Assembly (NCBI RefSeq): GCF_019890615.1
Contig: NZ_JAINVZ010000007.1
Span: 62,001 to 126,000 of the forward strand
DNA length: 64,000 nt
Direction of reading: 5' to 3'
Origin: Streptantibioticus parmotrematis
GTDB taxonomy: Bacteria > Actinomycetota > Actinomycetes > Streptomycetales > Streptomycetaceae
The notes under the pieces are model-generated. The model made no database searches. It was given only the letters and a program-made list of their open reading frames with translations, and was not told the origin of the DNA. How positions within the stretch are numbered: position 1 is the stretch's first letter; each line of letters opens with the position of its first letter. This document shows positions 1 through 64,000 of the stretch, piece after piece. The translations under genes and the position numbers were made by a program.

Positions 1-17
1 CTATCCCGCCCTCGCCG

Positions 18-425
18 TCACTCCCCGCCCGGGGTCAGGCGCAGCGAGATCGAGTTGATGCAGTAGCGCTGGTCGGTGGGGGTCGGATAGCCCTCGCCCT
101 CGAAGACGTGGCCCAGGTGCGAGCCGCAGCGGGCGCAGCGCACCTCGACGCGGACCATGCCGTGCGACCGGTCCTCGATCAGCTCGACCGCGTCGGAGTC
201 CTTCGGGTCGTAGAACGACGGCCAGCCGCAGTGCGACGCGAACTTCGTGTCCGACCGGAACAGCTCCGCCCCGCAGGCCCGGCAGGAGTAGACGCCCTCC
301 GTCTTCGTGTCGGTGTACTCGCCGACGAACGCGGGCTCCGTGCCCGCCTCGCGCAGCACCGTGTACTCGGCGGGCGTCAGCTCGGCCCGCCACTGCTCGT
401 CCGGCTTGTCGACCTCGTACGGCAT
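18..425 (-). CDS. msrB: Peptide-methionine (R)-S-oxide reductase MsrB
   Basis: Reduces methionine-R-sulfoxide in oxidised proteins, a cytosolic repair reaction. The 135-aa product is full length for MsrB. Two CxxC pairs that bind structural zinc are visible (SCRACG near residue 48 and RCARCGSH near 97), as are the GWPSF segment and the C-terminal RYCINS motif that carries the catalytic cysteine. The ATG at 425 lies 10 bp downstream of the murC stop on the same strand, so the two are probably co-transcribed. Family assignment is secure. Confidence 0.97.
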   Translation of the reverse strand: MPYEVDKPDEQWRAELTPAEYTVLREAGTEPAFVGEYTDTKTEGVYSCRACGAELFRSDTKFASHCGWPSFYDPKDSDAVELIEDRSHGMVRVEVRCARCGSHLGHVFEGEGYPTPTDQRYCINSISLRLTPGGE

Positions 426-435
426 GAACCGCTCC

Positions 436-1833
436 TCAGCTCTCCACGGTGGACAGGCGGGCCAGGACGCGCGGACCCAGGTCCGTCACGTCTCCCGCCC
501 CCATGGTGAGAACGAGATCACCCGGCTTGGCCATTCCTGCGACCACCCCGGGAACGGCGTCCTTGTCGTGCTCGGCGGTGACGTCGGCGCCGGCCGCGCG
601 GGCGGCGTCCACGATCAGCGCACTGGTGACACCCGGGATCGGGTCCTCGCGCGCCGGGTAGATGTCCAGCACCACGGAGGCGTCGGCGAGCGCCAGCGCC
701 TGGCCCATCTCGGTCGCCAACCGCTGGGTGCGGCTGAACAGATGGGGCTGGAAGACCACCAGCACCCGGCCCTCGCCCGCCCCGCCGCGGATCGCCTCCA
801 GGTCGGCGGCGATCTCCGTCGGGTGGTGCGCGTAGGAGTCGATGACCTGCACCCCGGCGGCGGTGCCCTTCAGCTGGAGACGCCGCTTGACCCCGGTGTA
901 CGAGCCGAGCGCCTCGGCCAGCGCGTCGGCCGGCAGCCCCATCGCGTGGCCCGCGGTCAGCGCGGCGACCGCGTTCAGCGCGTAGTGGCGGCCGGGTACC
1001 GAGACGGTGAAGACCCGCTCGGCGCCGTCGAGCACCACGGCGACCTCGCTGGTCAGGCCGTGCGGCGTGATCCGGGTGACCCGTACGTCCGCGTCGTCGG
1101 CCTCGCCGTAGGTCACCACCCGCACCCGGTCGCGCACCCGCGCCGTCAGCTCGCGCGCCCCGGCGTGGTCGGCGGAGACCACCAGCGTGCCGCCCACCGT
1201 GATCCGGTCGGCGAACGCCTCGAAGGAGTCGTGGATCTCGTCCATCGACGCGTAGTTGGCGTGGTGGTCCAGCTCGACGTTGAGCACGATCGCCACCTCG
1301 GGCGCGTACTTGTGGAAGCTGCGGTCCGACTCGTCCGCCTCGGCCACGAAGACCGTCCCGGCGCCGTGGCGGGCGTTCGACCCCGGCGCGTCCAGGTCGC
1401 CGCCGATCGCGTACGACGGGTCGAGCCCGAGCTTCGTCAGCGCGACCGCCAGCATCGAGGTCGTCGTGGTCTTGCCGTGCGTACCGGCCACCGCCAGCGC
1501 CCGGGTGCCGTCCATCAGCGCCGCCAGCGCGTCACTGCGGTGCACCACCGGCACGCCGCGCTCCCGGGCGGCCACCAGCTCCGGGTTGTCCTGGCGGATC
1601 GCGCTGGAGACGACCACGCAGCTCGCGTCGTCCGGCAGGTGCGCGGCGTCGTGGCCGACGTGCACGGTGACGCCCAGCTCGCGCAGGGCCGCGCAGGTCG
1701 CCGAGTCCTTCGCGTCGCTGCCGCTCACCGTGGCGCCGCGCGCCGCGAGGATCTTCGCGACGCCCGACATCCCGATGCCGCCGATGGCGATGAAGTGCGG
1801 TCGGTCCATGGCGGGGGGGAGGGCGTGGGCCAT
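436..1833 (-). CDS. murC: UDP-N-acetylmuramate--L-alanine ligase MurC
   Basis: Adds L-alanine to UDP-MurNAc with ATP, the first amino-acid step of peptidoglycan precursor synthesis in the cytosol. The 465-aa length fits the family. The N-terminal Rossmann motif HFIAIGGIGMSG (from about residue 13), the ATP loop AGTHGKTTTTSML (near 116) and the late YAHHPTEI motif (near 335) define MurC among Mur ligases. The ATG at 1833 is preferred; a second in-frame ATG lies eight codons downstream. It sits just upstream of msrB. Confidence 0.97.
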   Translation of the reverse strand: MAHALPPAMDRPHFIAIGGIGMSGVAKILAARGATVSGSDAKDSATCAALRELGVTVHVGHDAAHLPDDASCVVVSSAIRQDNPELVAARERGVPVVHRSDALAALMDGTRALAVAGTHGKTTTTSMLAVALTKLGLDPSYAIGGDLDAPGSNARHGAGTVFVAEADESDRSFHKYAPEVAIVLNVELDHHANYASMDEIHDSFEAFADRITVGGTLVVSADHAGARELTARVRDRVRVVTYGEADDADVRVTRITPHGLTSEVAVVLDGAERVFTVSVPGRHYALNAVAALTAGHAMGLPADALAEALGSYTGVKRRLQLKGTAAGVQVIDSYAHHPTEIAADLEAIRGGAGEGRVLVVFQPHLFSRTQRLATEMGQALALADASVVLDIYPAREDPIPGVTSALIVDAARAAGADVTAEHDKDAVPGVVAGMAKPGDLVLTMGAGDVTDLGPRVLARLSTVES

Positions 1834-1906
1834 GCGCGGTTCTCCTCGGCGTGAGCGGTGTGCGGCGGTGGGCGGGCGGTAATGACAAGTGCTCCGATTC
1901 TCGCAC

Positions 1907-2539
1907 TCACCCCGCGCGGATCAGGCCTGCCGCCAGGCCCGCGGCGATCGCGGCGGTACGGCTGTCGACGCCCAGCTTGTCGTAGATGTGCACCAGATGC
2001 GTCTTCACGGTGGCCTCGCTGATGAACAGCCGCTTGGAGATCTGCCGGTTGGCGAGCCCTTCCGCCAGCAGCCCGAGGATCTCCGTCTCGCGCGGCGACA
2101 GCGTCGGACGGCCGGACCGCATCCGGCCCAGCAGCCGTGCCGCGACCGGCGGCGCCAGCACCGTCTCGCCGCGCGCCGCCGCCCTGACCGCCTCCGCCAC
2201 GTCCTGAGGCGGCGCGTCCTTGAGCAGGTAGCCGGTGGCGCCCGCCTCGACCGCCGCCAGGATGTCCGCGTCCGTGCTGTACGTGGTCAGGATCAGCACC
2301 GCGGGCGGGTCGGGCAGCGCGGTGATGCGGCGGGTGGCCTCCACCCCGTGCATCCCCGCGCCCATCTGGAGATCCATCAGCACCACGTCCGGCGCCGGGT
2401 GGGCATCGGAAAGCAGCGCGAGCGCCGCCGCGCCGTCCGCCGCCTCGCCGACCGCGGTCAGCTCCGGCAGGTCGTCCACCATGGCCCGCAGCCCCCGCCG
2501 CACCACCGGGTGGTCGTCCACGATCAGCACCCGGATCAC
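1907..2539 (-). CDS. NarL/LuxR-family response regulator
   Basis: DNA-binding output of a two-component system, 210 aa. The receiver domain shows the acidic pair in LIVDDHP, the phospho-acceptor aspartate in VLMDLQM (about residue 54) and the conserved lysine in YLLKDAP. A LuxR-type helix-turn-helix follows (LSPRETEILGLLAEG, then ATVKTHLVHIYDKL). The GTG start overlaps the kinase stop as GTGA, so it is translationally coupled to the upstream histidine kinase. The divergent ABC exporter genes are its likely target, which is an inference from layout. Confidence 0.93.
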   Translation of the reverse strand: MIRVLIVDDHPVVRRGLRAMVDDLPELTAVGEAADGAAALALLSDAHPAPDVVLMDLQMGAGMHGVEATRRITALPDPPAVLILTTYSTDADILAAVEAGATGYLLKDAPPQDVAEAVRAAARGETVLAPPVAARLLGRMRSGRPTLSPRETEILGLLAEGLANRQISKRLFISEATVKTHLVHIYDKLGVDSRTAAIAAGLAAGLIRAG

Positions 2540-3771
2540 GCCGTCACCCCCGCGTCACGCACCGGCAGCGACGCGGCGACCGCCGTCCCCTCGCCCGGGG
2601 CGGACTCGACGGTCAGCGTGCCGCCGAGCCCCGCGATCCGCTCCCGCATCCCGTGCAGCCCGAAACCGCCGCCCGCGCGCACCGCCGCCGGGTCGAAGCC
2701 CACGCCGTCGTCGTAGACGTCCAGCGTCACCTGCCCGTCGAGGAATCCCAGCGTCACCGCGACCTGCCCCGCCGCGGCGTGCCGGGCGGCGTTGGCCAGC
2801 GACTCCTGGGTGAGCCGCAGCAGCGCCACCTCCGCCTCGACCGGCAGCGGGAACGGCTCCCCGTCGATCCGGAACGTGGCCAGCCTGCCGTATCCGCCCG
2901 TCACCCGGCGCAGGGCCTCCGGCAGCGGCGCGTCCTGGAGCGCGGGCGGGGTGAGGGCGTGCACGAAGCGGCGGGCCTCGGCGAGGTTGTCGGCGGCGGT
3001 GCGCCCGGCCTCGCGGATGTGCTCGCGCGCGGTCCCCGTCCCGTCAGCGGTCGGCAGCGCGCTGTCGGCGGCCCTGGCCAGCAGCACGATGCTGGACAGG
3101 CCCTGCGCCAGGGTGTCGTGGATCTCCCGGGCCAGCCGCTGCCGTTCGGCCAGCCGCCCCGCCTCGCGCTGTGCGGCGGCGAGTTCGTCGCGGGTGGCGA
3201 CCAGGTCGTCGATGAGCCGCTGGCGGGCCCGGCTCTCCCGGTACAACGCGGCGTAGCCGTACGCGGTCAGCACCGCCACGGCGGCCCCGGCCAGCGGCCC
3301 GATGACCTTCGCCGCGGTCAGCCCGCCCGGCCCGGCGGCCTGCGTGACCACCACCGCCGCGGTCACCACCGCGACGCACGGCAGCGACCAGCGCACCGGC
3401 ATCAGATGCAGGTAGAGGAAGAAGAGCGGGAACGCCAGGTAGCCGAAGTCCGGATCACCGGCCAGCGCCGCCGCCCACAGCAGCGTCAGCGTCGCCAGCC
3501 ACACCGCCGTACCGCCGCGCCCGCGCCGCAGGCCCAGCGCACCGGCCGGGTAGACCGCCGCGAGCAGCAGTCCCGGCAGCAGCACCCACCGGTCCGCCGC
3601 ACCGCCGAACGCCCGGCCCAGCGCGATCGCCAGCAGCACGAAGAACATGCCGTGCAGCGCGACGCGCGTCAGCCGCAGCGCACGGGTGTCGTCGGGCACG
3701 TGCCCGGGCGGGGCGGCGGTCGGATCGGAGTCGCGCCCCGGCGGGGCGGCGGTCGGGTCGGGGGCGTTCAC
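2536..3771 (-). CDS. Sensor histidine kinase (HisKA_3 type)
   Basis: Membrane sensor kinase of the NarX/DesK type, partner of the regulator it overlaps by 4 bp. About five hydrophobic segments occupy the first 170 residues. They are followed by a coiled stretch, the H-box [15 protein letters not shown] with the phosphorylated histidine, and an ATPase domain with [10 protein letters not shown] and the DDGVGFD loop. I chose the GTG at 3771 (411 aa). The frame stays open far upstream, but that part lies opposite the divergent permease gene. A shorter start at 3648 is possible. Its signal is not evident. Confidence 0.88.
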
Positions 3772-3930
3772 GCTGTACGAGGGTACGGGCGCCGAGGCGG
3801 CCGAAAGCGGGCACCGGCATCGATCGTTCGGTGGATATCGCACCGCGCCGAAGGGACGACGCCGCGACCGACCGCGTCCCCGATGGCGCCGGGGTCCCGC
3901 CCGGGCAGGCTTGCCGGAGTCCAACTCCCC

Positions 3931-3936
3931 AGGAGG
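3931..3936 (+). promoter_or_regulatory. Shine-Dalgarno of the ABC permease
   Basis: AGGAGG lies six nucleotides before the GTG at 3943. It decides the start of a gene whose frame is otherwise open for more than a kilobase upstream, opposite the divergent kinase. Confidence 0.8.
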
Positions 3937-3942
3937 AAACCG

Positions 3943-5001
3943 GTGTTCGTCGCCCTGCGCGACATCCGCTTCGCCAAGGGCCGCTTCGCGCTCATGGGTG
4001 CGGTCGTCGCCCTCATCACCACCCTCGTCGTCTTCCTCTACGGCCTGACCGGCGGCCTGTCGCGGGCGGCGTCGTCGGCCATCACGCACCTTCCGGCCGA
4101 CCTGATCGTCTTCGCCGGGCCCGGCAGCGCCGCCCCGCCGGTGTCGTTCAGCGGCAGCACGGTCGCCGCCGGGCAGGCCGCGGCGTGGGCGTCGACGCCC
4201 GGCGTCACCCGTGCGGAACCACTCGGCGTGGCCATGACGCGGATCGCCTCGGGCGGCGGGTCCGGCTCGGTGAGCGCTTTCGGCGGTCCGGCGGACCTGC
4301 TGCCACCGCTGCGATCGGGGGCCGCGCCGCACGACGGGCAGGTGGTCCTGAGCCCGCAGGCCGCCGCCACGTACCACGCCCCGGTCGGCGCCACCGTGAG
4401 CCTCGGCGGACAGCGGCTGACGGTCAGCGGGATCGGCCAGGACCTGTCGTACGCGCACGCCCCCGCGGTCTGGACGACGACGGCGACCTGGGAACGGGTC
4501 AGCGGGCAGCGGCAGCCGACCGTGCTCGCGGTCGACGGCCACCCCACGGGCACGCCCGCGCCGGGCACCCACGCGGTGAGCCGGGCCGGCGCGCTCGCCG
4601 GGATCGACGGCTACGGCGCCGAGCAGGGCAGCCTGCGCCTGATCCAGGGCTTCCTGTTCGCGGTGAGCGCGCTGGTCACGGGGGCGTTCTTCACCGTGTG
4701 GACGGTGCAGCGCGGGCCGGACGTCGCGGTGCTCAAGGCGGTCGGCGCGAGCAGCGGCTACCTGGTGCGCGACGCGCTCGCGCAGGCGCTGGCCGTGCTG
4801 GCGACCGGGGCGCTGGCCGGGGGAGCGGTCGGCGCGGCGGGGGGCGCGCTGGCGTCGTCGGCGGTGCCGTTCGCGGTGGGCGCCGGGACGGTCGCGGTGC
4901 CGGTCGCGGTCATGGTCGTGCTGGGCCTGGCGGGCTCGGCGCTCGCGGTGCGGCGGATCACCGCGGTCGACCCGCTGACGGCGCTGGGGGCGGCGCGATG
5001 A
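3943..5001 (+). CDS. FtsX-like ABC transporter permease
   Basis: Membrane subunit of an ABC system of the MacB/DevC/FtsX type. The 352-aa protein has one N-terminal membrane segment (around residues 18-42), a large extracytoplasmic domain of about 200 residues and three C-terminal membrane segments. This is the usual single-unit FtsX topology. The GTG start is set by a perfect AGGAGG six bases upstream. It ends in an ATGA overlap with a tiny frame that leads to the ATPase gene. Such systems usually export or act mechanically on envelope substrates; the substrate here is unknown. Confidence 0.9.
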   Translation: MFVALRDIRFAKGRFALMGAVVALITTLVVFLYGLTGGLSRAASSAITHLPADLIVFAGPGSAAPPVSFSGSTVAAGQAAAWASTPGVTRAEPLGVAMTRIASGGGSGSVSAFGGPADLLPPLRSGAAPHDGQVVLSPQAAATYHAPVGATVSLGGQRLTVSGIGQDLSYAHAPAVWTTTATWERVSGQRQPTVLAVDGHPTGTPAPGTHAVSRAGALAGIDGYGAEQGSLRLIQGFLFAVSALVTGAFFTVWTVQRGPDVAVLKAVGASSGYLVRDALAQALAVLATGALAGGAVGAAGGALASSAVPFAVGAGTVAVPVAVMVVLGLAGSALAVRRITAVDPLTALGAAR

Positions 5002-5123
5002 GACCGCGGAAGCCACGAAGAAGCGCGACGAGGCCGCGCCGTCCGTCCACGCCCGCCACGCCCGCCGCCCTCGCCGCGCCCGCCGCGCCCACCACCCGAC
5101 ACCGGACCGAAGGCCCCCGATGA
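4998..5123 (+). CDS. Possible 41-aa Arg/Pro-rich linker peptide
   Basis: A 41-codon frame joins the permease and ATPase genes. Its ATG overlaps the permease stop (ATGA at 4998-5001) and its TGA overlaps the ATPase start (ATGA at 5120-5123). The product starts MRPRKPRRSATRPRR and is rich in Arg, Pro, Ala and Thr, with no recognisable domain. Its role may be only to carry ribosomes from one gene to the next. The double ATGA junction is the sole argument for translation, and composition alone could keep such a frame open in this GC-rich DNA. Confidence 0.35.
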   Translation: MRPRKPRRSATRPRRPSTPATPAALAAPAAPTTRHRTEGPR

Positions 5124-5803
5124 CCCCGCCGCCCCTCGTCCTCGACGACGTCCTGCTCACCTACCCCGACGGCGACCGCCGCCTCACCGCGCTCGACCGG
5201 GTCTCGCTCGCCGTGCCGGCCGGGGAGTTCACCGCCGTCGCCGGGCCTTCCGGATCCGGCAAGTCGAGCCTGCTGGCCGTCGCCGCCACCCTGCTGCGCC
5301 CGGACACCGGACGCGTGGTGATCGCGGGGCGGGAGACGGCCGGGCTGAGCCCCCGGGCGCTCACCTCGTTGCGGCGCGAGGCGGTCGGCATCGTCTTCCA
5401 GCAGTCCAACCTGCTGCCCTCGCTGACCGCCGTCGAGCAGCTGCTCGCGGTGGAGCACCTGCGCGGCGGCAGCCCCCGGGCGGCCCGGGCCCGCGCCGGG
5501 GAACTGCTGGAACGCGTCGGCCTGGACGCGGCCAAGTGGCGCCGCAGACCGCACCAGTTGTCCGGCGGCGAGCGTCAGCGCGTCAACATCGCCCGCGCGC
5601 TCTTCCCCGGCCCCGCCGTCCTGCTGGCCGACGAGCCGACCTCGGCCCTGGACCACGAATGCGGCGAGCGCGTGGTGGACCTGCTGGCCTCGGTGACGCG
5701 CGAACACCGCACCGCGACCGTGCTGGTCACCCACGACCGCGCGCTGCTGGCCCGGGCCGACCGGGTGCTGCTGATGCGCGACGGCGTGCTGAGCGCCGGG
5801 TGA
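5120..5803 (+). CDS. ABC transporter ATP-binding protein (LolD/MacB type)
   Basis: Cytosolic ATPase that powers the adjacent FtsX-like permease. The 227-aa length is normal for a single-domain LolD/MacB-type subunit. Visible motifs are Walker A GPSGSGKSS (near residue 40), the Q-loop in VFQQSNLLPSL, the signature LSGGERQRVNIARAL (near 143), Walker B LLADEPTSALD and the switch histidine in VLVTHD. The ATG at 5120 overlaps the preceding small frame. The gene ends four bases from a convergent gene on the other strand. Confidence 0.95.
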   Translation: MTPPPLVLDDVLLTYPDGDRRLTALDRVSLAVPAGEFTAVAGPSGSGKSSLLAVAATLLRPDTGRVVIAGRETAGLSPRALTSLRREAVGIVFQQSNLLPSLTAVEQLLAVEHLRGGSPRAARARAGELLERVGLDAAKWRRRPHQLSGGERQRVNIARALFPGPAVLLADEPTSALDHECGERVVDLLASVTREHRTATVLVTHDRALLARADRVLLMRDGVLSAG

Positions 5804-5806
5804 GCG

Positions 5807-6274
5807 TCACTCGTTGTGGGCGTAGAGCTTGAGGACCGGGACGCCCACCGTGTGCCGGGCACGCGAAGCCCAGTCGCGGTGGAAGAACTCCTCGACCAGG
5901 TGCGGCGTGGTCAGCACGATCACCTCGTCGGCGTGCGTCTGCTCCACCACCGACCTCAGCAGGTCTAGCGGGTGTTCGCCGACGATTTCGCCGACCGCCT
6001 GGGCGCCGGTGGCCCGCAGCGCCTTCAGACTGTGGTCCAGCGAGTGCATCGCGGGAGCGAGCGCGTTGTCGCCCTCCGGTTCCTCCTCCTCGCGGGTGGC
6101 CTCGCGCAGTTCGCCCAGCGCCACGTCGTCCAGGGCGCGCAGCAGCCGCTCCTGGTCGCCGCGCGGCTGCATCAGAACGACGAAGGAGACGGTCTCGCCC
6201 GTGTGCAGGGTGGTGACCAGTTGCACGTCAACGGGGGCGAGCGGCTTCTCGATCATGAGTACGGTCGTGATCAC
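5807..6274 (-). CDS. Universal-stress-like conserved hypothetical protein
   Basis: The 155-aa soluble protein has alternating beta-strand and helix segments and ends with a strand-rich part (DEVIVLTTPHLVEEFFHRDW, then VPVLKLYAH) that resembles the last strands of universal stress proteins. No nucleotide-binding glycine motif is obvious, and I do not recognise a specific function. The GTG start at 6274 is supported by an upstream AAGGA. A 224-bp gap on its promoter side separates it from the next gene. It is convergent with the ABC exporter genes. Confidence 0.7.
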   Translation of the reverse strand: MITTVLMIEKPLAPVDVQLVTTLHTGETVSFVVLMQPRGDQERLLRALDDVALGELREATREEEEPEGDNALAPAMHSLDHSLKALRATGAQAVGEIVGEHPLDLLRSVVEQTHADEVIVLTTPHLVEEFFHRDWASRARHTVGVPVLKLYAHNE

Positions 6275-6498
6275 GGATCTCGTCCTTCTTCCTCACGGGC
6301 CACTCGGCCCCCACGGAATCCATCCTGCCCCGCATCGGCCGGGGCAACGCGAGAGAAGCTTTCCCTCGCGACAATAAACGGAACGAGGCATTCCGGGGTG
6401 GTGAAACGACGAGTACGGACGGTTGTTCAAGGCGTGGTACGCACGAGTCGTGACCCGGTCCTACGGCGCGAAGCGGGGTCGGGGACGGCCTCGCCCGG

Positions 6499-7287
6499 TC
6501 AGCGGCGCTCGCGCACGTAACGGGTGAAGAGGAAGCCGTCCTCCTCCAGGACGCTCGCCGGAGTGAAGCGTTCCGGAACCTCCACCACCGGGCCGTTCAT
6601 GATCCGCGGCGCGAGTCCCGAGGTGATCAACGGCGCGATGGTCAGGCACATCTCGTCCACCACCCCGGCCGCCGCGAACTGGCCCAGCAGCCGCGGCCCG
6701 CCCTCGGTCAGCAGCCGCCGCAGCCCCATGCCGGCCAGCGCGCGCACCGCCGCCGCCGGGTCCACGCGCTCGCCCGCTCCGGCGATCACGACCCGGGCCC
6801 CGGCGGCCTCGGCGGCCCGCATCCGCCCGGGGTCGGCCTCGGCGCCGGTCAGCACGACCGTCGGCACCACCGGCGAGGTGAACAGCGGTGTCGAGAAGTC
6901 CAGGTCCAGGCCCGCGCTGACCACCGCGATCACCGGCGCCGGGGTCTGGCCCAGGGCGGCCCGGCGTTCCGCGAACGCCTCGCGGGCCTTCGCGGGCCGG
7001 TAGCCCTCCTGGCGCACCGTCTCGGCGCCGACCACGACCGCGTCCGCCAGCGCCCGCAGCACCCCGAAGATCCGCATGTCCGCGTCGGACGACAGCGGCT
7101 GGGAGCGGCCGTCGTGCCGGGCGGCGCCGTCCAGCGAGGAGACCATGTTGGCCCGCACCCACGCCGTCCCCTCCGGCAGCGGAGCCGGGTAGGCGTAGGC
7201 GTCGGCGAGCGCGTCCAGGGTGTCGGGCGGAGCGGCGGGCGTGGCGAACGTCTCATCGCCTTCGGGCGTGGGGAACAAGCGGCGCAT
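6499..7287 (-). CDS. RibD C-terminal-like (pyrimidine) reductase
   Basis: A 262-aa protein of the DHFR-like RibD C-terminal family, NADPH-dependent reductases related to the riboflavin-pathway pyrimidine reductase. Family hallmarks are the N-terminal ANMVSSLDGAARHDGRS (near residue 45), the central DAVVVGAETVRQEGY and the LLTEGGPRLLGQF segment (near 193). The deaminase half of full RibD is absent and no riboflavin genes lie nearby, so the true substrate is uncertain. The ATG at 7287 lies 31 bp from the divergent zapE start, so the two share a short promoter region. Confidence 0.88.
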   Translation of the reverse strand: MRRLFPTPEGDETFATPAAPPDTLDALADAYAYPAPLPEGTAWVRANMVSSLDGAARHDGRSQPLSSDADMRIFGVLRALADAVVVGAETVRQEGYRPAKAREAFAERRAALGQTPAPVIAVVSAGLDLDFSTPLFTSPVVPTVVLTGAEADPGRMRAAEAAGARVVIAGAGERVDPAAAVRALAGMGLRRLLTEGGPRLLGQFAAAGVVDEMCLTIAPLITSGLAPRIMNGPVVEVPERFTPASVLEEDGFLFTRYVRERR

Positions 7288-7318
7288 GGAGCGCAGTGTG
7301 GCACGGCCCGTAGGCTGG

Positions 7319-8434
7319 GTGACTGTGCCATCGCCATCATCGTCGTCATCGCCTGCCTCGTCCCCCCGGCCGCACCCGATAGCCGGTGCGGCGGACGCCG
7401 AGCCCGTCTCGCTGTGCGACCGCGAACCGCACGTGCCCGCCGACCGGCTGGTCGCCGAGATGGTGCCGCCGCCGCGCTTCGACGCCGTACGGTTCGAGAC
7501 CTACCTGCCGGACCCGGGGCAGCCCAGCCAGGCGGAGGCGGTGACCGTGCTGAGCGGCTTCGCGGCCGGCCTCGGCGGCGCGACGGCTGCGGGGGGCGGC
7601 AGGCGCCGGTGGTTCCGCAAGGAGGCCCCCGCGGCGACCGGGCCCAGCGGTGTCTACCTCGACGGCGGCTACGGCGTCGGCAAGACCCACCTGCTGGCCT
7701 CGCTGTGGCACGCCGCGCCCGCGCCACGCGAGCAGAAAGCGTTCGGCACCTTCGTGGAGCTGACCAACCTCGTCGGCGCGCTCGGCTTCCAGCAGGCGGT
7801 CACCGCGCTCAGCGGCCACCGGCTGCTGTGCATCGACGAGTTCGAGCTGGACGACCCCGGAGACACCGTGCTGGTCTCCACGTTGCTGGGCAAGCTCGCC
7901 GACGCCGGGGTGAAGCTCGCGGCGACCTCCAACACGCTGCCGGGCAAGCTCGGTGAGGGCCGGTTCGCCGCCGCCGACTTCATGCGGGAGATACAGGGCC
8001 TGTCCGCCCGGTTCCGCTCGCTGCGCATCGACGGCGAGGACTACCGGCACCGCGGCCTGCCCGAGGCGCCGCCGCCGTACGCCGACGAGGAGGTCACCGA
8101 GGCCGCGCACCGCACGCCCGGCGCCTCGCTGGACGACTTCGGGCCGCTGCTGGGGCACCTGTCCCGGGTCCACCCCAGCCGCTACGGCGCGCTGTGCGAC
8201 GGGGTGGACGCGGTCTTCCTGCGCGGGGTGGAGCCGGTCGACGACCAGGCGACCGCGCTGCGCCTGGTGGTGCTCGCCGACCGGCTCTACGACCGCGAGG
8301 TGCCGGTGATGGCGTCGGGCACCGCGTTCGACCGGATCTTCAGCGACGAGATGCTGGCGGGCGGCTACCGCAAGAAGTACTTCCGCGCCATCTCCCGGCT
8401 CACCGCCCTGGCCCGCGACGCGAAGCGGGTCTGA
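7319..8434 (+). CDS. zapE: Cell division protein ZapE (AFG1-like ATPase)
   Basis: P-loop ATPase of the ZapE/AFG1/Lace1 family, which in other bacteria acts at the division ring or in protein quality control. Walker A is GGYGVGKTHLL (about residue 119) and Walker B is LLCIDEFELDDPGD (near 170). The late YRKKYFRAISRL segment is also typical. Two in-frame GTG codons, 7319 and 7325, are possible starts, both with weak Shine-Dalgarno sequences; I took the first (371 aa). The first 35 residues are Ser/Pro-rich and variable in the family. Confidence 0.92.
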   Translation: MTVPSPSSSSSPASSPRPHPIAGAADAEPVSLCDREPHVPADRLVAEMVPPPRFDAVRFETYLPDPGQPSQAEAVTVLSGFAAGLGGATAAGGGRRRWFRKEAPAATGPSGVYLDGGYGVGKTHLLASLWHAAPAPREQKAFGTFVELTNLVGALGFQQAVTALSGHRLLCIDEFELDDPGDTVLVSTLLGKLADAGVKLAATSNTLPGKLGEGRFAAADFMREIQGLSARFRSLRIDGEDYRHRGLPEAPPPYADEEVTEAAHRTPGASLDDFGPLLGHLSRVHPSRYGALCDGVDAVFLRGVEPVDDQATALRLVVLADRLYDREVPVMASGTAFDRIFSDEMLAGGYRKKYFRAISRLTALARDAKRV

Positions 8435-8495
8435 GCGGCAGTCCGAGCGGGCCTGAGCGGCGGTCCCGAAGGCCGCCGGAGGCTGTGTCGCGGCG

Positions 8496-10307
8496 TCAGG
8501 CGTGGTCGCCGCTGTCGCCCCGCAGAACGGCCGCCGTGCCGCCCGGAAGCAGCAACTCCCCGCCCGCGTGGTCCAGTTCGGCCGAGGCCGCCAGCACCGC
8601 GGGGTCGGCCAGTGGCACCTTCCAGGCGGACTCGCCGAAGTTGACGGCGACGTGCAGCCCGCCTCCGCGCGTCACCAGCATCCACCGCTCGTCCTCGTCG
8701 TACGCAACCCGGGTGAGCGTCAAGTCCGGTTCGACCAGCGCCGGTTGGGCGGTACGCAGCGCCAGCAGGGCCGCGTACCAGCGCGCCAGCGAGGCGTGCG
8801 GCTCGCGGTCCCGCTCGTCCCAGTCCAGGCAGGACCGCAGCCGGGTCGCCGGGTCCTGCGGGTCGGGCACGTCGGACTCGGCCCAGCCGTGCTCGGCGAA
8901 CTCCCGCCGCCGCCCGGTCCGCACCGCCTCCGCCAGCTGCGGATCGGTGTGGTCGGTGAAGAACTGCCACGGCGTCGACGCCCCCCACTCCTCGCCCATG
9001 AACAGCATCGGGGTGAAGGGCGAGGTCAGCACGAGGGCCGCCGTCAGGGCGAGTTGATCGGGCGTCAGGCGGTCGCCGACCGCGCGGTTGCCGATCTGGT
9101 CGTGGGTCTGCGCGTACCCCAGCAGCCGGTGGCCCGGAGTCGTGCGCGGCAGCGGACGCCCGTGGACGCGCTCGCGGAACGAGGAGAACGTGCCGTCGTG
9201 GAAGAAGCCTCCGGTGAGCGTCTTGGCGACCGCGGCCAGCGGTGCCCGCGCGAAGTCCGCGTAGTAGCCGTGGGCCTCGCCGGTCACCGCGGCGTGCAGC
9301 GCGTGGTGGAAGTCGTCGCTCCACTGCGCGTGCAGGCCCAGGCCGCCCGCCTCCCGGGGCGCCGTGGTGCGCGGGTCGTTCAGGTCGGACTCGGCGATCA
9401 GGAACAGCGGGCGCCCGGTCTCGGCGGCCAGCGCGTCCACGGCCGTCGACAGCTCCTCCAGGAACGTCAGCGCGCGCGAGTCGGCCAGCGCGTGCACCGC
9501 GTCGAGCCGCAGCCCGTCGAGCCGGTACTCGCGCAGCCACGTCAGCGCGCTGCCCAGCAGGAACGCCCGCACCTCGTCGGAGCCCGGCGCGTCCAGGTTG
9601 ACCGCCGAACCCCACGGCGTCCAGTGGCGGTCGGTGAAGTACGGGCCGAAGCGCGGCAGGTAATTGCCGGACGGGCCCAGGTGGTTGTGCACGACGTCCA
9701 GCACCACGCCGAGCCCCAGCCCGTGCGCGGCGTCCACGAACCGCTTCAGGCCCTCCGGCCCGCCGTACGGCTCGTGCACCGCCCACAGCGAGACGCCCTC
9801 GTACCCCCAGCCGTGCGTGCCGGGGAACGGGCAGACCGGCATCAGCTCGACGTGGGTGACGCCCAGCTCGACCAGATGGCCCAGGCGGCGTGCGGCGGCG
9901 TCGAAGGTGCCCTCGCGGGTGAACGTGCCGACGTGCAGCTCGTACAGGACGGCGCCGGGCAGCGGGCGGCCCCGCCACGGATGGGTCCAGGGGAAGCGGG
10001 CGTGGTCCACGACCGCGCTGGGGCCGTCCGGGCCGTCCGGCTGCCGCGCGGAGCGCGGATCGGGCAGCGGCTCCCCGCCGTCCACCCGGAAGGCGTACCG
10101 CGTGCCGTCCTCCTCCGGCAGGCCCTCCGGGGCCGTCCACCAGCCCGGGCGGGCCGGGTCGGGACGCATCGCGATGCGGCCGCTGGTTCCGGTCCGGCCC
10201 CCGTCCCCGGTTCCGCCTCCGGCCTCGGTTCCTTCCCCGTCCCCGGCTCCCGTGATCTCGACCTCGACGGTCCGCCGGGCGAGCGGTGCCCACACCTCGT
10301 ACCCCAC
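8496..10307 (-). CDS. treZ: Malto-oligosyltrehalose trehalohydrolase TreZ
   Basis: Releases free trehalose from maltooligosyl-trehalose made by TreY, the second step of trehalose formation from glycogen in the cytosol. The 603-aa GH13 enzyme has an N-terminal beta-sandwich (EVWAPLA at its start), the VVLDVVHNHLGP motif, the nucleophile aspartate in GLRLDAVHAL, the acid/base glutamate in FLIAESD and the AQTHDQIGNR motif. The GTG at 10307 is chosen because a perfect AGGAGG lies upstream. About 30 residues near position 20 are Gly/Thr-rich and look like an insertion. treY is some 21 kb away, so they are not one operon here. Confidence 0.95.
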   Translation of the reverse strand: MGYEVWAPLARRTVEVEITGAGDGEGTEAGGGTGDGGRTGTSGRIAMRPDPARPGWWTAPEGLPEEDGTRYAFRVDGGEPLPDPRSARQPDGPDGPSAVVDHARFPWTHPWRGRPLPGAVLYELHVGTFTREGTFDAAARRLGHLVELGVTHVELMPVCPFPGTHGWGYEGVSLWAVHEPYGGPEGLKRFVDAAHGLGLGVVLDVVHNHLGPSGNYLPRFGPYFTDRHWTPWGSAVNLDAPGSDEVRAFLLGSALTWLREYRLDGLRLDAVHALADSRALTFLEELSTAVDALAAETGRPLFLIAESDLNDPRTTAPREAGGLGLHAQWSDDFHHALHAAVTGEAHGYYADFARAPLAAVAKTLTGGFFHDGTFSSFRERVHGRPLPRTTPGHRLLGYAQTHDQIGNRAVGDRLTPDQLALTAALVLTSPFTPMLFMGEEWGASTPWQFFTDHTDPQLAEAVRTGRRREFAEHGWAESDVPDPQDPATRLRSCLDWDERDREPHASLARWYAALLALRTAQPALVEPDLTLTRVAYDEDERWMLVTRGGGLHVAVNFGESAWKVPLADPAVLAASAELDHAGGELLLPGGTAAVLRGDSGDHA

Positions 10308-10383
10308 GCGGTCCTCCTCGTGACGACTGGCGCCGCTCCCGACGCGTATGCCGGACATCTGCCCACGCGCCCGCGCCGGACGC

Positions 10384-11925
10384 CTACGGATGCGCGTTCG
10401 GCGGATCACCGTCGCGTGACGACACCGCGACCGTATGTACCGAACCGTCCTGGCTCAACTCGACGATCGGTATCGCCTTGTTCTTCGGACCGCCCCCGGA
10501 GTCCAGCGAGATCAGCCCGCTCGCCCCCGACACCGCCCGCGCCCCGTACAGCAGCGTCGTCATCTGGACCACGTCCGCGCCGGTCACCGTGTCCGCGCCG
10601 GTGCCGCCCGAAGCCGCGTTGCGGATCGCCGTGACGGCGGTCAGCGTCGCGTCGTACCCCATGATCGCCTGGCCGTCGTCCAGCGCCTCGCGGGGGAACG
10701 CGGTGCGGAACTCGCCGCCCGGCTGGAACGGCGCGATCGCGGTGGCGTCGAAGGACTGCGGGCGCAGCGTCCAGGCCCCCGGATGGGCGAGCCCGGTGTA
10801 CAGCAGCTTGATGTTGCCCAGCCGCAGCGCGTCCTTGACCTGGCCGACCCCGGCGGACTGCTCGACCTGCGAGGCGTCGTCACCGGAGACCACGGTCAGC
10901 GGCTTGTCGGCGCACTGCCGGTGCGACAGCGGCGCGAGGAAGCGCGGCAGGTCGATGCCCCGGCCGGCGAAGTACACCACGTCGGGCGCGTCCAGGCACA
11001 CGTTGGCCATCTGCTGCGTGAAGTACGTCGAGACGTCCGACTTCGACGAGTCGTACGCCATCGGCTGGTCGACCAGCAGCCCGGCCGGATAGCTCTTGCG
11101 GAACGAGGTGGCGAGCGTCGAGGTGTACAGGTCGTCCGAGCGGGTGTCCTCGACCAGCAGCACCTTCGCCTTCGGCGCCGTCCTGAGCAGGTACTTCGCC
11201 GCGGCCGCCGCCTCGTCGGAGTTGGACGGCGCGACGCGCACCAGGCCGGGGATGCCGATCAGGTCGTCGGAGGTGATGACCGAGCCGAACGCGGCGAGGT
11301 CCTGCCGGGTCAGCTGCTCGATGCTGGAACGCGTCGCCAGCGTGCTGGTGCCCAGGCCCGCCACCGCGACGATGTGGTCGGCGGCGCGGTACTTGCCGAT
11401 CTGCGCGAGGGTGTAGTCGCGCTGCGCCGTGGTGTTGCCGGTGTGCGCCAGCAGCAGCTGGATCTGCGGCGAATCGCCTTGCGTGTCGGTGTGGTTGGCC
11501 TCCCACTGCGCGGTGTACGCGCCCTCCAGCTCGTGCCGGATCGAGTCGGTGGTGTTGGTGCTGCCCGGGCCCTGCACCATCGACATCAGGTAGACCACCC
11601 CGACCCACGGCGCCCCACCCGGCCTGGCCGCCGCCGCCCGCACCCGCTCGTTCTCCGTGTGGATCAGCCCGGACAACGAGGCCAGGTCGGGGGAGTACGC
11701 GTAGGAGCCGTCCGTCAGCCCCACGCAGGTGTGGTCCGGGCCCACCTTCGCGACGCCGTCGGCGCACCGCGTGCTCGCCGGACGCGCCAGCGCGTAGACG
11801 CCGCCGCCCAGCGCGACCAGGGCGACCACCAGCGCCAGCACCCCGAGCCGCCCCCGCCACCACGGGCGCGGCGGATCCCAGGTGTCGTCGGAACCGGGGG
11901 AACGGGCCGGTGAGCGGGACAACAC
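10384..11925 (-). CDS. Membrane-anchored periplasmic-binding-fold protein
   Basis: The 513-aa protein has a short cytosolic tail, one membrane helix (around residues 25-47) and a large extracytoplasmic region. That region reads like a type 1 periplasmic binding protein of the branched-chain amino-acid type (VGVVYLMS, VAGLGTSTLA, KVLLVEDTRSDD, DVVYFAGRG, TVVSGDDA). It lacks a lipobox and no ABC permease or ATPase subunits are adjacent, so a sensor role is more likely than transport. The start is GTG at 11925 with GGAGG seven bases upstream. It follows the P-loop ATPase gene by 60 bp on the same strand and probably works with it. Confidence 0.8.
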   Translation of the reverse strand: MLSRSPARSPGSDDTWDPPRPWWRGRLGVLALVVALVALGGGVYALARPASTRCADGVAKVGPDHTCVGLTDGSYAYSPDLASLSGLIHTENERVRAAAARPGGAPWVGVVYLMSMVQGPGSTNTTDSIRHELEGAYTAQWEANHTDTQGDSPQIQLLLAHTGNTTAQRDYTLAQIGKYRAADHIVAVAGLGTSTLATRSSIEQLTRQDLAAFGSVITSDDLIGIPGLVRVAPSNSDEAAAAAKYLLRTAPKAKVLLVEDTRSDDLYTSTLATSFRKSYPAGLLVDQPMAYDSSKSDVSTYFTQQMANVCLDAPDVVYFAGRGIDLPRFLAPLSHRQCADKPLTVVSGDDASQVEQSAGVGQVKDALRLGNIKLLYTGLAHPGAWTLRPQSFDATAIAPFQPGGEFRTAFPREALDDGQAIMGYDATLTAVTAIRNAASGGTGADTVTGADVVQMTTLLYGARAVSGASGLISLDSGGGPKNKAIPIVELSQDGSVHTVAVSSRDGDPPNAHP

Positions 11926-11985
11926 GATCGACCTCCTACGGAACGGTGCACCGCACGCGGCCACTTCGGGCCGCACGGCACGTCC

Positions 11986-14082
11986 TCACGTCGTACGGGC
12001 CTCGTAGCGGGCGGCCTCCGACCGCAGCACGGCGCTGTTGGCGTCGGCGTGCAGCGCGAGGTCGCGGAACGAGGCGCTGATGGTGAAGTTCAGCTCGGGG
12101 CGGGCGCTGGGCAGCCGGTTGCGCGGATCGACCGCCAGCCACAACGAGGTCACCAGCAGCGCCAGCGAACGGTGCTTGCCGTACGCCTCCGGCGCCAGGT
12201 CGCGGGCGAGCCGGTCGGCGCGGTGCGAGGCGGGCTCGGTCAGCACGACCGGCTCGCGCATCGGCGCCGCGGTGACCGCGTACAGCTCGTACAGCCACGC
12301 CTCGGTCGGCAGCCCGCCCAGCGAGAGCCGCAGCGCCGTCACCACCTCGTCGACCCGGCCGAGCGCCAACGTGTGGTGTGGTACGGCCAGTTCGTGGCCC
12401 GGGCGGTCCGCGTGCCAGGCCAGCATCCGTTGGTGCGCGGTGTCCCAGTCCGGGTGCGGACCGCCCTCCTCGCGGGCGGCCAGCTCCCGGGTCAGCAGCA
12501 GCCGCAGCCACGGTTGCAGCACGTGGGACCCCGGCAGCCGCCGCGGGTGCGCCGCGGGGCCGTCCGCCGGCAGGTAGCCGGAGCCGCGTCCGCCGCGGGT
12601 GCCCGCGTCCTCCGACAGCGGCGGCACCATCCACAGCCGCTCCGCGGTGTCCTCCAGCAGCGTCTCGCGCAGCCGGGGCGAAAAACCCTCCAGCAGACCG
12701 GAGTTGACGGCCGACTCCATGTCCCGCGCGGCCGCGCACGTCACCAGGCCCGCCAGCTGCTCGGCGTCCATGCCCTGCGTCAGATAACGCAACGCCTCCT
12801 GGCCCAGCGTCGGCGGCGCCGGGGAGCCGCCCGCGCCGCCCGGGTCGCGCACCAGCGGACCGGAGTCGAGGATGCCGCGCAACCGGTCCTGGGCGTCCGG
12901 GCGTTCCAGCAGCCGGGCCGCCGCCCGCTGCGTCCGCAGCACGCTCCACGGATGCCCGTACGTCAGCCGGTGCACCAGCGGCGTCGCCTCCGGCAGCCTC
13001 GGCGCGATCGCCGCCCCCAGCTGCGACACCTGACCCGCTGTCAGGTCCGGCAGCCGCACGGCGTACCACCACCAGGACGCGTCCGCGGGCGAGGCGGGCA
13101 CCGCGTCGTGCCAGTCGTCGTACGACGCCCGCTCGCCCGGGCTGATCCGCAGGCCCGCGGGGCCCGGGTCGAACGGCCCCGGCACCGCGCGCGCCGTCGA
13201 CGACGCGGCGACCACCAGCAGCGGATCGCAGCCGCCGTCCGGCGCGGCCTGGATCAGCGCCTCGCGCAGCTCCAGCAGCAGGGTGAGGAAACGCGTGCCG
13301 TCACCGCGGTCGATGTTGTCCAGCACCACCAGGCAGTTGCGGTCCCGGCCCAGGCCCTGCCGCCCGGCGTGGGCGGCCCGCAGATCGGCGAGGAACGCCT
13401 CGCACAGCAGCCGGTCCACCCGCTCCGCGTCCGCCGGATCCTCGCTGCGGCTGCGCTCGTTGAGGGCCACCAGCGCGGCCAGCGGCTCCGCCGGGCTGCC
13501 CTCGCCGTACCACTCCACGCCGGAACGCGACACCGTCGACAGCAGCCTCGGCCCGATGCCGCGCAGCAGCAGCGAGGCGAGCAGCCCGGCGCCCGGCACC
13601 GGGATCACCCCGATGTCGTTGAGCAGCCCGACGGCCTCCGACAGCGCGTCCGCCGCGGGCCCCGCGGCGCGCTTGCGGGCCGAGCGCATCGCCTTGGACA
13701 GCTGGTGCTTGGCGTGCTCGGGGTTGTTGGCGTCCAGCCGCAACTCCGGGTCGACGGCGACCAGGCCGTGGGTGAGGCGGGGGAAGTGCAGGGGCCGCTG
13801 GTGCGGCGCCTTGAGCGACAGGCGGAACGCCAGCCGGGCCGCGACCTCGTGCGGGCGCAGCGTCGCGGCGGCGAAGTCGTGGCCCGCGGTGGGCGCGGTG
13901 GACGCGCGGTGCGCCAGGTGTTCCAGCGCGGCGGTCTTGCCGCTGCCGTGCCGCCCCAGCAGCACGACGACCGGCAACGGGCGGTCCGCCCGTCGCGTCC
14001 CCTGCCGGGCGCGCACCCAGCAGTCGCGGACCAGCGTCTCGACGGCCTCCAGGCCGAGCGGACGGATGGGCACGTCGGGCAC
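11986..14082 (-). CDS. Large P-loop ATPase (STAND-like), unknown role
   Basis: A 698-aa protein with an N-terminal P-loop ATPase domain. Walker A is LLGRHGSGKT (about residue 46) and a Walker B-like NCLVVLDNIDRGDG follows near 255. The C-terminal half is helical and rich in Leu, Ala and Arg, with no domain I can name. This layout resembles STAND-type switch ATPases. The GTG at 14082, behind GGGGGA, is preferred over an in-frame ATG 17 codons upstream. The gene for a membrane-anchored binding-fold protein follows by 60 bp, which suggests a sensor-ATPase pair. An FHA gene diverges from it. Confidence 0.75.
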   Translation of the reverse strand: MPDVPIRPLGLEAVETLVRDCWVRARQGTRRADRPLPVVVLLGRHGSGKTAALEHLAHRASTAPTAGHDFAAATLRPHEVAARLAFRLSLKAPHQRPLHFPRLTHGLVAVDPELRLDANNPEHAKHQLSKAMRSARKRAAGPAADALSEAVGLLNDIGVIPVPGAGLLASLLLRGIGPRLLSTVSRSGVEWYGEGSPAEPLAALVALNERSRSEDPADAERVDRLLCEAFLADLRAAHAGRQGLGRDRNCLVVLDNIDRGDGTRFLTLLLELREALIQAAPDGGCDPLLVVAASSTARAVPGPFDPGPAGLRISPGERASYDDWHDAVPASPADASWWWYAVRLPDLTAGQVSQLGAAIAPRLPEATPLVHRLTYGHPWSVLRTQRAAARLLERPDAQDRLRGILDSGPLVRDPGGAGGSPAPPTLGQEALRYLTQGMDAEQLAGLVTCAAARDMESAVNSGLLEGFSPRLRETLLEDTAERLWMVPPLSEDAGTRGGRGSGYLPADGPAAHPRRLPGSHVLQPWLRLLLTRELAAREEGGPHPDWDTAHQRMLAWHADRPGHELAVPHHTLALGRVDEVVTALRLSLGGLPTEAWLYELYAVTAAPMREPVVLTEPASHRADRLARDLAPEAYGKHRSLALLVTSLWLAVDPRNRLPSARPELNFTISASFRDLALHADANSAVLRSEAARYEARTT

Positions 14083-14141
14083 AGTGCTGGTCCCCCTTCG
14101 CAGCAACGTGATCGCGCCGATCCATCGTGGCACGGATTCCT

Positions 14142-14174
14142 TTACCCGGTACAGGAGTTGGCTTTACGCGGTAA
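14142..14174. promoter_or_regulatory. Two TTAC-N3-GTAA-type boxes
   Basis: Two similar boxes lie between the divergent ATPase and FHA genes: TTACCCGGTAC at 14142-14152 and the perfect palindrome TTACGCGGTAA at 14164-14174. Their starts are 22 bp apart, about two helical turns. The sequence and spacing suggest a dimer-binding operator; the regulator is unknown. Confidence 0.4.
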
Positions 14175-14281
14175 GGGAGCCGAACGCTCCGCCTGTCGCC
14201 CCTCGGCGGTCGCCGCCCCGGGCTCGTGCGGTCGGCGGCAACTGGACACCCCTGGTCGCGCCCCGGAGAATTCGTGTCGTG

Positions 14282-14845
14282 ATGTCATACGAGTTCCAGA
14301 CGCGCTCCGGTCGGCCGTCCGACGCCGAGCGGGACCGGGTCGTCGAGGTGCTCAAGGACAATGCGGTCCGCGGCATGCTGTCGCACGACACGTTCCTGCG
14401 CCGCATGGAACTCGCGCTCGCCGCCGAGGACCGCGAGGCGCTCGACGCGCTCACCGCCGACCTGCCCTCCGGTGGCCGCCTGAGTCGCTGGACGCTCGGC
14501 GTGGTCGGCGCCTGCTCGGCGTTCGGCGTGCGGGTGCGCAGGGCCTGGCGGGTCGAGCGGCTGCCGAGGCTGATGCTGCCGGAGCCGGGTCCGAGCCCGT
14601 TGCGCATAGGGCGCGACTACGCGTCGGGCCTGCGCGTCCACGACGACTCCGTCTCCCGGATCCACGCCGAACTGGCCTGCGAGGGCGGCGTGTGGATCCT
14701 GCGCGACCTGGGCTCGATGAACGGCACGTGGGTCAACGGGCGGCGGGTGATGGGCGCGACGACGGTCCGCCCGGGGGACGTGGTCACCTTCGGCGCGGTC
14801 GGCTACCGCCTGGCGGCCGAGCCCCCCGGGAGCCTGCCCGCGTGA
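14282..14845 (+). CDS. DUF1707-FHA domain protein
   Basis: The 187-aa protein begins with a DUF1707 module (PSDAERDRVVEVLKDNAVRG, then LSHDTFLRRMELAL), a short domain common in actinobacteria. It ends with a forkhead-associated domain that binds phosphothreonine (RIGRDYASGL near residue 110, SRIHAELA, then DLGSMNGTWVNGR). Between them is a hydrophobic stretch too weak to call a membrane helix with confidence. It probably reads Ser/Thr kinase signals, though no such kinase is in the window. The ATG at 14282 directly follows an in-frame GTG, and either could start translation. Confidence 0.9.
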   Translation: MSYEFQTRSGRPSDAERDRVVEVLKDNAVRGMLSHDTFLRRMELALAAEDREALDALTADLPSGGRLSRWTLGVVGACSAFGVRVRRAWRVERLPRLMLPEPGPSPLRIGRDYASGLRVHDDSVSRIHAELACEGGVWILRDLGSMNGTWVNGRRVMGATTVRPGDVVTFGAVGYRLAAEPPGSLPA

Positions 14846-14848
14846 CGG

Positions 14849-15364
14849 TCACCCCGTCACGCGGGACAGCCACGCCTCGTGCGCGCCGTCGAAGGGGCCC
14901 TCGCGGCGGGTGACCGCCTCCTCGAGCCGGTCCGCCGTCGTGCGGGCACCGGAGACGACGTCGGGCGGGTAGCCGTAGCGCACCTGGTGCTCGGCGAACT
15001 CGTCCTCGTCGTCCACGAACACCGAGCCGTCCCGGCGCCGGATCACGTCCAGGTCGAGATCGGCCATCGTCACCCGGTCCTCGGTCGTCCAGCGGGGGAG
15101 CGAGGTGATGTCGCAGTAGATCTCGTACTTGTGCGGCGAGCCGTTGAAGGATGCCGTCCACCACGCGTCGCGCGGCACCAGCAGCACGAACCCCACGCTG
15201 CACGCGATCGGCGGCTCCTGCCCCCGCTGCATCCGGTCACCCCGCACACACCCCAGCCAGGTCCCGAACCGGTCCTCGCCGAGCCGTCGCGCGTGGTGAT
15301 GCCAGTGCAGGGACCCGTCGTACTTGGTGTAGACGACCTCGACGTTCTCCAGTTGACCACCCAT
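14849..15364 (-). CDS. DUF402 domain-containing protein
   Basis: A 171-aa protein of the DUF402 (FomD-like) family. Members are metal-dependent nucleotide or phosphate hydrolases where studied; the substrate of this one is unknown. Family features include the YTKYDGSLHWHHHARRLG start, WWTASFNGSPHKYEIYCDI (near residue 80) and the DLDLDVIRRRDGSVFVDDED acidic segment that binds the metal. It is convergent with the FHA gene, the two stops being three bases apart. Confidence 0.88.
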   Translation of the reverse strand: MGGQLENVEVVYTKYDGSLHWHHHARRLGEDRFGTWLGCVRGDRMQRGQEPPIACSVGFVLLVPRDAWWTASFNGSPHKYEIYCDITSLPRWTTEDRVTMADLDLDVIRRRDGSVFVDDEDEFAEHQVRYGYPPDVVSGARTTADRLEEAVTRREGPFDGAHEAWLSRVTG

Positions 15365-15665
15365 CCCTCGAACCTACGGCCGGCCGTAGGCCGCGCGCAC
15401 CCGAGTTCCGGTCAGGGGGCGGGGAGATCCCGGCAGCGGGCCCGGGGCGGCGACCGTGCCCGACGTGGCCGAATGGTTGTCGCATCCGTGTCGAGGACAA
15501 GCGTTCTGTGCGGGAACAGCCGAGGTGGCCGACACTGTTGCATCGACCGAGCGAACCGAACCGCCCTGACCTGACCTGACCTGACCTGATCCGGCCCGGC
15601 CCGGCCCGGCCCGGCCCGGCCCGGCCCGGCCGGGCCGGGGCACTCCCCGCACGGAGGAATCCTTC
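15365..15665. other. 301-bp gap with pentanucleotide repeat tract
   Basis: No gene is evident between the divergent DUF402 and PIG-L genes. The gap should hold both promoters. Its striking feature is the pentamer tract at 15565-15630, followed by a GGAGG ribosome site at 15653-15657 for the PIG-L gene. Confidence 0.7.
15565..15630 (+). repeat. Pentanucleotide tract (CCTGA)5 then (CCGGC)8
   Basis: Five perfect CCTGA units (15565-15589) are followed after one base by eight perfect CCGGC units (15591-15630), then CGGGCCGGGG, which can fold back on the GGCCC units. The tract ends 35 bp before the PIG-L start, so it probably lies in that gene's 5' leader or promoter. Copy-number change by slippage is plausible. 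Confidence 0.9.
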
Positions 15666-16499
15666 ATGAACGACCGGCCCTTGACGCTGATGGCCGTGCA
15701 CGCCCACCCCGACGACGAGGCCACGGGAACGGGAGGGATTCTCGCGCGGTACGCGGCGGAGGGAATCCGCACGGTGCTCGTGACGTGTACCGACGGTGGT
15801 TGCGGTGACGGGCCGGGGGGCGTCAAACCGGACTCCCCGGAGCACGATGCGGCGGCCGTCGTCGCGATGCGGCGCCAGGAGCTGGAGGCGAGCTGTGACG
15901 TCCTGAAGGTGGCGCACCTGGAGACGCTGGACTACGCCGACTCCGGGATGATGGGCTGGGCGGCCAACGACGCCCCCGGTTCGTTCTGGCGCACCCCCGT
16001 GGCGGAGGCCGCGGCCCGGCTCGCGGAGCTGATGCGGCGCTACCGGCCCGACGTGGTCGTGACGTACGACGAGAACGGTTTCTACGGCCACCCCGACCAC
16101 ATCCAGGCGAACCGGATCACGATGGCGGCGCTCGACATGATCGACTGGACGCCGAAGGTGTACTGGACGACGGCGCCCCGCTCGATGATGCAGCGGTTCG
16201 GCGAGGCGATGCGGGAGTTCGACGCGGACTGGCAGGAGCCGGACCCCGCCGAGGCCGCCGCGATGGCCGAGATCGGGCTCCCCGACGAGGAGATCACGAC
16301 CTGGGTGGACGTCACCGACTTCGGCGCCCAGAAGTTCGACGCGCTGGCCGCGCACGCGAGCCAGGGGGAGAACATCTTCTTCCTGAAGATGGGCCAGAAG
16401 AGGTTCACGGAGTTGATGGGCGTGGAGACGTTCGTACGGGTCCGGGACACGACGAAGGCGGCGGTCCCGGAGAACGACCTCTTCGCGGGTTTGCGCTGA
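15666..16499 (+). CDS. PIG-L/LmbE family zinc deacetylase
   Basis: A 277-aa zinc-dependent N-deacetylase or amidase of the PIG-L family, which includes MshB and Mca of mycothiol metabolism. The metal-binding motif AVHAHPDDEATG lies near residue 10 and the second ligand set GFYGHPDHIQANR near 138. Length and motifs fit an MshB/Mca-like enzyme, but the substrate cannot be fixed from sequence. The ATG at 15666 is preceded by GGAGG. The repeat tract just upstream may affect its expression. Confidence 0.9.
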   Translation: MNDRPLTLMAVHAHPDDEATGTGGILARYAAEGIRTVLVTCTDGGCGDGPGGVKPDSPEHDAAAVVAMRRQELEASCDVLKVAHLETLDYADSGMMGWAANDAPGSFWRTPVAEAAARLAELMRRYRPDVVVTYDENGFYGHPDHIQANRITMAALDMIDWTPKVYWTTAPRSMMQRFGEAMREFDADWQEPDPAEAAAMAEIGLPDEEITTWVDVTDFGAQKFDALAAHASQGENIFFLKMGQKRFTELMGVETFVRVRDTTKAAVPENDLFAGLR

Positions 16500-16831
16500 G
16501 TGGTCGGCCGCCCAACGTGACGTCGTACGGCGGCGGTTGCTGTTCCGCGCCTCCGCCGCCGATCCGGCATGGGTCGCCGCTACGAGAAGGCGGGGTGCTC
16601 GTCGCCCTGTGGGGTGTTCGCGGTGACGACGTATCTCACCGTCTCGCTGGTGGTGGCCGTGTCCCTGACGACGGTCGGCTCCAGGAGAGCGGGAACGCGG
16701 CGACCCTTCCAGAGCGGGCCGGAAGTCTTCTGCCGTCGAAACGCTGAAGGCTTCCCCTCCGGGAGCCGACCCGGGGGGGAAGCCTTCATGCGTCAATCGG
16801 CAACCAGGAAGCCAGTGGCGGGATTCCGCGA
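16500..16831. other. 332-bp gap, no convincing gene
   Basis: This gap lies between the PIG-L gene and the convergent presumed immunity gene. Short frames exist on both strands (for example 16580-16789 minus), but none has a ribosome site or a recognisable product. The clear element is the long hairpin at 16745-16788. Confidence 0.6.
16745..16788. terminator. Long hairpin, likely bidirectional terminator
   Basis: The arms 16745-16763 (TGAAGGCTTCCCCTCCGGG) and 16770-16788 are inverted copies with one mismatch and one extra base, around a six-base loop AGCCGA. The hairpin lies between two convergent genes. There is no T tract, which is common for actinomycete terminators. Confidence 0.65.
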
Positions 16832-17122
16832 CTAGTCGCCTACGAAGTAAAGGTATCCGCGACTTCTGATTGCCGCATGCGCAGCTTCCTCCAGCCGCTT
16901 CACGGTGCTCGACGACAAGCCTTCTGGCAGCGCACGGAGCTCATCGATCAGCATGCGCAGCTGGTAGATGTTCAACATCGTGTCACCGTAGCGCGAAATA
17001 CTCTTCCGGACACTCCCTGGGGGGCCGGACTCGCAAGCCCGCATGAGAGTCTCGTCCTCGTCGTCCAGTAGCTGATCGATGCGTTTGTGGATCTGATTCT
17101 CGGTGTAGACCACCATTCCCAC
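16832..17122 (-). CDS. Presumed immunity protein for the Hint toxin tip
   Basis: A 96-aa, apparently all-helical cytosolic protein rich in Glu, Asp, Arg and Leu (NQIHKRIDQLLDDEDET; ELRALPEGLSSSTVKRLEE), of no family I recognise. It starts 23 bp after the stop of the toxin fragment on the same strand, which is the usual place of an immunity gene in polymorphic-toxin loci. The GTG at 17122 has GGAGG nine bases upstream; an ATG two codons later is an alternative. Lower GC and A/T-rich codons set it apart from the flanking chromosome and suggest transfer. The immunity role is inferred from position only. Confidence 0.6.
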   Translation of the reverse strand: MGMVVYTENQIHKRIDQLLDDEDETLMRACESGPPGSVRKSISRYGDTMLNIYQLRMLIDELRALPEGLSSSTVKRLEEAAHAAIRSRGYLYFVGD

Positions 17123-17145
17123 GAGGGGGAGCCTCCGTTGCCGTG

Positions 17146-17904
17146 TTACCGAGGTGGAATCGGGTACATGGTGATCACGCCACCATATTTGTCCTGTACA
17201 AGCATGAACCATGAAGTCTGCCGTGCGCCGTCGTTTGCAGATGTCTCCCCAATGGGTTTTCCATAGTTGACTACACGCTCATAGAAACCGCTCTCGTTCG
17301 GCTCGGAGGGGGCGACCTCACTAGCCTTTTCCACAAGATGTTCAAGGTCGGTGTCGTCGCTGAACACGCCTTTGGTCCGGTCCAGGTTGGCGCCGCCAGC
17401 GAAATGCTTTCCGCGAACATAGGCCTCGCTTACATCATCAAGCATCGGCTCCATGCAGTTGGAATTATGAACGAGTACCGGTGCGGTCCCGGCGAGCACA
17501 TAGTACGTGTGGAGGTCGTCCACGGTGAGGTTGTACGTGCGTGCTCGTTGGTCGAAGGGGTGGTTGGTCAGCACGCGGACCGTGGCACCGTGAGTGCTCT
17601 GAAGGCTCGTACCAGGGGTGAGGTCCTTCGCCTGGAGCCATGCGTGCGCCGTCGGGTTCCAGAAGGGGTGTTCGTACGTTGCGACGAGCTTCGCCGTTTG
17701 CCTTCCGCCACTTGTGACGGTCAATTCGTCGAAGTGCTTGTCGCCGTCGGTGATGATCGGCTGGATGACGCGCCGTGGCCCTGTGCGGCCCGACACCGGG
17801 TCCGTGGCGAGGACCATGTCTCCGGCCTTGACGTCCTCGATGGTCCGGGTCGAGCCGTTCGCCATCAGGACCTTCGTACCGGCGGGGAAGCACTGCTCGC
17901 ACAC
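17146..17904 (-). CDS. 5'-truncated polymorphic toxin tip with Hint domain
   Basis: C-terminal fragment of a polymorphic toxin. A pretoxin Hint domain starts with CFPAGTKVLMANGSTR, has the TYEHPFWN block and ends with the autocleavage motif VLVHNSN near residue 150. A toxin domain of about 105 residues follows (KHFAGGANLDRTKGVF through KYGGVITMYPIPPR). Its last block looks like small RNase-fold toxins, a weak inference. Upstream of the GTG at 17904 the same frame stays open to 18021 and still reads toxin-like (KLKALHDAEEALKGARWF). It then runs into the LysR gene, so the large delivery part is missing. Lower GC than the surroundings. Confidence 0.75.
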   Translation of the reverse strand: MCEQCFPAGTKVLMANGSTRTIEDVKAGDMVLATDPVSGRTGPRRVIQPIITDGDKHFDELTVTSGGRQTAKLVATYEHPFWNPTAHAWLQAKDLTPGTSLQSTHGATVRVLTNHPFDQRARTYNLTVDDLHTYYVLAGTAPVLVHNSNCMEPMLDDVSEAYVRGKHFAGGANLDRTKGVFSDDTDLEHLVEKASEVAPSEPNESGFYERVVNYGKPIGETSANDGARQTSWFMLVQDKYGGVITMYPIPPR

Positions 17905-17995
17905 CTTGCGGAACCAGCGCGCCCCCTTCAGCGCCTCCTCTGCATCGTGCAGGGCCTTCAGCTTGGTGCGCGAACGGGCTGTTCGGCCCCCGTGA

Positions 17996-18901
17996 TCACG
18001 CTGACGGCTTGCCCAGGGGGTTCAGGATCGCTGACGCCAGGGTCTCGCGGAACCAACGGTGGCCCGGATCGGCCGAGTTGCGGGGATGCCAGGCCAGGCC
18101 CAGGTCCAGTGGCTCCAGGTCCAGCGGGATGGGGAACGTGCGCAGGCCCAGGGCCTCGATCGTCTCCGGCAGCCAGTCGGCGAGCGTGAGGGCGACGAGG
18201 TCGGCGCCCCGGGCCAGCATCATCGCGCTGGTGTGACTGGGCACGACCACCGCGATCCTGCGCCGCAGCCCGAGGCCGGCGAGCGCGGTGTCGATGGGCC
18301 CGAGCCGCTTGCCCAGCCGCGAGATGCCGATGTGGTCCGCCTCCGCGAAGCGCCGCGCGTCGATCGGCCCGTCGAAGAGGGGATGGCCGCGCCGGGCGAC
18401 ACCGACCACCGGCATCCGGGCCAGCGGCCGCGTCAGGATCTCCGGGTCGAGGTGGCCGAGCACGCCGAGTTCGACGTCCACCCAGCCCTGCCGCAGCGCC
18501 GGGCCGCCCTCGATCGCCTCCGGCAGGAAGACCACGTCCACGTGCGGGGCCCGGGCGTGGATGCGTTCGGTCAGCGTCCCCGCCAGCCCGACCAGCAGCA
18601 GTTCCGCGGCCTGCACGGTGAAGGTGCGCTGGAGGTGCACCGGGTCGAAACCGGCCCCGGGCCGCAGCACGTTGTCGCAGCCGCGCAGCAACGCGGCGAC
18701 TTCCTGCTTGAGTTCGAGGGCGCGCGGCGTCGGCACCATGCCCTGGCCCGCCCGGACCAGCAGCGGATCCCCGACCGCGCGACGCAGCCGGGCCAGGGTG
18801 CGGCTGGCGGCGGCGGGCGAGGTGCCCAGGCGCTCGGCGGCACGCGTCACGCTGTTCTCCTGGAGCAGGGCGTCCAGTGCGCGCAGCAGATTGAGATCCA
18901 T
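17996..18901 (-). CDS. LysR-family transcriptional regulator
   Basis: A 301-aa LysR regulator. The N-terminal winged helix-turn-helix is clear (LRALDALLQENSVTRAAERL, then SPAAASRTLARLRRAVGDPL), followed by a substrate-binding co-inducer domain that starts near residue 90. The ATG at 18901 is behind GGGAG. It is divergent from a beta-propeller gene across a 304-bp region full of repeats, the likely site of control. Its stop lies directly beside the truncated toxin sequence. Inducer unknown. Confidence 0.92.
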   Translation of the reverse strand: MDLNLLRALDALLQENSVTRAAERLGTSPAAASRTLARLRRAVGDPLLVRAGQGMVPTPRALELKQEVAALLRGCDNVLRPGAGFDPVHLQRTFTVQAAELLLVGLAGTLTERIHARAPHVDVVFLPEAIEGGPALRQGWVDVELGVLGHLDPEILTRPLARMPVVGVARRGHPLFDGPIDARRFAEADHIGISRLGKRLGPIDTALAGLGLRRRIAVVVPSHTSAMMLARGADLVALTLADWLPETIEALGLRTFPIPLDLEPLDLGLAWHPRNSADPGHRWFRETLASAILNPLGKPSA

Positions 18902-18988
18902 CGGCGCTCCCGAGCTGGGCTTTTGCGTTTGCGGCAAGTAGGGCCTGCCGATCCTTGCATTGTCGCGGAACGGCGGCGCGCGGAGAGT

Positions 18989-19060
18989 GGAACGTGTCGG
19001 CGAAGCGTGACGTGTCCGCGGAGCGGAGCGTGCGCCCGACGCGGAACGTGTCCGCGACGC
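18989..19060. repeat. 18-bp tandem repeat, four units
   Basis: Four head-to-tail units start at 18989, 19007, 19025 and 19043. The first is GGAACGTGTCGGCGAAGC and the fourth GGAACGTGTCCGCGACGC; the third is the most diverged. A fifth weak unit may follow at 19061. There are no spacers, so this is not a CRISPR array. Confidence 0.85.
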
Positions 19061-19110
19061 GGTGTCGCGTGACGTTCCGGTCGTTGCGATCAGTTCCGAT
19101 CGGCCTGATC

Positions 19111-19193
19111 CCGTACGACCCGCACAACCGCCCGTACACAACCCGTACAACCGCCCGTACACAACCCGTACAACTCGCCGTACCACCCCGTAC
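19111..19193. promoter_or_regulatory. Phased array of seven CCGTAC boxes
   Basis: GTAC cores occur at 19113, 19134, 19145, 19157, 19168, 19180 and 19190, nearly all preceded by CC. Spacing is 21, 11, 12, 11, 12 and 10 bp, about one or two helical turns each. The last box touches the AAGGAG ribosome site of the beta-propeller gene. A cooperative operator for the divergent LysR protein, or another regulator, is likely. Confidence 0.55.
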
Positions 19194-19205
19194 AAGGAGC
19201 CCTCC

Positions 19206-20264
19206 ATGCAGCAGCAGTCACCCCGTGCGGGCCGCGAAGGCGACGTCCTGGCCGTCGTCAGCCAGAGCGGGCCCACCGTCTCGTTCTTCGACGCCGCGTC
19301 CGACCGGCACCTGGAGACGCTCGAAGTCCTCGCCGAGCCGCACGAGTTGCTCTTCGATCCCACCCAACGCCTGCTGTGGTGCACGACCACGTACGACTCG
19401 GGCTACTACCACGCCAACAGCGGCCGCCGCACCGAGGTGACCGTCATCGACGCCGACACCCGCCGGATCGTCGAGGTCATCGACCTCGCGCCCGAACACG
19501 GCCCGCACGGACTCGCGTTGGACGCCGGTCGCGGGCGGCTGTACGTCAGCGTGGAGGGCGGGGCGGGCCGGCCCGGCGGTGTCGTGGTGATCGACACCGC
19601 GACGCGCAAGCCGGTGGGCCGGATCGACACCGACGCGCCGGGGCCGCACTGGTTCGCCATCGACCCGTCCGGCACGACCGGGTACGCCACGAACAAGGAG
19701 GCGCCGTTCGTCTCCGTCGTGGACCTGGAACGCGGGACGCTCACCGCGAAGATCGAGGTGCCGGGCAGCGAGGGGCTGGCGGTCTCCGCCGACCACGCGT
19801 TCGTGGCCTCGCCGTACGGCGGTTCCTTCTTCGACTTCGCCGAGGGAGAGGACCGGCCGGCCACCGGGATCCGGATCGTCGACCGCCGGACGGCGACCGT
19901 CGTGGACACCCTGCCCACCGAGAACGTCGTCCTTCCGATGCACCTCACGTCGACAGGCCTCGTGCTGGCGGGCCAGGCGCGCATCGAGCCCGACCCCGAC
20001 TCCCGGCTCGGCCGCCAGGCCCCCGGCCGCCTGTCGGTCTTCTCCGCGACGACGCGCGAGCGGGTGGGCGAGGTGGAGGTCGGCCTGTGCCCGCTGACGA
20101 TCAGCTCGTCCCCCGACGGGCGCCTCGCGTACGTGGCGTCCGTCGTCTCCTCGACGGTCGACGTGGTGGACCTCGACACACTGGAGCCCCTGGCCCGCAT
20201 CGACATCCCCCGCAAGGGCGAACCCGGCGCGCACGGCCTGGCGTACGTGCCCCGGGCGGTCTGA
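19206..20264 (+). CDS. YncE-type beta-propeller repeat protein
   Basis: A 352-aa protein built of seven or so YVTN/NHL-like blades. Repeating elements include VIDADTRRIVEVIDLAPE, GLALDAGRGRLYVSVE, VIDTATRKPVGRID and SPDGRLAYVA. No signal peptide is visible, so it may be cytosolic, unlike many YncE proteins. Enzymatic function cannot be inferred. The ATG at 19206 is preceded by AAGGAG. Control by the divergent LysR gene is likely given the shared repeat-rich promoter region. Confidence 0.85.
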   Translation: MQQQSPRAGREGDVLAVVSQSGPTVSFFDAASDRHLETLEVLAEPHELLFDPTQRLLWCTTTYDSGYYHANSGRRTEVTVIDADTRRIVEVIDLAPEHGPHGLALDAGRGRLYVSVEGGAGRPGGVVVIDTATRKPVGRIDTDAPGPHWFAIDPSGTTGYATNKEAPFVSVVDLERGTLTAKIEVPGSEGLAVSADHAFVASPYGGSFFDFAEGEDRPATGIRIVDRRTATVVDTLPTENVVLPMHLTSTGLVLAGQARIEPDPDSRLGRQAPGRLSVFSATTRERVGEVEVGLCPLTISSSPDGRLAYVASVVSSTVDVVDLDTLEPLARIDIPRKGEPGAHGLAYVPRAV

Positions 20265-20328
20265 CGGCCGGGGACGGCGCTTCGGCGTGGCGGCGGCGCC
20301 GCCGTGAACGACCCGGCGCCGCCGTACG

Positions 20329-20358
20329 GCCTACGGCTTACGGCTTACGGCCTACGGT
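20329..20358. repeat. 7-bp tandem repeat (YTACGGC)
   Basis: About four copies of a C/T-TACGGC heptamer lie between the convergent beta-propeller and SDR genes. It is short and of unclear meaning; it may form part of a termination region. Confidence 0.5.
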
Positions 20359-20366
20359 CGGAGCGG

Positions 20367-21110
20367 CTAGAGCTGCGAAGCGCCTCCGTCGACAGGGAAC
20401 TCGGTTCCCGTCGAGAAGGTCGCGCCGAAGGCCAAGTACGCCACTGCTGCGGCGACTTCCTCCGAAGTGCCCAGCCGCAGCATCGGGTTGGTGCTCCGGT
20501 AGGTGTCCTTCATCGTCTCGACGGCGTCGGCGGGGAAGGAGCGGTCCAGGATGCCGGTGTCGATCGGGCCGGGGCTCACCGCGTTGACGCGTACCCTGCG
20601 GGGCAGCAGCTCACGGGCCAGGGTGCGCGTCATCGACCGCAGGGCCGCCTTGGTCGCCGAGTAGACGCTGAGCGCGTCGAGGCCCAGGACGTTCGCCACC
20701 GACGTGGTGAGGACCACGCCGCCTCCCTCGCGCAACAGCGGCGCCAACGCCCGCACCGTGAAGTACGGGCCCTTGGTGTTGACGTCGAACAGCGCGTCGT
20801 ACCTTTCCTCCGTCACCGCGTCGAACGGCGCGGACGCGGTGACACCGGCGTTGACGAACAGCGCGTCCACCGCGCCGAACCGCTCCCGTACCGTTTCGGC
20901 CAGCGCCGTGATGTCTTTGAGGGACGCGGCGTCGCTGCGGACGGCGACCGCCTTGTCCCCCAACCGTTCCAGCGCGGCGTCCAGGGTGGACCGGGTGCGG
21001 CCGGTGATCAGCACGTGCGCCCCGCCGTCCGCGAACAACCGGGCCGCGGCCAGGCCGATACCGCTGCTTCCGCCCGTGATCACGATCTTCTTGCCGTCAT
21101 AAGTGGTCAT
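20367..21110 (-). CDS. SDR-family oxidoreductase
   Basis: A 247-aa classical short-chain dehydrogenase/reductase. The NAD(P) motif TGGSSGIG lies near residue 12, the NAG strand motif in FVNAGVTA near 88, the catalytic serine in TTSVANV near 137, and the YxxxK pair in YSATK near 150. GRTR after the second strand suggests NADP preference. It has the full length and the usual PVDGGASQL end. The ATG at 21110 faces a divergent LysR gene, and a perfect 13-bp inverted repeat between them suggests direct control. Substrate unknown. Confidence 0.94.
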   Translation of the reverse strand: MTTYDGKKIVITGGSSGIGLAAARLFADGGAHVLITGRTRSTLDAALERLGDKAVAVRSDAASLKDITALAETVRERFGAVDALFVNAGVTASAPFDAVTEERYDALFDVNTKGPYFTVRALAPLLREGGGVVLTTSVANVLGLDALSVYSATKAALRSMTRTLARELLPRRVRVNAVSPGPIDTGILDRSFPADAVETMKDTYRSTNPMLRLGTSEEVAAAVAYLAFGATFSTGTEFPVDGGASQL

Positions 21111-21162
21111 GCCGTCAAGCCAAATGCCCGCCCGCACACCCTGTCCAAGACCTGTTCCGCAT

Positions 21163-21189
21163 GCCGTCATGCGCCAGGCGCATGACGGC
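21163..21189. promoter_or_regulatory. Perfect 13-bp inverted repeat, LysR-type operator
   Basis: GCCGTCATGCGCC at 21163-21175 is mirrored exactly at 21177-21189 around a single base. The centre contains T-N11-A (T at 21170, A at 21182), the classical LysR recognition form. It sits between the divergent SDR and LysR genes. Confidence 0.75.
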
Positions 21190-21245
21190 TCCAGGCCCGC
21201 GTGACGTCCCTCGGCGTACGCCGACGCGCGACGTAACCTGGGCGA

Positions 21246-22181
21246 ATGGACGTCGACCTGCGGCTCGTGCGGTACTTCACGGTCGTGGCGGAGTACGGCA
21301 ACTTCGGCCGGGCCGCCACCAGGCTGCACCTGGCGCAGCCGTCGCTGAGCCGCCAGATCCAGCGGCTGGAGGCTCACCTCGGTGTCCGGCTCTTCGACCG
21401 CTCGCCGCAGGGCACCAGCCTCACCGACGCCGGGCGGGCGTTCCTGCCCCGGGCCCTGTCCCTGCTCCAGGAGGCCGAGCGAGCCGCCCGTACGGCCAGA
21501 GCCGCCGCCCAGCCCTTCGCCGTCACGGTCGGCTGCGCGGAGGGACTGGTCATCACCGCCTGCGTGCAGGAGCTGCGCCGCCGCCATCCCGACGGCCAGG
21601 TCCGCACCCGGCACCTCGACTGGCGGGACACGCGCGCCCTCGCCGAGGAGCGGGTCGACGCCCTCGTGGCGTACCGGCCCCTGCCCTTCCCCACGGACGG
21701 CCTCCGGGTGACGAGACTCCGTGAGGAATCACGGGTGTTGGTCACGTCGGCGCGTCACCGTCTGGCGCACGAGAAGGCCGTCAGTCTGCGGAGGGACCTG
21801 CCGGACGAGGAACTGGTGGCCTGCGTCAGCACTCCGGTGCTCTGGAGCACGCCCCGGCCGGTCGGCGGCCGCCCGGCACCGCCGCCGCCCGCGAGCGACG
21901 ACAGCTACGAGGACAAGCTCGAACTCATCGCCACCGGCCACTGTGTCGCGATCTTCCCCGCCGGAGACCGCCGCGCCGCGGTGCGCGAGGACGTGGCCCT
22001 CGTGCCCGTCACCGACATCGACCCCTGCGAGGTCGTCCTCGTCACGCGCGCCGACGACCCCAACCCGCTGCTGGATTCACTGGAACGCGTCGCCCGCACC
22101 GTGCTCGGCGCGACTCCCCGCCGGGAGAACGACGAACGGCCCGAGGGCCAGCTCGGTGACCTGATGCGGTCAGAGCACTAG
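21246..22181 (+). CDS. LysR-family transcriptional regulator
   Basis: A 311-aa LysR regulator. The helix-turn-helix shows FGRAATRLHLAQPSLSRQIQ and LGVRLFDRSPQGTSLTDAG, and a ligand-binding domain follows from about residue 90. It has the typical layout with a divergent SDR gene and a perfect T-N11-A palindrome between them, so it probably controls that SDR and itself. The gene ends by sharing the four bases CTAG with the stop of the convergent aldo/keto reductase gene. Confidence 0.95.
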   Translation: MDVDLRLVRYFTVVAEYGNFGRAATRLHLAQPSLSRQIQRLEAHLGVRLFDRSPQGTSLTDAGRAFLPRALSLLQEAERAARTARAAAQPFAVTVGCAEGLVITACVQELRRRHPDGQVRTRHLDWRDTRALAEERVDALVAYRPLPFPTDGLRVTRLREESRVLVTSARHRLAHEKAVSLRRDLPDEELVACVSTPVLWSTPRPVGGRPAPPPPASDDSYEDKLELIATGHCVAIFPAGDRRAAVREDVALVPVTDIDPCEVVLVTRADDPNPLLDSLERVARTVLGATPRRENDERPEGQLGDLMRSEH

Positions 22182-23050
22182 CGGCCGATCTCCTCCAGGT
22201 CCGCCAAGTCCCGCTCTGAGAGCGGGAGTCCCGCACCCGTCACGTTCTCGCGCAAATGCGCTACCGACGACGTGCCCGGGATCAGCAGGATGTTCGGCGA
22301 CCGTCGCAGCAGCCACGCCAGGGCCACCGACATCGGGGTCGCGTTCAGGCGGGTGGCCACGGTCGTGAGGGCCGAGGACTGCAACGGGGTGAAGCCGCCG
22401 AGGGGGAAGAAGGGCACGTACGCGATGCCCTGACCGGCCAGCTCGTCGATCAGCTCGTCGTCCTCGCGATGGGCCAGGTTGTACATGTTCTGCACGCACA
22501 CGATCGGCGCGATCGACCGCGCCTCGGCGACCTGTTGCGCCGTCACGTTGCTCACGCCGAGGTGCCGGATCAGGCCCTGCCGCTGGAGTTCGACCAGCGT
22601 CCCGAACGCCTCCGCCAGCGAACCGGCCACGGTGCCCCGGGCGTCGCCGAGGCGTAGGTTGACCACGTCCAGCGCGTCGAGACCGAGGCGGGCCAGGTTC
22701 TCCCGGACCGCCCGGCGCAGGTCCTGCGGCTCGCGCGCCGGAGGCCAGCCGCCCTTCTGGTCGCGGATCGCGCCGACCTTGGTCACGATGTGCAGCCCGT
22801 CGCGGTACGGGTGCAGCGCTTCGCGGATCAACTCGTTGGTGAAATGCGGTCCGTACGCGTCGGCGGTGTCGATGTGGGTGATGCCGAGGGCGGCGGCCTC
22901 GCGGAGCACGGCGAGTGCGGCGGCGCGGTCGGCCGGCGGGCCCATGACCCCGGGGCCGGCCAACTGCATGGCGCCGTAGCCGAACCGGGTGACGGTCAGA
23001 TCTCCCAAGGGCCAGGTGCCGCCGGGGAGTGAGGGGGAGGGGGTGGTCAT
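22178..23050 (-). CDS. Aldo/keto reductase
   Basis: A 290-aa NADPH-dependent oxidoreductase with a TIM-barrel fold. The catalytic tetrad is visible: aspartate and tyrosine in HIDTADAYGPH (near residue 55), lysine in HIVTKVG, and a histidine-equivalent region around DVVNLRL, where the usual histidine appears replaced. IPGTSSVAHLRENV near the end binds the cofactor phosphate. The ATG at 23050 has GGAAGG upstream. It is divergent from an HxlR-type regulator across a region with direct repeats and a palindrome, the likely control site. Confidence 0.93.
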   Translation of the reverse strand: MTTPSPSLPGGTWPLGDLTVTRFGYGAMQLAGPGVMGPPADRAAALAVLREAAALGITHIDTADAYGPHFTNELIREALHPYRDGLHIVTKVGAIRDQKGGWPPAREPQDLRRAVRENLARLGLDALDVVNLRLGDARGTVAGSLAEAFGTLVELQRQGLIRHLGVSNVTAQQVAEARSIAPIVCVQNMYNLAHREDDELIDELAGQGIAYVPFFPLGGFTPLQSSALTTVATRLNATPMSVALAWLLRRSPNILLIPGTSSVAHLRENVTGAGLPLSERDLADLEEIGR

Positions 23051-23157
23051 GGAGTGCCTTCCGTGAAGGATCAAGGGGTGGTGTTTTTCAGTGCCTTGCC
23101 TCATTTTTGGTGAGTAACTTTCTGAAGGGAAGCAAGCACTTCGGAGTGCCTAAGGAA

Positions 23158-23207
23158 CCAAGCGCGTAAGGCGCCACGTGTCTGAGACACCAAGTGCGTA
23201 CGGCGCC
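23158..23207. promoter_or_regulatory. Direct repeats flanking a palindrome, HxlR-type operator
   Basis: CCAAGCGCGTAAGGCGCC (23158-23175) and CCAAGTGCGTACGGCGCC (23190-23207) match at 16 of 18 bases and start 32 bp apart, three helical turns. Between them lies the perfect palindrome GTGTCTGAGACAC (23178-23190). It is located between the aldo/keto reductase and the regulator gene. Confidence 0.5.
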
Positions 23208-23228
23208 GACGGGAGAGGGGAACGGCCG

Positions 23229-23684
23229 ATGGGGACGACGACGGCGGCGCAGCGGAGAGCGCGGGCCAAGGTGGAGTACGACGCCTTCCTGGCGGTCTGC
23301 CCCAGTCGCAAGCTGCTCGACCGGCTCTCCGACAAGTGGGTCACGCTGGTCCTGGCCGCCCTCGGCAGCGACGGCACGCATCAGCCGGGTACCGCCTGCG
23401 CCGGTGAGCCGCGGGCGATGCGCCACTCGGAGCTGCTGCGCCTGCTGGCCGGCGTCAGCCAGAAGATGCTCACCCAGACACTGCGCGCCCTGGAGCGCGA
23501 CGGCCTGGTCACCCGCACCGTGACGCCGACCGTGCCGGTCACGGTCACCTACGAACTGACCGAACTCGGCCTGTCACTAAACCAGTTGACGCGCGGCCTC
23601 AAGACGTGGGCCGAGACGCACATGGACGACGTGCTCGCCCACCGCGAGTCCTACGACAGTCGCGTCCCGACCGTTGCGCCATAG
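23229..23684 (+). CDS. HxlR-family transcriptional regulator
   Basis: A 151-aa winged helix-turn-helix regulator. Hallmarks are the early cysteine in AVCPSRKLLDRLSDKW (redox or electrophile sensing in many HxlR/YodB members), LLAGVSQKMLTQTLRALERDG as the recognition part, and VTYELTELG in the wing. The ATG at 23229 behind GAGGGG is preferred over a GTG at 23178, which would lie inside the operator-like palindrome. It probably regulates the divergent aldo/keto reductase, a pairing typical of aldehyde or quinone detoxification. Confidence 0.92.
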   Translation: MGTTTAAQRRARAKVEYDAFLAVCPSRKLLDRLSDKWVTLVLAALGSDGTHQPGTACAGEPRAMRHSELLRLLAGVSQKMLTQTLRALERDGLVTRTVTPTVPVTVTYELTELGLSLNQLTRGLKTWAETHMDDVLAHRESYDSRVPTVAP

Positions 23685-23856
23685 GACCGCTCGGTGGTGC
23701 CGCCGAGCCCTGCCGGAATCTACGGTGCGGCGGTAAAAATCGACACTGTGTAGACTTTCTGGCGAGGGGAGCACTCCGGCCCCTTCGAAGGGGGAGCGCT
23801 CCGGCTTCCCCAAGGGGAGCGCGTCAGCTCCCCGCCGCATCGTCCCTGGAGGGGTA

Positions 23857-24705
23857 ATGGAGAAGCGGAACTGGCTCATCACCGGCGTCAGCACGGGCCT
23901 CGGACGGGCCTTCGCCCAAGCCGCCCTGGCCGCCGGGCACACCGTCGTCGGCACTGTCCGCTCCGAGCCGGACCTGCGGGACTTCGAGCAACTCGCCCCC
24001 GGGCGCGCGCACGGCCGCCTTCTGGACGTGACGGACGACGACGCCGTCGAGAGCGTGGTCGCCGAGGTGGAACGGAACGTCGGGCCGCTCGGCGTGGTCA
24101 TCGCCAACGCCGGGTACGGCCTGGAGGGCACCTTCGAGGAAACCCAACTCAACGAAGTGCGGCGGCAGTTCGAGGTCAACGTGTTCGGCGCGATGGCCAC
24201 CCTGCGGGCCGCGCTGCCCGCCATGCGCCGACGCCGCCGCGGACACCTGATGGCCGTCACCTCCATGGGCGGCCTCATGGCCGTTCCCGGCATGTCCGCG
24301 TACTGCGGCAGCAAGTTCGCCCTGGAGGGTGTCCTGGAGGCGCTGGGCAAGGAGGTCGCGCAGTTCGGGATCCACGTGACCGCGATCGAACCGGGCTCCT
24401 TCCGCACCGACTGGGCCGGGCGGTCCATGACCCGCGCCGAACGGACCGTCGACGACTACGACGAGCTGTTCGCCCCCCTCCGCGACGCACGGCGCAAGGC
24501 CAGCGGGAACCAGCTCGGCGATCCGGCCAAGGCCGGGGAAGCCGTCGTGCGGATCACCTCAGTCGAGCGGCCCCCGGCCCACCTCGTCCTCGGCTCGGAC
24601 GCGCTGCGCCTCGTCGCCGCCGCCCGCACGGCCGTGGACGACGACATCCGCGCCTGGGAGACGCTCTCCCGCACGACCGACTTCCCCGAAGGCGCTCAGC
24701 TGTGA
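23857..24705 (+). CDS. SDR-family oxidoreductase
   Basis: A 282-aa short-chain dehydrogenase/reductase. The cofactor loop is LITGVSTGLG (near residue 8), NAGYG lies near 87, the catalytic serine is in VTSMGGL and the YxxxK pair is in YCGSK (near 148). The arginine in TVRSEPD points to NADP. The length and the EPGSFRTDW segment fit the group of SDRs often named by similarity to retinol or ketoreductases; the substrate is unknown. GGAGGGGTA directly precedes the ATG. Its stop overlaps the TetR start as GTGA, so the two form an operon. Confidence 0.93.
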   Translation: MEKRNWLITGVSTGLGRAFAQAALAAGHTVVGTVRSEPDLRDFEQLAPGRAHGRLLDVTDDDAVESVVAEVERNVGPLGVVIANAGYGLEGTFEETQLNEVRRQFEVNVFGAMATLRAALPAMRRRRRGHLMAVTSMGGLMAVPGMSAYCGSKFALEGVLEALGKEVAQFGIHVTAIEPGSFRTDWAGRSMTRAERTVDDYDELFAPLRDARRKASGNQLGDPAKAGEAVVRITSVERPPAHLVLGSDALRLVAAARTAVDDDIRAWETLSRTTDFPEGAQL

Positions 24706-25319
24706 CGCCCGACCACCACCCCGCCAAGAGCCGCCGCCCCGCCGAACGCAAGGGCGACGTCCGGGAACGGGCCATCCTCGACACCTGCGAAACCCTGCTG
24801 GCCCGCAAGGGCTACGAGGCCATGACCGTCGGCGACATCGCCCAGGGCGCCGGCATCACCCGCGGCGCCCTGTACTTCTACTTCGGTTCCAAGCAGGACG
24901 TCGTCACGGCGCTCGTGGCCCGCACCGTCGAGCACCTGTGGGAACGGTCCCGGGCCGCCGCGCAGGCGGAGGAGCCACGCCAGGCCATCGCGACCGCCAT
25001 GAAGCGCACGGTCGAGCTGTGGAACGAGCACGGCCTGGTCATGCGCACCGCGATCGACCTCTCGTTGACCGTGCCGGAGATCGGCGAACTGTGGGACCGC
25101 ACGGCCGACTTGTTCATCACGGCCATCACCGCCGTCCTCGAACGATCCGGCGTCCCGGCGGGCACCGGACCGGAACACGCCGCGGCGATGGCCCGCGCGC
25201 TGTGCTGGATGATCGAGCGCACCTTCTACCACGCGTCCCAGGAATCCCGCGAGGCGCTGCGAGCGGCGTCCGCGACCTGCGAACACATCTGGCTGACCAC
25301 CGCCGGACTGACCGCCTGA
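24702..25319 (+). CDS. TetR-family transcriptional regulator
   Basis: A 205-aa TetR regulator. The N-terminal DNA-binding helices are clear (ILDTCETLLARKGYEAMTVG, then ITRGALYFYFGSKQDVVTAL). The C-terminal part resembles the EthR ligand domain. The GTG start overlaps the SDR stop by four bases, so regulator and SDR are co-translated, suggesting feedback control of the operon. It is convergent with a second TetR gene. Confidence 0.93.
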   Translation: MTPDHHPAKSRRPAERKGDVRERAILDTCETLLARKGYEAMTVGDIAQGAGITRGALYFYFGSKQDVVTALVARTVEHLWERSRAAAQAEEPRQAIATAMKRTVELWNEHGLVMRTAIDLSLTVPEIGELWDRTADLFITAITAVLERSGVPAGTGPEHAAAMARALCWMIERTFYHASQESREALRAASATCEHIWLTTAGLTA

Positions 25320-25356
25320 GGCGTCCGGCGGCGGTCGTGCCGCGCGGGGAAGCCGG

Positions 25357-25998
25357 TCAACGAGCCTCGTGCGCCGCGCCGTTGATCACCGCCCGGACGA
25401 ACTCGCCCTGCGCACGCCGGATCTGCTCGCGAGTGCGCCCGCTCGCGAGGAGTTCCTCGATGAGGTCGATGTCCAGCGCCGCGAGGAGGGCGTGGGCGGT
25501 GTACGCGGCGTCCCGTGCCGTCGCCCCCGGGTCGGCGTCCGTGATCAACCGCTCGACGAGGCCGTGGGTCCACCGGTAGTTCTCCGACTGGCGCACCCCG
25601 GCGATCGAGTGCTCCCGGGCGCGGATCAGATGGCGGTTGTCCATCTTGAACGTGAGCATCGCGTCGAGGAACGCCACCGCCCGCTCCCGTGGCGGCGCGC
25701 TCGCGCCGAGCGGCCCCCGCTCCGCCTCCACGGCCTCCCGCACGCCGCCGAGCCGGTCGCTCCACAGGGCGTCGAGCAGCTCGCGACGGCTGCCGAAGGC
25801 GCGGAAGAGCGTTCCCTTCCCCACCCCGGCCGCCGCCGCGATGGCGTCCATGGTCACCGTCCGGGGATCGTCGGCCTCGGCGAAGAGGGTGTCGGCGGCG
25901 GCGAGGATGCGCCCAGGCGGCACCGGCGGGCGGCCCCGACGGGCGACCGCTTTTACGGACTCCGAGTCCGGAAAGGTGTTAGAGTTTTCAGGACTCAT
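25357..25998 (-). CDS. TetR-family transcriptional regulator
   Basis: A 213-aa TetR regulator with the DNA-binding segment ILAAADTLFAEADDPRTVTM and VGKGTLFRAFGSRRELLDAL (residues 30-75). The ATG at 25998 lies inside the second of two GGACT-N3-AGTCC palindromes and the first palindrome lies within its own early codons, so autorepression is likely. The SnoaL-like gene 27 bp away on the other strand is the probable target. The inducer is unknown. Confidence 0.93.
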   Translation of the reverse strand: MSPENSNTFPDSESVKAVARRGRPPVPPGRILAAADTLFAEADDPRTVTMDAIAAAAGVGKGTLFRAFGSRRELLDALWSDRLGGVREAVEAERGPLGASAPPRERAVAFLDAMLTFKMDNRHLIRAREHSIAGVRQSENYRWTHGLVERLITDADPGATARDAAYTAHALLAALDIDLIEELLASGRTREQIRRAQGEFVRAVINGAAHEAR

Positions 25999-26003
25999 AG
26001 TCC
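25956..26003. promoter_or_regulatory. Pair of GGACT-N3-AGTCC operators
   Basis: CGGACTCCGAGTCCG (25956-25970) and GGACTCATAGTCC (25991-26003) are palindromes with identical GGACT/AGTCC arms and centres 34 bp apart. The second spans the TetR start codon and both precede the SnoaL-like gene. This is a strong candidate TetR operator pair. Confidence 0.7.
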
Positions 26004-26025
26004 GTAATCCTATCCGGAGGATGCC

Positions 26026-26418
26026 ATGACATCGTCTTCCACACTCCCCACCTCGCTCGCGGCGGCGCTCGACTCCCTCAAGGACGGCGACGTCGACGGA
26101 TGGCTGGACCTGTTCGCCCCGGACGGCGTGCACGAGTTCCCGTGGGCGCCCAAGGGTTGGGTGTCCCGCCTGGAGGGTCACGACGCGATGCGGGCGTACA
26201 TGGGCGGGCTCGGCGACAACATCGTGTTCGGGCACCTGGACGACATACACGTCTACGAGTCCGGCGCGGACACGGTCGTCCAGGCCACCGGCCACCACCA
26301 CCGCCCGGACGGCACCCCGCGCGACCTGCACTACATCTGGTTCCTCACCCGCCGCGACGACGGCAAGGTGACGCGCTTCCAGGACTACATGAACCCCGAG
26401 GAGCTGTCCGCACTCTGA
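26026..26418 (+). CDS. SnoaL/NTF2-like fold protein
   Basis: A 130-aa protein of the SnoaL-like NTF2 superfamily (LAAALDSLKDGDVDGWLDLF, APDGVHEFPWAP, GHDAMRAYMGGL, IWFLTRRDDGKVTRFQDYM). Members bind small hydrophobic ligands or act as isomerases, cyclases or hydrolases. The active residues cannot be fixed here. GGAGG five bases before the ATG makes a strong ribosome site. It is divergent from, and probably repressed by, the TetR gene through the palindrome pair. Confidence 0.88.
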   Translation: MTSSSTLPTSLAAALDSLKDGDVDGWLDLFAPDGVHEFPWAPKGWVSRLEGHDAMRAYMGGLGDNIVFGHLDDIHVYESGADTVVQATGHHHRPDGTPRDLHYIWFLTRRDDGKVTRFQDYMNPEELSAL

Positions 26419-26465
26419 CGTCCGCGCGCGCGCTCGCCTCCGGCGGCACGCGCGCCGCCGAGCGG

Positions 26466-26696
26466 TCAGCCGGCGTCGGCCGGGAACGCTCCCGACTTCA
26501 CGGCTCCGATGAAGGCGTTCCAGGCGTGCGTGGGGAAGGCGAGGGCCGGACCCTGGGGGTCCTTGCTGTCGCGTACGGGGATGACGCCGGTGGCGGCGGC
26601 GTGGGCGGGGGCCCACTCGATGCAGTCGCCGCCGTCGCCGTTGCTGTGGGTGGACTTGACCCAAGTCGCTTGGGTCAAGTCCGGGGTGGTGGACAT
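26466..26696 (-). CDS. DUF397 protein (first copy)
   Basis: A 76-aa DUF397 protein with the family pattern WVKSTHSNGDGGDCIEWAP, VIPVRDSKDPQGPAL and AWNAFIGAVKSG. DUF397 proteins accompany WhiJ-type XRE/DUF5753 regulators in actinomycetes and are thought to act as their partners. It is 15 bp downstream of a second, closely similar DUF397 gene, so this is a tandem duplication within the operon. Confidence 0.92.
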   Translation of the reverse strand: MSTTPDLTQATWVKSTHSNGDGGDCIEWAPAHAAATGVIPVRDSKDPQGPALAFPTHAWNAFIGAVKSGAFPADAG

Positions 26697-26711
26697 GGGA
26701 GAGGTGTCTCC

Positions 26712-26933
26712 TCAGTCGGTGGTCGGGAGTTCCCCGGACTTCACCGCGCCGATGAACGCGCTCCAGGCGTGCGGGGTGAAGAGCAGCGCGGGGCCGTGGG
26801 GGTCCTTGCTGTCGCGTACCGGTACGACGCTGGTGGCGTGGGCGGGGGCCCACTCGATGCAGTTGCCGCCGTTGCCGTTGCTGTAGCTGGACTTGACCCA
26901 TGCGGCCCGGGTGAGGTCCGGGGTGGTGCTCAT
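26712..26933 (-). CDS. DUF397 protein (second copy)
   Basis: A 73-aa DUF397 protein very close to its downstream neighbour (WVKSSYSNGNGGNCIEWAP; VVPVRDSKDPHGPAL). The ATG at 26933 overlaps the stop of the XRE regulator gene by four bases (ATGA), so the two are translationally coupled. This is the standard WhiJ-DUF397 gene order. Confidence 0.93.
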   Translation of the reverse strand: MSTTPDLTRAAWVKSSYSNGNGGNCIEWAPAHATSVVPVRDSKDPHGPALLFTPHAWSAFIGAVKSGELPTTD

Positions 26934-27760
26934 GAGGGAAGCGCCTCCATGACGGATCCGATGAACGTCGCTGTCCTGCTTGGCGACAAGGCGTACGCCC
27001 TCAGCAGATCGTATACCCGTCGATGGGCCGAGACCGTGTCCGAATCTTCGATCAGAGTGCCGGTGCCAATGCTCTCCTCGTACGCCACGGCGGTGCGGTC
27101 TTCCAGAGTGACGAGCTTCAGCGAACCACCCGCCAGGGCGTGCTCTCCATGGTCGAACGGGAGGACCTGCACCACGCTGGTCGGCGTGTCGACGATCTCG
27201 ATCAGCGCGGCCAGTTGAGTGCGCATGACCTGTGGTCCTCCCACGGGTCGTCGCACGGCCGCCTCGTCGAGGATGACCGACAGGTGTGGGGGAGGTTCGG
27301 CCCGAAGCAGAGCTTGTCGGCTCATTCGTGCCGCGACCTTCTCCTCGATCGCTTCGGGCGACGCCGCTGGATTGCTCACGCGAAAGAGCGCTCGCGCGTA
27401 GTCCTCCGTCTGCACCAGCCCGGGCACGAGTTGACCGCCGTACTCCTCGATCTCCCGAGCTCGCGCCTCCAGTTCCATCAGGCGCCGGTACTGGTCCGGA
27501 TGGACCTCCCGCTTCGCCAGCTCGTACACCTTCCCGAAGATGCCGTCCGTCCCGAACGCCGCGTCCAGCAGCTCCGCCAAGTCCGGCGGCGGCATCACCT
27601 CCGCGATCTCGATGCGGGACAGGTGACTCCTGCTGTACTTGACGATCGCCGCGAGGCGTTCGAGGCTCAGGCCCGCCTGCTCGCGGTGGCGGCGTAACTC
27701 CGCCCCGAAAAGATGACGTGCGGACACGAACGGGGTCAGCTCGCGCGGACGCTGGGCCAT
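26930..27760 (-). CDS. WhiJ-type XRE regulator with DUF5753
   Basis: A 276-aa protein. The N-terminal XRE helix-turn-helix (LRRHREQAGLSLERLAAIVK, then SRSHLSRIE) spans about residues 20-75. It is followed by a DUF5753 domain (EYGGQLVPGLVQTEDYARAL, MRTQLAALIEIV, VVQVLPFDHGEHALAGG). This is the WhiJ family of Streptomyces developmental regulators. The ATG at 27760 is set by GAGGAG. It heads an operon with two DUF397 genes, and two tiny conserved genes lie divergently. It probably acts by DNA binding that DUF397 partners modulate, as proposed for WhiJ. Confidence 0.93.
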   Translation of the reverse strand: MAQRPRELTPFVSARHLFGAELRRHREQAGLSLERLAAIVKYSRSHLSRIEIAEVMPPPDLAELLDAAFGTDGIFGKVYELAKREVHPDQYRRLMELEARAREIEEYGGQLVPGLVQTEDYARALFRVSNPAASPEAIEEKVAARMSRQALLRAEPPPHLSVILDEAAVRRPVGGPQVMRTQLAALIEIVDTPTSVVQVLPFDHGEHALAGGSLKLVTLEDRTAVAYEESIGTGTLIEDSDTVSAHRRVYDLLRAYALSPSRTATFIGSVMEALPS

Positions 27761-27925
27761 GGTGCGTAACTCCTCGTCTCCCAAACCCGCTTGGGACATC
27801 GTTCGCTTGGAGAGCCTAGCTCCGCAACGCGACGATGGGAATACGCAGCGTGATGGAACGCGCGTACCCCCGTGACCGATGCGACCGATCACGGGGGCTT
27901 CACCGACCTGAGGAGACAGGCCGAC

Positions 27926-28180
27926 ATGGAAGACGGTACCGAGAAGTCGGGGCAGGGTCAGCCCCGTTCCGCGCCAGAAGTGGGCGCGGTGGTGCGCGAC
28001 AGCGTGCGGGAGCGGCTCGGCGTGCTGGTGGAGGTGGACGGGCCCGTGGCGCACGTGCGGCCGCCGGAGGGCGGGACGCCGTGGCTGGCGCGGCTGGCGG
28101 ACGTGTACGCCGCGTGCCCGATGGACGAACTGCGGGCGAAGGTGGCCGAGTTGAACGCGCGCAGGAGGTTCACCCCGTGA
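27926..28180 (+). CDS. Small conserved protein beside the WhiJ-type locus
   Basis: An 84-aa soluble protein (RDSVRERLGVLVEVDGPVAH near residue 25; LADVYAACPMDELRAKVAEL near the end). I do not know a function; similar small proteins appear beside XRE/DUF397 loci. The ATG at 27926 follows AGGAG ten bases upstream; an in-frame GTG at 27872 would add 18 residues. Its stop overlaps the next small gene as GTGA. It is divergent from the XRE regulator. Confidence 0.7.
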   Translation: MEDGTEKSGQGQPRSAPEVGAVVRDSVRERLGVLVEVDGPVAHVRPPEGGTPWLARLADVYAACPMDELRAKVAELNARRRFTP

Positions 28181-28356
28181 GCGTGGTGAGGCTGCCGTAC
28201 GTGGACGGCTGCGCGGAGTGCGCGCGGCTGCGGGAGGCGGAGGAGTCGGCGCGGGCCGCGTACGACCACAGCAAGGCGGGCGACTACCGCGTACTGGCGC
28301 GACGGCACCTGCGCACGGAGCACGGAGTGGAGGCGTTGGTGGTGGAACGCGCCTAG
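28177..28356 (+). CDS. Small Cys-containing conserved protein
   Basis: A 59-aa protein with a CAEC cysteine pair near residue 12 and a histidine-rich helical end (RRHLRTEHG), which could bind a metal, though this is unproven. The GTG start overlaps the preceding gene's stop by four bases and has GGAGG nine bases upstream. The pair would be made together. No function assigned. Confidence 0.7.
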   Translation: MSVVRLPYVDGCAECARLREAEESARAAYDHSKAGDYRVLARRHLRTEHGVEALVVERA

Positions 28357-28371
28357 GCGCACATCCCCGCA

Positions 28372-28404
28372 CGTTCCGGGGCGCGGTGGACGCGCCCCGG
28401 AACG
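28372..28404. terminator. Perfect 14-bp hairpin, bidirectional terminator
   Basis: CGTTCCGGGGCGCG (28372-28385) is mirrored exactly at 28391-28404 around the loop GTGGA. It lies between the stops of two convergent genes, 15 bp from one and 6 bp from the other. There is no T tract. Confidence 0.8.
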
Positions 28405-28410
28405 CTCACG

Positions 28411-28809
28411 TCAGTAGTCGTCCCGGGAGATCGGGTCGGTGCCGAAGGACCACAGACTGCCGGAGCTGGCGAAGACCTGGATGGAGTCGGTGCCGCGCTC
28501 GTCGCCCTGGAGGTAGCCGTTGTAGTCGGAGTAGCACTGGCCCGGCTGCAGCACGGGGGTCGTGGTGGACGCGAGCTGCTCGCCGTCGACGTCCTTGATC
28601 CACAGGCGGAAGCTGTTGGCCGAACTCTGGTGGTTGCACAGGTCGGCGAAGACCCAGGGCCCGTCGGACGTGTGGTTCAGCCCCAGGATCGTCACGCCGT
28701 GGAGGGTGTAGGAGTCGCTGCCGGACGCGGCCGACGCGTTGGTGCTGAGGCCGATGACGGCGGCACCCGCGAGGGCGGCCACACCGAGGGCGGCACGGAC
28801 GTTGCGCAT
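28411..28809 (-). CDS. Small secreted protein, unknown function
   Basis: A 132-aa protein with a clear Sec signal peptide (MRNVRAALGVAALAGAAVIG, cleavage probably after ASA near residue 28). The mature part of about 104 residues has two cysteines that could form one disulfide (LCNHQSS and GQCYSDYNG) and is rich in Ser, Asp and aromatic residues. I recognise no family. The ATG at 28809 behind AAGGAC is preferred; the frame is open upstream but only the signal peptide makes sense as the start. Confidence 0.8.
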   Translation of the reverse strand: MRNVRAALGVAALAGAAVIGLSTNASAASGSDSYTLHGVTILGLNHTSDGPWVFADLCNHQSSANSFRLWIKDVDGEQLASTTTPVLQPGQCYSDYNGYLQGDERGTDSIQVFASSGSLWSFGTDPISRDDY

Positions 28810-29031
28810 GTGGTCTTGTCCTTGTCTCTCATCGCCTGATGGCGTTGTCGGTCGGTTCGAGGCGGACGCTCGCCCCGGGGAGTCAGTCGCGGGCGGACGC
28901 CTGGAGGCCCTTGCGTGAGGCCGCACGACCACCGTGGGCCCGTGCGAAGTCCCGTTTCCCACACGAATCCGCACAGCCCACTCCTAGACTCGGGCTGTCG
29001 GGACACACCGCACCGTGACGCGGGGGGCGCA

Positions 29032-31788
29032 GTGGTGGTGCAGCGGGGCGCGATGCCGGATCCGGGCGGTGCGGCCGACCTGGCCGAGTTCATCGGCCTC
29101 CTGGGTGAGCTTCGGGCCTGGGCGGGGATGCCGTCCTACCGGGCGCTCGCCAAGAAGGCCGGAACCGTGATGCGACCGCCGCGCGTCGTGTCGCCGTTCA
29201 CGGTCGTGGACGTGTTCAAGCCGGGGCGCCGCCGCCTCGACGTGGACCTGGTGATGGCGATCGTCCGCGCGCTGGGTGCGGACGAGCCCACGGTCGGCCT
29301 GTGGCGGGCGGCCTGCCTCACGGCGCACGGGCTGGCGAAGACCGGCGGCCCGGCCGGGGTGTTGTGCCAACTGCCCACCGACCTCGCGACGTTCACCGGA
29401 CGCCGCGAGGAACTCGCCCACCTGCTCGCGGCGGCGACGCGCCCCTGTGACGGCGGCGGCGCACGCACCGTCGTGGTCTCCGCGATCGAGGGCATGGCCG
29501 GTGTCGGCAAGACCCGGCTCGCGGTCCACGCCGCCCACCAGCTCGTCCGCGCCGGTCACTTCACCGACGTCCAGCTGTACGTGAACCTCAGGGGCTTCGA
29601 CGCCGAACTCCCGCCGGCGGATCCGTCGACGGTCCTGGAGGCGTTCCTGCGGCAACTGGGCGTGCCCGCCCGGCACATCCCCGCCGCCCGCGACGAGCGC
29701 GCGGCGATGTACCGCGACCGGCTGCGGGACCGCGACGCGCTGGTCCTGCTGGACAACGCCGCCGACGAGCAGCAGCTCCGCGACCTGATCCCCGCGGGCC
29801 CCGGCTGCCTCGTGCTGATCACCAGCCGCCGCAGCCTGGTCACGCTCGACGGCGCCGCACCCCACCAGCTCGACGTCTTCACCGAGGCCGATTCCCTCGC
29901 CCTGCTCGCCCGGATCGCCGGCCACGAACGCGTGGCGGCCGAACCCAAGGCCGCCGCGCGGATCGCCGAGTACTGCGGCCACCTGCCCCTGGCCGTCTCC
30001 CTCGCCGCCGCCCGCCTGCGCTCCCGCCCCACCTGGACCCTGCGGCACCTCTCCGACAAGCTCCAGGCGGGACGCCTGGCCGCCCTGCGGTCCGGCGACC
30101 GCGCCCTGCGCCAGGCCTTCCACCTCTCCTACCAGGAACTCGACGAGCCCCTGCGCCGGATCTTCCGCCTCCTCAGCCACCACCCCGGCCCCGACACCAC
30201 CCCCGGCCAGGTGGCGGCCCTGGCCGACATTCCCGCCGAGGAGGCCGAGGACGCCCTGGAGGAACTCCAGGACGAACACCTCGTCACCCAGCCCACCCCC
30301 GGCCGCTACGAACTCCACGACCTGCTGTGCATGCTGGCCGTCGAGCTGGACGACGCCTCACCGGAACCGGAACCCGGCGCCCCGCTCGCCCGGCTCCTCG
30401 ACTACTTCGAAGCCGCCGCGCGCAGAGCCGACCAGCTGCTGGCCCACCAGAGGACGCCGTTCCCGGACGCTCCGCGACCGGCGGCGGCCGACCTGCCGGA
30501 CCGGGGCGCGGCCCTGTCGTGGATGCGCCTGGAGTGCGAGAACATGCTCACGCTCGCCCGTGTCGCCCGCGACCTCCAGCCCCGGCGCTGCCTGTCACTC
30601 GCCCTGGCCATGAGTTCCTTCCTCCAGCAGGACGGGCCGTTGCCGCGCGGCATCGCACTCCAACGCGACATGGTCGCCCTGGCCCGCGAACGCGGTGAGG
30701 CACTCACCACGGCCAACGCCCTGTGGTGCCTGGGCCGCCTGTACTACGTCAACAACGAGTACCCGCGGGCCGTCGAGCCGCTGCGCGAGGCGGTCGCCGC
30801 CTACCGGCGGATCGGGGAACGCCGCGGCGAGGCGAATGCCCTCCTGGACCTCGGACGCACCACGCAGTTCACCGCCGGACTGCGGCGATCGGCCGAGTTC
30901 TACGAGCAGGCCCGGCCCCTGTACCGGGCGTTGGGCGAACACGGCAGTGAGTCCCACGTGCTCCACGACCTGGCCCGGGTCCGCTACCTCAGCGGCGACC
31001 GGCACGCCGCCCTCGGCCTCCAGCAGGAAGCACTCGACGGCTACCGCCGGGCCGCGAACCCGCTCGGCGAGGCCAACGCCCTCGTCGGGCTGGCCCGGAT
31101 CCGCCAGGCCGACGACCGACTCCCGCTCGCCGCCGAGCTGTTCGAGCAGGCGTTCCGCGTCTACCGCGAGATCGGCAACCCGCTGGGACAGGCCAACGCC
31201 CTGGCCGGTGTCGCCCGCGTCCGCCACCGCCTGGGACACCGCGACAGCGCCATGGAACTCTACGAGTCCGTGCTGAAGCGCTACCGCGACATCGGAGCCC
31301 GCCAGGGCGAGGCCAACACCCTCTACGACCTCGGACGCGTCCGGCAGGACCTCGGCGACCCGGACTCCGCGACGGACCTCTACCGGCAGGCCAAGGACCT
31401 CTTCGACCAGCTCGGCGACCCGCACGGAGCCGCCCAGGCGCTCAACAGCACCGGCACACTCCTCACCGGCACCGGCGACCCCCGCGCGGCCCTGCCCCTC
31501 CACCGGCAGGCCCTCGACCTCGCGCGCAGGGCCGACACCCCGGCCGAGGTGGCCAGGGCCGAGGAGGGCATCGCCCGCGCCCTCGACCTCACCGGGCCGC
31601 CCGCGTCCCCGGCCGGGCAGCGTCTCAGCCCCGGCGCAGGAGAGCCACCGGGCCGTCCGCGAACAGCCGGGCCGCTTCGGCGACTTCGCCGTACACGCGG
31701 CCGGTCAGCACATCGGTCCACTCGTCGCCGTCAGGCAGCGGCAGCGTCGTGTCGTGCCAGCCGCCCGGCGCGTCCAGCGCGTGGCTGA
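29032..31788 (+). CDS. NB-ARC/TPR regulator with XRE-like N-terminus
   Basis: A 918-aa protein in the AfsR-like group without a SARP domain. Order: an XRE-like N-terminal part (to about 105), an NB-ARC ATPase (Walker A GMAGVGKTRLA near 155, Walker B ALVLLDNAADEQQ, SRRSLVTLDG, LPLAVSLAAARL), a winged helix, then seven or more TPR repeats with recurring GEANAL and GDPDSA blocks (about 560-850). The start is uncertain among three GTGs (29032-29040) and an ATG at 29053. The end is odd: the frame runs 164 bp into treY on the other strand, and its last 55 residues are Arg-rich antisense of treY. Confidence 0.82.
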   Translation: MVVQRGAMPDPGGAADLAEFIGLLGELRAWAGMPSYRALAKKAGTVMRPPRVVSPFTVVDVFKPGRRRLDVDLVMAIVRALGADEPTVGLWRAACLTAHGLAKTGGPAGVLCQLPTDLATFTGRREELAHLLAAATRPCDGGGARTVVVSAIEGMAGVGKTRLAVHAAHQLVRAGHFTDVQLYVNLRGFDAELPPADPSTVLEAFLRQLGVPARHIPAARDERAAMYRDRLRDRDALVLLDNAADEQQLRDLIPAGPGCLVLITSRRSLVTLDGAAPHQLDVFTEADSLALLARIAGHERVAAEPKAAARIAEYCGHLPLAVSLAAARLRSRPTWTLRHLSDKLQAGRLAALRSGDRALRQAFHLSYQELDEPLRRIFRLLSHHPGPDTTPGQVAALADIPAEEAEDALEELQDEHLVTQPTPGRYELHDLLCMLAVELDDASPEPEPGAPLARLLDYFEAAARRADQLLAHQRTPFPDAPRPAAADLPDRGAALSWMRLECENMLTLARVARDLQPRRCLSLALAMSSFLQQDGPLPRGIALQRDMVALARERGEALTTANALWCLGRLYYVNNEYPRAVEPLREAVAAYRRIGERRGEANALLDLGRTTQFTAGLRRSAEFYEQARPLYRALGEHGSESHVLHDLARVRYLSGDRHAALGLQQEALDGYRRAANPLGEANALVGLARIRQADDRLPLAAELFEQAFRVYREIGNPLGQANALAGVARVRHRLGHRDSAMELYESVLKRYRDIGARQGEANTLYDLGRVRQDLGDPDSATDLYRQAKDLFDQLGDPHGAAQALNSTGTLLTGTGDPRAALPLHRQALDLARRADTPAEVARAEEGIARALDLTGPPASPAGQRLSPGAGEPPGRPRTAGPLRRLRRTRGRSAHRSTRRRQAAAASCRASRPARPARG

Positions 31789-33988
31789 GACGGGTCACCG
31801 CCGTCACCACCCGCCCGCCGCGCGAGAAGGCCAGCAGGTGGGACGCCGACGCGCCGCGCGGCGTCAGCGGCTCGTACGTGTCCGGCGCCGCGAACGCCTC
31901 GGGGAGTTCGCCCCGCAGCCGCAGCGCGTGGCGGGTCAGGACCGTCTTGCGGTCCTCGCGGGCGGGGAGGCGCGCCGGGGGGCGGTTGTCCGGGTCGACC
32001 AGCGCCTCGTACACCGACTCCGTGCCCTGGTAGACGTCCGGCACGCCCGGCATCGTCAGGTGGAGCAGGGCCGCGCCCAGGCGGTTCGCCTCGGTGTGCG
32101 GTGCGAGCCGGGCGGCGAACTCCGCGAGCGCCGACCACCCCGCCCCGCACACCGTCTCCCGCACGAAGGCCGCCACCGCGTCCTCGTACCCCTGGTCGCC
32201 CTCCGTCCACGACGTGCGCAAGCCCGCCTCGCGCACCGACTTCAGCACCGCGGGCACCAGCCGATCCGGGTCCGGTGTGCCCAGGCCCAGCGCGGTCTGC
32301 CACGCCACCCAGGCGACGTGCCGGTCCGGCGCGCCGCCCGACGGCAGCCGAGACACCAACGCCTGCCATTCCGCGGGCACTTGGGACAGCACCGCGAGCC
32401 GCGCCCGGACGTCCGCGCTGCGCTTGGTGTCATGGGTGGACAGCGCCGTGCCGCCGTCCGGCCACTGCGCGGACTGCCGTACGCAGAAGTCGTGGAAGGC
32501 GTCCGGGGTGACGGCCGGGTCGCCCGGCTCGCCGCCGACCTCGTTCGCCGACAACAGCGGCACGTAGCGGTAGAACGCCCGGTCCTCCTCCGCCTTCGCG
32601 TGCAGCGCCGACGCCACCTGCGCGAAACGCACCGCGAAGTCCCGCACGTCGGGCTGCGCGTCGCCGTACGACGAGGCCAACTCCCGTACCACGTCCACCG
32701 CGTGGGCCTCCTCCGACACGGCGAACGCCTCCCGCGCGCCCCGCGCCGCCCGCTCCAGCTGCCGCGCCGACTCCGCCTCGCCCTCGTACGGCCGGTAGAC
32801 CGGGAACCTGACCAGCGTCTCGCGGATCGCGGTGCGCAGGGCCCACGGCGCGTGGTCGGCCAGCTCCGGGCGGGCGGCGCAGGCGCGGTCCGCCGACCGG
32901 CCGAGCCGCTCCACCTCGGCCGTCAGATCGCCCTCGACCACCTCGTACGCGGCACGCCGCGCGGTCACCGCCCACTCACCGCCCGCGTCGGCCGCGCAGC
33001 CGGTGAACTCCCGGTAGACGTCGGCCAGTTCACGTACCCCGTCGGCATCGACGAAGACGCCGTCCACGCGGCGCAACGCGTCGTAGCCCGTGGTCCCGGC
33101 GCAGGCCCAGCCGCGCGGCAGCCGCTCCCCGCCGCACAACACCTTCTCCACGACCGTCCAGCGGCCCCCGGACGCCTTGCGCAGCCGCGCCAGATAGCCC
33201 GCCGGGTCGGCCAGGCCGTCCGGGTGGTCGATGCGCAGGCCGTCCACCACGCCGTCGCGCAGCAGGCGCAGCACGGTCGCGTGGGTGGCCTCGAAGACCT
33301 CCGGGTCCTCCACGCGGACCGCGATCAGCTGCGAAATGGTGAAGAACCGGCGGTAGTTCAGCTCGGTGCGGGCCAGCCGCCACCACGCCAGGCGGTAGTG
33401 CTGGGCGGCCAGCAGCTCGGGCAGCGGCAGCGCCTCGGTCCCGGGGCGCAACGGGAACGCGTGGTCGTAGTAGCGCAGCTCGCCGCCCTCGACCCGCAAC
33501 GCGTCCAGCTCGTCCGGGAGCCGCCCGCCCAGCACCGGCAGCAGCAGCCGCCCGCCCCCCGCGGCCCAGTCGACGTCGAACCATCGCGCGTACGGACTCC
33601 CGGGACCGTCCCGCAGCACCTCCCACAGCGCCCCGTTGAGGCGTTCGGGCGCGGGCACCGCCATGTGGTTGGGCACGAGGTCCACCACCAGCCCCAGCCC
33701 GTGCGCCCGCGCCGCCGCCGCGAGCGACCGCAACCCCTCCTCGCCGCCCAGTTCCTCACGCACCCGGTCGTGACCGGTGACGTCGTAGCCGTGCGTGGAA
33801 CCGGGGCCGGCCTCCAGCACGGGCGACAGGTGCAGATGGGAGACGCCGAGCCCGGCCAGGTACGGCACGGCGCGCTCGGCTGCGGCGAACGGGAACTCCG
33901 GCTGGATCTGGAGCCGGTAGGTCGCGGTCGGCACGGCGGGCGGGGGAACGGGCGGCACGGCGGGCTCGGGGAGCGGCGGAAGGCTCAT
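31625..33988 (-). CDS. treY: Malto-oligosyltrehalose synthase TreY
   Basis: Converts the reducing end of maltodextrin into a trehalosyl unit, the first step of the TreY-TreZ trehalose pathway. The 787-aa GH13 protein shows TATYRLQIQPEF at the start, HLHLSPVLEAGPGSTHGYDV, LGLVVDLVPNHMA, the nucleophile region DGLRIDHPDGLADP (near residue 250), the VVEKVL acid/base strand, and LSTHDTKRSADVRARL. A Pro-rich run of about 20 residues follows the first methionine. The ATG at 33988 has GAGGA upstream. glgX lies 125 bp upstream on the same strand, a sensible pairing for glycogen-to-trehalose flow. Confidence 0.96.
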   Translation of the reverse strand: MSLPPLPEPAVPPVPPPAVPTATYRLQIQPEFPFAAAERAVPYLAGLGVSHLHLSPVLEAGPGSTHGYDVTGHDRVREELGGEEGLRSLAAAARAHGLGLVVDLVPNHMAVPAPERLNGALWEVLRDGPGSPYARWFDVDWAAGGGRLLLPVLGGRLPDELDALRVEGGELRYYDHAFPLRPGTEALPLPELLAAQHYRLAWWRLARTELNYRRFFTISQLIAVRVEDPEVFEATHATVLRLLRDGVVDGLRIDHPDGLADPAGYLARLRKASGGRWTVVEKVLCGGERLPRGWACAGTTGYDALRRVDGVFVDADGVRELADVYREFTGCAADAGGEWAVTARRAAYEVVEGDLTAEVERLGRSADRACAARPELADHAPWALRTAIRETLVRFPVYRPYEGEAESARQLERAARGAREAFAVSEEAHAVDVVRELASSYGDAQPDVRDFAVRFAQVASALHAKAEEDRAFYRYVPLLSANEVGGEPGDPAVTPDAFHDFCVRQSAQWPDGGTALSTHDTKRSADVRARLAVLSQVPAEWQALVSRLPSGGAPDRHVAWVAWQTALGLGTPDPDRLVPAVLKSVREAGLRTSWTEGDQGYEDAVAAFVRETVCGAGWSALAEFAARLAPHTEANRLGAALLHLTMPGVPDVYQGTESVYEALVDPDNRPPARLPAREDRKTVLTRHALRLRGELPEAFAAPDTYEPLTPRGASASHLLAFSRGGRVVTAVTRLSHALDAPGGWHDTTLPLPDGDEWTDVLTGRVYGEVAEAARLFADGPVALLRRG

Positions 33989-34113
33989 GAGCGGTCCTCG
34001 GGTCGGGGGAGGGGCGTGGGCCGGACGGCCGGGGGATCGGGCCCGGGGGCCGCCGCCGGGGCCCCGGCACCCCGCGACCGCCGTCGAGAGGCACCCCGTG
34101 GGCGCCTCCCACC

Positions 34114-36246
34114 TCACATGGGACGTTGCAGCACGACCACGCTGCGGTCGGTGAGCGTCAGACGGTCACCCGCGCGGACCTTGCGGCCGCTGCCGGGCGG
34201 CACGCCGTCGGCGCGGGCGGTGTCCACCACGACCTGCCACTCCTTGCCGTGGTTGACCGGGACCACGAACTCCAGCTCCTCCGGCGCCGCGTTGAACATC
34301 AGCAGGAAGGAGTCGTCGGTGATCTGCTCGCCGCGCTGGCCCGGCTCGCTGATGGCGTGACCGTTGAGGAAGACCACCAGCGCGCGGGCGTGCGCGGCCT
34401 GCCAGTCCCGTTGCGTCATCTCGTCGCCCTCGGGCGTGAACCACGCGATGTCCGACAGGTCGTCGTGGGTGCCCTCGACCGGGCGGCCGTGGAAGAAGCG
34501 GCGGCGGCGGAAGACCGGGTGGTCGCGGCGCAGCCACACCATCGTGCGGGTGAAGTCCAGCATCCGCAGGGCCTCGTCGTCCTGCCCGCCGTCGCCCGGC
34601 TTGGGCCACGGCACCCACGTCAGCTCGGAGTCCTGGCAGTAGGTGTTGTTGTTGCCGCGCTGGGTGCGGCCGAACTCGTCGCCGTGCGCCAGCATCGGCA
34701 CGCCCTGCGACAGCATCAGGGTGGCGACGAAGTTGCGCATCTGCCGGCCGCGCAGCGCCAGCACCTCGGGGTCGTCGGTCTCGCCCTCGTCGCCGCAGTT
34801 CCACGAGCGGTTGAAGCTCTCGCCGTCCCGGTTGCCCTCGCCGTTGGCCTCGTTGTGCTTGTCGTTGTACGAGACCAGGTCGCGCAGGGTGAAACCGTCG
34901 TGGCAGGTGACGAAGTTGATGGAGGCCAGCGGCCGGCGCCCGTCGTCCTTGTACAGGTCGGACGAGCCGGTCAGCCGGGAGCCGAACTCGGCCAGCCGCG
35001 CGGGCTCTCCGCGCCACACGTCGCGCACGGTGTCGCGGTACTTGCCGTTCCACTCGGTCCACAGCGCCGGGAAGTTGCCCACCTGGTAGCCGCCCTCGCC
35101 GACGTCCCACGGCTCCGCGATCAGCTTGACCTGGCTGACCACCGGGTCCTGCTGCACCAGGTCGAAGAAGGACGACAGGCGGTCCACCTCGTGGAACTGC
35201 CGGGCCAGCGTGGACGCCAGGTCGAAGCGGAAGCCGTCGACGTGCATGTCGGTGACCCAGTAGCGCAGCGAGTCCATGATCATCTGGAGGGTGTGCGGGC
35301 TGCGCATCAGCAGGGAGTTGCCGGTGCCGGTGGTGTCCGTGTAGTAGCGCGGGTCGTCGGCCAGCCGGTAGTACGAGGCGTTGTCCAGGCCGCGGAACGA
35401 GAGCGTGGGACCCATGTGGTTGCCCTCGGCGGTGTGGTTGTAGACGACGTCGAGGATGACCTCGATGCCCGCGGTGTGCAGCGCGCGGACCGCCGTCTTG
35501 AACTCCAGCACCTGCTGACCCCGGTCGCCCATCGAGGAGTAGGCGTTGTGCGGGGCGAAGAAGCCGATGGTGTTGTAGCCCCAGTAGTTGGCGAGCCCCG
35601 CGTCCACCAGCCGGTTGTCGGTGACGAACTGATGGACCGGCATCAACTCCAGCGCAGTGACGCCCAGTTCGACCAGGTGCTCGATGACGGCGGGGTGCGC
35701 CAGCGCCGCGTACGTGCCGCGGATCTCCTCCGGCAGGCCCGGGTGGAGCATCGTCAGGCCCTTGACGTGCGCCTCGTACAGCACCGTGCGGTGGTAGTCG
35801 ACGCGCGGCGGACGGTCGCTCGCCCAGTCGAAGAACGGGTTGACCACGACCGACGCCATGGTGTGCGGCGCCGAGTCCAGGTCGTTGCGCGCCTGCGGGT
35901 CCTCGAAGCGGTACCCGTAGACCGACTCGTCCCAGTCGATGGCACCGCTCATCGCCTTCGCGTACGGATCGAGCAGCAGCTTGGCCGAGTTGCACCGGTG
36001 GCCCTGCGCCGGGTCGTACGGGCCGTGCACCCGGAACCCGTAACGCTGGCCCGGCATCACCCCGGGCAGGTACGCGTGCCGCACGAACGCGTCGGTCTCG
36101 CGCAGTTCGACGGAGGTCTCCGACCCGTCGTCGTGCAGCAGGCACAACTCGATCCGCTCGGCCGCCTCCGAGAAGACGGCGAAGTTGGTCCCGGCGCCGT
36201 CGTACGTGGCGCCCAGGGGGTACGTCTGTCCCGGCCAGACCTGCAT
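34114..36246 (-). CDS. glgX: Glycogen debranching enzyme GlgX
   Basis: Hydrolyses alpha-1,6 branches left on phosphorylase-limit dextrins, feeding linear maltodextrin to TreY. The 710-aa GH13_11 protein has the N-terminal CBM48-like start (PLGATYDGAGTNFAVFSEAA), DVVYNHTAEGN, the nucleophile motif VDGFRFDLAST (near residue 340), the acid/base LIAEPWD and VTCHDGFTLRDLVSYNDKHN. I chose the ATG at 36246, which begins the conserved MQVWPG; an upstream ATG at 36327 would add 27 residues. Confidence 0.96.
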   Translation of the reverse strand: MQVWPGQTYPLGATYDGAGTNFAVFSEAAERIELCLLHDDGSETSVELRETDAFVRHAYLPGVMPGQRYGFRVHGPYDPAQGHRCNSAKLLLDPYAKAMSGAIDWDESVYGYRFEDPQARNDLDSAPHTMASVVVNPFFDWASDRPPRVDYHRTVLYEAHVKGLTMLHPGLPEEIRGTYAALAHPAVIEHLVELGVTALELMPVHQFVTDNRLVDAGLANYWGYNTIGFFAPHNAYSSMGDRGQQVLEFKTAVRALHTAGIEVILDVVYNHTAEGNHMGPTLSFRGLDNASYYRLADDPRYYTDTTGTGNSLLMRSPHTLQMIMDSLRYWVTDMHVDGFRFDLASTLARQFHEVDRLSSFFDLVQQDPVVSQVKLIAEPWDVGEGGYQVGNFPALWTEWNGKYRDTVRDVWRGEPARLAEFGSRLTGSSDLYKDDGRRPLASINFVTCHDGFTLRDLVSYNDKHNEANGEGNRDGESFNRSWNCGDEGETDDPEVLALRGRQMRNFVATLMLSQGVPMLAHGDEFGRTQRGNNNTYCQDSELTWVPWPKPGDGGQDDEALRMLDFTRTMVWLRRDHPVFRRRRFFHGRPVEGTHDDLSDIAWFTPEGDEMTQRDWQAAHARALVVFLNGHAISEPGQRGEQITDDSFLLMFNAAPEELEFVVPVNHGKEWQVVVDTARADGVPPGSGRKVRAGDRLTLTDRSVVVLQRPM

Positions 36247-36542
36247 CTCGTCGACTCTCCCGCTCGGTCGTGCGCTTGGGCTGGCGGGACATCCGGTGGC
36301 CGCCATACCCGCTGCATCCTCGCCCACATCAGTCTCAGGATGCCCGTTTTCGCAAGATCTTCCCCTGAACGGGTGCCCGAACGAGGCACGGAACTATCCT
36401 CCGAGGCGGGTGGCGATGCCGTGAAACTCCTTGGCCGCGTGCGTCGTTCGGGTGCACCCGGTCCCGCGCCCGCAGTAGTCTTCCTTGATCGTGGACCGGG
36501 GGCGGGAACGCGGCGGGGCGAAGGGGGACGAGAGGCGGTGCG

Positions 36543-37802
36543 GTGGTGACGTCGGGAGGACTGGCGCTGCCCGGCGGGGGCGACCAGGAGAGCCTGGGCG
36601 GCGTCGCCGACGGCCCGGCCGGTACGGTATCCCTCGCACAGCCTATGGAGATCGGAACAGAACTGGACTGGGGCGCCGACGCCTGGGCCGAGGTGCGCAC
36701 CCGCGCCCGGCGGGCCGGGCGGGCTTACGTATGGCTCAATCTCGTCGAACAGCGGCTCAGAGCCGTGGTCGACGCCGTGCTGCGTCCGGTCTACGAGCCG
36801 GTGCACGGCGAGGAGTGGGTGGTCGCCGCCGCCGGACCCGCCGGCCACGAATGGGTGCAACGGGCCGCCGCGGTGCGCGAGGTCAGCCGCCGCAAGGGCT
36901 ACCTGCTCGACCCCGCCGACGACAACATCATCTCCTTCCTCACCCTGCCGCAGCTGCGCGAACTCGTCGTCCAGCACTGGCCCTGCTTCGAGCCCTATCT
37001 CGACGAGCGGCGCGAACTGGAGCTGGTGCTGGATGAGTTGGAGGTCGCCCGGCACGTCGTCAACCGCAACCGCGCGCTGTCCGAGACCGTCCTCGCGCAG
37101 GCCGAGCGCGCCGCGGGACGGCTGCTGGACATGCTCGGCGGCGACCACACCGGGCAGGCCCGCGACCGGGTGCCGGTCGACGCGGTCGAGGAGATCGTCG
37201 GCGACCGCTACGCCGACGTGATCGGCGTCCACCCGGACCGGGTGCGGCTGCTGCGGCGGCTGCCCGCGGAGGACCTGTTCGGCGGGGCGCGGCGGCTGGA
37301 CGCGATAGGCATCGGACTGAACCTGCTGGTCCAGAACTACTCGGGCCGCCGCCTCGTCCAGCTCGCCGCCACCGGCTGCCGCACCCGGCTGCTCTTCCTC
37401 AACCCGGCCAGCAGCGCGGTGCGCCGCCGCGAGCGCGAACTCGGCCTGAGCCGCGGGGAGATGAGCCGCGCGGTCGAGATGAACATCATGCACATGCGCC
37501 GGGTGCGCTCCCGGCTGCGCGACCCCGACGCGTTCGAGATCCGGGTCTTCGACGAGACGCCGCGCTTCAGCGCCTACCTGGTCGACGGCGACGGCGCGGA
37601 CGGGCTCGCCGTCGTGCAGTCCTATCTGCGCAAGGCGCGCGGCATGGAGGCGCCGGTGCTGGTGCTGCGCGGCGGCAACCGCCGCATCGTGCAGCCGCAG
37701 CCCGGCGACGGCCCCGCCGACCGGCAGGGCGAGGGCGGGCTCTTCGAGATCTACCGCGAGGAGTTCGAGGGCGTGTGGACGGATTCACGGCCGGTGTCCT
37801 GA
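36543..37802 (+). CDS. SAV2148-family HEPN domain protein
   Basis: A 419-aa actinomycete-specific protein of the SAV2148 HEPN group. It is mostly helical and begins with a Gly-rich segment; conserved-looking blocks are RARRAGRAYVWLNLVEQRLR, LVLDELEVARHVVNRNRALS and IRVFDETPRFSAYLVDGDGA. HEPN domains often act as RNases in stress and defence, but I see no clear R-x4-6-H pair, so activity is uncertain. It starts at the first of two adjacent GTGs. It is divergent from glgX. Confidence 0.85.
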   Translation: MVTSGGLALPGGGDQESLGGVADGPAGTVSLAQPMEIGTELDWGADAWAEVRTRARRAGRAYVWLNLVEQRLRAVVDAVLRPVYEPVHGEEWVVAAAGPAGHEWVQRAAAVREVSRRKGYLLDPADDNIISFLTLPQLRELVVQHWPCFEPYLDERRELELVLDELEVARHVVNRNRALSETVLAQAERAAGRLLDMLGGDHTGQARDRVPVDAVEEIVGDRYADVIGVHPDRVRLLRRLPAEDLFGGARRLDAIGIGLNLLVQNYSGRRLVQLAATGCRTRLLFLNPASSAVRRRERELGLSRGEMSRAVEMNIMHMRRVRSRLRDPDAFEIRVFDETPRFSAYLVDGDGADGLAVVQSYLRKARGMEAPVLVLRGGNRRIVQPQPGDGPADRQGEGGLFEIYREEFEGVWTDSRPVS

Positions 37803-37868
37803 GGGCGGCGGTCTTGCCGGCGGCCGGTTTCCCAAGGGCGCAGGTACCCTCTCCGGTGCCCGTGCCGC

Positions 37869-38747
37869 TCAGAACGCGTGCCAGCGCACCGTCGGGTCGT
37901 CCGCCCGCAGCGACGCCACCCTGCGGGTGAACTCCGCCCGGGCCGCCGGGTTGCCGGGGGCGTGCTGGGCCACCCACGCGCAGCTCGCGGTCTCCCGGGC
38001 GCCGCGCAGCACGCGCCAGCCGTCCCACTCGCGCACGTCCCACCCGTACCGGCTCGTGAACGCCTCGTACTCGGCCGGGTCGAGCCCGTAGCGGTCGAGG
38101 GACAGCGCCATCACCACGAGGTCGTGCTCGCGCAGGTCGTCCGCGAAGGTCTCCAGATCGGTCAGCACGGGTCCCTCGGGGCCGACGAGCACATTGCGCG
38201 GCAGCGCGTCGCCGTGCACCGGGCCGGGCGCCAGACGCGGCGTCAACTCCCCTACGGCAAGCGCGATGTCGTCCCGCCGCCCGCGCAGGAACGCCGCGTC
38301 CGCCGGGTCGATCGCGTCGCCCGCCAGCCGCAGCCACCGCTCCACGCCGTCCAGCAGATCACGCGGCGGCAGACCCTCCGGCAGGACGTCGGCGTCCGGG
38401 CGGGGCAGCGTGTGCACGCGACGCAGCAGGTCCGCCAGATCGGCGCCGGTGGCCGGGCGGACGGGCTCCGGCAGCGGTCGCCAGTACGTCACCGGCAGGC
38501 CGTCGGTCAGCCCGGCGTCCGGCCGGGCGGGGTGGACGGCGGGGACGCCCGCCTCGGCCAGCCACGTGGCGACCCGCACCTCGCGCCGCGCCCGCGCCAG
38601 CAGGCCCGCCTCGCGGCCCACCTTGAGCACCAGGTCCCCGGCGCGGAAGACCGCGTTCTCGCCGAGGGCCAGCAGGCGGGCGTCCGCGGCGCCCGGCACA
38701 CCGGTGCGCGCCAGCACGGCCCGCGCCCGCTCCTCGGTGAACGCCAC
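37869..38747 (-). CDS. Aminoglycoside-phosphotransferase-fold kinase
   Basis: A 292-aa small-molecule kinase of the APH/choline kinase fold. The nucleotide-lobe lysine is in DLVLKVGRE (near residue 42), the catalytic loop is VHGDALPRNVLVG (near 180) and the metal-binding aspartate is in LTDLETFADD. Substrate unknown; resistance cannot be assumed. The GTG at 38747 lies behind GGGAGAGG. It stands alone between the HEPN gene and the end of the sulfur operon. Confidence 0.9.
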   Translation of the reverse strand: MAFTEERARAVLARTGVPGAADARLLALGENAVFRAGDLVLKVGREAGLLARARREVRVATWLAEAGVPAVHPARPDAGLTDGLPVTYWRPLPEPVRPATGADLADLLRRVHTLPRPDADVLPEGLPPRDLLDGVERWLRLAGDAIDPADAAFLRGRRDDIALAVGELTPRLAPGPVHGDALPRNVLVGPEGPVLTDLETFADDLREHDLVVMALSLDRYGLDPAEYEAFTSRYGWDVREWDGWRVLRGARETASCAWVAQHAPGNPAARAEFTRRVASLRADDPTVRWHAF

Positions 38748-38934
38748 GCCCTCTCCCTCGCACTGGGTACGCCGATGGTGGCGAGGCCGCCGGAAACGGG
38801 TCCGGCGACCTCGTACCCGGTCTCCGTACCCCCGTGACGGAGTCCAGGCACGGCACCGACGCTACGCGATCGCCCCCACGCGTCTCATCCGACTTTTCGG
38901 TGGGCGGCCCGGCGCACGGCCGCGCACGACAGGC

Positions 38935-39684
38935 TCAGGCCGCCGCTCCGGCGAGCGACGAGGCGGCCGCCTCGTCGTAGCGGCGCAGCACCGCGCGCGC
39001 CACCTCCGGGCAGGCCCCGAGCACCGGGGCCAGCACGTCCGCCCCCGCCTCGCGGGCGCCCGCCGCGATGCGGTCCGGCAGGCGGCCGGGGGCCAGCACG
39101 TAGGGCGCGACGGCGATCCGGCGCACCCCTTCGGCCCGCAACGCGCGCACCGCGTCCTCGGTGCGCGGGCCGCGGGCGGAGGCGAACGCGGGTCGCACGG
39201 CACACCAACCGGTGCGCCGCCACTCCCGCGCGACATCAGCGATCACCGCGATCGCCTCCGGGTCACTGGAGCCCGCCGAGGCCAGCACGACCCCGGTCGA
39301 GGCCCGGTCGGCGGGGTCGAGCCCCGCCTCGTACAGCCGCCGCTCCAGCGCGTCGAGCAGCAACGGAGACGGCCCGAGCACCCCGGCCTGACGGAACGTC
39401 AACTCCGGGTGCCGCGACGACGCTTCGCGCAGGACGGCGGGCAGGTCGGACTTGGCGTGGAAGGCCCGCGTCAGCAGCAGCGGCAACGCCACCGCCTCGC
39501 GCACGCCCTCCGCCGCGAGACGTCCGGCGAGCCCGGGCACCGAGGGGGCGCAGAAGTCCAGGAAGGCGGTCTCCACCCGCACCCCGGGCCGCAGCGCCCG
39601 CACCCGCTCGCACACCGCGTGCACGGTCGCGGCGTGCCGGGGGTCCCGGCTACCGTGCGCCACCACCATCAGGACCGGCCGCAT
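38935..39684 (-). CDS. Sirohydrochlorin chelatase (CbiX/SirB type)
   Basis: Inserts Fe2+ into sirohydrochlorin to make siroheme, the cofactor of the sulfite reductase encoded at the operon's other end. The 249-aa length fits the two-module CbiX/SirB type. The first metal-binding histidine is in VVAHGSRDPRH (near residue 9), ALPLLLTRAFHAKSD holds the second (near 75), and AVAPYVLAPG is the matching strand of the second module. Its ATG overlaps the permease stop (TGATG), so it is coupled to the ABC genes. Cobalt use cannot be excluded, but the sulfur context favours iron. Confidence 0.9.
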   Translation of the reverse strand: MRPVLMVVAHGSRDPRHAATVHAVCERVRALRPGVRVETAFLDFCAPSVPGLAGRLAAEGVREAVALPLLLTRAFHAKSDLPAVLREASSRHPELTFRQAGVLGPSPLLLDALERRLYEAGLDPADRASTGVVLASAGSSDPEAIAVIADVAREWRRTGWCAVRPAFASARGPRTEDAVRALRAEGVRRIAVAPYVLAPGRLPDRIAAGAREAGADVLAPVLGACPEVARAVLRRYDEAAASSLAGAAA

Positions 39685-40676
39685 CACGCGCCCCCGGGCT
39701 GCAGGCCGCGGCTGCGCAGCACCCTGCGCTCCATCGGGCGGAAGACCAGCAGCTCGATGCCGATGCCGACCACCAGGATCAGGCCGATCGCGGCGAGCAC
39801 GCTCGGCATGTCCTGGTTGGTGCGGGCGTTCTCCAGCAACTGGCCGAGTCCGGTGCCCAGATCGGGCGAGGTCGCGATGATCTCGGCGGCCATCAGCGAC
39901 CGCCAGGAGAACGCCCAGCCCTGCTTGAGCCCCGCCAGGTACCCCGGCAGCGCGGCCGGCAGCAGCACGTGGCGCACCCCGCGCAGCCCGGTCGCCCCGA
40001 TGGTCCGGCCCGCCCGCAGGAACAGCGGCGGCACCTGGTCGACGCCGGACACCAGCCCGTTGGCGATCGAGGGCACCGCGCCGAGCAGCACGACCGCGTA
40101 GATGGTCGAGTCGTTCAGCCCGAACCAGATGATCGCGGCCGGCACCCACGCCACCGACGGCATGGACTGAAGACCGGACAGGATCGGCCCGATCGCCGCC
40201 CGCACCGGCGCCACCCGCGCCACCAGCAGACCCAGCGGCGTGCCGATCAGCACCGCGACCACGAAGCCCAGCGCGCCGCGCGAGACGGAGGTCCAGATGT
40301 AGCCGAGCAACTGGCCCTGCAACCACATCTGGTGCAGCGACCCGGCGACGTCCGCCGGGCTCGGCAGGTCGTAGTGCGGCTTGACCTGGAAGTGGTACGC
40401 GAGCTGCCAGACCACGATCACCAGCGCGACGGCCAGCACCGGCGGCAGCGCCTTGGTGCGCAGCAGCTGCCAGACCGGCACCTTGGCGGCGGCCCGGGTC
40501 TCCAGCGCGTCGAGCCCGGCTTCGAGCCCCGCGAGGTGGTCCGGCCGGTCCGCGCCGGAGGTGGCCTTCCCCGCGTCCTTCGAAACGGCCTTCGCGGTCG
40601 CCCCGGTCGTGTCCTTCGCGGTGTCCTCGGCCGCGGCCGTCGGCGGTGTCGCCGTCGTCGTCTCAGTGCTGGCCAT
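39684..40676 (-). CDS. Sulfonate/sulfate-type ABC permease (SsuC-like)
   Basis: Inner-membrane permease of the taurine/sulfonate/nitrate class. The 330-aa protein has about 65 extra N-terminal residues rich in Thr, Ala and Lys, then six membrane segments. The permease-ATPase coupling loop is visible (RAGRTIGATGLRGVRHVLLPAALPGYLAGLK, broken here as RTIGATGLRG and LPAALPGYLAG). It overlaps the ATPase gene by 14 bp and the chelatase gene by one base. Its place in a cys operon points to a sulfur source as substrate. Confidence 0.93.
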   Translation of the reverse strand: MASTETTTATPPTAAAEDTAKDTTGATAKAVSKDAGKATSGADRPDHLAGLEAGLDALETRAAAKVPVWQLLRTKALPPVLAVALVIVVWQLAYHFQVKPHYDLPSPADVAGSLHQMWLQGQLLGYIWTSVSRGALGFVVAVLIGTPLGLLVARVAPVRAAIGPILSGLQSMPSVAWVPAAIIWFGLNDSTIYAVVLLGAVPSIANGLVSGVDQVPPLFLRAGRTIGATGLRGVRHVLLPAALPGYLAGLKQGWAFSWRSLMAAEIIATSPDLGTGLGQLLENARTNQDMPSVLAAIGLILVVGIGIELLVFRPMERRVLRSRGLQPGGA

Positions 40677-41457
40677 GTCGGCGGATCTCCTCCCGCAGTT
40701 GTTCGGTGATCTCCACGGACAGGTCGGCCACCGCCGCGTCCTCGATCCGGCGCGGCTGCGGGAAGTCCACCGTCCACTGGTGGGCGACGCGGCCCGGCCG
40801 GGACGACAGCAGCACGACGCGCTGCGCGAGCCGCACCGCCTCGCGCACGTTGTGGGTGACGAAGAGCACCGAGACTCCGGTCTCGGCCCAGATGCGGGTG
40901 AGCTCCTCGTGCAGCACGTCGCGGGTGATGGCGTCCAGCGCCGCGAACGGCTCGTCCATCAACAGCAGTTGGCTGTCCTGGGCGAGCGCCCTGGCCATCG
41001 CCACGCGCTGCCGCATGCCGCCGGACAGCTCGTGCACCCGCTTGCCGTGCGCGCCCTTCAGCCGTACCAGCTCCAGCAGTTCCTCGGCGCGCTCGCGGCG
41101 TTCCGCGCGGGGCACGCCGCGCATCCGCAGCGCGAGTTCCACGTTGCGGCCCGCGGTCAGCCACGGGAACAGGGCGTGCTCCTGGAACATCAGGGCGGGC
41201 CGCCCGCCGGGCGTGGCGATCGCCCCGGCGGTCGGCTCGTCCAGCCCGGCGACCAGGTTCAGCAGCGTGGACTTGCCGCAGCCGGACGCCCCCAGGAGGC
41301 ACACGAACTCACCGGGCGCCACGTCCAGCGTGATGTCGTCCAGCACCTGCTGGCGTGCGCCGGGACGCCCGAACGACTTCGAGACGTGCTCGATGCGCGC
41401 CGCGTACGCGGGATCCGAGTCGTGCCGTACGGCCTGCTCGGTGACGGGGGTCGCCAT
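40663..41457 (-). CDS. Sulfonate/sulfate-type ABC ATPase (SsuB-like)
   Basis: Cytosolic ATPase of the same importer, 264 aa. Walker A is LLGASGCGKST (near residue 56), the Q-loop lies in MFQEHALFPWLT, the signature is LSGGMRQRVAMARAL, Walker B is LLLMDEPFAALD and the switch histidine is in LFVTHNVREAV. The ATG at 41457 has GGAGGTGA upstream. Gene order binding protein, ATPase, permease is standard for the family. Confidence 0.95.
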   Translation of the reverse strand: MATPVTEQAVRHDSDPAYAARIEHVSKSFGRPGARQQVLDDITLDVAPGEFVCLLGASGCGKSTLLNLVAGLDEPTAGAIATPGGRPALMFQEHALFPWLTAGRNVELALRMRGVPRAERRERAEELLELVRLKGAHGKRVHELSGGMRQRVAMARALAQDSQLLLMDEPFAALDAITRDVLHEELTRIWAETGVSVLFVTHNVREAVRLAQRVVLLSSRPGRVAHQWTVDFPQPRRIEDAAVADLSVEITEQLREEIRRHGQH

Positions 41458-41485
41458 GGTGTCACCTCCTGGGGACGTCGAACGG

Positions 41486-42610
41486 TCACAGGCCCGCGTC
41501 GGACACGGCGGGCCTGCCCTCGGACTTCAGGACTGCGTCGAGCGGTGCCAGGTCGTAGATGCCGGACAGGTCGGGCTTCTGGAGCAGTCCGGCCTTGACC
41601 GCGTGGTCGGCCTCGCTGCCGAGGGTGGAGGCCAGCGGGTCGTCGGTCGTCTCGATGTTGGCGAAGGCCGAGTCGAGGACGGTGTCCGGCAGCTTCTTGC
41701 CGCCGAGCTTCAGCAGCTGCTCGTTGATGGCCTGCTTGGCGCCGGACGGGTTCGCCTTGATCCAGGCGTTGGTCTCGACCGAGCCCTTGAGCACGGCCCG
41801 CACGACGTCCGGGTGGGCCTTGAGGAACGACTGCGAGACGACGACGTTGGTGGTGACGAACTTGGCGCCCGGCCACAGGGAGTTCTCGTTGATCAGCCTC
41901 TTGCCGCCCTCGGCGACCAGCTGCGAGGCGGTCGGCTCCGGCACCCAGGCGCCGTCCACCTGGCCCTGCTTGAAGGCGCTCACCACGGTCTTGTTGTCGA
42001 TCCGGTCGACCTTGACGTCGCCCTTGCCGGACTGGGCGTTCTCCTTGTAGCCCTTGCCCGCCAGGTAGTTGAGCAGCGCCACGTCCTGGGTGTTGCCCAG
42101 CTGCGGGGTGGCGATGGTCTTCCCCTTGAGGTCGTCGACGCTTCCGATCTTCTTGGGGTTGACGACGAGCGAGGCGCCGCCCGAGGTCGCACCGGAGATG
42201 ATCTTCAGGTCCTGGCCGTGCGACTTGGTGTAGCCGTTGATGGCGGGGGAGGGGCCGACCCAGGCGATGTCCACGGCGCCCGCGTTGAGCGCCTCGATCT
42301 CGGTGGGACCGGCGTTGAAGACCTGCGTCTTGACCTGCGTGCCGCCCAGGTCCTTCTGGAAGATGCCCTGCTGGAGGCCGACCAGCGCGGTGGCGTGGGT
42401 GACGTTGGCGAAGTAGCCGATCGTCACGGAGTCGGCGGACAGCTTCTTGCCGCTGGCGGCCGGCTGGGCGCTCGCGGAGTCGTCGGACTTGGAGCCGTAG
42501 CCGCAGGCGGCCAGGGTGCCGGCGAGCAGCGCCAGCAGGGCGGCGGTGGCGGGGACGCGGCCGAGGCGTCTGCCCGCGGAACGTGCGGTGGTGGAACGAG
42601 CGGCGGTCAC
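41486..42610 (-). CDS. Sulfonate-type ABC substrate-binding lipoprotein (SsuA-like)
   Basis: Extracytoplasmic lipoprotein of 374 aa. The twin-arginine-containing N-terminus and lipobox LAAC (cysteine near residue 36) mark membrane anchoring. The mature part is an NMT1/SsuA-like binding protein (VTIGYFANVTHATALVGLQQ, FNAGPTEIEALNAGAVDIAW, VPEPTASQLV). It binds the imported sulfur compound, sulfonate or sulfate; the choice cannot be made by eye. It starts at GTG 42610. It is separated from cysN by a 296-bp stretch with a 27-bp repeat. Confidence 0.93.
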   Translation of the reverse strand: MTAARSTTARSAGRRLGRVPATAALLALLAGTLAACGYGSKSDDSASAQPAASGKKLSADSVTIGYFANVTHATALVGLQQGIFQKDLGGTQVKTQVFNAGPTEIEALNAGAVDIAWVGPSPAINGYTKSHGQDLKIISGATSGGASLVVNPKKIGSVDDLKGKTIATPQLGNTQDVALLNYLAGKGYKENAQSGKGDVKVDRIDNKTVVSAFKQGQVDGAWVPEPTASQLVAEGGKRLINENSLWPGAKFVTTNVVVSQSFLKAHPDVVRAVLKGSVETNAWIKANPSGAKQAINEQLLKLGGKKLPDTVLDSAFANIETTDDPLASTLGSEADHAVKAGLLQKPDLSGIYDLAPLDAVLKSEGRPAVSDAGL

Positions 42611-42715
42611 GGGTGAGGGTGTCCTCTCGATGGCCCGGCCTGCGCGCTGCGGCGCGACCGGGTCAGGGGGATGATCGGGGGTGGTACGGGGCGGTGCACG
42701 GCAGGTCTCGCGTGG

Positions 42716-42907
42716 TCATCGCGCACATCGCGCCACCCCGCCCTGCCCGCTGCCGATTCGGCCGCCACCGATTCGGCCGCCTTCCTTGGCGAACCCGGAG
42801 AACCGTTCCGTCCCGGCGAACCTGGAGAACCGTTCCGCCGCAGCGAGGCCGGAGAACCGTTCCGTCCCCGCGAGGCCGGAGAACGGTTCCGTCATCCCGT
42901 TCCTCAT
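42716..42907 (-). CDS. Possible 63-aa repeat peptide coupled to cysN
   Basis: A frame of 63 codons whose ATG overlaps the cysN stop (TGATG at 42905-42909) and which ends at TGA 42716. Most of it is a nonapeptide repeat (ERFSGLAAA, ERFSRFAGT, ERFSGFAKE) encoded by a 27-bp tandem DNA repeat, followed by a Gly/Arg-rich tail (GRIGGGRIGSG). No family is known to me. The coupling suggests it could be translated, but a repeat with period divisible by three stays open by chance, so I hold this loosely. Confidence 0.35.
   Translation of the reverse strand: MRNGMTEPFSGLAGTERFSGLAAAERFSRFAGTERFSGFAKEGGRIGGGRIGSGQGGVARCAR
42797..42904. repeat. 27-bp tandem repeat, four units
   Basis: GGAGAACCGTTCCG (with one change in the last copy) recurs at 42797, 42824, 42851 and 42878, an exact 27-bp period. 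Between copies the linker varies (for example TCCCGGCGAACCT). It lies between cysN and ssuA inside the sulfur operon. Confidence 0.9.
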
Positions 42908-44256
42908 CAGAAGTCCCACCCCTCGTCGTCCGCCGCGGCCTGCTCCGCCTTCGTCGCCGGTGCCGCGAACGGCTCGCCGGTCATGCCCGCGGTCAGCGTC
43001 GAGCCGTCCGCCGGGTCGATCAGCACGAAGGAACCGGTCAGCCGCGAGTCCGCGTACGCGTCCAGCGGCAGCGGCTCGGCGGTGCGCAGCACGACCGCGC
43101 CGATGTCGTTGACGTCCAGCCGCTCCGGCTCGTCCTCGTGCGCCAGGCCCTCGGTCAGGTTGATCCGGTACGGCAGCCGCTTGACGATCGCCTTGACGGT
43201 ACGGGTGCCGTGCTTGAGCAGCACCCGCTCGCCGACCCGCAACGGCCGCTCGTGCAGGTGGCACACGGTCGCCTCGACGTCCTGGGTGGGCACCGGGGCG
43301 GCCGCGGTCGGCGCGATCAGGTCGCCGCGCGAGAGGTCCACGTCGTCGGCGAGGAGCACGGTCACCGACTGCGGTGCCCACGCCGCGTCCACCCGCTCGC
43401 CCAGCGCGTCGATCGCGGCGATCGTGGAGGTAGCGCCGGACGGCAGCACGGTCACCGGGTCGCCGACCCGCAGCACACCGGAGGCGATCCGGCCCGCGTA
43501 GCCGCGGTAGTCGTGGTGTTCGGCGGTCTGCGGGCGGATCACGTACTGCACGGGGAAGCGCGCGGGGTCGTGCGCCGGGTCGGTGCCCACCGGCACCGTC
43601 TCCAGGTGCTCCAGGATCGTCGGGCCGCCGTACCAGTCCATGTGCGCCGACGGCGTCACCACGTTGTCCCCGGCCAGCGCCGAGATGGGGATCGCGGTGA
43701 TCTCCGGGACGCCGAGGGAGGCCGCGTAGGCGGTGAACTCCTCGGCGATCGCGGCGAAGACCGGCTCCGCGTACTCCACCAGGTCCATCTTGTTGACGGC
43801 GAGCACCACGTGCGGCACCCGCAGCAGCGCGGCCACCGCGGCGTGCCTGCGGGTCTGCTCCACCACGCCGTTGCGCGCGTCCACCAGCACCACGGCCAGC
43901 TCGGCGGTCGAGGCACCGGTGACCATGTTGCGGGTGTACTGCACGTGGCCGGGGGTGTCGGCGAGGATGAACCGCCGCCTGGGGGTGGCGAAGTAGCGGT
44001 AGGCCACGTCGATGGTGATGCCCTGCTCGCGCTCGGCGCGCAGCCCGTCGGTGAGCAGCGCCAGGTCCGGCGCGTCCTGCCCGCGGCGCAGCGACGCCGC
44101 CTCGACGGCCTCCAACTGGTCGGCGAGCACCGACTTCGAGTCGTGCAGCAGCCGTCCGACGAGCGTGGACTTGCCGTCGTCCACCGAACCGGCCGTGGCG
44201 AAACGCAGCAGCGAGGTGGCCGAGACGTCCAGGGTGTCGGTCAGGGTTTCGGTCAT
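42907..44256 (-). CDS. cysN: Sulfate adenylyltransferase GTPase subunit CysN
   Basis: GTPase subunit that with CysD converts sulfate and ATP to APS. The 449-aa protein has an EF-Tu-like G domain: G1 GSVDDGKST (near residue 23), G2 in EREQGITIDVAYRYF, G3 LADTPGH and G4 VNKMDLV, then two beta-barrel domains. No C-terminal APS kinase is fused; cysC is separate. The ATG at 44256 lies two bases after the cysD stop. The final residues are acidic. Confidence 0.96.
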   Translation of the reverse strand: MTETLTDTLDVSATSLLRFATAGSVDDGKSTLVGRLLHDSKSVLADQLEAVEAASLRRGQDAPDLALLTDGLRAEREQGITIDVAYRYFATPRRRFILADTPGHVQYTRNMVTGASTAELAVVLVDARNGVVEQTRRHAAVAALLRVPHVVLAVNKMDLVEYAEPVFAAIAEEFTAYAASLGVPEITAIPISALAGDNVVTPSAHMDWYGGPTILEHLETVPVGTDPAHDPARFPVQYVIRPQTAEHHDYRGYAGRIASGVLRVGDPVTVLPSGATSTIAAIDALGERVDAAWAPQSVTVLLADDVDLSRGDLIAPTAAAPVPTQDVEATVCHLHERPLRVGERVLLKHGTRTVKAIVKRLPYRINLTEGLAHEDEPERLDVNDIGAVVLRTAEPLPLDAYADSRLTGSFVLIDPADGSTLTAGMTGEPFAAPATKAEQAAADDEGWDF

Positions 44257-44258
44257 GG

Positions 44259-45194
44259 CTAGAAGTACCCCTCGCGCTTGCGGTCCTCCATGGCGGCCTC
44301 CGACAGCTTGTCGTCGGCCCTCGTCGCACCGCGTTCGGTGAGCCGCGACGCGGCGATCTCGGCGATGACCTGCTCGATGGTGGCGGCGTCCGAGTCGACC
44401 GCGCCGGTGCACGACATGTCGCCGACGGTGCGGTAGCGGATCAGCCGCCGCTGCACCGGCTCGTCGTCCTTCGGCCCGCCCCACTCGCCCGCGGTCAGCC
44501 ACATGCCGCTGCGGGAGAACACGTCGCGCTCGTGCGCGTAGTAGATCTCCGGCAGTTCGACGCCCTCGCGGGCGATGTACTGCCACACGTCCAGCTCGGT
44601 CCAGTTCGACAGCGGGAAGACGCGCACGTGCTCGCCGGGCGCGTGGCGGCCGTTGTAGAGCTGCCACAGCTCCGGGCGCTGGCGGCGCGGGTCCCAGGCG
44701 CCGAACTCGTCGCGCAGGCTGAACACCCGCTCCTTCGCCCGCGCCTTCTCCTCGTCGCGCCGCCCGCCGCCGAACACCGCGTCGTAGCGGCCCTCGTTGA
44801 TGGCGTCCAGCAGCGGCACGGTCTGCAACGGGTTGCGGGTGCCGTCGGGGCGCTCGCGCAGCCGCCCGTCGTCGATGTAGTCCTGCACCGACGCCACGTG
44901 CAGCCGCAGGCCGTGTTGCTCCACCGTGCGGTCGCGGTACGCGATGACCTCGGGGAAGTTGTGCCCGGTGTCCACGTGCAGCAGCCCGAACGGCACCGGC
45001 GCGGGCGAGAAGGCCTTCAGCGCCAGGTGCAGCATGACGATGGAGTCCTTGCCGCCGGAGAACAGGATCACCGGCCGCTCGAACTCGCCCGCCACCTCAC
45101 GGAAGATGTGCACCGCCTCGGACTCCAGGGCGTCGAGGTGGCTGAACGCGTACGGGCTGCCGGTGTCCCCGGCACGCTGGGTCGCGGTGGTCAC
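44259..45194 (-). CDS. cysD: Sulfate adenylyltransferase subunit CysD
   Basis: Catalytic PP-loop subunit of ATP sulfurylase, 311 aa. The pyrophosphate loop is ILFSGGKDSIVMLHLA (near residue 43). LHVDTGHNFPEVI, AVFGGGRRDEEKARAKER and FPLSNWTELDVWQYI are family blocks. The GTG start overlaps the cysC stop (GTGA), so the genes are coupled. It ends GYF two bases before cysN. Confidence 0.97.
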   Translation of the reverse strand: MTTATQRAGDTGSPYAFSHLDALESEAVHIFREVAGEFERPVILFSGGKDSIVMLHLALKAFSPAPVPFGLLHVDTGHNFPEVIAYRDRTVEQHGLRLHVASVQDYIDDGRLRERPDGTRNPLQTVPLLDAINEGRYDAVFGGGRRDEEKARAKERVFSLRDEFGAWDPRRQRPELWQLYNGRHAPGEHVRVFPLSNWTELDVWQYIAREGVELPEIYYAHERDVFSRSGMWLTAGEWGGPKDDEPVQRRLIRYRTVGDMSCTGAVDSDAATIEQVIAEIAASRLTERGATRADDKLSEAAMEDRKREGYF

Positions 45195-45736
45195 GCCAGT
45201 CCCCTCTCCGTGAGCAGCGCGTGCAGCGCGGCGGCGGATCCCGACACGTCCTGGGTGTGCGTCTCGATGCGCAGGTCCGGCGCCGCGGGCGCCTCGTACG
45301 GGTCGTCGACGCCGGTCAGGCCGGACAGCTGCCCGGCCGCCTGCTTCGCGTACAGGCCCTTGACGTCGCGCACCGAGCAGACCTCGACCGGCGTCGCCAC
45401 GTGCACCTCCAGGTACCGGGTGCCGGCGGCCTCGTGCCGCTTGCGGACCGCCTCGCGGCTGTCGGCGTACGGCGCGATGACCGGCACGAGCGCCTTGACC
45501 CCGTGCGAGGCCAGCAACTCGGCGACGAAACCGATGCGTTGCACGTTGACGTGCCGGTCCTCGCGGCTGAAGCCGAGGCCCGCGGAGAGGAACTCGCGGA
45601 TCTCGTCGCCGTCGAGCACCTCCACCCGGTGGCCCTCGCCGCGCAGCCGGTCCGCCAGCGCGTGCGCGATGGTGGTCTTGCCCGCGCTCGGCAGACCGGT
45701 GAGCCACACCGTGGCCCCCTGGTCCGTCACGCCCAT
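45191..45736 (-). CDS. cysC: Adenylyl-sulfate (APS) kinase CysC
   Basis: Phosphorylates APS to PAPS, 181 aa. The P-loop is WLTGLPSAGKTT (near residue 12), followed by VLDGDEIREFLSAGLGFS, DRHVNVQRIGFVAELL and VRDVKGLYAKQAAG. The ATG at 45736 with AGGAGA five bases before it is preferred; an in-frame ATG at 45793 overlaps the cysH stop (TGATG) and would add 19 residues. The neighbouring CysH looks APS-specific, so this kinase may supply sulfation donor rather than the reductive pathway. Confidence 0.95.
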   Translation of the reverse strand: MGVTDQGATVWLTGLPSAGKTTIAHALADRLRGEGHRVEVLDGDEIREFLSAGLGFSREDRHVNVQRIGFVAELLASHGVKALVPVIAPYADSREAVRKRHEAAGTRYLEVHVATPVEVCSVRDVKGLYAKQAAGQLSGLTGVDDPYEAPAAPDLRIETHTQDVSGSAAALHALLTERGLA

Positions 45737-45792
45737 GGGTATCTCCTGTGCCGTCGCGGCCGCCGTCGCGGCCACGTGTCGTCCGGTGGTCA

Positions 45793-46521
45793 TCAGCCGT
45801 GCAGTCCGCACTCGGTCTTGGTCCGCCCCGCCCAGCGCCCCGCCCTGGCGTCCTCGCCCGGAAGCACCCGGCGGGTGCACGGCGCGCAGCCGACCGACGC
45901 GTAACCGTCCATCAGCAGCGGGTTGGTGAGCACGCCGTGCTCGGTCACGTACGCCTCGACGTCTCCTTGCGTCCAGCGCGCGATGGGGGAGACCTTCACC
46001 TTGCGGCGCCTGGCGTCCCAGCCCACGACCAGGGTGTCCGCCCGGGTCGGCGACTCGTCGCGGCGCAGTCCCGTCGCCCACGCGTCGTACCCGGCCAGCC
46101 CCTCTTCGAGCGGCCGGACCTTGCGCAGCGCGCAGCACAGGTCCGGGTCGCGGTCGTGCAGCTTCGGGCCGTGCTCGGCGTCCTGCTCCGCCACCGACTG
46201 ACGCGGCGTCAGGGTGATGACGTTCACGTCCATCACGGCGGCCACCGCGTCGCGGGTGCCGATGGTCTCGGGGAAGTGGTAGCCGGTGTCCAGGAAGACC
46301 ACGTCCACGCCGGGCGCCACCCGGGAGGCCAGATGTGCCACGACCGCGTCCTCCATCGAGGACGTCACGCAGAACCGCGCGCCGAAGGCCGTCGTGGCCC
46401 AGCGCAGGATCTCCAGCGCGTCCGCGTCCTCCAGCTCGCGTCCCGCCCGCTCGGCCAGCTCCCGCAACTCCTCGTCGGTGCGCGGGTATTGACGCTCGAC
46501 ACCTTGCTGACTGCTCGTCAT
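45793..46521 (-). CDS. cysH: APS reductase, CysH family
   Basis: Reduces the activated sulfate to sulfite. The 242-aa protein carries the two cysteine pairs that bind a [4Fe-4S] cluster (DLCCALRKVRP near residue 130 and SVGCAPCTR near 215), typical of APS-type reductases, and the C-terminal ECGLHG with the catalytic cysteine. The PP-loop-like start is FCVTSSMEDAVVAHL. The start overlaps the zinc-ribbon gene as ATGA. Known pathway: sulfate, APS, sulfite, sulfide. Confidence 0.96.
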   Translation of the reverse strand: MTSSQQGVERQYPRTDEELRELAERAGRELEDADALEILRWATTAFGARFCVTSSMEDAVVAHLASRVAPGVDVVFLDTGYHFPETIGTRDAVAAVMDVNVITLTPRQSVAEQDAEHGPKLHDRDPDLCCALRKVRPLEEGLAGYDAWATGLRRDESPTRADTLVVGWDARRRKVKVSPIARWTQGDVEAYVTEHGVLTNPLLMDGYASVGCAPCTRRVLPGEDARAGRWAGRTKTECGLHG

Positions 46522-46700
46522 GATGCTTCGCCCCCTTCGCCGTTGCCGTGCCGCAGGCCCTTGGCCAGAAGCCCCAGGAACGACAGCCGGAACGCGCGAT
46601 TGCACGCGGCGCATTCCCACGCCCCGTGCCCTTCTTCGGACGGGCGCAGGTCCTCGTCGCCGCAGTACGGGCAGTAGAACGGGGCCGCTCGCTCGCTCAC
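46518..46700 (-). CDS. Small zinc-ribbon protein of the sulfur operon
   Basis: A 60-aa protein with two CxxC pairs (FYCPYCGDEDL and WECAACNRAF) that make a zinc ribbon, then a short basic helix. It is wedged between sulfite reductase and cysH with four-base overlaps on both sides (GTGA and ATGA), so its place in the operon is fixed. The function is unknown; a role in electron or metal handling is only a guess. Confidence 0.88.
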   Translation of the reverse strand: MSERAAPFYCPYCGDEDLRPSEEGHGAWECAACNRAFRLSFLGLLAKGLRHGNGEGGEAS

Positions 46701-48394
46701 GACAGCGCCTCCTCGGAGGCCCGCGCCGCCCAGGTCGCGAAGCGCTCGTCGTCCTCGCGCTCCGCCTGGTACCGGGTCAGCACGCGCTCGACGTAGTCGG
46801 GCAGTTCGTCCGAGGTCACCTTCAGGCCGCGCACCTTGCGGCCGAAGCCCGCGTCGAGGCCGAGCGCGCCGCCCAGGTGCACCTGGAAGCCCTCGACCTG
46901 CTCGCCGTCGTCGTTCAGCACCAACTGGCCCTTCAGGCCGATGTCGGCGGTCTGGATACGGGCGCAGGCGTTGGGGCAGCCGTTGACGTTGATGGTGATC
47001 GGCTCGTCGAAGTCCGGGAGCCTGCGCTCCAGTTCGTCGATGAGCGCGGCGCCGCGCGCCTTGGTCTCCACGATCGCCAGCTTGCAGAACTCGATGCCGG
47101 TGCAGGCCATCGTGCCGCGCCGGAACGGGGAGGGGTTCACCTGGAAGTCCAGTGCCTCCAGGCCCGCCACCAGGGACTCGACCTGGTCCTCGGTCACGTC
47201 CAGCACGATCATCTTCTGCTCGACGGTGGTGCGCAGCCGGCCCGAGCCGTGCGCCTGGGCGAGGTCGGCGATCTTCGTCAGCGTGGTGCCGTCCACCCGG
47301 CCGACGCGCGGTGCGAACCCCACGTAGAAGCGGCCGTCCCGCTGCCGGTGCACGCCGACGTGGTCGCGCCAGCGGGAGACGGGCTGGTCGGGCGCGGGGC
47401 CGTCGATCAGCGTACGCAGCAGGTACTCGCGCTCCAGCACCTCGCGGAAGCGCTCCGCGCCCCAGTCGGCGACCAGGAACTTCAGCCGCGCGCGGTTGCG
47501 CAGCCGACGGTAGCCGTAGTCACGGAAGATCGAGATGACGCCCTCGTAGACCTCCGGCACGTCCTCCAGCGGGACCCAGGCGCCGAGCCGCACGCCGATC
47601 TTCGGGTTGGTGGACAGCCCGCCGCCGACCCACAGGTCGAACCCGGGCCCGTGCTCGGGGTGGACGACGCCGACGAACGAGATGTCGTTGATCTCGTGGG
47701 CCACGTCCAGCGACGGCGAGCCGGAGATCGCCGACTTGAACTTGCGCGGCAGGTTGGAGAACGCCTTGTTGCCGATGACACGGCGCTGGATCTCCTCGAT
47801 GGCGGGCGTGCCGTCGATGATCTCGTCCTCGGCGATCCCGGCGACCGGCGAGCCCAGGATGACGCGCGGGGTGTCGCCGCACGCCTCGGTGGTCGACAGG
47901 CCCACGCCTTCGAGGCGGCGCCAGATCTCCGGGACGTCCTCGATGCGCACCCAGTGCAGCTGGATGTTCTGCCGGTCGGTGATGTCCGCGGTGCCGCGGG
48001 CGAACTCCTGCGAGACCTCGCCGATCACCCGCAGCTGGTCGGTCGTCAGCCGCCCGCCGTCGATGCGCACGCGCAGCATGAAGAACTCGTCGTCCAGCTC
48101 CTCCGGCTCCAGGATGGCCGTCTTGCCGCCGTCGATGCCGGGCTTGCGCTGGGTGTACAGGCCCCACCAGCGCATCCGGCCGCGCAGGTCCGCGCCGTCG
48201 ATCGAGTCGAAACCGCGGTGGGCGTAGATCGTCTCAATGCGTGTCCGAACGTTGAGACCGTCGTCGTCCTTCTTGGTCTGCTCGTTGCCGTTGAGCGGGG
48301 TCAGGTGCCCCGCGGCCCACTGTCCCTCGCCACGGTGGCGGCCTGCCTTGCGGTGGGACGGTGCGGCCTTCGGCTGCTCGGGCGTGATGGCCAT
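46697..48394 (-). CDS. Ferredoxin-type sulfite (nitrite) reductase
   Basis: Six-electron reductase with siroheme and a [4Fe-4S] cluster that makes sulfide from sulfite. The 565-aa length fits the family. The four cluster cysteines appear as TGIEFCKLAIVETK (near residue 430) and NGCPNACARIQ (near 470). RQNIQLHWVRIEDVPEIW and the Arg/Lys-rich ligand regions of siroheme are also present. Nitrite reductases look alike, but the cys context and the operon's siroheme chelatase favour sulfite. It is preceded by a leader peptide gene. Confidence 0.94.
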   Translation of the reverse strand: MAITPEQPKAAPSHRKAGRHRGEGQWAAGHLTPLNGNEQTKKDDDGLNVRTRIETIYAHRGFDSIDGADLRGRMRWWGLYTQRKPGIDGGKTAILEPEELDDEFFMLRVRIDGGRLTTDQLRVIGEVSQEFARGTADITDRQNIQLHWVRIEDVPEIWRRLEGVGLSTTEACGDTPRVILGSPVAGIAEDEIIDGTPAIEEIQRRVIGNKAFSNLPRKFKSAISGSPSLDVAHEINDISFVGVVHPEHGPGFDLWVGGGLSTNPKIGVRLGAWVPLEDVPEVYEGVISIFRDYGYRRLRNRARLKFLVADWGAERFREVLEREYLLRTLIDGPAPDQPVSRWRDHVGVHRQRDGRFYVGFAPRVGRVDGTTLTKIADLAQAHGSGRLRTTVEQKMIVLDVTEDQVESLVAGLEALDFQVNPSPFRRGTMACTGIEFCKLAIVETKARGAALIDELERRLPDFDEPITINVNGCPNACARIQTADIGLKGQLVLNDDGEQVEGFQVHLGGALGLDAGFGRKVRGLKVTSDELPDYVERVLTRYQAEREDDERFATWAARASEEALS

Positions 48395-48528
48395 GCGGAT
48401 GCGGTCCTTCGGGCGGCTCGGTACGGGGGCGCGGATCCACGGGGCCGCCCTGACCTGCGAGAACGGCGCAGCGGGGGCCCGCGCGTCAGCGGTGACGGGA
48501 GGGCGTGGGGCTCAAGTGGCGCTGGACG

Positions 48529-48612
48529 TCAGCTCGCCGGACAGATGGCGCTGGACATGCGGCCGAGGTCGACGTGCAGTCGACCTACCAAGGCGATTCC
48601 AGCGCGAGACAT
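48529..48612 (-). CDS. Putative cys-operon leader peptide
   Basis: A 27-aa frame starting MSRAGIALVGRLHVDL and ending SSAICPAS, 134 bp before the sulfite reductase start. It matches the form of the short leader peptides found upstream of sulfur operons in Streptomyces, with an arginine-histidine-valine-aspartate core and a late cysteine codon. A role in cysteine-sensitive attenuation is the usual proposal. No strong Shine-Dalgarno is present, so it may be read from a leaderless or short-leader transcript. Confidence 0.8.
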   Translation of the reverse strand: MSRAGIALVGRLHVDLGRMSSAICPAS

Positions 48613-48642
48613 GACGGAAGCGTGGCACGGCGGTCTCGAGGC

Positions 48643-48669
48643 AGTCCACCAGTATCCACATAGTGGACT
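48643..48669. promoter_or_regulatory. Palindrome upstream of the sulfur operon
   Basis: TCCACATAGTGGA (48655-48667) is a perfect 5-bp inverted repeat around ATA. A longer pair, AGTCCAC (48643-48649) and GTGGACT (48663-48669), surrounds it. It lies just upstream of the leader peptide gene in an A/T-richer patch, a good place for a promoter or operator. Confidence 0.5.
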
Positions 48670-48705
48670 TCTATGGCTCGACAGGTGAGATGGATGTGGT
48701 GCCGG

Positions 48706-49305
48706 TCACGATGCCGCCGTGGTGGTTGACGCGGGGACGGCGGAGTGCCCCGCGGGGCCGGCCGCCGGGGCCGGGGACACCTCGGTGGCGAAGAGGCGGA
48801 AGCCGCGCCGCTCGTAGTTGGCCCGTGCGTACGGCCCGTCCAGGCTGCACGTGTGCAGCCACACCCGCTCGGTCGGCGCCTGCCCCGGCCGGCGTCCGGC
48901 CAGGTCCCAGGCCCGGGCGGTGCCGTACGACAGCAGATGCCCGCCGATGCCGAGCCCCCGGGACGCGGGCAGCAGTCCGAAGTAGACGATCTCGACCTGC
49001 CCGTCGTCCCGCGCCGCCAGCTCGATGTACCCGGCCGGGGTGCCGTGCCGGTAGGCGACCCAGGTCTCCACGCCCGGCTGCTCCAGGTACCGCTGCCACT
49101 GCTCGGGCGACCAGGGCAGGCGGTCCACCCAGGAGACGTCCGCGCCGACCGCGGTGTACAGGAACCGGCTGAACGCCGCGCACGGCACCTGCGCCCGGAC
49201 GATCCGCACGCCCGCGTCCGCATCGGGGACGGCGGCGGGTGCGAGGTCGGCGGGGGAGGTCTGTTCGAGCGACCAGGTGGTCACGGCGGCGGCGCGGCTG
49301 TCCAT
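48706..49305 (-). CDS. GNAT-family N-acetyltransferase
   Basis: A 199-aa acetyltransferase. The acetyl-CoA motif IVYFGLLPASRGLGIGGHLL (near residue 115) and the YARANYERRGFRLF block (near 165) are typical. Substrate unknown. The ATG at 49305 is a choice: the frame is open upstream through a repeat-rich, Pro/Arg-coding stretch that does not look like protein. It lies between the cys leader and the chitinase promoter. Confidence 0.88.
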   Translation of the reverse strand: MDSRAAAVTTWSLEQTSPADLAPAAVPDADAGVRIVRAQVPCAAFSRFLYTAVGADVSWVDRLPWSPEQWQRYLEQPGVETWVAYRHGTPAGYIELAARDDGQVEIVYFGLLPASRGLGIGGHLLSYGTARAWDLAGRRPGQAPTERVWLHTCSLDGPYARANYERRGFRLFATEVSPAPAAGPAGHSAVPASTTTAAS

Positions 49306-49348
49306 GCGGACCACCCAACCACGGTTCGGGCGCGGGTGTGGCGGTGGC

Positions 49349-49425
49349 GCGGACGGCGGTGCGGCGGGGGTGCGGACGGCGGCGCGGCGTGGCGCGGACG
49401 GCGGGCGCGGCGTAGTGCGGACGGC
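49349..49425. repeat. About 23-bp imperfect repeat, four units
   Basis: GCGGACGGC recurs at 49349, 49372, 49394 and 49417 (periods 23, 22 and 23 bp) within related flanking sequence. It lies between the divergent GNAT and chitinase genes. Confidence 0.7.
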
Positions 49426-49473
49426 CGTGCCTGCGGGGCCCGTTCGCATCGTGCCCGAACCCTTGACGCCTCC

Positions 49474-49489
49474 GTTGGTCTAGTCCAAC
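49474..49489. promoter_or_regulatory. DasR-type box before the chitinase
   Basis: GTTGGTCTAGTCCAAC matches the dre consensus A(C/G)TGGTCTAGACCA(C/G)T in nearly every core position and is itself a near palindrome. DasR, a GntR regulator, represses chitinase genes in Streptomyces until amino-sugar metabolites appear. A TTGACG just upstream may be part of the promoter. Confidence 0.65.
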
Positions 49490-49542
49490 TTGAGGGGTGC
49501 GCTGCCCCGCTCACCCCCACCCCCCTCAGGAGGCGCATCGCC

Positions 49543-51006
49543 ATGCCCACGGAACGCCGACCGCAGCACCGCAGACGGGCGTTGACCGCCGCCACCGCCG
49601 TCGCCGCGTTAGGCCTCGCCGGCGCGCTGACCGCCGCGCTGCCCGGCCACGCCCACGCCGACGACGCAGGCATCCAGAACGCGGGCTTCGAGTCCGGCAC
49701 CCTGTCGCCGTGGTCGTGCGACGGCTCCACCGGTTCGGTCGCCTCGGGCGCCCACACCGGCTCGTACGCGCTGCACGCCACGCCCACCGCGAGCGACACC
49801 GCCCAGTGCGCGCAGACCGTCGCCGTCCAGCCCAGGACCACCTACACGCTGGCCGCCTGGGTGCAGGGCTCCTACGCTTACCTCGGCGCGAGCGGCACCG
49901 GCGGCACCGACCCGAGCACCTGGACCTCCGGCAGCGGTTCCGGCTGGCAGCAGCTGAGCACCACGTTCACCACCGGCGCGTCCACCTCCAGCGTCAGCGT
50001 CTACGTGCACGGCTGGTACGGCCAAGGCGCCTACGCCGCCGACGACTTCACCCTCGCCACCGGCACCGGGGGCACGCCCACCCCGACGCCGACCCCCACC
50101 CCCACGCCGACCCCCGTGCCGCCCTCGGTGCCGGTGCACGTCGCCCCGTACGTCGACATGGGCGCCTGGCCGACCCCCACCCTCAGTGACCTGTCCTCCG
50201 GCGGCGGCCTGAAGGACTTCACCCTCGCGTTCGTCACCTCCGTCGGCTGCAAGGCGTCCTGGTTCAACGCCTACGACCCGCGCACCGCTTGGGGGAAAGA
50301 CCAGATCGACGCCGTCCGCGCGGCGGGCGGCGACGTGAAGATCTCCTTCGGCGGCGAGTCCGGCATCGAACTGGCACAGGCCTGCACCGACGTGACCTCG
50401 CTGTTCAACGAGTACAACGCGGTGGTCGACGCCTACGACCTCAGTTACGTCGACTTCGACATCGAGGGCGCGGCCGTCGCCGACCAGGCGTCCGTCGACC
50501 GCCGTTCGCAGGCCATCGCGATGCTCCAGAAGGCGCACCCGGGGCTCAAGGTGTCGCTGACGCTGCCGGTGCTGCCGGAGGGCCTGACCTCGGACGGAAT
50601 CAACGTGGTCAAGTCGGCGATCAACGCGGGCGTCGACATTGACCTGGTCAACGTCATGGCCATGGACTACTACCGCAGCGGCGTCGACTACGGCACCGCC
50701 GCCACCCAGGCCGCGCAGGCCACCCACGACCAGCTCGCCGCGCTCTACCCGGACAGGACCGACGCGCAGCTGTGGTCGATGGTCGGCGTCACCCCGATGA
50801 TCGGCCAGAACGACGACGGCAACGTCTTCTCGCTCGACGACGCCCGCCAGTTGGTGAGCTTCGCGCAGAGCAAGCACCTGGGCATGCTGGCCTTCTGGGA
50901 GGAGACCCGGGACGCCAACGCCTGCACCGGCGCCCTCTACAAGTGCACCGACGTCACCCAGAACCCGTACGACTTCTCGAAGATCTTCGCGCAGTACACC
51001 GGCTGA
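49543..51006 (+). CDS. Secreted GH18 chitinase with N-terminal carbohydrate-binding module
   Basis: A 487-aa secreted enzyme. A basic signal peptide (to about residue 40, ending AHA) leads to a beta-sandwich carbohydrate-binding module (NAGFESGTLSPWSCDG through VYVHGWYG), a linker of Thr-Pro repeats (residues 183-196) and a GH18 catalytic domain. The catalytic motif is YVDFDIEG, with the proton-donor glutamate, near residue 309. AMDYY and the late FWEETRD complete the site. AGGAGG nine bases before the ATG sets the start. The DasR-type box upstream predicts induction by chitin products. Confidence 0.95.
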   Translation: MPTERRPQHRRRALTAATAVAALGLAGALTAALPGHAHADDAGIQNAGFESGTLSPWSCDGSTGSVASGAHTGSYALHATPTASDTAQCAQTVAVQPRTTYTLAAWVQGSYAYLGASGTGGTDPSTWTSGSGSGWQQLSTTFTTGASTSSVSVYVHGWYGQGAYAADDFTLATGTGGTPTPTPTPTPTPTPVPPSVPVHVAPYVDMGAWPTPTLSDLSSGGGLKDFTLAFVTSVGCKASWFNAYDPRTAWGKDQIDAVRAAGGDVKISFGGESGIELAQACTDVTSLFNEYNAVVDAYDLSYVDFDIEGAAVADQASVDRRSQAIAMLQKAHPGLKVSLTLPVLPEGLTSDGINVVKSAINAGVDIDLVNVMAMDYYRSGVDYGTAATQAAQATHDQLAALYPDRTDAQLWSMVGVTPMIGQNDDGNVFSLDDARQLVSFAQSKHLGMLAFWEETRDANACTGALYKCTDVTQNPYDFSKIFAQYTG

Positions 51007-51016
51007 CCCGGCCCCT

Positions 51017-52321
51017 TCAGCCGCTCCGGGGCGGGCGAGCGCCGGGCCCGCCCGCCCCGGAGCCACCAGCGCCCGCGTCCGCGCGGTGCCGCTCCCGCAG
51101 CACCACCGGCGCGGTCGAGAACGGCAGCAGGTCCAACGGGTCGGCGGGACGCCGCAGTTGGACCTCGGTCTCGTCGGCGAAACGGTACGGCCGGTGCGCC
51201 AGCACCCCCGCCAACGTCCGCCGCAGCCGGGAGAGTTCGGCCCGTACCGTCACCGTGCGCGTCGCGTCCCCGAACAGGTCGGCGGCCAGCTGCGCCGCGG
51301 TACTGCCCTCCCGGCGCAGCGCCAGCGCCAGCAGCAGTTCGGCGTGGCGCGGACTGAGGTTCTGCGACCACTGGCCGACCGCCCCGCACACCGTCACCGA
51401 CCACGACCTGGGGTGCGACAGGTCCACGACCACCCGCCCGGCCGCCACCGGCTCCCGCTCCCCGCCCGGATCGACGCGCACCAGCCAGCCGCCCGGCAAC
51501 GGCTCCAGCGCGCACCGGCCGAACGCGGGCAGCCACATCTCACCGGCCGCCGGCCGCTCGGGCAGCGCGATCCGGTCCACCGGCGCCATCCCGGTGACCG
51601 CCGCCGTCCACCCGTCCCGGTCCACCGCGATCGCCCTGCCGCCGGTGCGGGCCAGCACCGGCGCGGCGACCGACCGCAGCCGCCCCACCGACTGCCAGTG
51701 CCGGGCGCGCAGTTCGCCCTCGGCGACCTTGGCGACCGCGGTCACCAGCGCGAACATCGCCGAGGGGCGGCAGTCGGCGGGCGAGGTCACGTTCACCACG
51801 CCCAGCAGCCGCCCGTCGCACGGGTCGTGCAGCGGCGCCGCCGCACAGCTGAGCCCGTGGTAGGCGCGCACGAAGTGTTCGGAGGCGTGCACCAGGATCG
51901 GCTTGCGGGCCACCAGCGTGGTGCCGATGCCGTTGGTGCCGGCCACCTCCTCCAGCCAGCCGGTGCCCTCGACCAGCTCCAGGCGGTCCGCGCTGCGCCG
52001 CATCGACCGGCTCCCGTCGCGCCACAGCACCCGGCCCTCGGTGTCGCAGACCAGCATCAGATGGCTGTCGGCGTCCGACAGCGCCGACAGCCCGTCGCGC
52101 AGCGTCGGCAGCATCTCCCGCAGCCGGGTGTTGCGGCGCAGGCCCTCCAACTCGTCCAGCGGCAGGTAGCTGGGCCGGTTGCGGCGGTCGGGATCGAGGC
52201 CGCTGCGCAGCGTGCGGTGCCACGACTCGCCGATCAGCGGTCTGGGCGCGCCGCCCTGGCCGGACGACGCCGCCCGCCCACCGGTCGTCCCGAACGCGGC
52301 CTGCCCCTCCACCGAAGCCAC
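51017..52321 (-). CDS. GAF-domain transcriptional regulator
   Basis: A 434-aa regulator of the AcoR-like GAF group common in actinomycetes, without the AAA domain. After ESWHRTLRSGLDPD, a GAF domain spans about residues 75-220 (MLVCDTEGRVLWRDG, GTNGIGTTLVARKP, HVNTSP-like VVNVTSP). The C-terminus holds a winged-helix-type block (LSPRHAELLLALALRREG, then VRAELSRLRRTLAG). The GTG at 52321 behind GGGGAG is chosen; the frame is open further up. It is convergent with the chitinase gene. The ligand and targets are unknown. Confidence 0.85.
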   Translation of the reverse strand: MASVEGQAAFGTTGGRAASSGQGGAPRPLIGESWHRTLRSGLDPDRRNRPSYLPLDELEGLRRNTRLREMLPTLRDGLSALSDADSHLMLVCDTEGRVLWRDGSRSMRRSADRLELVEGTGWLEEVAGTNGIGTTLVARKPILVHASEHFVRAYHGLSCAAAPLHDPCDGRLLGVVNVTSPADCRPSAMFALVTAVAKVAEGELRARHWQSVGRLRSVAAPVLARTGGRAIAVDRDGWTAAVTGMAPVDRIALPERPAAGEMWLPAFGRCALEPLPGGWLVRVDPGGEREPVAAGRVVVDLSHPRSWSVTVCGAVGQWSQNLSPRHAELLLALALRREGSTAAQLAADLFGDATRTVTVRAELSRLRRTLAGVLAHRPYRFADETEVQLRRPADPLDLLPFSTAPVVLRERHRADAGAGGSGAGGPGARPPRSG

Positions 52322-52698
52322 TGACTCGCTCCCCCCATGTCGTTCCGCGTCGGCCGGACGCCGGGTGGCTCGCGCCCGCAACCCCCCGTCGCGAGACTTG
52401 CAACGTACTGCAACTGTTGTGTGTCGTCTGTGCCCTGACGGAGAGTTGGGCGGGGCCACGTCAGCAGCCCAGACCCCCTCCGGGCCGCTGACCGCGGACC
52501 GGGGGTGGTGCCGAGTCGGCGCGGCACCACCCGTATTCTTCTGCCTCCTGCCACGTCCGCGCCCCCCAATCACCCGAACAGGGGACACAGCAAGGGGTTT
52601 GCGCGGACGGCGTACGAAGAGCGAACGGCCGGGGAAGAGGGGGCGCCTCGATCGCCGTGTGCGCCCCCGCCCGCGTGCCGGTCACGCCATGGCGGCGC
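52322..52698. other. 377-bp gap upstream of the GAF regulator
   Basis: It lies between the GAF regulator start and the stop of the acyl-CoA dehydrogenase gene, same strand. No convincing gene is present on either strand. The notable element is TTGCA-ACGTAC-TGCAA at 52398-52413, a 5-bp inverted repeat that could be the regulator's own operator. Confidence 0.6.
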
Positions 52699-54336
52699 TC
52701 ACTCCACGACCGGGCGCGCCCGGTCCACCACCGCCGCCAGGTCCAGCGTGTGCGGCAGCGTGCCGAAGGCCGTACCCCAGTCGCCGCCCAGCCGGGACGC
52801 GCAGAACGCGTCGGAGACCGGCGCGGGCGCGTACCGCACCAGCAGCGAGCCCTGGAGCACCACCGCCATCCGCTCCACCACCCGCCGGGCCCGCGCCTCG
52901 ACGCCCTCCAGGTCGCCCAGTTCCGTCAGCAGGTCCTTGACCGCCGCGTCCAGCCGGTGGTCGGCGCCGCGCGCCTGCCCGATCTCCACCAGGAACGCGT
53001 TCAGCGCCTGCGGTTCCCGCTGCATCGCGCGCAGTACGTCGAGCGCCTGGACGTTGCCCGAGCCCTCCCAGATCGAGTTCAGCGGCGACTCGCGGAACAG
53101 CCGCGGCATGCCCGACTCCTCCACGTAGCCGTTGCCGCCCAGGCACTCCAGCGCCTCCCCGGCGACCGCGGGACACCGCTTCGTCACCCAGTACTTGGCG
53201 ACGGGCACCGCGATCCGCCGCAGATGCCGCTCGTGCTCGCCGTCCGCGTCGTACGCCGCCGCCAGCCGCAGCGCCAGCGTGGTCGCCGCCTCCGACTCCA
53301 GCGCCAGGTCGGCCAGTACGTTGCGCATCAGCGGCTTGTCGATCAGCGGGCCGCCGAACGCCTCCCGGTACGCGGCGTGGTGCGTCGCCTGCGCGACCGC
53401 CTGCCGCATCAGCGCCGCCGAACCCGACACGCAGTCCAGCCGGGTCGCCGCGACCATCTCGATGATGGTGGCGACCCCGCGCCCCTCCTCGCCGACCCGG
53501 CGCGCCCAGGTGCCGGAGAACTCCACCTCGGACGAGGCGTTGGAGCGGTTGCCGAGCTTGTCCTTCAGCCGCTGGATGGCGAACGGGTTGCGGGTGCCGT
53601 CCGGCAGCACCCTCGGCAGCAGGAAGCAGGTCAGCCCGCCCGGCGCCTGCGCCAGCACCAGGAAGCCGTCCGACATCGGCGCGGAGCAGAACCACTTGTG
53701 GCCGGTCAGGACGTAACAGCCCTCCTCGGCCAGCGGTTCGGCCCGCGTGGTGTTGGCCCGCACGTCCGAGCCGCCCTGCTTCTCCGTCATCCCCATGCCG
53801 AACAGCGCGCCCGGCTTGGCGCCCGGCGCCATCAGCTCCGGCTCGTAGGTCCGCGAGGTCAGCCGCGGCTCCCACTCGGCGGCCAGCGACGGCTCCGCGC
53901 GCAGCGCGGGCACCGCGGCGTGCGTCATCGACAGCGGGCAGCCGTGGCCCGCCTCGGCCTGCGTCCAGGTGATGAAGCCGGCGGTGCGCCGCAGGTGGCC
54001 GTCGGGACGGGCCCAGGCGGTGGTGAGCCCGGCCGACACCGCGTGCCCCAGCAGCCGGTGCCAGCTCGGGTGGAAGTCGACCTCGTCGATCCGGTGGCCG
54101 TAGCGGTCGTGGGTGCGCAGCACGGGCGAGCAGGCGTTCGCCTCCTCGCCCCAGCGCTGTGCCTGCGCCGAGCCTGCGGAACGGCCCAGTTCGCTCAGCT
54201 CGGAGGTGATCTCGTCCAGTCGTTCGGGCGCGGCGTGTCGTGCGACGCCCTCGGTGAGGGCCGGGTCGGACGCGTAGACGTCGTATGCGACCAGGGGCGG
54301 AACCTGGTTCGTCACCGTGTGTGTAGGGACTGCCAT
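52699..54336 (-). CDS. AidB-like acyl-CoA dehydrogenase
   Basis: A 545-aa flavoprotein of the acyl-CoA dehydrogenase family, closest in layout to AidB, linked to alkylation response, or isovaleryl-CoA dehydrogenases. Features are FGMGMTEKQGGSDVRANTT (near residue 185), GHKWFCSAPMSDGFLVLAQA, MVAATRLDCVSGSAALMRQA and LGGNGYVEESGMPRLFRESP, which binds FAD. The long N-terminal part of about 150 residues is typical of AidB. The ATG at 54336 lies 18 bp from the divergent YihY gene. An Ada-AlkA gene 6 kb away may share the alkylation theme. Confidence 0.92.
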   Translation of the reverse strand: MAVPTHTVTNQVPPLVAYDVYASDPALTEGVARHAAPERLDEITSELSELGRSAGSAQAQRWGEEANACSPVLRTHDRYGHRIDEVDFHPSWHRLLGHAVSAGLTTAWARPDGHLRRTAGFITWTQAEAGHGCPLSMTHAAVPALRAEPSLAAEWEPRLTSRTYEPELMAPGAKPGALFGMGMTEKQGGSDVRANTTRAEPLAEEGCYVLTGHKWFCSAPMSDGFLVLAQAPGGLTCFLLPRVLPDGTRNPFAIQRLKDKLGNRSNASSEVEFSGTWARRVGEEGRGVATIIEMVAATRLDCVSGSAALMRQAVAQATHHAAYREAFGGPLIDKPLMRNVLADLALESEAATTLALRLAAAYDADGEHERHLRRIAVPVAKYWVTKRCPAVAGEALECLGGNGYVEESGMPRLFRESPLNSIWEGSGNVQALDVLRAMQREPQALNAFLVEIGQARGADHRLDAAVKDLLTELGDLEGVEARARRVVERMAVVLQGSLLVRYAPAPVSDAFCASRLGGDWGTAFGTLPHTLDLAAVVDRARPVVE

Positions 54337-54354
54337 GACAGCTACGGTAGGCAG

Positions 54355-55668
54355 GTGCACGCAGCAGAGGGAACACCACCGAGGAGACCGGGGAGGTTGC
54401 ACCGGGCCCGCGCCCTGTACGCGGAGGTCTCCAAGCGCAAAGTGCTCTGGCTGCTGGTGAAGGACACCTTCGACGCGTGCATGGAGTACCGCGTCACCGG
54501 CCTCGCCGCCGAGGCCGCCTTCTTCGTGCTGATGTCGCTGCCGCCGCTGCTGCTCGGCCTGGTCGGCGCGCTCGGCTACCTCGACACCGCGCTCGGCGCC
54601 CACACCATCGACCACATCCGGCAGAACATCCTGACCGCGTCCGGCACCGTCCTGTCGGGCAAGGGCGTCAACCAGCTGGTGCGCCCGCTGGTCGACACGG
54701 TCTTCCGGCGCGGGCGGCCCGACATCATCTCGGTCGGCTTCGTCATCGCCCTGTGGTCCGGCTCCCGCGCGGTCAACGTCTTCGTCGACACCATCACCAT
54801 CATGTACGGGCTGGAGGGCCGCCGCGGCATCATCCGCACCCGGCTGCTGTCCTTCGGGCTCTACGTGGTCGCGCTGGTCGTCGGCGCGGTCGTGCTGCCG
54901 CTGCTGGTGGCAGGACCTGACGCGGTCGTGAACTGGATCCCGCACAGCGCGGGGACGGTCCGGGTGCTGTACTGGCCGGTCGTCCTGGTGCTGTCCATCG
55001 CGTTCCTGACGACGCTTTACCACGTTTCCGTACCGGTGCGCTCGCCCTGGCTGGAGGACGTGCCGGGGGCGCTGGTGGCGCTGCTGATGTGGGTGCTCGG
55101 CAGCTTCCTGCTGCGCATCTACCTCACCCACACCGTCGAGGGGCCCACCCTGTACGGCTCGCTGGCGGCGCCGGTCGCGGTGCTGCTGTGGATCGGCGTG
55201 TCCGCGTTCGCCGTGCTGGTCGGCGCCGCGGTCAACGCCGCCGTCGACCGCGTCTGGCCGTCGCTGGCCACCGCCACCGCGCGCGAGGAGCGGGCCCGGG
55301 CCAACGAGGCGGCCGCGGCGGAGGTCGTGGCCCGGGCCGCCGCCCGGCGCGCCGGACGCCGGTACGGGGAGACGGCGGGGGAGTCCGACGACGAGGACGA
55401 GGACGACGAAGAGGGCGAGGACGACGGCTCCGACACCGGGGACGACGGCGAGCCGCCCTCCGAATTCCCCGAGCGCTGGGCCGACTTCCTGCCCCCCGAC
55501 GACGTACGGTCCCGGCTGCGCAAACACCACGAGCCCGGCGGCCAGGGGAAGCGGCGACTCGAACGGGACGAGGGGAAGCACCGGGGTAACGGGGACTCAA
55601 GGGACTCCCGGGACGGCGGGGCGCCGCCCGGCGACAAATCGGTGGACGGCGACGAGGACGATCAGTAG
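54355..55668 (+). CDS. YihY/BrkB-family inner-membrane protein
   Basis: A 437-aa membrane protein with six hydrophobic segments between about residues 45 and 310 (AEAAFFVLMSLPPLLLGLVG, VGFVIALWSGSRAVNVFVD, LLSFGLYVVALVVGAVVLPL, and others), typical of YihY. The C-terminal 110 residues are cytosolic, with a highly acidic run (ESDDEDEDDEEGEDDGSD) and a basic end. The GTG at 54355 is uncertain; a TTG at 54397 is the main alternative. Function in transport or envelope upkeep is not settled for the family. Confidence 0.87.
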   Translation: MHAAEGTPPRRPGRLHRARALYAEVSKRKVLWLLVKDTFDACMEYRVTGLAAEAAFFVLMSLPPLLLGLVGALGYLDTALGAHTIDHIRQNILTASGTVLSGKGVNQLVRPLVDTVFRRGRPDIISVGFVIALWSGSRAVNVFVDTITIMYGLEGRRGIIRTRLLSFGLYVVALVVGAVVLPLLVAGPDAVVNWIPHSAGTVRVLYWPVVLVLSIAFLTTLYHVSVPVRSPWLEDVPGALVALLMWVLGSFLLRIYLTHTVEGPTLYGSLAAPVAVLLWIGVSAFAVLVGAAVNAAVDRVWPSLATATAREERARANEAAAAEVVARAAARRAGRRYGETAGESDDEDEDDEEGEDDGSDTGDDGEPPSEFPERWADFLPPDDVRSRLRKHHEPGGQGKRRLERDEGKHRGNGDSRDSRDGGAPPGDKSVDGDEDDQ

Positions 55669-55812
55669 CGTCGCCCGCGACATCGAAGAGCAGGCCCCCA
55701 GCGGCACGCGTGAGCGAGGAGGAGGTGGGACCCATGGCCGTCATCGCGCCGGGCACCGCCCGTACCCGTACGACCGTTCCTCAAGCCTCGCTCACCTCGA
55801 AGGGCCTTCCCC

Positions 55813-56883
55813 TTGAACTCCACGCTCTCCGGCTACGGCTGGGACAGCACGCTCGACACTGACTTCACGCCGCACGCCGCCCGGGGCCTCGTCCCCGCCC
55901 GCGTGCTGCGCGTCCACGGCACCCTCTGCGACGCCATCACCGGCGAAGGGCCGGTGCGCGCCGACATCTCACCGGTGACCTCGCCCGACCCGACCCGCTG
56001 GGTCTGCACCGGCGACTGGGCCGCGCTGGACACGACCGGCGACCCGGTGCTGGTGCGGGCGCTGCTGCCGCGCCGCAGCGCCATCGTCCGCAACGGTTCC
56101 TCCAAGCGGTCGGACGGCCAGGTGCTGGCCGCCAACGTCGACCACGTGGTGGTCGCCGTCTCGCTCGCCACCGACCCCGACCTCGGCCGGGTCGAACGCT
56201 TCCTCGCCCTGGCCTGGGAGTCCGGGGCCCAGCCGCTGGTCGTGCTCACCAAGTCCGACCTGGTCCCCGAACCGCAGCTCGGCCACCTCGTCGCCGACAC
56301 GCAGGACGCGGCCCCCGGCGTCCCGGTGCTGGCGGTCAGCGCGGCGACCGGCGCCGGACTCGACACCCTGGCCGCCTCCCTCACCGGCGGCACCACGGTC
56401 CTGCTCGGGCAGTCGGGCGCCGGCAAGTCCACCCTGGCCAACGTCCTGACCGGCCGCGACACCCAGCTCGTCCAGACGATCAGGGACGCCGACGGCAAGG
56501 GCCGGCACACCACGACCAGCCGCGACCTGCTGCCGGTCCCCGGCGGCGGCCTGGTCATCGACACGCCCGGGCTGCGCGGCGTCGGCATGTACGACGCGGA
56601 GTCCGGGGTGGAGCGGGTCTTCGCCGAGATCGAGGAACTGGCCCGGGACTGCCGGTTCCACGACTGCGCGCACACCGCGGAACCGGGCTGCGCGGTCCTC
56701 GGCGCCGTCGAGGACGGCGTGCTGGGACAGCGCAGGCTCGACAGCTACCGCAAACTGCTGCGGGAGAACGCCTGGATCGCCTCCCGCACCGACGCCCGGC
56801 TGCGCGCGGAACAGCGCCGCGAGTGGAAGCGCAGGGCGGCGGTCGGCCAGGCGCAGAGCGCGGCCAAGCGCGGCGGAGCCTGA
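55813..56883 (+). CDS. rsgA: Ribosome small-subunit GTPase RsgA
   Basis: Circularly permuted GTPase that aids late 30S subunit maturation. The 356-aa protein shows an N-terminal OB-like domain, G4 VVLTKSDLV before G1 LLGQSGAGKSTLANVL (near residue 200), G3 IDTPGLRG, and the zinc motif CRFHDCAHTAEPGC (near 280). It starts with a rare TTG at 55813, eight bases after GAAGGG; no ATG or GTG fits better. Repeats follow its stop. Confidence 0.95.
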   Translation: MNSTLSGYGWDSTLDTDFTPHAARGLVPARVLRVHGTLCDAITGEGPVRADISPVTSPDPTRWVCTGDWAALDTTGDPVLVRALLPRRSAIVRNGSSKRSDGQVLAANVDHVVVAVSLATDPDLGRVERFLALAWESGAQPLVVLTKSDLVPEPQLGHLVADTQDAAPGVPVLAVSAATGAGLDTLAASLTGGTTVLLGQSGAGKSTLANVLTGRDTQLVQTIRDADGKGRHTTTSRDLLPVPGGGLVIDTPGLRGVGMYDAESGVERVFAEIEELARDCRFHDCAHTAEPGCAVLGAVEDGVLGQRRLDSYRKLLRENAWIASRTDARLRAEQRREWKRRAAVGQAQSAAKRGGA

Positions 56884-56998
56884 GGAGTCCGCTCCGGGCG
56901 TGGCACGAACGCCTCCGGCGGGGCGAGGCTTCCCTCCGGCGGGGCCTGAGGCATCCGCTCCGGCAGGGCCTGAGGCATCCGCTCCGGGCGCGGCCCGA
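56882..56998. repeat. 22-24 bp imperfect tandem repeat, five units
   Basis: Units start at about 56882, 56906, 56928, 56951 and 56975, sharing the core CTCCGG(C/G)(G/A)GGGC and often CCTGAGGC. They begin at the rsgA stop and run toward the next, convergent small gene. Confidence 0.8.
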
Positions 56999-57029
56999 AC
57001 GCCTGTTGACCGGTCCCTGACCCGTCCCG

Positions 57030-57155
57030 TCAGCCGGCGCCGTTGTGGCGCCGGCGGCGGGCGGTGATGGGGCTGCCCTCGTGCCAGAACGTGTAGAGCA
57101 CGGTGCCCACGCCGAGCGCGACGATCACGACGCCCAGCACGATCGTGTAAACCAT
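57030..57155 (-). CDS. 41-aa single-span membrane protein
   Basis: A 41-aa protein beginning MVYTIVLGVVIVALGVG and continuing with one membrane helix, followed by a basic cytosolic end (ITARRRRHNGAG). The ATG at 57155 has a strong GGAGG five bases upstream. The last codons contain a perfect 9-bp inverted repeat (57033-57055). Similar tiny membrane proteins are widespread in actinomycetes; this one has no known role. Composition is not that of a random frame. Confidence 0.75.
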   Translation of the reverse strand: MVYTIVLGVVIVALGVGTVLYTFWHEGSPITARRRRHNGAG

Positions 57156-57333
57156 GGGCTCCTCCAGGGAGTTGGCGCGGGCTTCACGCGGTCTTCACGG
57201 CTGCTCCGTGCCCGTGACATTCCCGTGAGGAGGGCTCCCCACACCATCACTTGTCCTTCGCGCGGGAATTCGGCACGAACGAACAGGTTTCCGCCGGGAG
57301 TTGGGCCCCGGGCGCCTCGGGCCGGACGGCCGG

Positions 57334-58020
57334 TCAGCGACGGGACGTGGAGTTGACCGCTCCCGCTGCTCCTGCTCCTCCCGCCGCCCCCGTCGCGCCG
57401 TCGCCGTTCGCGCCCTCCGGGCCGCCTTCGGCCTCCCCCTCCCGCGCCTTGCCCGTCCTGCCTGTCTTCCCCGTCTTGCCTGTCTTGCCTGTCTTGTCGT
57501 GCGTGGCCGAGTTGACCCGGTCGGCGGCCCAACTCGCCCAGTGGTGAACGGTGTCGGTGACTCTTATCCCGTACTCCAGCGCCAGCCGCCCGTTGGCCGC
57601 CAGCGGATGGTCGTCGTCGGCCGTCGGGTCGCGCAGCGCGAGCAGTTGGTCGTGGTAGGCCGAGGCGGCGGCGGCCCGGCGTTCCAGGAAGGTGCGGGCC
57701 TTGTCGGGGGCGACCTGGTCGAGGAAGAAGACGCGCAGCAGCATCCCGTCGCGACGCGGCCGTTCGGGCTCCACCTCGGTCATCCAGTGGTGGAACTCCT
57801 CGCGCCCGGTGTCGGTGATGGCGTACTCCTTGCGCCCGCGCGGGCCCTCGGCCCGGACCGTGACGAGTCCGGCGTCGGTCAGGCGGCCCAGCTCCGTGTA
57901 GAGCTGGCTCTGCGTGGCGGGCCACACGTTCGCCAGTGACTGGTCGAAGGTCTTGAGCAGGTCGTATCCGCTGGCCGGCCCGTATGCCAGCAGTCCCAGT
58001 ACCGCGTGTCGAAGGCTCAT
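57334..58020 (-). CDS. PadR-family transcriptional regulator with KTG-repeat tail
   Basis: A 228-aa regulator. The PadR winged helix is clear (MSLRHAVLGLLAYGPASGYD, TQSQLYTELGRLTDAGLVTV, GRKEYAITDTGREEF), then the helical PadR C-terminal domain. From about residue 183 it has an unusual tail of Lys-Thr-Gly repeats and Gly/Ala runs. The ATG at 58020 has no clear ribosome site; a longer start at 58050 would lie in the operator. Two GACATGTC boxes upstream suggest control of itself and the divergent membrane gene. Confidence 0.9.
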   Translation of the reverse strand: MSLRHAVLGLLAYGPASGYDLLKTFDQSLANVWPATQSQLYTELGRLTDAGLVTVRAEGPRGRKEYAITDTGREEFHHWMTEVEPERPRRDGMLLRVFFLDQVAPDKARTFLERRAAAASAYHDQLLALRDPTADDDHPLAANGRLALEYGIRVTDTVHHWASWAADRVNSATHDKTGKTGKTGKTGRTGKAREGEAEGGPEGANGDGATGAAGGAGAAGAVNSTSRR

Positions 58021-58043
58021 GGAGGGAATTCTACCTTCCAGCA

Positions 58044-58084
58044 TTGACATGTCGAGCAGGGAAGCTCTACCTTCGACATGTCAA
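58044..58084. promoter_or_regulatory. Paired GACATGTC boxes, PadR-type operator
   Basis: TTGACATGTCGA (58044-58055) and its exact reverse complement TCGACATGTCAA (58073-58084) lie 17 bp apart. Each contains the perfect palindrome GACATGTC, with centres about 29 bp apart. Located between divergent padR-type and membrane-protein genes. Confidence 0.75.
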
Positions 58085-58135
58085 CAGTGGAATGTCGGTC
58101 CGAGGAGGACCGGCGTCCGGCCTCGGGGGGTTCCC

Positions 58136-58702
58136 ATGCTCGGCTTCATCCGTCCCTTCCTGCCCTGGATCGCGTACTCGGTCGTGGCCTCCGCGCTCGA
58201 CTGGCGCTGGGGCGCGCTGGTCGGCCTGCTGTGGACCGCGGGTGAGCTGCTGAGCGCCCGCCGCTCCGGCCGCGGCTGGGACTCGCTGGTGATCGAGGTC
58301 TGCTCGTCGCTCTACTTCGTGATCGTGGTGGCGGTCGCCTTCGCCGAACCGCACTCGTCCGCCCGCCCCTACATCCAGGCCGCGTCGTCGCTGTGGCTGG
58401 CGCTGGCGGCCTGGGGCTCCCTGGCGATCCGGCGGCCCTTCACCCTCGGCATAGCCAAGCAGACGGTGCCGGCCGAGTTCTGGAACAACCCGGTCTTCTA
58501 CCGCGTCAACGCGGTCATCACCTCGGCCTGGGCCATCAGCTTCACCCTCAGCGGCGCCGCGATGTTCGCCCTGCGTGCCACCCACGGCTCCGACTCCCTG
58601 GTCACCCTCGTCACCATCGCGGGCTTCGTGGTCCCGGCCGTCTTCACCGCCCGCTACCCCGCCGCCGCCCGGGCCCGCGCCGCCGCCGCGACCCAGGCCT
58701 GA
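58136..58702 (+). CDS. Membrane protein under PadR control, unknown function
   Basis: A 188-aa integral membrane protein with five or six hydrophobic segments (FIRPFLPWIAYSVVASALDW, LYFVIVVAVAFAE, AASSLWLALAAWGSLAI, VNAVITSAWAISFTLSGAAM, VTLVTIAGFVVPAVF). No family is recognised with certainty. It is divergent from the PadR gene across the paired boxes, so it is probably the regulated target. The carotenoid oxygenase gene follows by 126 bp on the same strand and may be co-expressed. Confidence 0.8.
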   Translation: MLGFIRPFLPWIAYSVVASALDWRWGALVGLLWTAGELLSARRSGRGWDSLVIEVCSSLYFVIVVAVAFAEPHSSARPYIQAASSLWLALAAWGSLAIRRPFTLGIAKQTVPAEFWNNPVFYRVNAVITSAWAISFTLSGAAMFALRATHGSDSLVTLVTIAGFVVPAVFTARYPAAARARAAAATQA

Positions 58703-58828
58703 CCCCGGCTCCCGGAGCGCCTGACCCCGGCGCCCCGAGCGTCCTTCGACCCCGTACCGCCTCCCGCGCGACCCCGTACCGCCCCCCGCGCCGCCCGCGA
58801 CGCCTCGCCACCTCACCGAGGAGGAACC

Positions 58829-60229
58829 ATGACGACCAGCCAGACCACCTCCACGTCCCCTTCCATGGGGTCGTCCACCTCGACCGGATCGTCCGCCCCG
58901 CGCTACCTGACCGGTCACTTCGCCCCGGTGCCCGACGAGACCGAGGGCTTCGGCCTGGAGGTCACCGGCACCCTGCCGCCCCAGCTCAACGGCCGCTACC
59001 TGCGCAACGGGCCCAACCCCCGCCCGGGGGAGGACCCCGGACACTGGTTCGCGGGCGCGGGGATGCTGCACGGCGTCAGGCTGCGCGGCGGCCGCGCCGA
59101 GTGGTACCGCAACCGCTGGGTGCGCACCCGCAAGCTCGAAGGCGCCCCGTTCTTCCGTCCCGACGGCACCCCGGACCGGGCCGCCGTGACCGCGAACACC
59201 CATGTCATAGCCCACGCGGACAAGCTCTTCGCCCTGGTGGAGAGCGGCTTCCCCTACGAGGTCACCCCCGATCTGGACACCGTCGGGCCCTGCGACTTCG
59301 GCGGGCGGCTGACCACCGCGATGACCGCCCACCCCAAGGAGGACCCGGTCACCGGCGAACTCCTCTTCTTCGGCTACAGCCCGGTGCCCCCCTTTCTGAC
59401 CTACCACCGGCTGTCGGCGGCGGGGGAGTTGGTGGAGAGCCGCCAGGTCGAGGTCCCGGCGGGCACGATGATGCACGATTTCGCGATCACCGAGCACTAC
59501 GTGGTCTGGATGGACCTGCCGGTCGTCTTCGACCTCACGCTGCTCGGACAGGGCATGCCGACGCGCTGGGACGACGGCTACGGCGCACGGCTGGGGCTGA
59601 TGCGGCGTGACGGCGCGGGCGAGGTGCGCTGGTTCGACATCGACCCCTGCTACGTCTTCCACGTGGGCAACGCGTACGAGGACGCCGCCGGGCGGATCGT
59701 GCTGGACGCGGTGCGCTACTCCCCGGCGGGATTCGCCGCGCTGTGGAAGCCGATCGGCGGCGCGGTCGAGGACCCGTCGGTGACCGGGCGCCTGCCGGAG
59801 GCGGACCAGGCGGCGTGCCTGTACCGCTGGCGGCTCGACCCGGCCACCGGCACGGTGGGCGAACAGGCGCTGGACGACCGCGAGGTGGAGTTCCCCACCC
59901 TCGACGACACCCTCACCGGGCGGCCCAGCCGCTACCTCTACACCGCCGCCGAGCACGCGATCGTCAAGTACGACACCGTTTCCGGCACGTCGCACGCGTA
60001 CGACACCGGTGCGGACTCCGCTCCGGGGGAGGCGGTCTTCGTGGCGGATGACGGCGCCGCCGAGGAGGACGGGGGGTGGCTGCTGTCCATCGTCTCCGAC
60101 CGGGCGGGCCACGGTTCGCGACTGCTGGTGCTGGACGCCCGGGAGATGACCCCGGTGGCCACCGTGACCTTGCCCCGCCGGGTCCCGGCGGGCTTCCACG
60201 GCAGCTGGATACCGGACGCGCGGGCGTAG
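58829..60229 (+). CDS. Carotenoid oxygenase family protein
   Basis: A 466-aa non-haem iron dioxygenase of the carotenoid/stilbene cleavage family, seven-bladed propeller. The four iron-binding histidines are seen in TAHPKED (near residue 170), MMHDFAITEHY (near 215), VFHVGNAYED (near 280) and GFHGSW at the end. RYLRNGPNPRP near residue 53 is a family block. No carotenoid synthesis genes lie in the window, so the substrate is open. GAGGAGGAACC precedes the ATG. The first 25 residues are a Ser/Thr-rich tail. Confidence 0.94.
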   Translation: MTTSQTTSTSPSMGSSTSTGSSAPRYLTGHFAPVPDETEGFGLEVTGTLPPQLNGRYLRNGPNPRPGEDPGHWFAGAGMLHGVRLRGGRAEWYRNRWVRTRKLEGAPFFRPDGTPDRAAVTANTHVIAHADKLFALVESGFPYEVTPDLDTVGPCDFGGRLTTAMTAHPKEDPVTGELLFFGYSPVPPFLTYHRLSAAGELVESRQVEVPAGTMMHDFAITEHYVVWMDLPVVFDLTLLGQGMPTRWDDGYGARLGLMRRDGAGEVRWFDIDPCYVFHVGNAYEDAAGRIVLDAVRYSPAGFAALWKPIGGAVEDPSVTGRLPEADQAACLYRWRLDPATGTVGEQALDDREVEFPTLDDTLTGRPSRYLYTAAEHAIVKYDTVSGTSHAYDTGADSAPGEAVFVADDGAAEEDGGWLLSIVSDRAGHGSRLLVLDAREMTPVATVTLPRRVPAGFHGSWIPDARA

Positions 60230-60338
60230 CCCGGCCGACGGCCGGGGGCGTCACCCGCCACCCGTCACCCGCACGTTGCCAAGGCCGCGTCTGATTTCCG
60301 CCAGTCGTGCGAGCCGGGGATGACGGAGACTGGAAGAC

Positions 60339-61772
60339 GTGATCGACGCGGAGACCGGATACCAGGCGGTGCGCAGCCGTGACGCGCGGTTCGACGGGGT
60401 GTTCTTCACGGCGGTGCGGACCACCGGCATCTACTGCCGCCCCAGCTGCCCGGCCGTCACCCCCAAGCGGCACAACGTCAGCTTCTACCCGACCGCCGCC
60501 GCGGCCCAGTCCGCCGGATACCGGGCCTGCCGCCGCTGCCGCCCGGACGCGGTGCCCGGCTCACCGGAGTGGGACGTGCGCGCGGACCTGGTCGGCCGGG
60601 CGATGCGGCTGATCCGGGACGGCGTGGTGGACCGCGACGGGGTGGCGGGGCTGGCGGAGCGCCTGGGCTACAGCGAGCGGCAGGTGCACCGGCAGCTGAC
60701 CGCCGAGGTCGGCGCGGGACCGGTCGCCCTCGCCCGGGCGCAGCGCGCGCAGACCGCGAGAGTGCTGTTGCAGACCACGGCGCTGCCGATCACGCAGGTG
60801 GCGTTCGCGGCCGGGTTCGCCAGCGTGCGGCAGTTCAACGACTCGATCCGCGAGATCTACGACCGCACCCCCACCGAACTGCGCGCGGCCGCACCCGCCC
60901 CGCGCCCCGGCCGCACCCCTGCCGGAGCGGGCCGCGCCGTCCTGTCGCTGCGGCTGGCCCACCGCGGTCCGTACGACGCGGCGGCCGTCTTCGACTACCT
61001 GCGGCGGCACGCCGTGCCCGGGATCGAGGAAGTGGTCGGCGCACCGGATTCCCGCCGCTATCGGCGCACCCTGCGCCTCCCGCACGGCGCCGCGGTCGCC
61101 GAGGTCGCGGAGCCGAACGCCGCGGCCCGTGCCGGGAGTTGGCTGGAGTGCCGACTGCGCCTGAGCGACCTGCGCGACCTGACGACGGCCGTGCAGCGGG
61201 TGCGCCGGTTGTTCGACCTGGACGCGGACCCCGGAGCCGTGACGGCGCGGCTGGGCGCGGATCCACTGCTCGGGCCGCTGGTCGCGGCCCGGCCGGGCCT
61301 GCGTTCACCGGGCTCGGCGGATCCGGCCGAGACGGCGCTGTGCGCGGTCGCGGGTTCGCCGCGGGCGGCCGGGGACCTGGTGGCGGCGTACGGCGACCTG
61401 CTGCCGGGCGGGGCGGACGGCGGGCTCACCCATCTGTTCCCGACCGCGGCGACGCTCGCCGACGCCTACCCGGCGGAGTACGTGGACCCCGCGGTGCGCG
61501 CGGTGGCCGCCGCGCTCGACGACGGCACGCTGCGGCTCGACCCCGGCGCGGACCGCGAGCGGTCGGCCGGGGCGCTGCGGGCGCTGCCCGGCGTCGGACT
61601 GTGGACCACCGGATACGTGCGGATGCGGGCGCTGGGCGACCCGGACGTGTTCCTGCCGACCGGAGTCGTGGACGAGGAGACCGCCGAGCGCTGGCGGCCC
61701 TGGCGCTCGTACGCCCTGCACCACCTCTGGCAGGCCGACCGCGAGCGCTCCGCCGCGGTCGGGGCGTCCTGA
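60339..61772 (+). CDS. Ada-AlkA fusion, apparently lacking the AlkA catalytic Asp
   Basis: A 477-aa protein joining an Ada-type zinc domain (GIYCRPSC and YRACRRC, about residues 25-70), an AraC helix-turn-helix (VAGLAERLGYSERQVHRQL, AFAAGFASVRQFND) and an AlkA DNA glycosylase domain (LSLRLAHRGPYD, ALPGVGLWTTGYVRMRALG). In AlkA a catalytic Asp follows DVFLP in a helix before AERWxPWRSYA. Here DVFLPTGVVDEETAERWRPW is about 12 residues shorter and has Gly at that place. It may be inactive as a glycosylase, or serve mainly as a regulator. Starts at GTG. Confidence 0.9.
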   Translation: MIDAETGYQAVRSRDARFDGVFFTAVRTTGIYCRPSCPAVTPKRHNVSFYPTAAAAQSAGYRACRRCRPDAVPGSPEWDVRADLVGRAMRLIRDGVVDRDGVAGLAERLGYSERQVHRQLTAEVGAGPVALARAQRAQTARVLLQTTALPITQVAFAAGFASVRQFNDSIREIYDRTPTELRAAAPAPRPGRTPAGAGRAVLSLRLAHRGPYDAAAVFDYLRRHAVPGIEEVVGAPDSRRYRRTLRLPHGAAVAEVAEPNAAARAGSWLECRLRLSDLRDLTTAVQRVRRLFDLDADPGAVTARLGADPLLGPLVAARPGLRSPGSADPAETALCAVAGSPRAAGDLVAAYGDLLPGGADGGLTHLFPTAATLADAYPAEYVDPAVRAVAAALDDGTLRLDPGADRERSAGALRALPGVGLWTTGYVRMRALGDPDVFLPTGVVDEETAERWRPWRSYALHHLWQADRERSAAVGAS

Positions 61773-61794
61773 CGGCCGCACCGGTGCGGCTCGT

Positions 61795-62853
61795 TCAGCG
61801 CACCGGGAAGCTGAAGCCGTAGCCCTGCTGCCTGAGCCAGGGCAGGATCTCCTTGAGCGCCGCGACGGTCTGGCCGCGGTTGCCGCCGCCGTCGTGGAAG
61901 AGGACGGTCGGGCCGTTGGGCAGTTCGCTCTTGAGGGTCTTGACGATGGTGGGCACGCCCGGGCGGTCGAAGTCCTTGGTGTCGACGTTCCAGCCCAGCG
62001 GGCGCATGCCCTGGGACGCCGCGATCTGACGGCTGTACGGGGTGAAGGCGCCGCCCGGCGCGCGGTAGTACATCGGCTTCACCCCGCCCGACGCCTTCTC
62101 GATCATCTGCTCGGCGTCCAGGATCTCCTTGGACTGGTAGGAGTCCGGCATGTGGTCCATGGACGTGTTGTGCGACACGGTGTGGTCGCACAGCCGGTTG
62201 CCGTCCGCCACGACCTGCCGGACCACCTCGGGGTGCGCGGCGGCCTGCGGGCCGATCATGCAGAACGTGGCCTTGACGCCGTTCTCCTTCAGCACCTGGA
62301 GCACCTTCGGCGTCCACACCGGGTCCGGGCCGTCGTCGATGGTGATGTTGACCGCCTTGCCGCCGGTGGCCGCCGCGTGCGCGATGTCCATGTTGACCAG
62401 CGGCGCCGGGAGCTTCGGGTCCGGCACCGAGGTCTGCCCGGGGACCGGGGCCGCCGCGCCGTGCGACGAGGACGGACCGGAGGCGGCGGACGAGGCGGGG
62501 GCCGCGCCGGTCCGGTGCGAGGGCTCGCCCGCCTGGGCGGTCCACACCCCGGCCAGCACGCCCGCCGCCGCCAGCCCCGCCACCGAGGCCGCCGCGATCC
62601 TGGCCCGCCGACGCCGCACGTGCCGCCCGGGCCCGCCGCCGAGCAGACCGCCGCCCGCCCCCGGCCACTGACCCCCGCCGCCGTTGCCGTTCCCGTACGA
62701 GCCGGGGCCCTCGCCGCCACCGTTTCCGTACCAGCCGGGGTCGTCGCCGCCCCCGTTGTCGTACGGGCCGGAGCCCTCACCGTTCGCGTTCCAGCCCTCG
62801 CTGCTGCCGGGTGTCCGGTCCTCGCCGCTCAACCCGCCCCGCACCCGCGCCAT
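61795..62853 (-). CDS. Polysaccharide deacetylase (NodB homology)
   Basis: A 352-aa membrane-anchored deacetylase. A Gly/Asn-rich cytosolic tail of about 75 residues leads to one membrane helix (IAAASVAGLAAAGVLAGVW). The extracellular CE4 domain follows, with all five motifs: TIDDGPD, HTVSHNT, YYRAPGG, DTKDFDRPG and LFHDGGGNR. It should act on cell-wall or capsule GlcNAc/MurNAc acetyl groups, using zinc. The ATG at 62853 faces a divergent response regulator that may control it. Convergent with the Ada-AlkA gene. Confidence 0.94.
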   Translation of the reverse strand: MARVRGGLSGEDRTPGSSEGWNANGEGSGPYDNGGGDDPGWYGNGGGEGPGSYGNGNGGGGQWPGAGGGLLGGGPGRHVRRRRARIAAASVAGLAAAGVLAGVWTAQAGEPSHRTGAAPASSAASGPSSSHGAAAPVPGQTSVPDPKLPAPLVNMDIAHAAATGGKAVNITIDDGPDPVWTPKVLQVLKENGVKATFCMIGPQAAAHPEVVRQVVADGNRLCDHTVSHNTSMDHMPDSYQSKEILDAEQMIEKASGGVKPMYYRAPGGAFTPYSRQIAASQGMRPLGWNVDTKDFDRPGVPTIVKTLKSELPNGPTVLFHDGGGNRGQTVAALKEILPWLRQQGYGFSFPVR

Positions 62854-63028
62854 CTCAAGCCCTCCCGGTCCCGCTCGCTGGCGTCCCGTGTGCGGACGCC
62901 GTGTCTTCCTGCCGTGGCGGTGCCCGCGGTTCTCGAAGGACGCGGGCACGGTCGGGGAGACGCCGGAAGCCCTGGCCTTGGATGCGCTTGTTGCTATTTC
63001 CTCATATTCGGCCTTAATACTGGGCCGC

Positions 63029-63733
63029 ATGTCGCGAGTGCTGCTGATCGAGGACGACCCCGCCGTACGCCACGGGGTGAGCCTCGCCCTGCGCCGCCGC
63101 GGCCACGAGGTCGAGGCGGCGGCGACCGGCGAGGACGGGCTGAGGGTGCTGGACACCTTCCGGCCCGAACTGGTGCTGCTCGACCTGATGCTCCCCGGCG
63201 CCTCGGGCTTCGAGATATGCCGCCGTATCCGCGACACCCGCCAGCTGCCGATCATCATGCTCACCGCGCGCGGCGACGACATCGACATCGTGCTGGGCCT
63301 GGAGGCGGGCGCCGACGACTACATCGTCAAGCCCGCGCGCGGCGAGGTGCTGGAGGCCCGCATCCGCGCCGTGCTGCGCCGCACCGCGCCCGCCGAGGCC
63401 GGGGACGCCGCCGGGGTGCTCACCCCCAGCACCGTGGAGACCTACGGCGAGCTGGCCATCGACCGCGCCGGGCTGATCGTCGCCAAGAACGGCCAGGACC
63501 TCGCGCTGCCGCCGTCCGAGATGAAGCTGCTGCTGTACCTGTCCGCCTCGCCCGGCCAGGTCTTCAGCCGCCAGCAGTTGCTGGAACGCGTCTGGGAGCA
63601 CAGCTACCACGGCGACTCCCGGCTGGTGGACGCCTGCGTGATGCGGCTGCGGGCCAAGGTCGAGGACAACCCGCGCGCCCCGAAGTACGTCCAGACGCTG
63701 CGGGGCTTCGGCTACCGCTTCGGCCCGCTGTGA
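63029..63733 (+). CDS. OmpR/PhoB-family response regulator
   Basis: A 234-aa regulator. Receiver motifs are LLIEDDPAVR, the phosphorylated aspartate in LVLLDLMLPG (about residue 52), MLTARGDD and YIVKPARG. The winged-helix output ends with LVDACVMRLRAKVEDNP and YVQTLRGFGYRFG. The ATG at 63029 has no Shine-Dalgarno, and TAATAC sits about 9 bases upstream, so the mRNA may be leaderless. Its stop overlaps the kinase start as GTGA. It could be a CseB-like envelope regulator given the kinase sequence, but this is inference. Confidence 0.94.
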   Translation: MSRVLLIEDDPAVRHGVSLALRRRGHEVEAAATGEDGLRVLDTFRPELVLLDLMLPGASGFEICRRIRDTRQLPIIMLTARGDDIDIVLGLEAGADDYIVKPARGEVLEARIRAVLRRTAPAEAGDAAGVLTPSTVETYGELAIDRAGLIVAKNGQDLALPPSEMKLLLYLSASPGQVFSRQQLLERVWEHSYHGDSRLVDACVMRLRAKVEDNPRAPKYVQTLRGFGYRFGPL

Positions 63734-64000
63734 CCGAGCCCGCTGTGACCGAGCCCACCGCGCCCGCCGCCTCCCCGACCGCCGATGCCCCAGTCTCCGT
63801 CGCCGCCGCCCCGTCCAACCCGTCCGAGCCCACCCGCGCCCGCCGCGCGTGGCGGGCGCTGCGCGGCAGCGTGCGCGGGCTGCGGGCCCGGCTGGTCGTC
63901 GCCTTCCTGCTGGTCGCCGCGGTCAGCTCGCTCACCACCGCGGCGCTCACCTTCCGTGAGGCGAGACGCGCGATCCTCCAGCGCAGCCAGGACACCGCCG
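63730..64000 (+). CDS. Sensor histidine kinase, N-terminal part (cut by window end)
   Basis: The first 90 residues of a kinase that runs past the window. A Pro/Ala/Thr-rich cytosolic tail of about 40 residues is followed by an Arg-rich stretch and a membrane helix (RLVVAFLLVAAVSSLTTAAL), then the start of the sensor part (TFREARRAILQRSQDTA), which is like CseC-type kinases. The GTG overlaps the response regulator stop by four bases. The catalytic domain is not visible here; the assignment rests on context and this start. Confidence 0.85.
   Translation, partial: MTEPAVTEPTAPAASPTADAPVSVAAAPSNPSEPTRARRAWRALRGSVRGLRARLVVAFLLVAAVSSLTTAALTFREARRAILQRSQDTA

What the first reader, a model, noticed from the sequence alone, without database searches (positions are those of the whole stretch)
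60339..61772. Ada-AlkA fusion seems to have lost the catalytic aspartate helix
AlkA-type glycosylases need an Asp just after the DVFLP motif. Here the segment between DVFLP and AERWRPWRSYA has about 8 residues instead of about 20 and shows T-G where D is expected, although all flanking blocks are intact. This looks like an in-frame deletion that removes the active centre but keeps the fold ends, which could leave an alkylation-sensing regulator or an inactive enzyme.
Basis: partly seen in the sequence, partly recalled or inferred. Interest (0 to 1): 0.6.

Follow-up and report, generated by a model that had tools for sequence, protein, structure and literature searches.

The report
Alkylation sensor with dead glycosylase domain
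A bacterial DNA-damage sensor fused to a repair enzyme has lost the enzyme's active centre but kept the sensor; related bacteria did the same several times, in the genomes checked always alongside a second copy of the enzyme.

Summary
The ORF at 60339-61772 is an Ada-AlkA fusion whose catalytic Asp (E. coli D238) and its helix are missing. The other species held of the genus has the same gap, so it is not a sequencing error.

The loss is not unique. In a tree of 115 fusions, 63 are short and lack the helix; a single origin is rejected (AU p 0.0002). The Ada cysteines and HTH are kept; dN/dS is below 1 in every domain of 13 short pairs.

All 41 short-class genomes tested hold a second AlkA (7 of 36 long-class do). 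Read in 33 of the 41, it is intact in 32 and frame-split in one. With about 3 independent contrasts, the association is not significant by phylogeny.

A conserved box, GTCCGA-N3-CCGCYAG, lies about 50 nt before the start codon of both copies and before 14 of 14 detached ogt2 genes.

Best reading: a methyl-phosphotriester sensor-activator carrying a pseudo-glycosylase, excision being left to the other copy. Inactivity and regulation are inferred from sequence; nothing was assayed. I found no description in the papers searched.

The parts
60289..60304 (+). Candidate Ada operator GTCTGATTTCCGCCAG, 50 nt before the start codon
   Evidence: Conserved box in 60 of 62 short, 41 of 41 long, 10 of 10 outgroup, 29 of 30 type-2 upstream regions. 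In the window alone a pattern with up to 1 mismatch is expected 1.04 times by chance.
60326..60333 (+). GAGACTGG, possible -10 element (inference; transcript would be leaderless)
   Evidence: A loosely matched A-N-N-C/T-T-G-G element at 38-39 nt after the box seed in 55 of 60 short and 39 of 41 long rows
60339..61772 (+). Ada-AlkA fusion with eroded glycosylase centre (type-1, short class)
60360..60548 (+). Ada zinc-binding, methyl-acceptor head (C33, C37, C64, C67 kept)
   Evidence: Pfam PF02805 residues 8-70; cysteines in 62 of 63 short rows, one row gapped
60651..60887 (+). AraC-type helix-turn-helix
   Evidence: Pfam PF12833 residues 105-183
60948..61322 (+). AlkA_N domain
   Evidence: Pfam PF06029 residues 204-328
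61356..61364 (+). S340-P341-R342: site of the shortened wedge loop (E. coli 126-132 missing)
61479..61490 (+). Y381-V-D-P384 in place of the L-G-M-P loop
61584..61622 (+). HhH hairpin LPGVGLWTTGYVR, largely kept in this copy
61659..61682 (+). TGVVDEET: residue stretch where the catalytic Asp and its helix are missing
   Evidence: helix absent in the model
61692..61715 (+). WRPWRSYA scaffold block, kept
   Evidence: W, R, P, W and Y invariant in 63 of 63 short rows

Best explanation
The protein is a sensor-activator of the alkylation (Ada) response whose fused AlkA domain is a pseudo-glycosylase. Proposed steps: (1) C33 of the Ada zinc site takes a methyl group from a DNA phosphotriester; (2) the methylated protein binds the GTCYGA-N3-CCGCYAG box and activates its own promoter and the detached ogt2; (3) the AlkA domain folds but excises nothing; (4) base excision falls to the second Ada-AlkA copy (type-2, G000:C27), which keeps its catalytic residues and sits with its own ogt. 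With a second copy present, selection for glycosylase activity in copy 1 was relaxed; the DNA-facing parts were lost while the scaffold was kept. Shown from sequence: loss of active-centre elements, recurrence, kept sensor, shared box, second copy. Inferred: absence of activity, steps 1 and 2, the order of events and the reason the scaffold is kept.
For: Catalytic Asp column: D in 52 of 52 long rows, 4 of 63 short rows. Wedge positions 128-132 gapped in 57-58 of 63 short, 0 of 52 long. Ada cysteines kept in 62 of 63 short rows, one gapped. dN/dS below 1 in each domain of 13 short pairs. One origin of the short class rejected, p-AU 0.0002. Second AlkA in 41 of 41 short-class and 7 of 36 long-class genomes. 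Box before type-1 and type-2 and before 14 of 14 detached ogt2 genes, against 1 of 15 attached ones and 3 of 2900 shuffled regions. In genus g14 (G026, G014, G034) the second AlkA has no Ada head but carries the box.
Against: No activity, binding or expression data. Asp-less HhH glycosylases exist (PMC11754123, abstract). Only about 3 independent contrasts tie Asp loss to the second copy. The second copy of G114 is split between two frames, and in 8 of the 41 short genomes it was seen as a match only. The window's own copy keeps the HhH hairpin and the residues aligned with W218, Y222 and W272. Genome-wide the degenerate box pattern is hardly above its reversed control, 51 against 45 in 12 genomes.
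Confidence: 0.7

Rival explanations
1. The AlkA domain is a passenger in slow decay: only the sensor matters, and the rest is tolerated because truncation would destabilise the protein.
For: HhH region has the highest dN/dS of the three domains in 12 of 13 short pairs, 0.23-0.64; in short rows its mean entropy (1.24) exceeds that of the Ada head (0.35), while in long rows they are 1.06 and 0.57.
Against: dN/dS stays below 1; R224, R226, D230, P231, D232, W260, R261, P262, W263 and Y266 are invariant in 63 of 63 short rows; the frame stays open to the end after at least three separate losses.
Confidence: 0.2
2. The domain is still an enzyme: an Asp-less glycosylase for very labile lesions, acting like TAG (recalled) or like the crenarchaeal HhH-GPD protein that uses a Glu.
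For: PMC11754123 (abstract) reports an HhH-GPD protein with Ser at the Asp site that excises alkylated bases. The window copy keeps the HhH hairpin and the residues aligned with W218, Y222, W272.
Against: The lesion-contact loop is lost with the Asp; other short rows lose the hairpin and W272 as well; replacement letters at the Asp column vary freely.
Confidence: 0.08
3. The gap is a sequencing or assembly error.
For: None found; reads were not available.
Against: Same gap in another species' assembly at 94% identity and an equally short segment in three genomes of genus g14; frame intact.
Confidence: 0.01

Closest known systems
Ada-AlkA fusion of actinobacteria (M. smegmatis, PMC7432924)
   Same: Ada head fused to AlkA, with a separate Ogt that binds it (section 4 part 1 read).
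   Different: Here the AlkA active centre is lost. The paper sections read report DNA binding without sequence specificity and Ogt binding, and no glycosylase assay; whether that protein keeps the Asp was not checked.
E. coli AlkA (1MPG, 1DIZ)
   Same: AlkA fold over the C-terminal 260 residues (Foldseek TM 0.77 by target length; phmmer E 3.7e-18).
   Different: Catalytic Asp helix and wedge loop missing; fused to an Ada sensor.
E. coli Ada
   Same: Zinc cysteines of the N-terminal head aligned (1U8B) and an AraC-type HTH.
   Different: C-terminal partner is a pseudo-AlkA instead of an Ogt domain; Ogt is a separate protein.
TAG and the crenarchaeal HhH-GPD protein (PMC11754123, abstract)
   Same: HhH fold without the conserved Asp (TAG: recalled).
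   Different: Those are active enzymes; here the lesion-contact loop is lost too and a canonical copy coexists.

Membership tests
[quoted passage not shown]
   Pfam AlkA_N E 8.6e-36; model TM 0.77 to 1MPG by target length
AlkA (3-methyladenine DNA glycosylase II) | Catalytic Asp (E. coli D238) and its helix | tested here: not met
   G442 at the column, helix absent
AlkA (3-methyladenine DNA glycosylase II) | Wedge and lesion-contact loop (E. coli 124-132; role recalled) | tested here: not met
   S340-P341, then 126-132 missing
AlkA (3-methyladenine DNA glycosylase II) | HhH-GPD Pfam domain | tested here: not met
   Not among hits at E 0.001
AlkA (3-methyladenine DNA glycosylase II) | Base excision activity | not testable with these tools
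   Needs an assay
Ada-type methyl-phosphotriester sensor (AdaA) | Four zinc cysteines including the methyl acceptor | tested here: met
   C33, C37, C64, C67; aligned with N-Ada
Ada-type methyl-phosphotriester sensor (AdaA) | AraC-type HTH | tested here: met
   HTH_18 E 1.9e-19
Ada-type methyl-phosphotriester sensor (AdaA) | Methylation-dependent activation of repair genes | not testable with these tools
   Only a conserved upstream box was seen
TAG / Asp-less HhH glycosylases | Their own catalytic or pocket residues | not tested
   Not compared; named as a rival only

The most novel reading that the evidence does not exclude
In Streptomycetaceae a combined sensor and repair enzyme has repeatedly been converted, where a second copy was present, into a dedicated regulator in which the dead glycosylase fold serves a new role. 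The likeliest new role is a docking or allosteric module for the co-regulated Ogt2, rebuilding an E. coli Ada-like sensor-plus-Ogt unit from two polypeptides, while the second Ada-AlkA/Ogt operon keeps the excision work under a slightly different operator (GTCG instead of GTCC, with matching changes at HTH positions 117 and 165).
Probability: 0.3. Interest if true: 0.75.

Novelty: new variant of a known kind. Interest (0 to 1): 0.58.

Why it matters
If this is right, a gene easily annotated as a 3-methyladenine glycosylase is not one in at least 118 of the 388 Streptomycetaceae genomes searched (a lower bound), and base excision there depends on another copy. It offers a natural, replicated series of enzyme-to-regulator conversions with graded intermediates, and a candidate operator that would make the actinobacterial Ada regulon directly testable.

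Tried and rejected
Sequencing or assembly deletion: rejected, another species shares the gap. Single deletion with intact flanks: rejected, wedge loop also lost. Single origin of the short class: rejected by the AU test on the quick tree. 'No Ogt next to type-1': my first count (0 of 63 short) was wrong because the regular expression required [VILMA]PCHR while Ogt2 mostly reads RPCHR; redone as 29 of 62 short and 26 of 42 long loci with an Ogt motif within 1 kb downstream (a notebook entry still carries the old count). Genome-wide operator count: the degenerate pattern is hardly above its reversed control, so it is not used as evidence by itself. The box at G000:C33:24682 has no ORF of 90 aa or more starting 10-200 nt downstream; unexplained. 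In one search minus-strand loci were translated in the wrong orientation; redone. Rows dropped before counts: partial, chance or distant loci (L003-L006, L083, L084, L107, L108, L110, L111, L114, L115, L130, L131, L141) and identical proteins; of the 168 rows left, the tree took 115 (105 of the family and 10 chosen outgroups), paralogues L002 and L008 and the other distant rows being left out. Three of the 80 genomes are not in the second-copy table: G354 (long, with type-2; its row was a duplicate), G205 (long, without) and G238 (no type-1 row). The pairs for dN/dS were chosen by me as close pairs. Ada-AlkA proteins outside Streptomycetaceae were not examined systematically for Asp loss.

Full report
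What is there. The ORF 60339-61772 (+, GTG start, 477 aa) encodes an Ada zinc head (residues 8-70), an AraC-type HTH (105-183) and AlkA_N (204-328), followed by a region that Pfam does not call HhH-GPD at E 0.001. Against E. coli AlkA (1DIZ) the HhH region aligns end to end, but TGVVDEET stands where E. coli has 20 residues with the catalytic D238. G442 is at the D238 column and the following helix is absent. A second lesion lies upstream: E. coli Q124-L125 become S340-P341 and residues 126-132 are missing. This is the wedge and lesion-contact loop (role recalled). W422, Y426 and W464 (E. coli W218, Y222, W272) are still present.

It is not an artefact. The only other genome held of the same genus (G001) has the same gap at 94% identity. 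Its contig has the same length as that of Streptomyces sp. ICBB 8177, so it is probably that strain. Between the two, NG86 dN/dS is 0.06 (Ada+HTH), 0.13 (AlkA_N) and 0.29 (HhH).

It is not unique. In the family, 394 of 394 genomes have a match to the protein at E 0.001, though the best match is weak in two (G011, G215). A strict DNA pattern for DPDV-(7-17 aa)-WRPW occurs in 121 of 388 genomes. Three of these (G125, G168, G285) match only with lengths that are not multiples of three, leaving 118; the pattern misses some known short copies (for example G034, G014, G298), so this is a lower bound. Segment length is bimodal. In the 115-row tree set, 52 of 52 long rows (20 or more residues) hold D at the D238 column; 63 short rows (7-19 residues) lack the helix, 4 of them with a D aligned at that column. 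A quick maximum-likelihood tree that leaves the segment out needs 5 changes of the label, at least 3 forced by starred branches. Holding all short rows as one clade is rejected, p-AU 0.0002. The short groups are: the window's genus with genus g14 and G006; two groups in genus g7 (one with G016 nearby); and a large group in g10.

The erosion is concerted and spares the scaffold. In short rows E. coli positions 128-132 are gapped in 57-58 of 63 (0 of 52 long), M174 in 56 of 63, and 240-246 in 57-63 of 63. W218 is kept in 13, Y222 in 15 and W272 in 21 of 63 (51, 50 and 52 of 52 long rows). By contrast R224, R226, D230, P231, D232, W260, R261, P262, W263 and Y266 are invariant in 63 of 63. The four Ada cysteines are kept in 62 of 63 short rows, the other row being gapped there. 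HhH dN/dS is 0.23-0.64 in 13 short pairs and 0.10-0.58 in 10 long pairs; one long pair reaches 1.07 in AlkA_N. AlphaFold models of the window protein (pLDDT 88.7, pTM 0.85) and of the Asp+ ortholog L040 (86.9, 0.73) are both of AlkA fold; helix 449-457 of L040 has no counterpart in the window model. TM to 1MPG by target length is 0.77 and 0.85.

A second copy. The own genome holds another full Ada-AlkA (type-2, my label; G000:C27:52500-53921, 57% identical) with the residues aligned to D238, Q124 and W272 intact. Among 77 genomes with a classified type-1 copy, 41 of 41 short-class and 7 of 36 long-class genomes hold a second AlkA (Fisher p 6e-15, which ignores relatedness). On the tree there are only 3 independent pairs on supported branches, concordant or tied, never opposed, so the association is suggestive, not established. 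Of the 41 short-class genomes, 37 have a type-2 fusion and 4 an AlkA without an Ada head. I read the second copy itself in 33 of the 41: 28 type-2 and 4 headless ones hold the Asp, and one (G114) is split between two frames; in 8 it is known from its match only. The 30 type-2 proteins read (two from long-class genomes) all keep D238, Q124, Q125, G216, P217, W218 and W272, and all 30 are followed by an ogt. In three genomes of genus g14 (two match Streptantibioticus contigs in length) the headless AlkA carries the box described below, so there sensor and glycosylase sit in different genes. G368 holds a third Ada-AlkA besides its short copy and its type-2.

The operator. Upstream of the window gene lies GTCTGATTTCCGCCAG (60289-60304), 50 nt before the start codon. 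The box occurs at similar distance in 60 of 62 short, 41 of 41 long, 10 of 10 outgroup and 29 of 30 type-2 upstream regions; single-base shuffles of these regions reached the same score (14 of 18) in 14 of 2860 draws. Its fourth base is C or T in 110 of 111 type-1 and outgroup boxes, where HTH position 165 is Q in 110; it is G in 29 of 29 type-2 boxes, with T, S or A at 165 and E at 117. These are two clades, hence about one contrast. A CANACTGG-like element follows at 38-39 nt, which suggests a leaderless transcript with the box beside the -35 region (inference). In the own genome a box precedes a solo ogt (ogt2, G000:C16:14139). Of 30 ogt loci fetched, 14 are detached from an Ada-AlkA gene and 14 of 14 carry a box with C as fourth base; of 15 attached ones 1 (L292) does; one (L308) was not resolved. 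Controls: 3 of 2900 shuffled regions and 0 of 29 reversed regions. Other genes after a box look like AlkB (G008), DHA2-type transporters (G008, G093) and flavin reductases (G001, G007); these names come from my reading of the sequences. Genome-wide the degenerate pattern is hardly above its reversed control (51 against 45 over 12 genomes, my sum), so single hits mean little.

How it most likely works. An Ada sensor, methylated at C33, activates its own gene and ogt2 from the box; its AlkA domain folds but does not cut; excision is done by type-2. The kept scaffold may dock Ogt, as the M. smegmatis Ada-AlkA does bind Ogt (PMC7432924, section 4 part 1), but this is a guess. Residual Asp-less activity is conceivable (PMC11754123, abstract) but unlikely with the wedge loop gone.

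Known or not. Paper searches (listings seen) showed no description of Asp-less Ada-AlkA proteins or of this box. In the review PMC4437013 a word search for fusion, fused, Actinobacteria, Streptomyces, Mycobacterium and Ada box found nothing; it was not otherwise read. The library lacks most subscription papers.

Noticed in passing
G054:C32 (L248) and G191:C1:8994495-8995805 (L249): A third, distant Ada-AlkA type (about 37% identical to type-2); L249 seems to have lost the Asp segment, L248 seems to keep it.
   Followed up: no
L247 (G008:C26): An Ada-like regulator whose first zinc-site cysteine position reads Ser (TGTYSRPSC) in a protein that also has the start of an Ogt-like part.
   Followed up: no
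G000:C1:426656-427156 (L004, L241), also G296 (L242): A stand-alone AlkA-like protein with FPAAEPRIHR or FPLHERRLH at the place of the catalytic Asp, so another possible Asp-less relative.
   Followed up: no
G000:C33:24682-24697: A fourth exact box in the own genome without a clear gene start nearby; the same letters stand before a flavin-reductase-like gene in G001.
   Followed up: partly
L018 (G022) and L032 (G023): Long-class copies with large insertions (77 and 69 residues between DPDV and WRPW) after the catalytic Asp.
   Followed up: no
G368:C34:183050-184495: A third Ada-AlkA fusion with its own downstream ogt and an extra box (L292), in a genome that also has a short type-1 and a type-2 copy.
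   Followed up: no
G114:C1:3221312-3222734 (L240): Type-2 fusion split between two frames, followed by an ogt; a frameshift or an assembly error.
   Followed up: no
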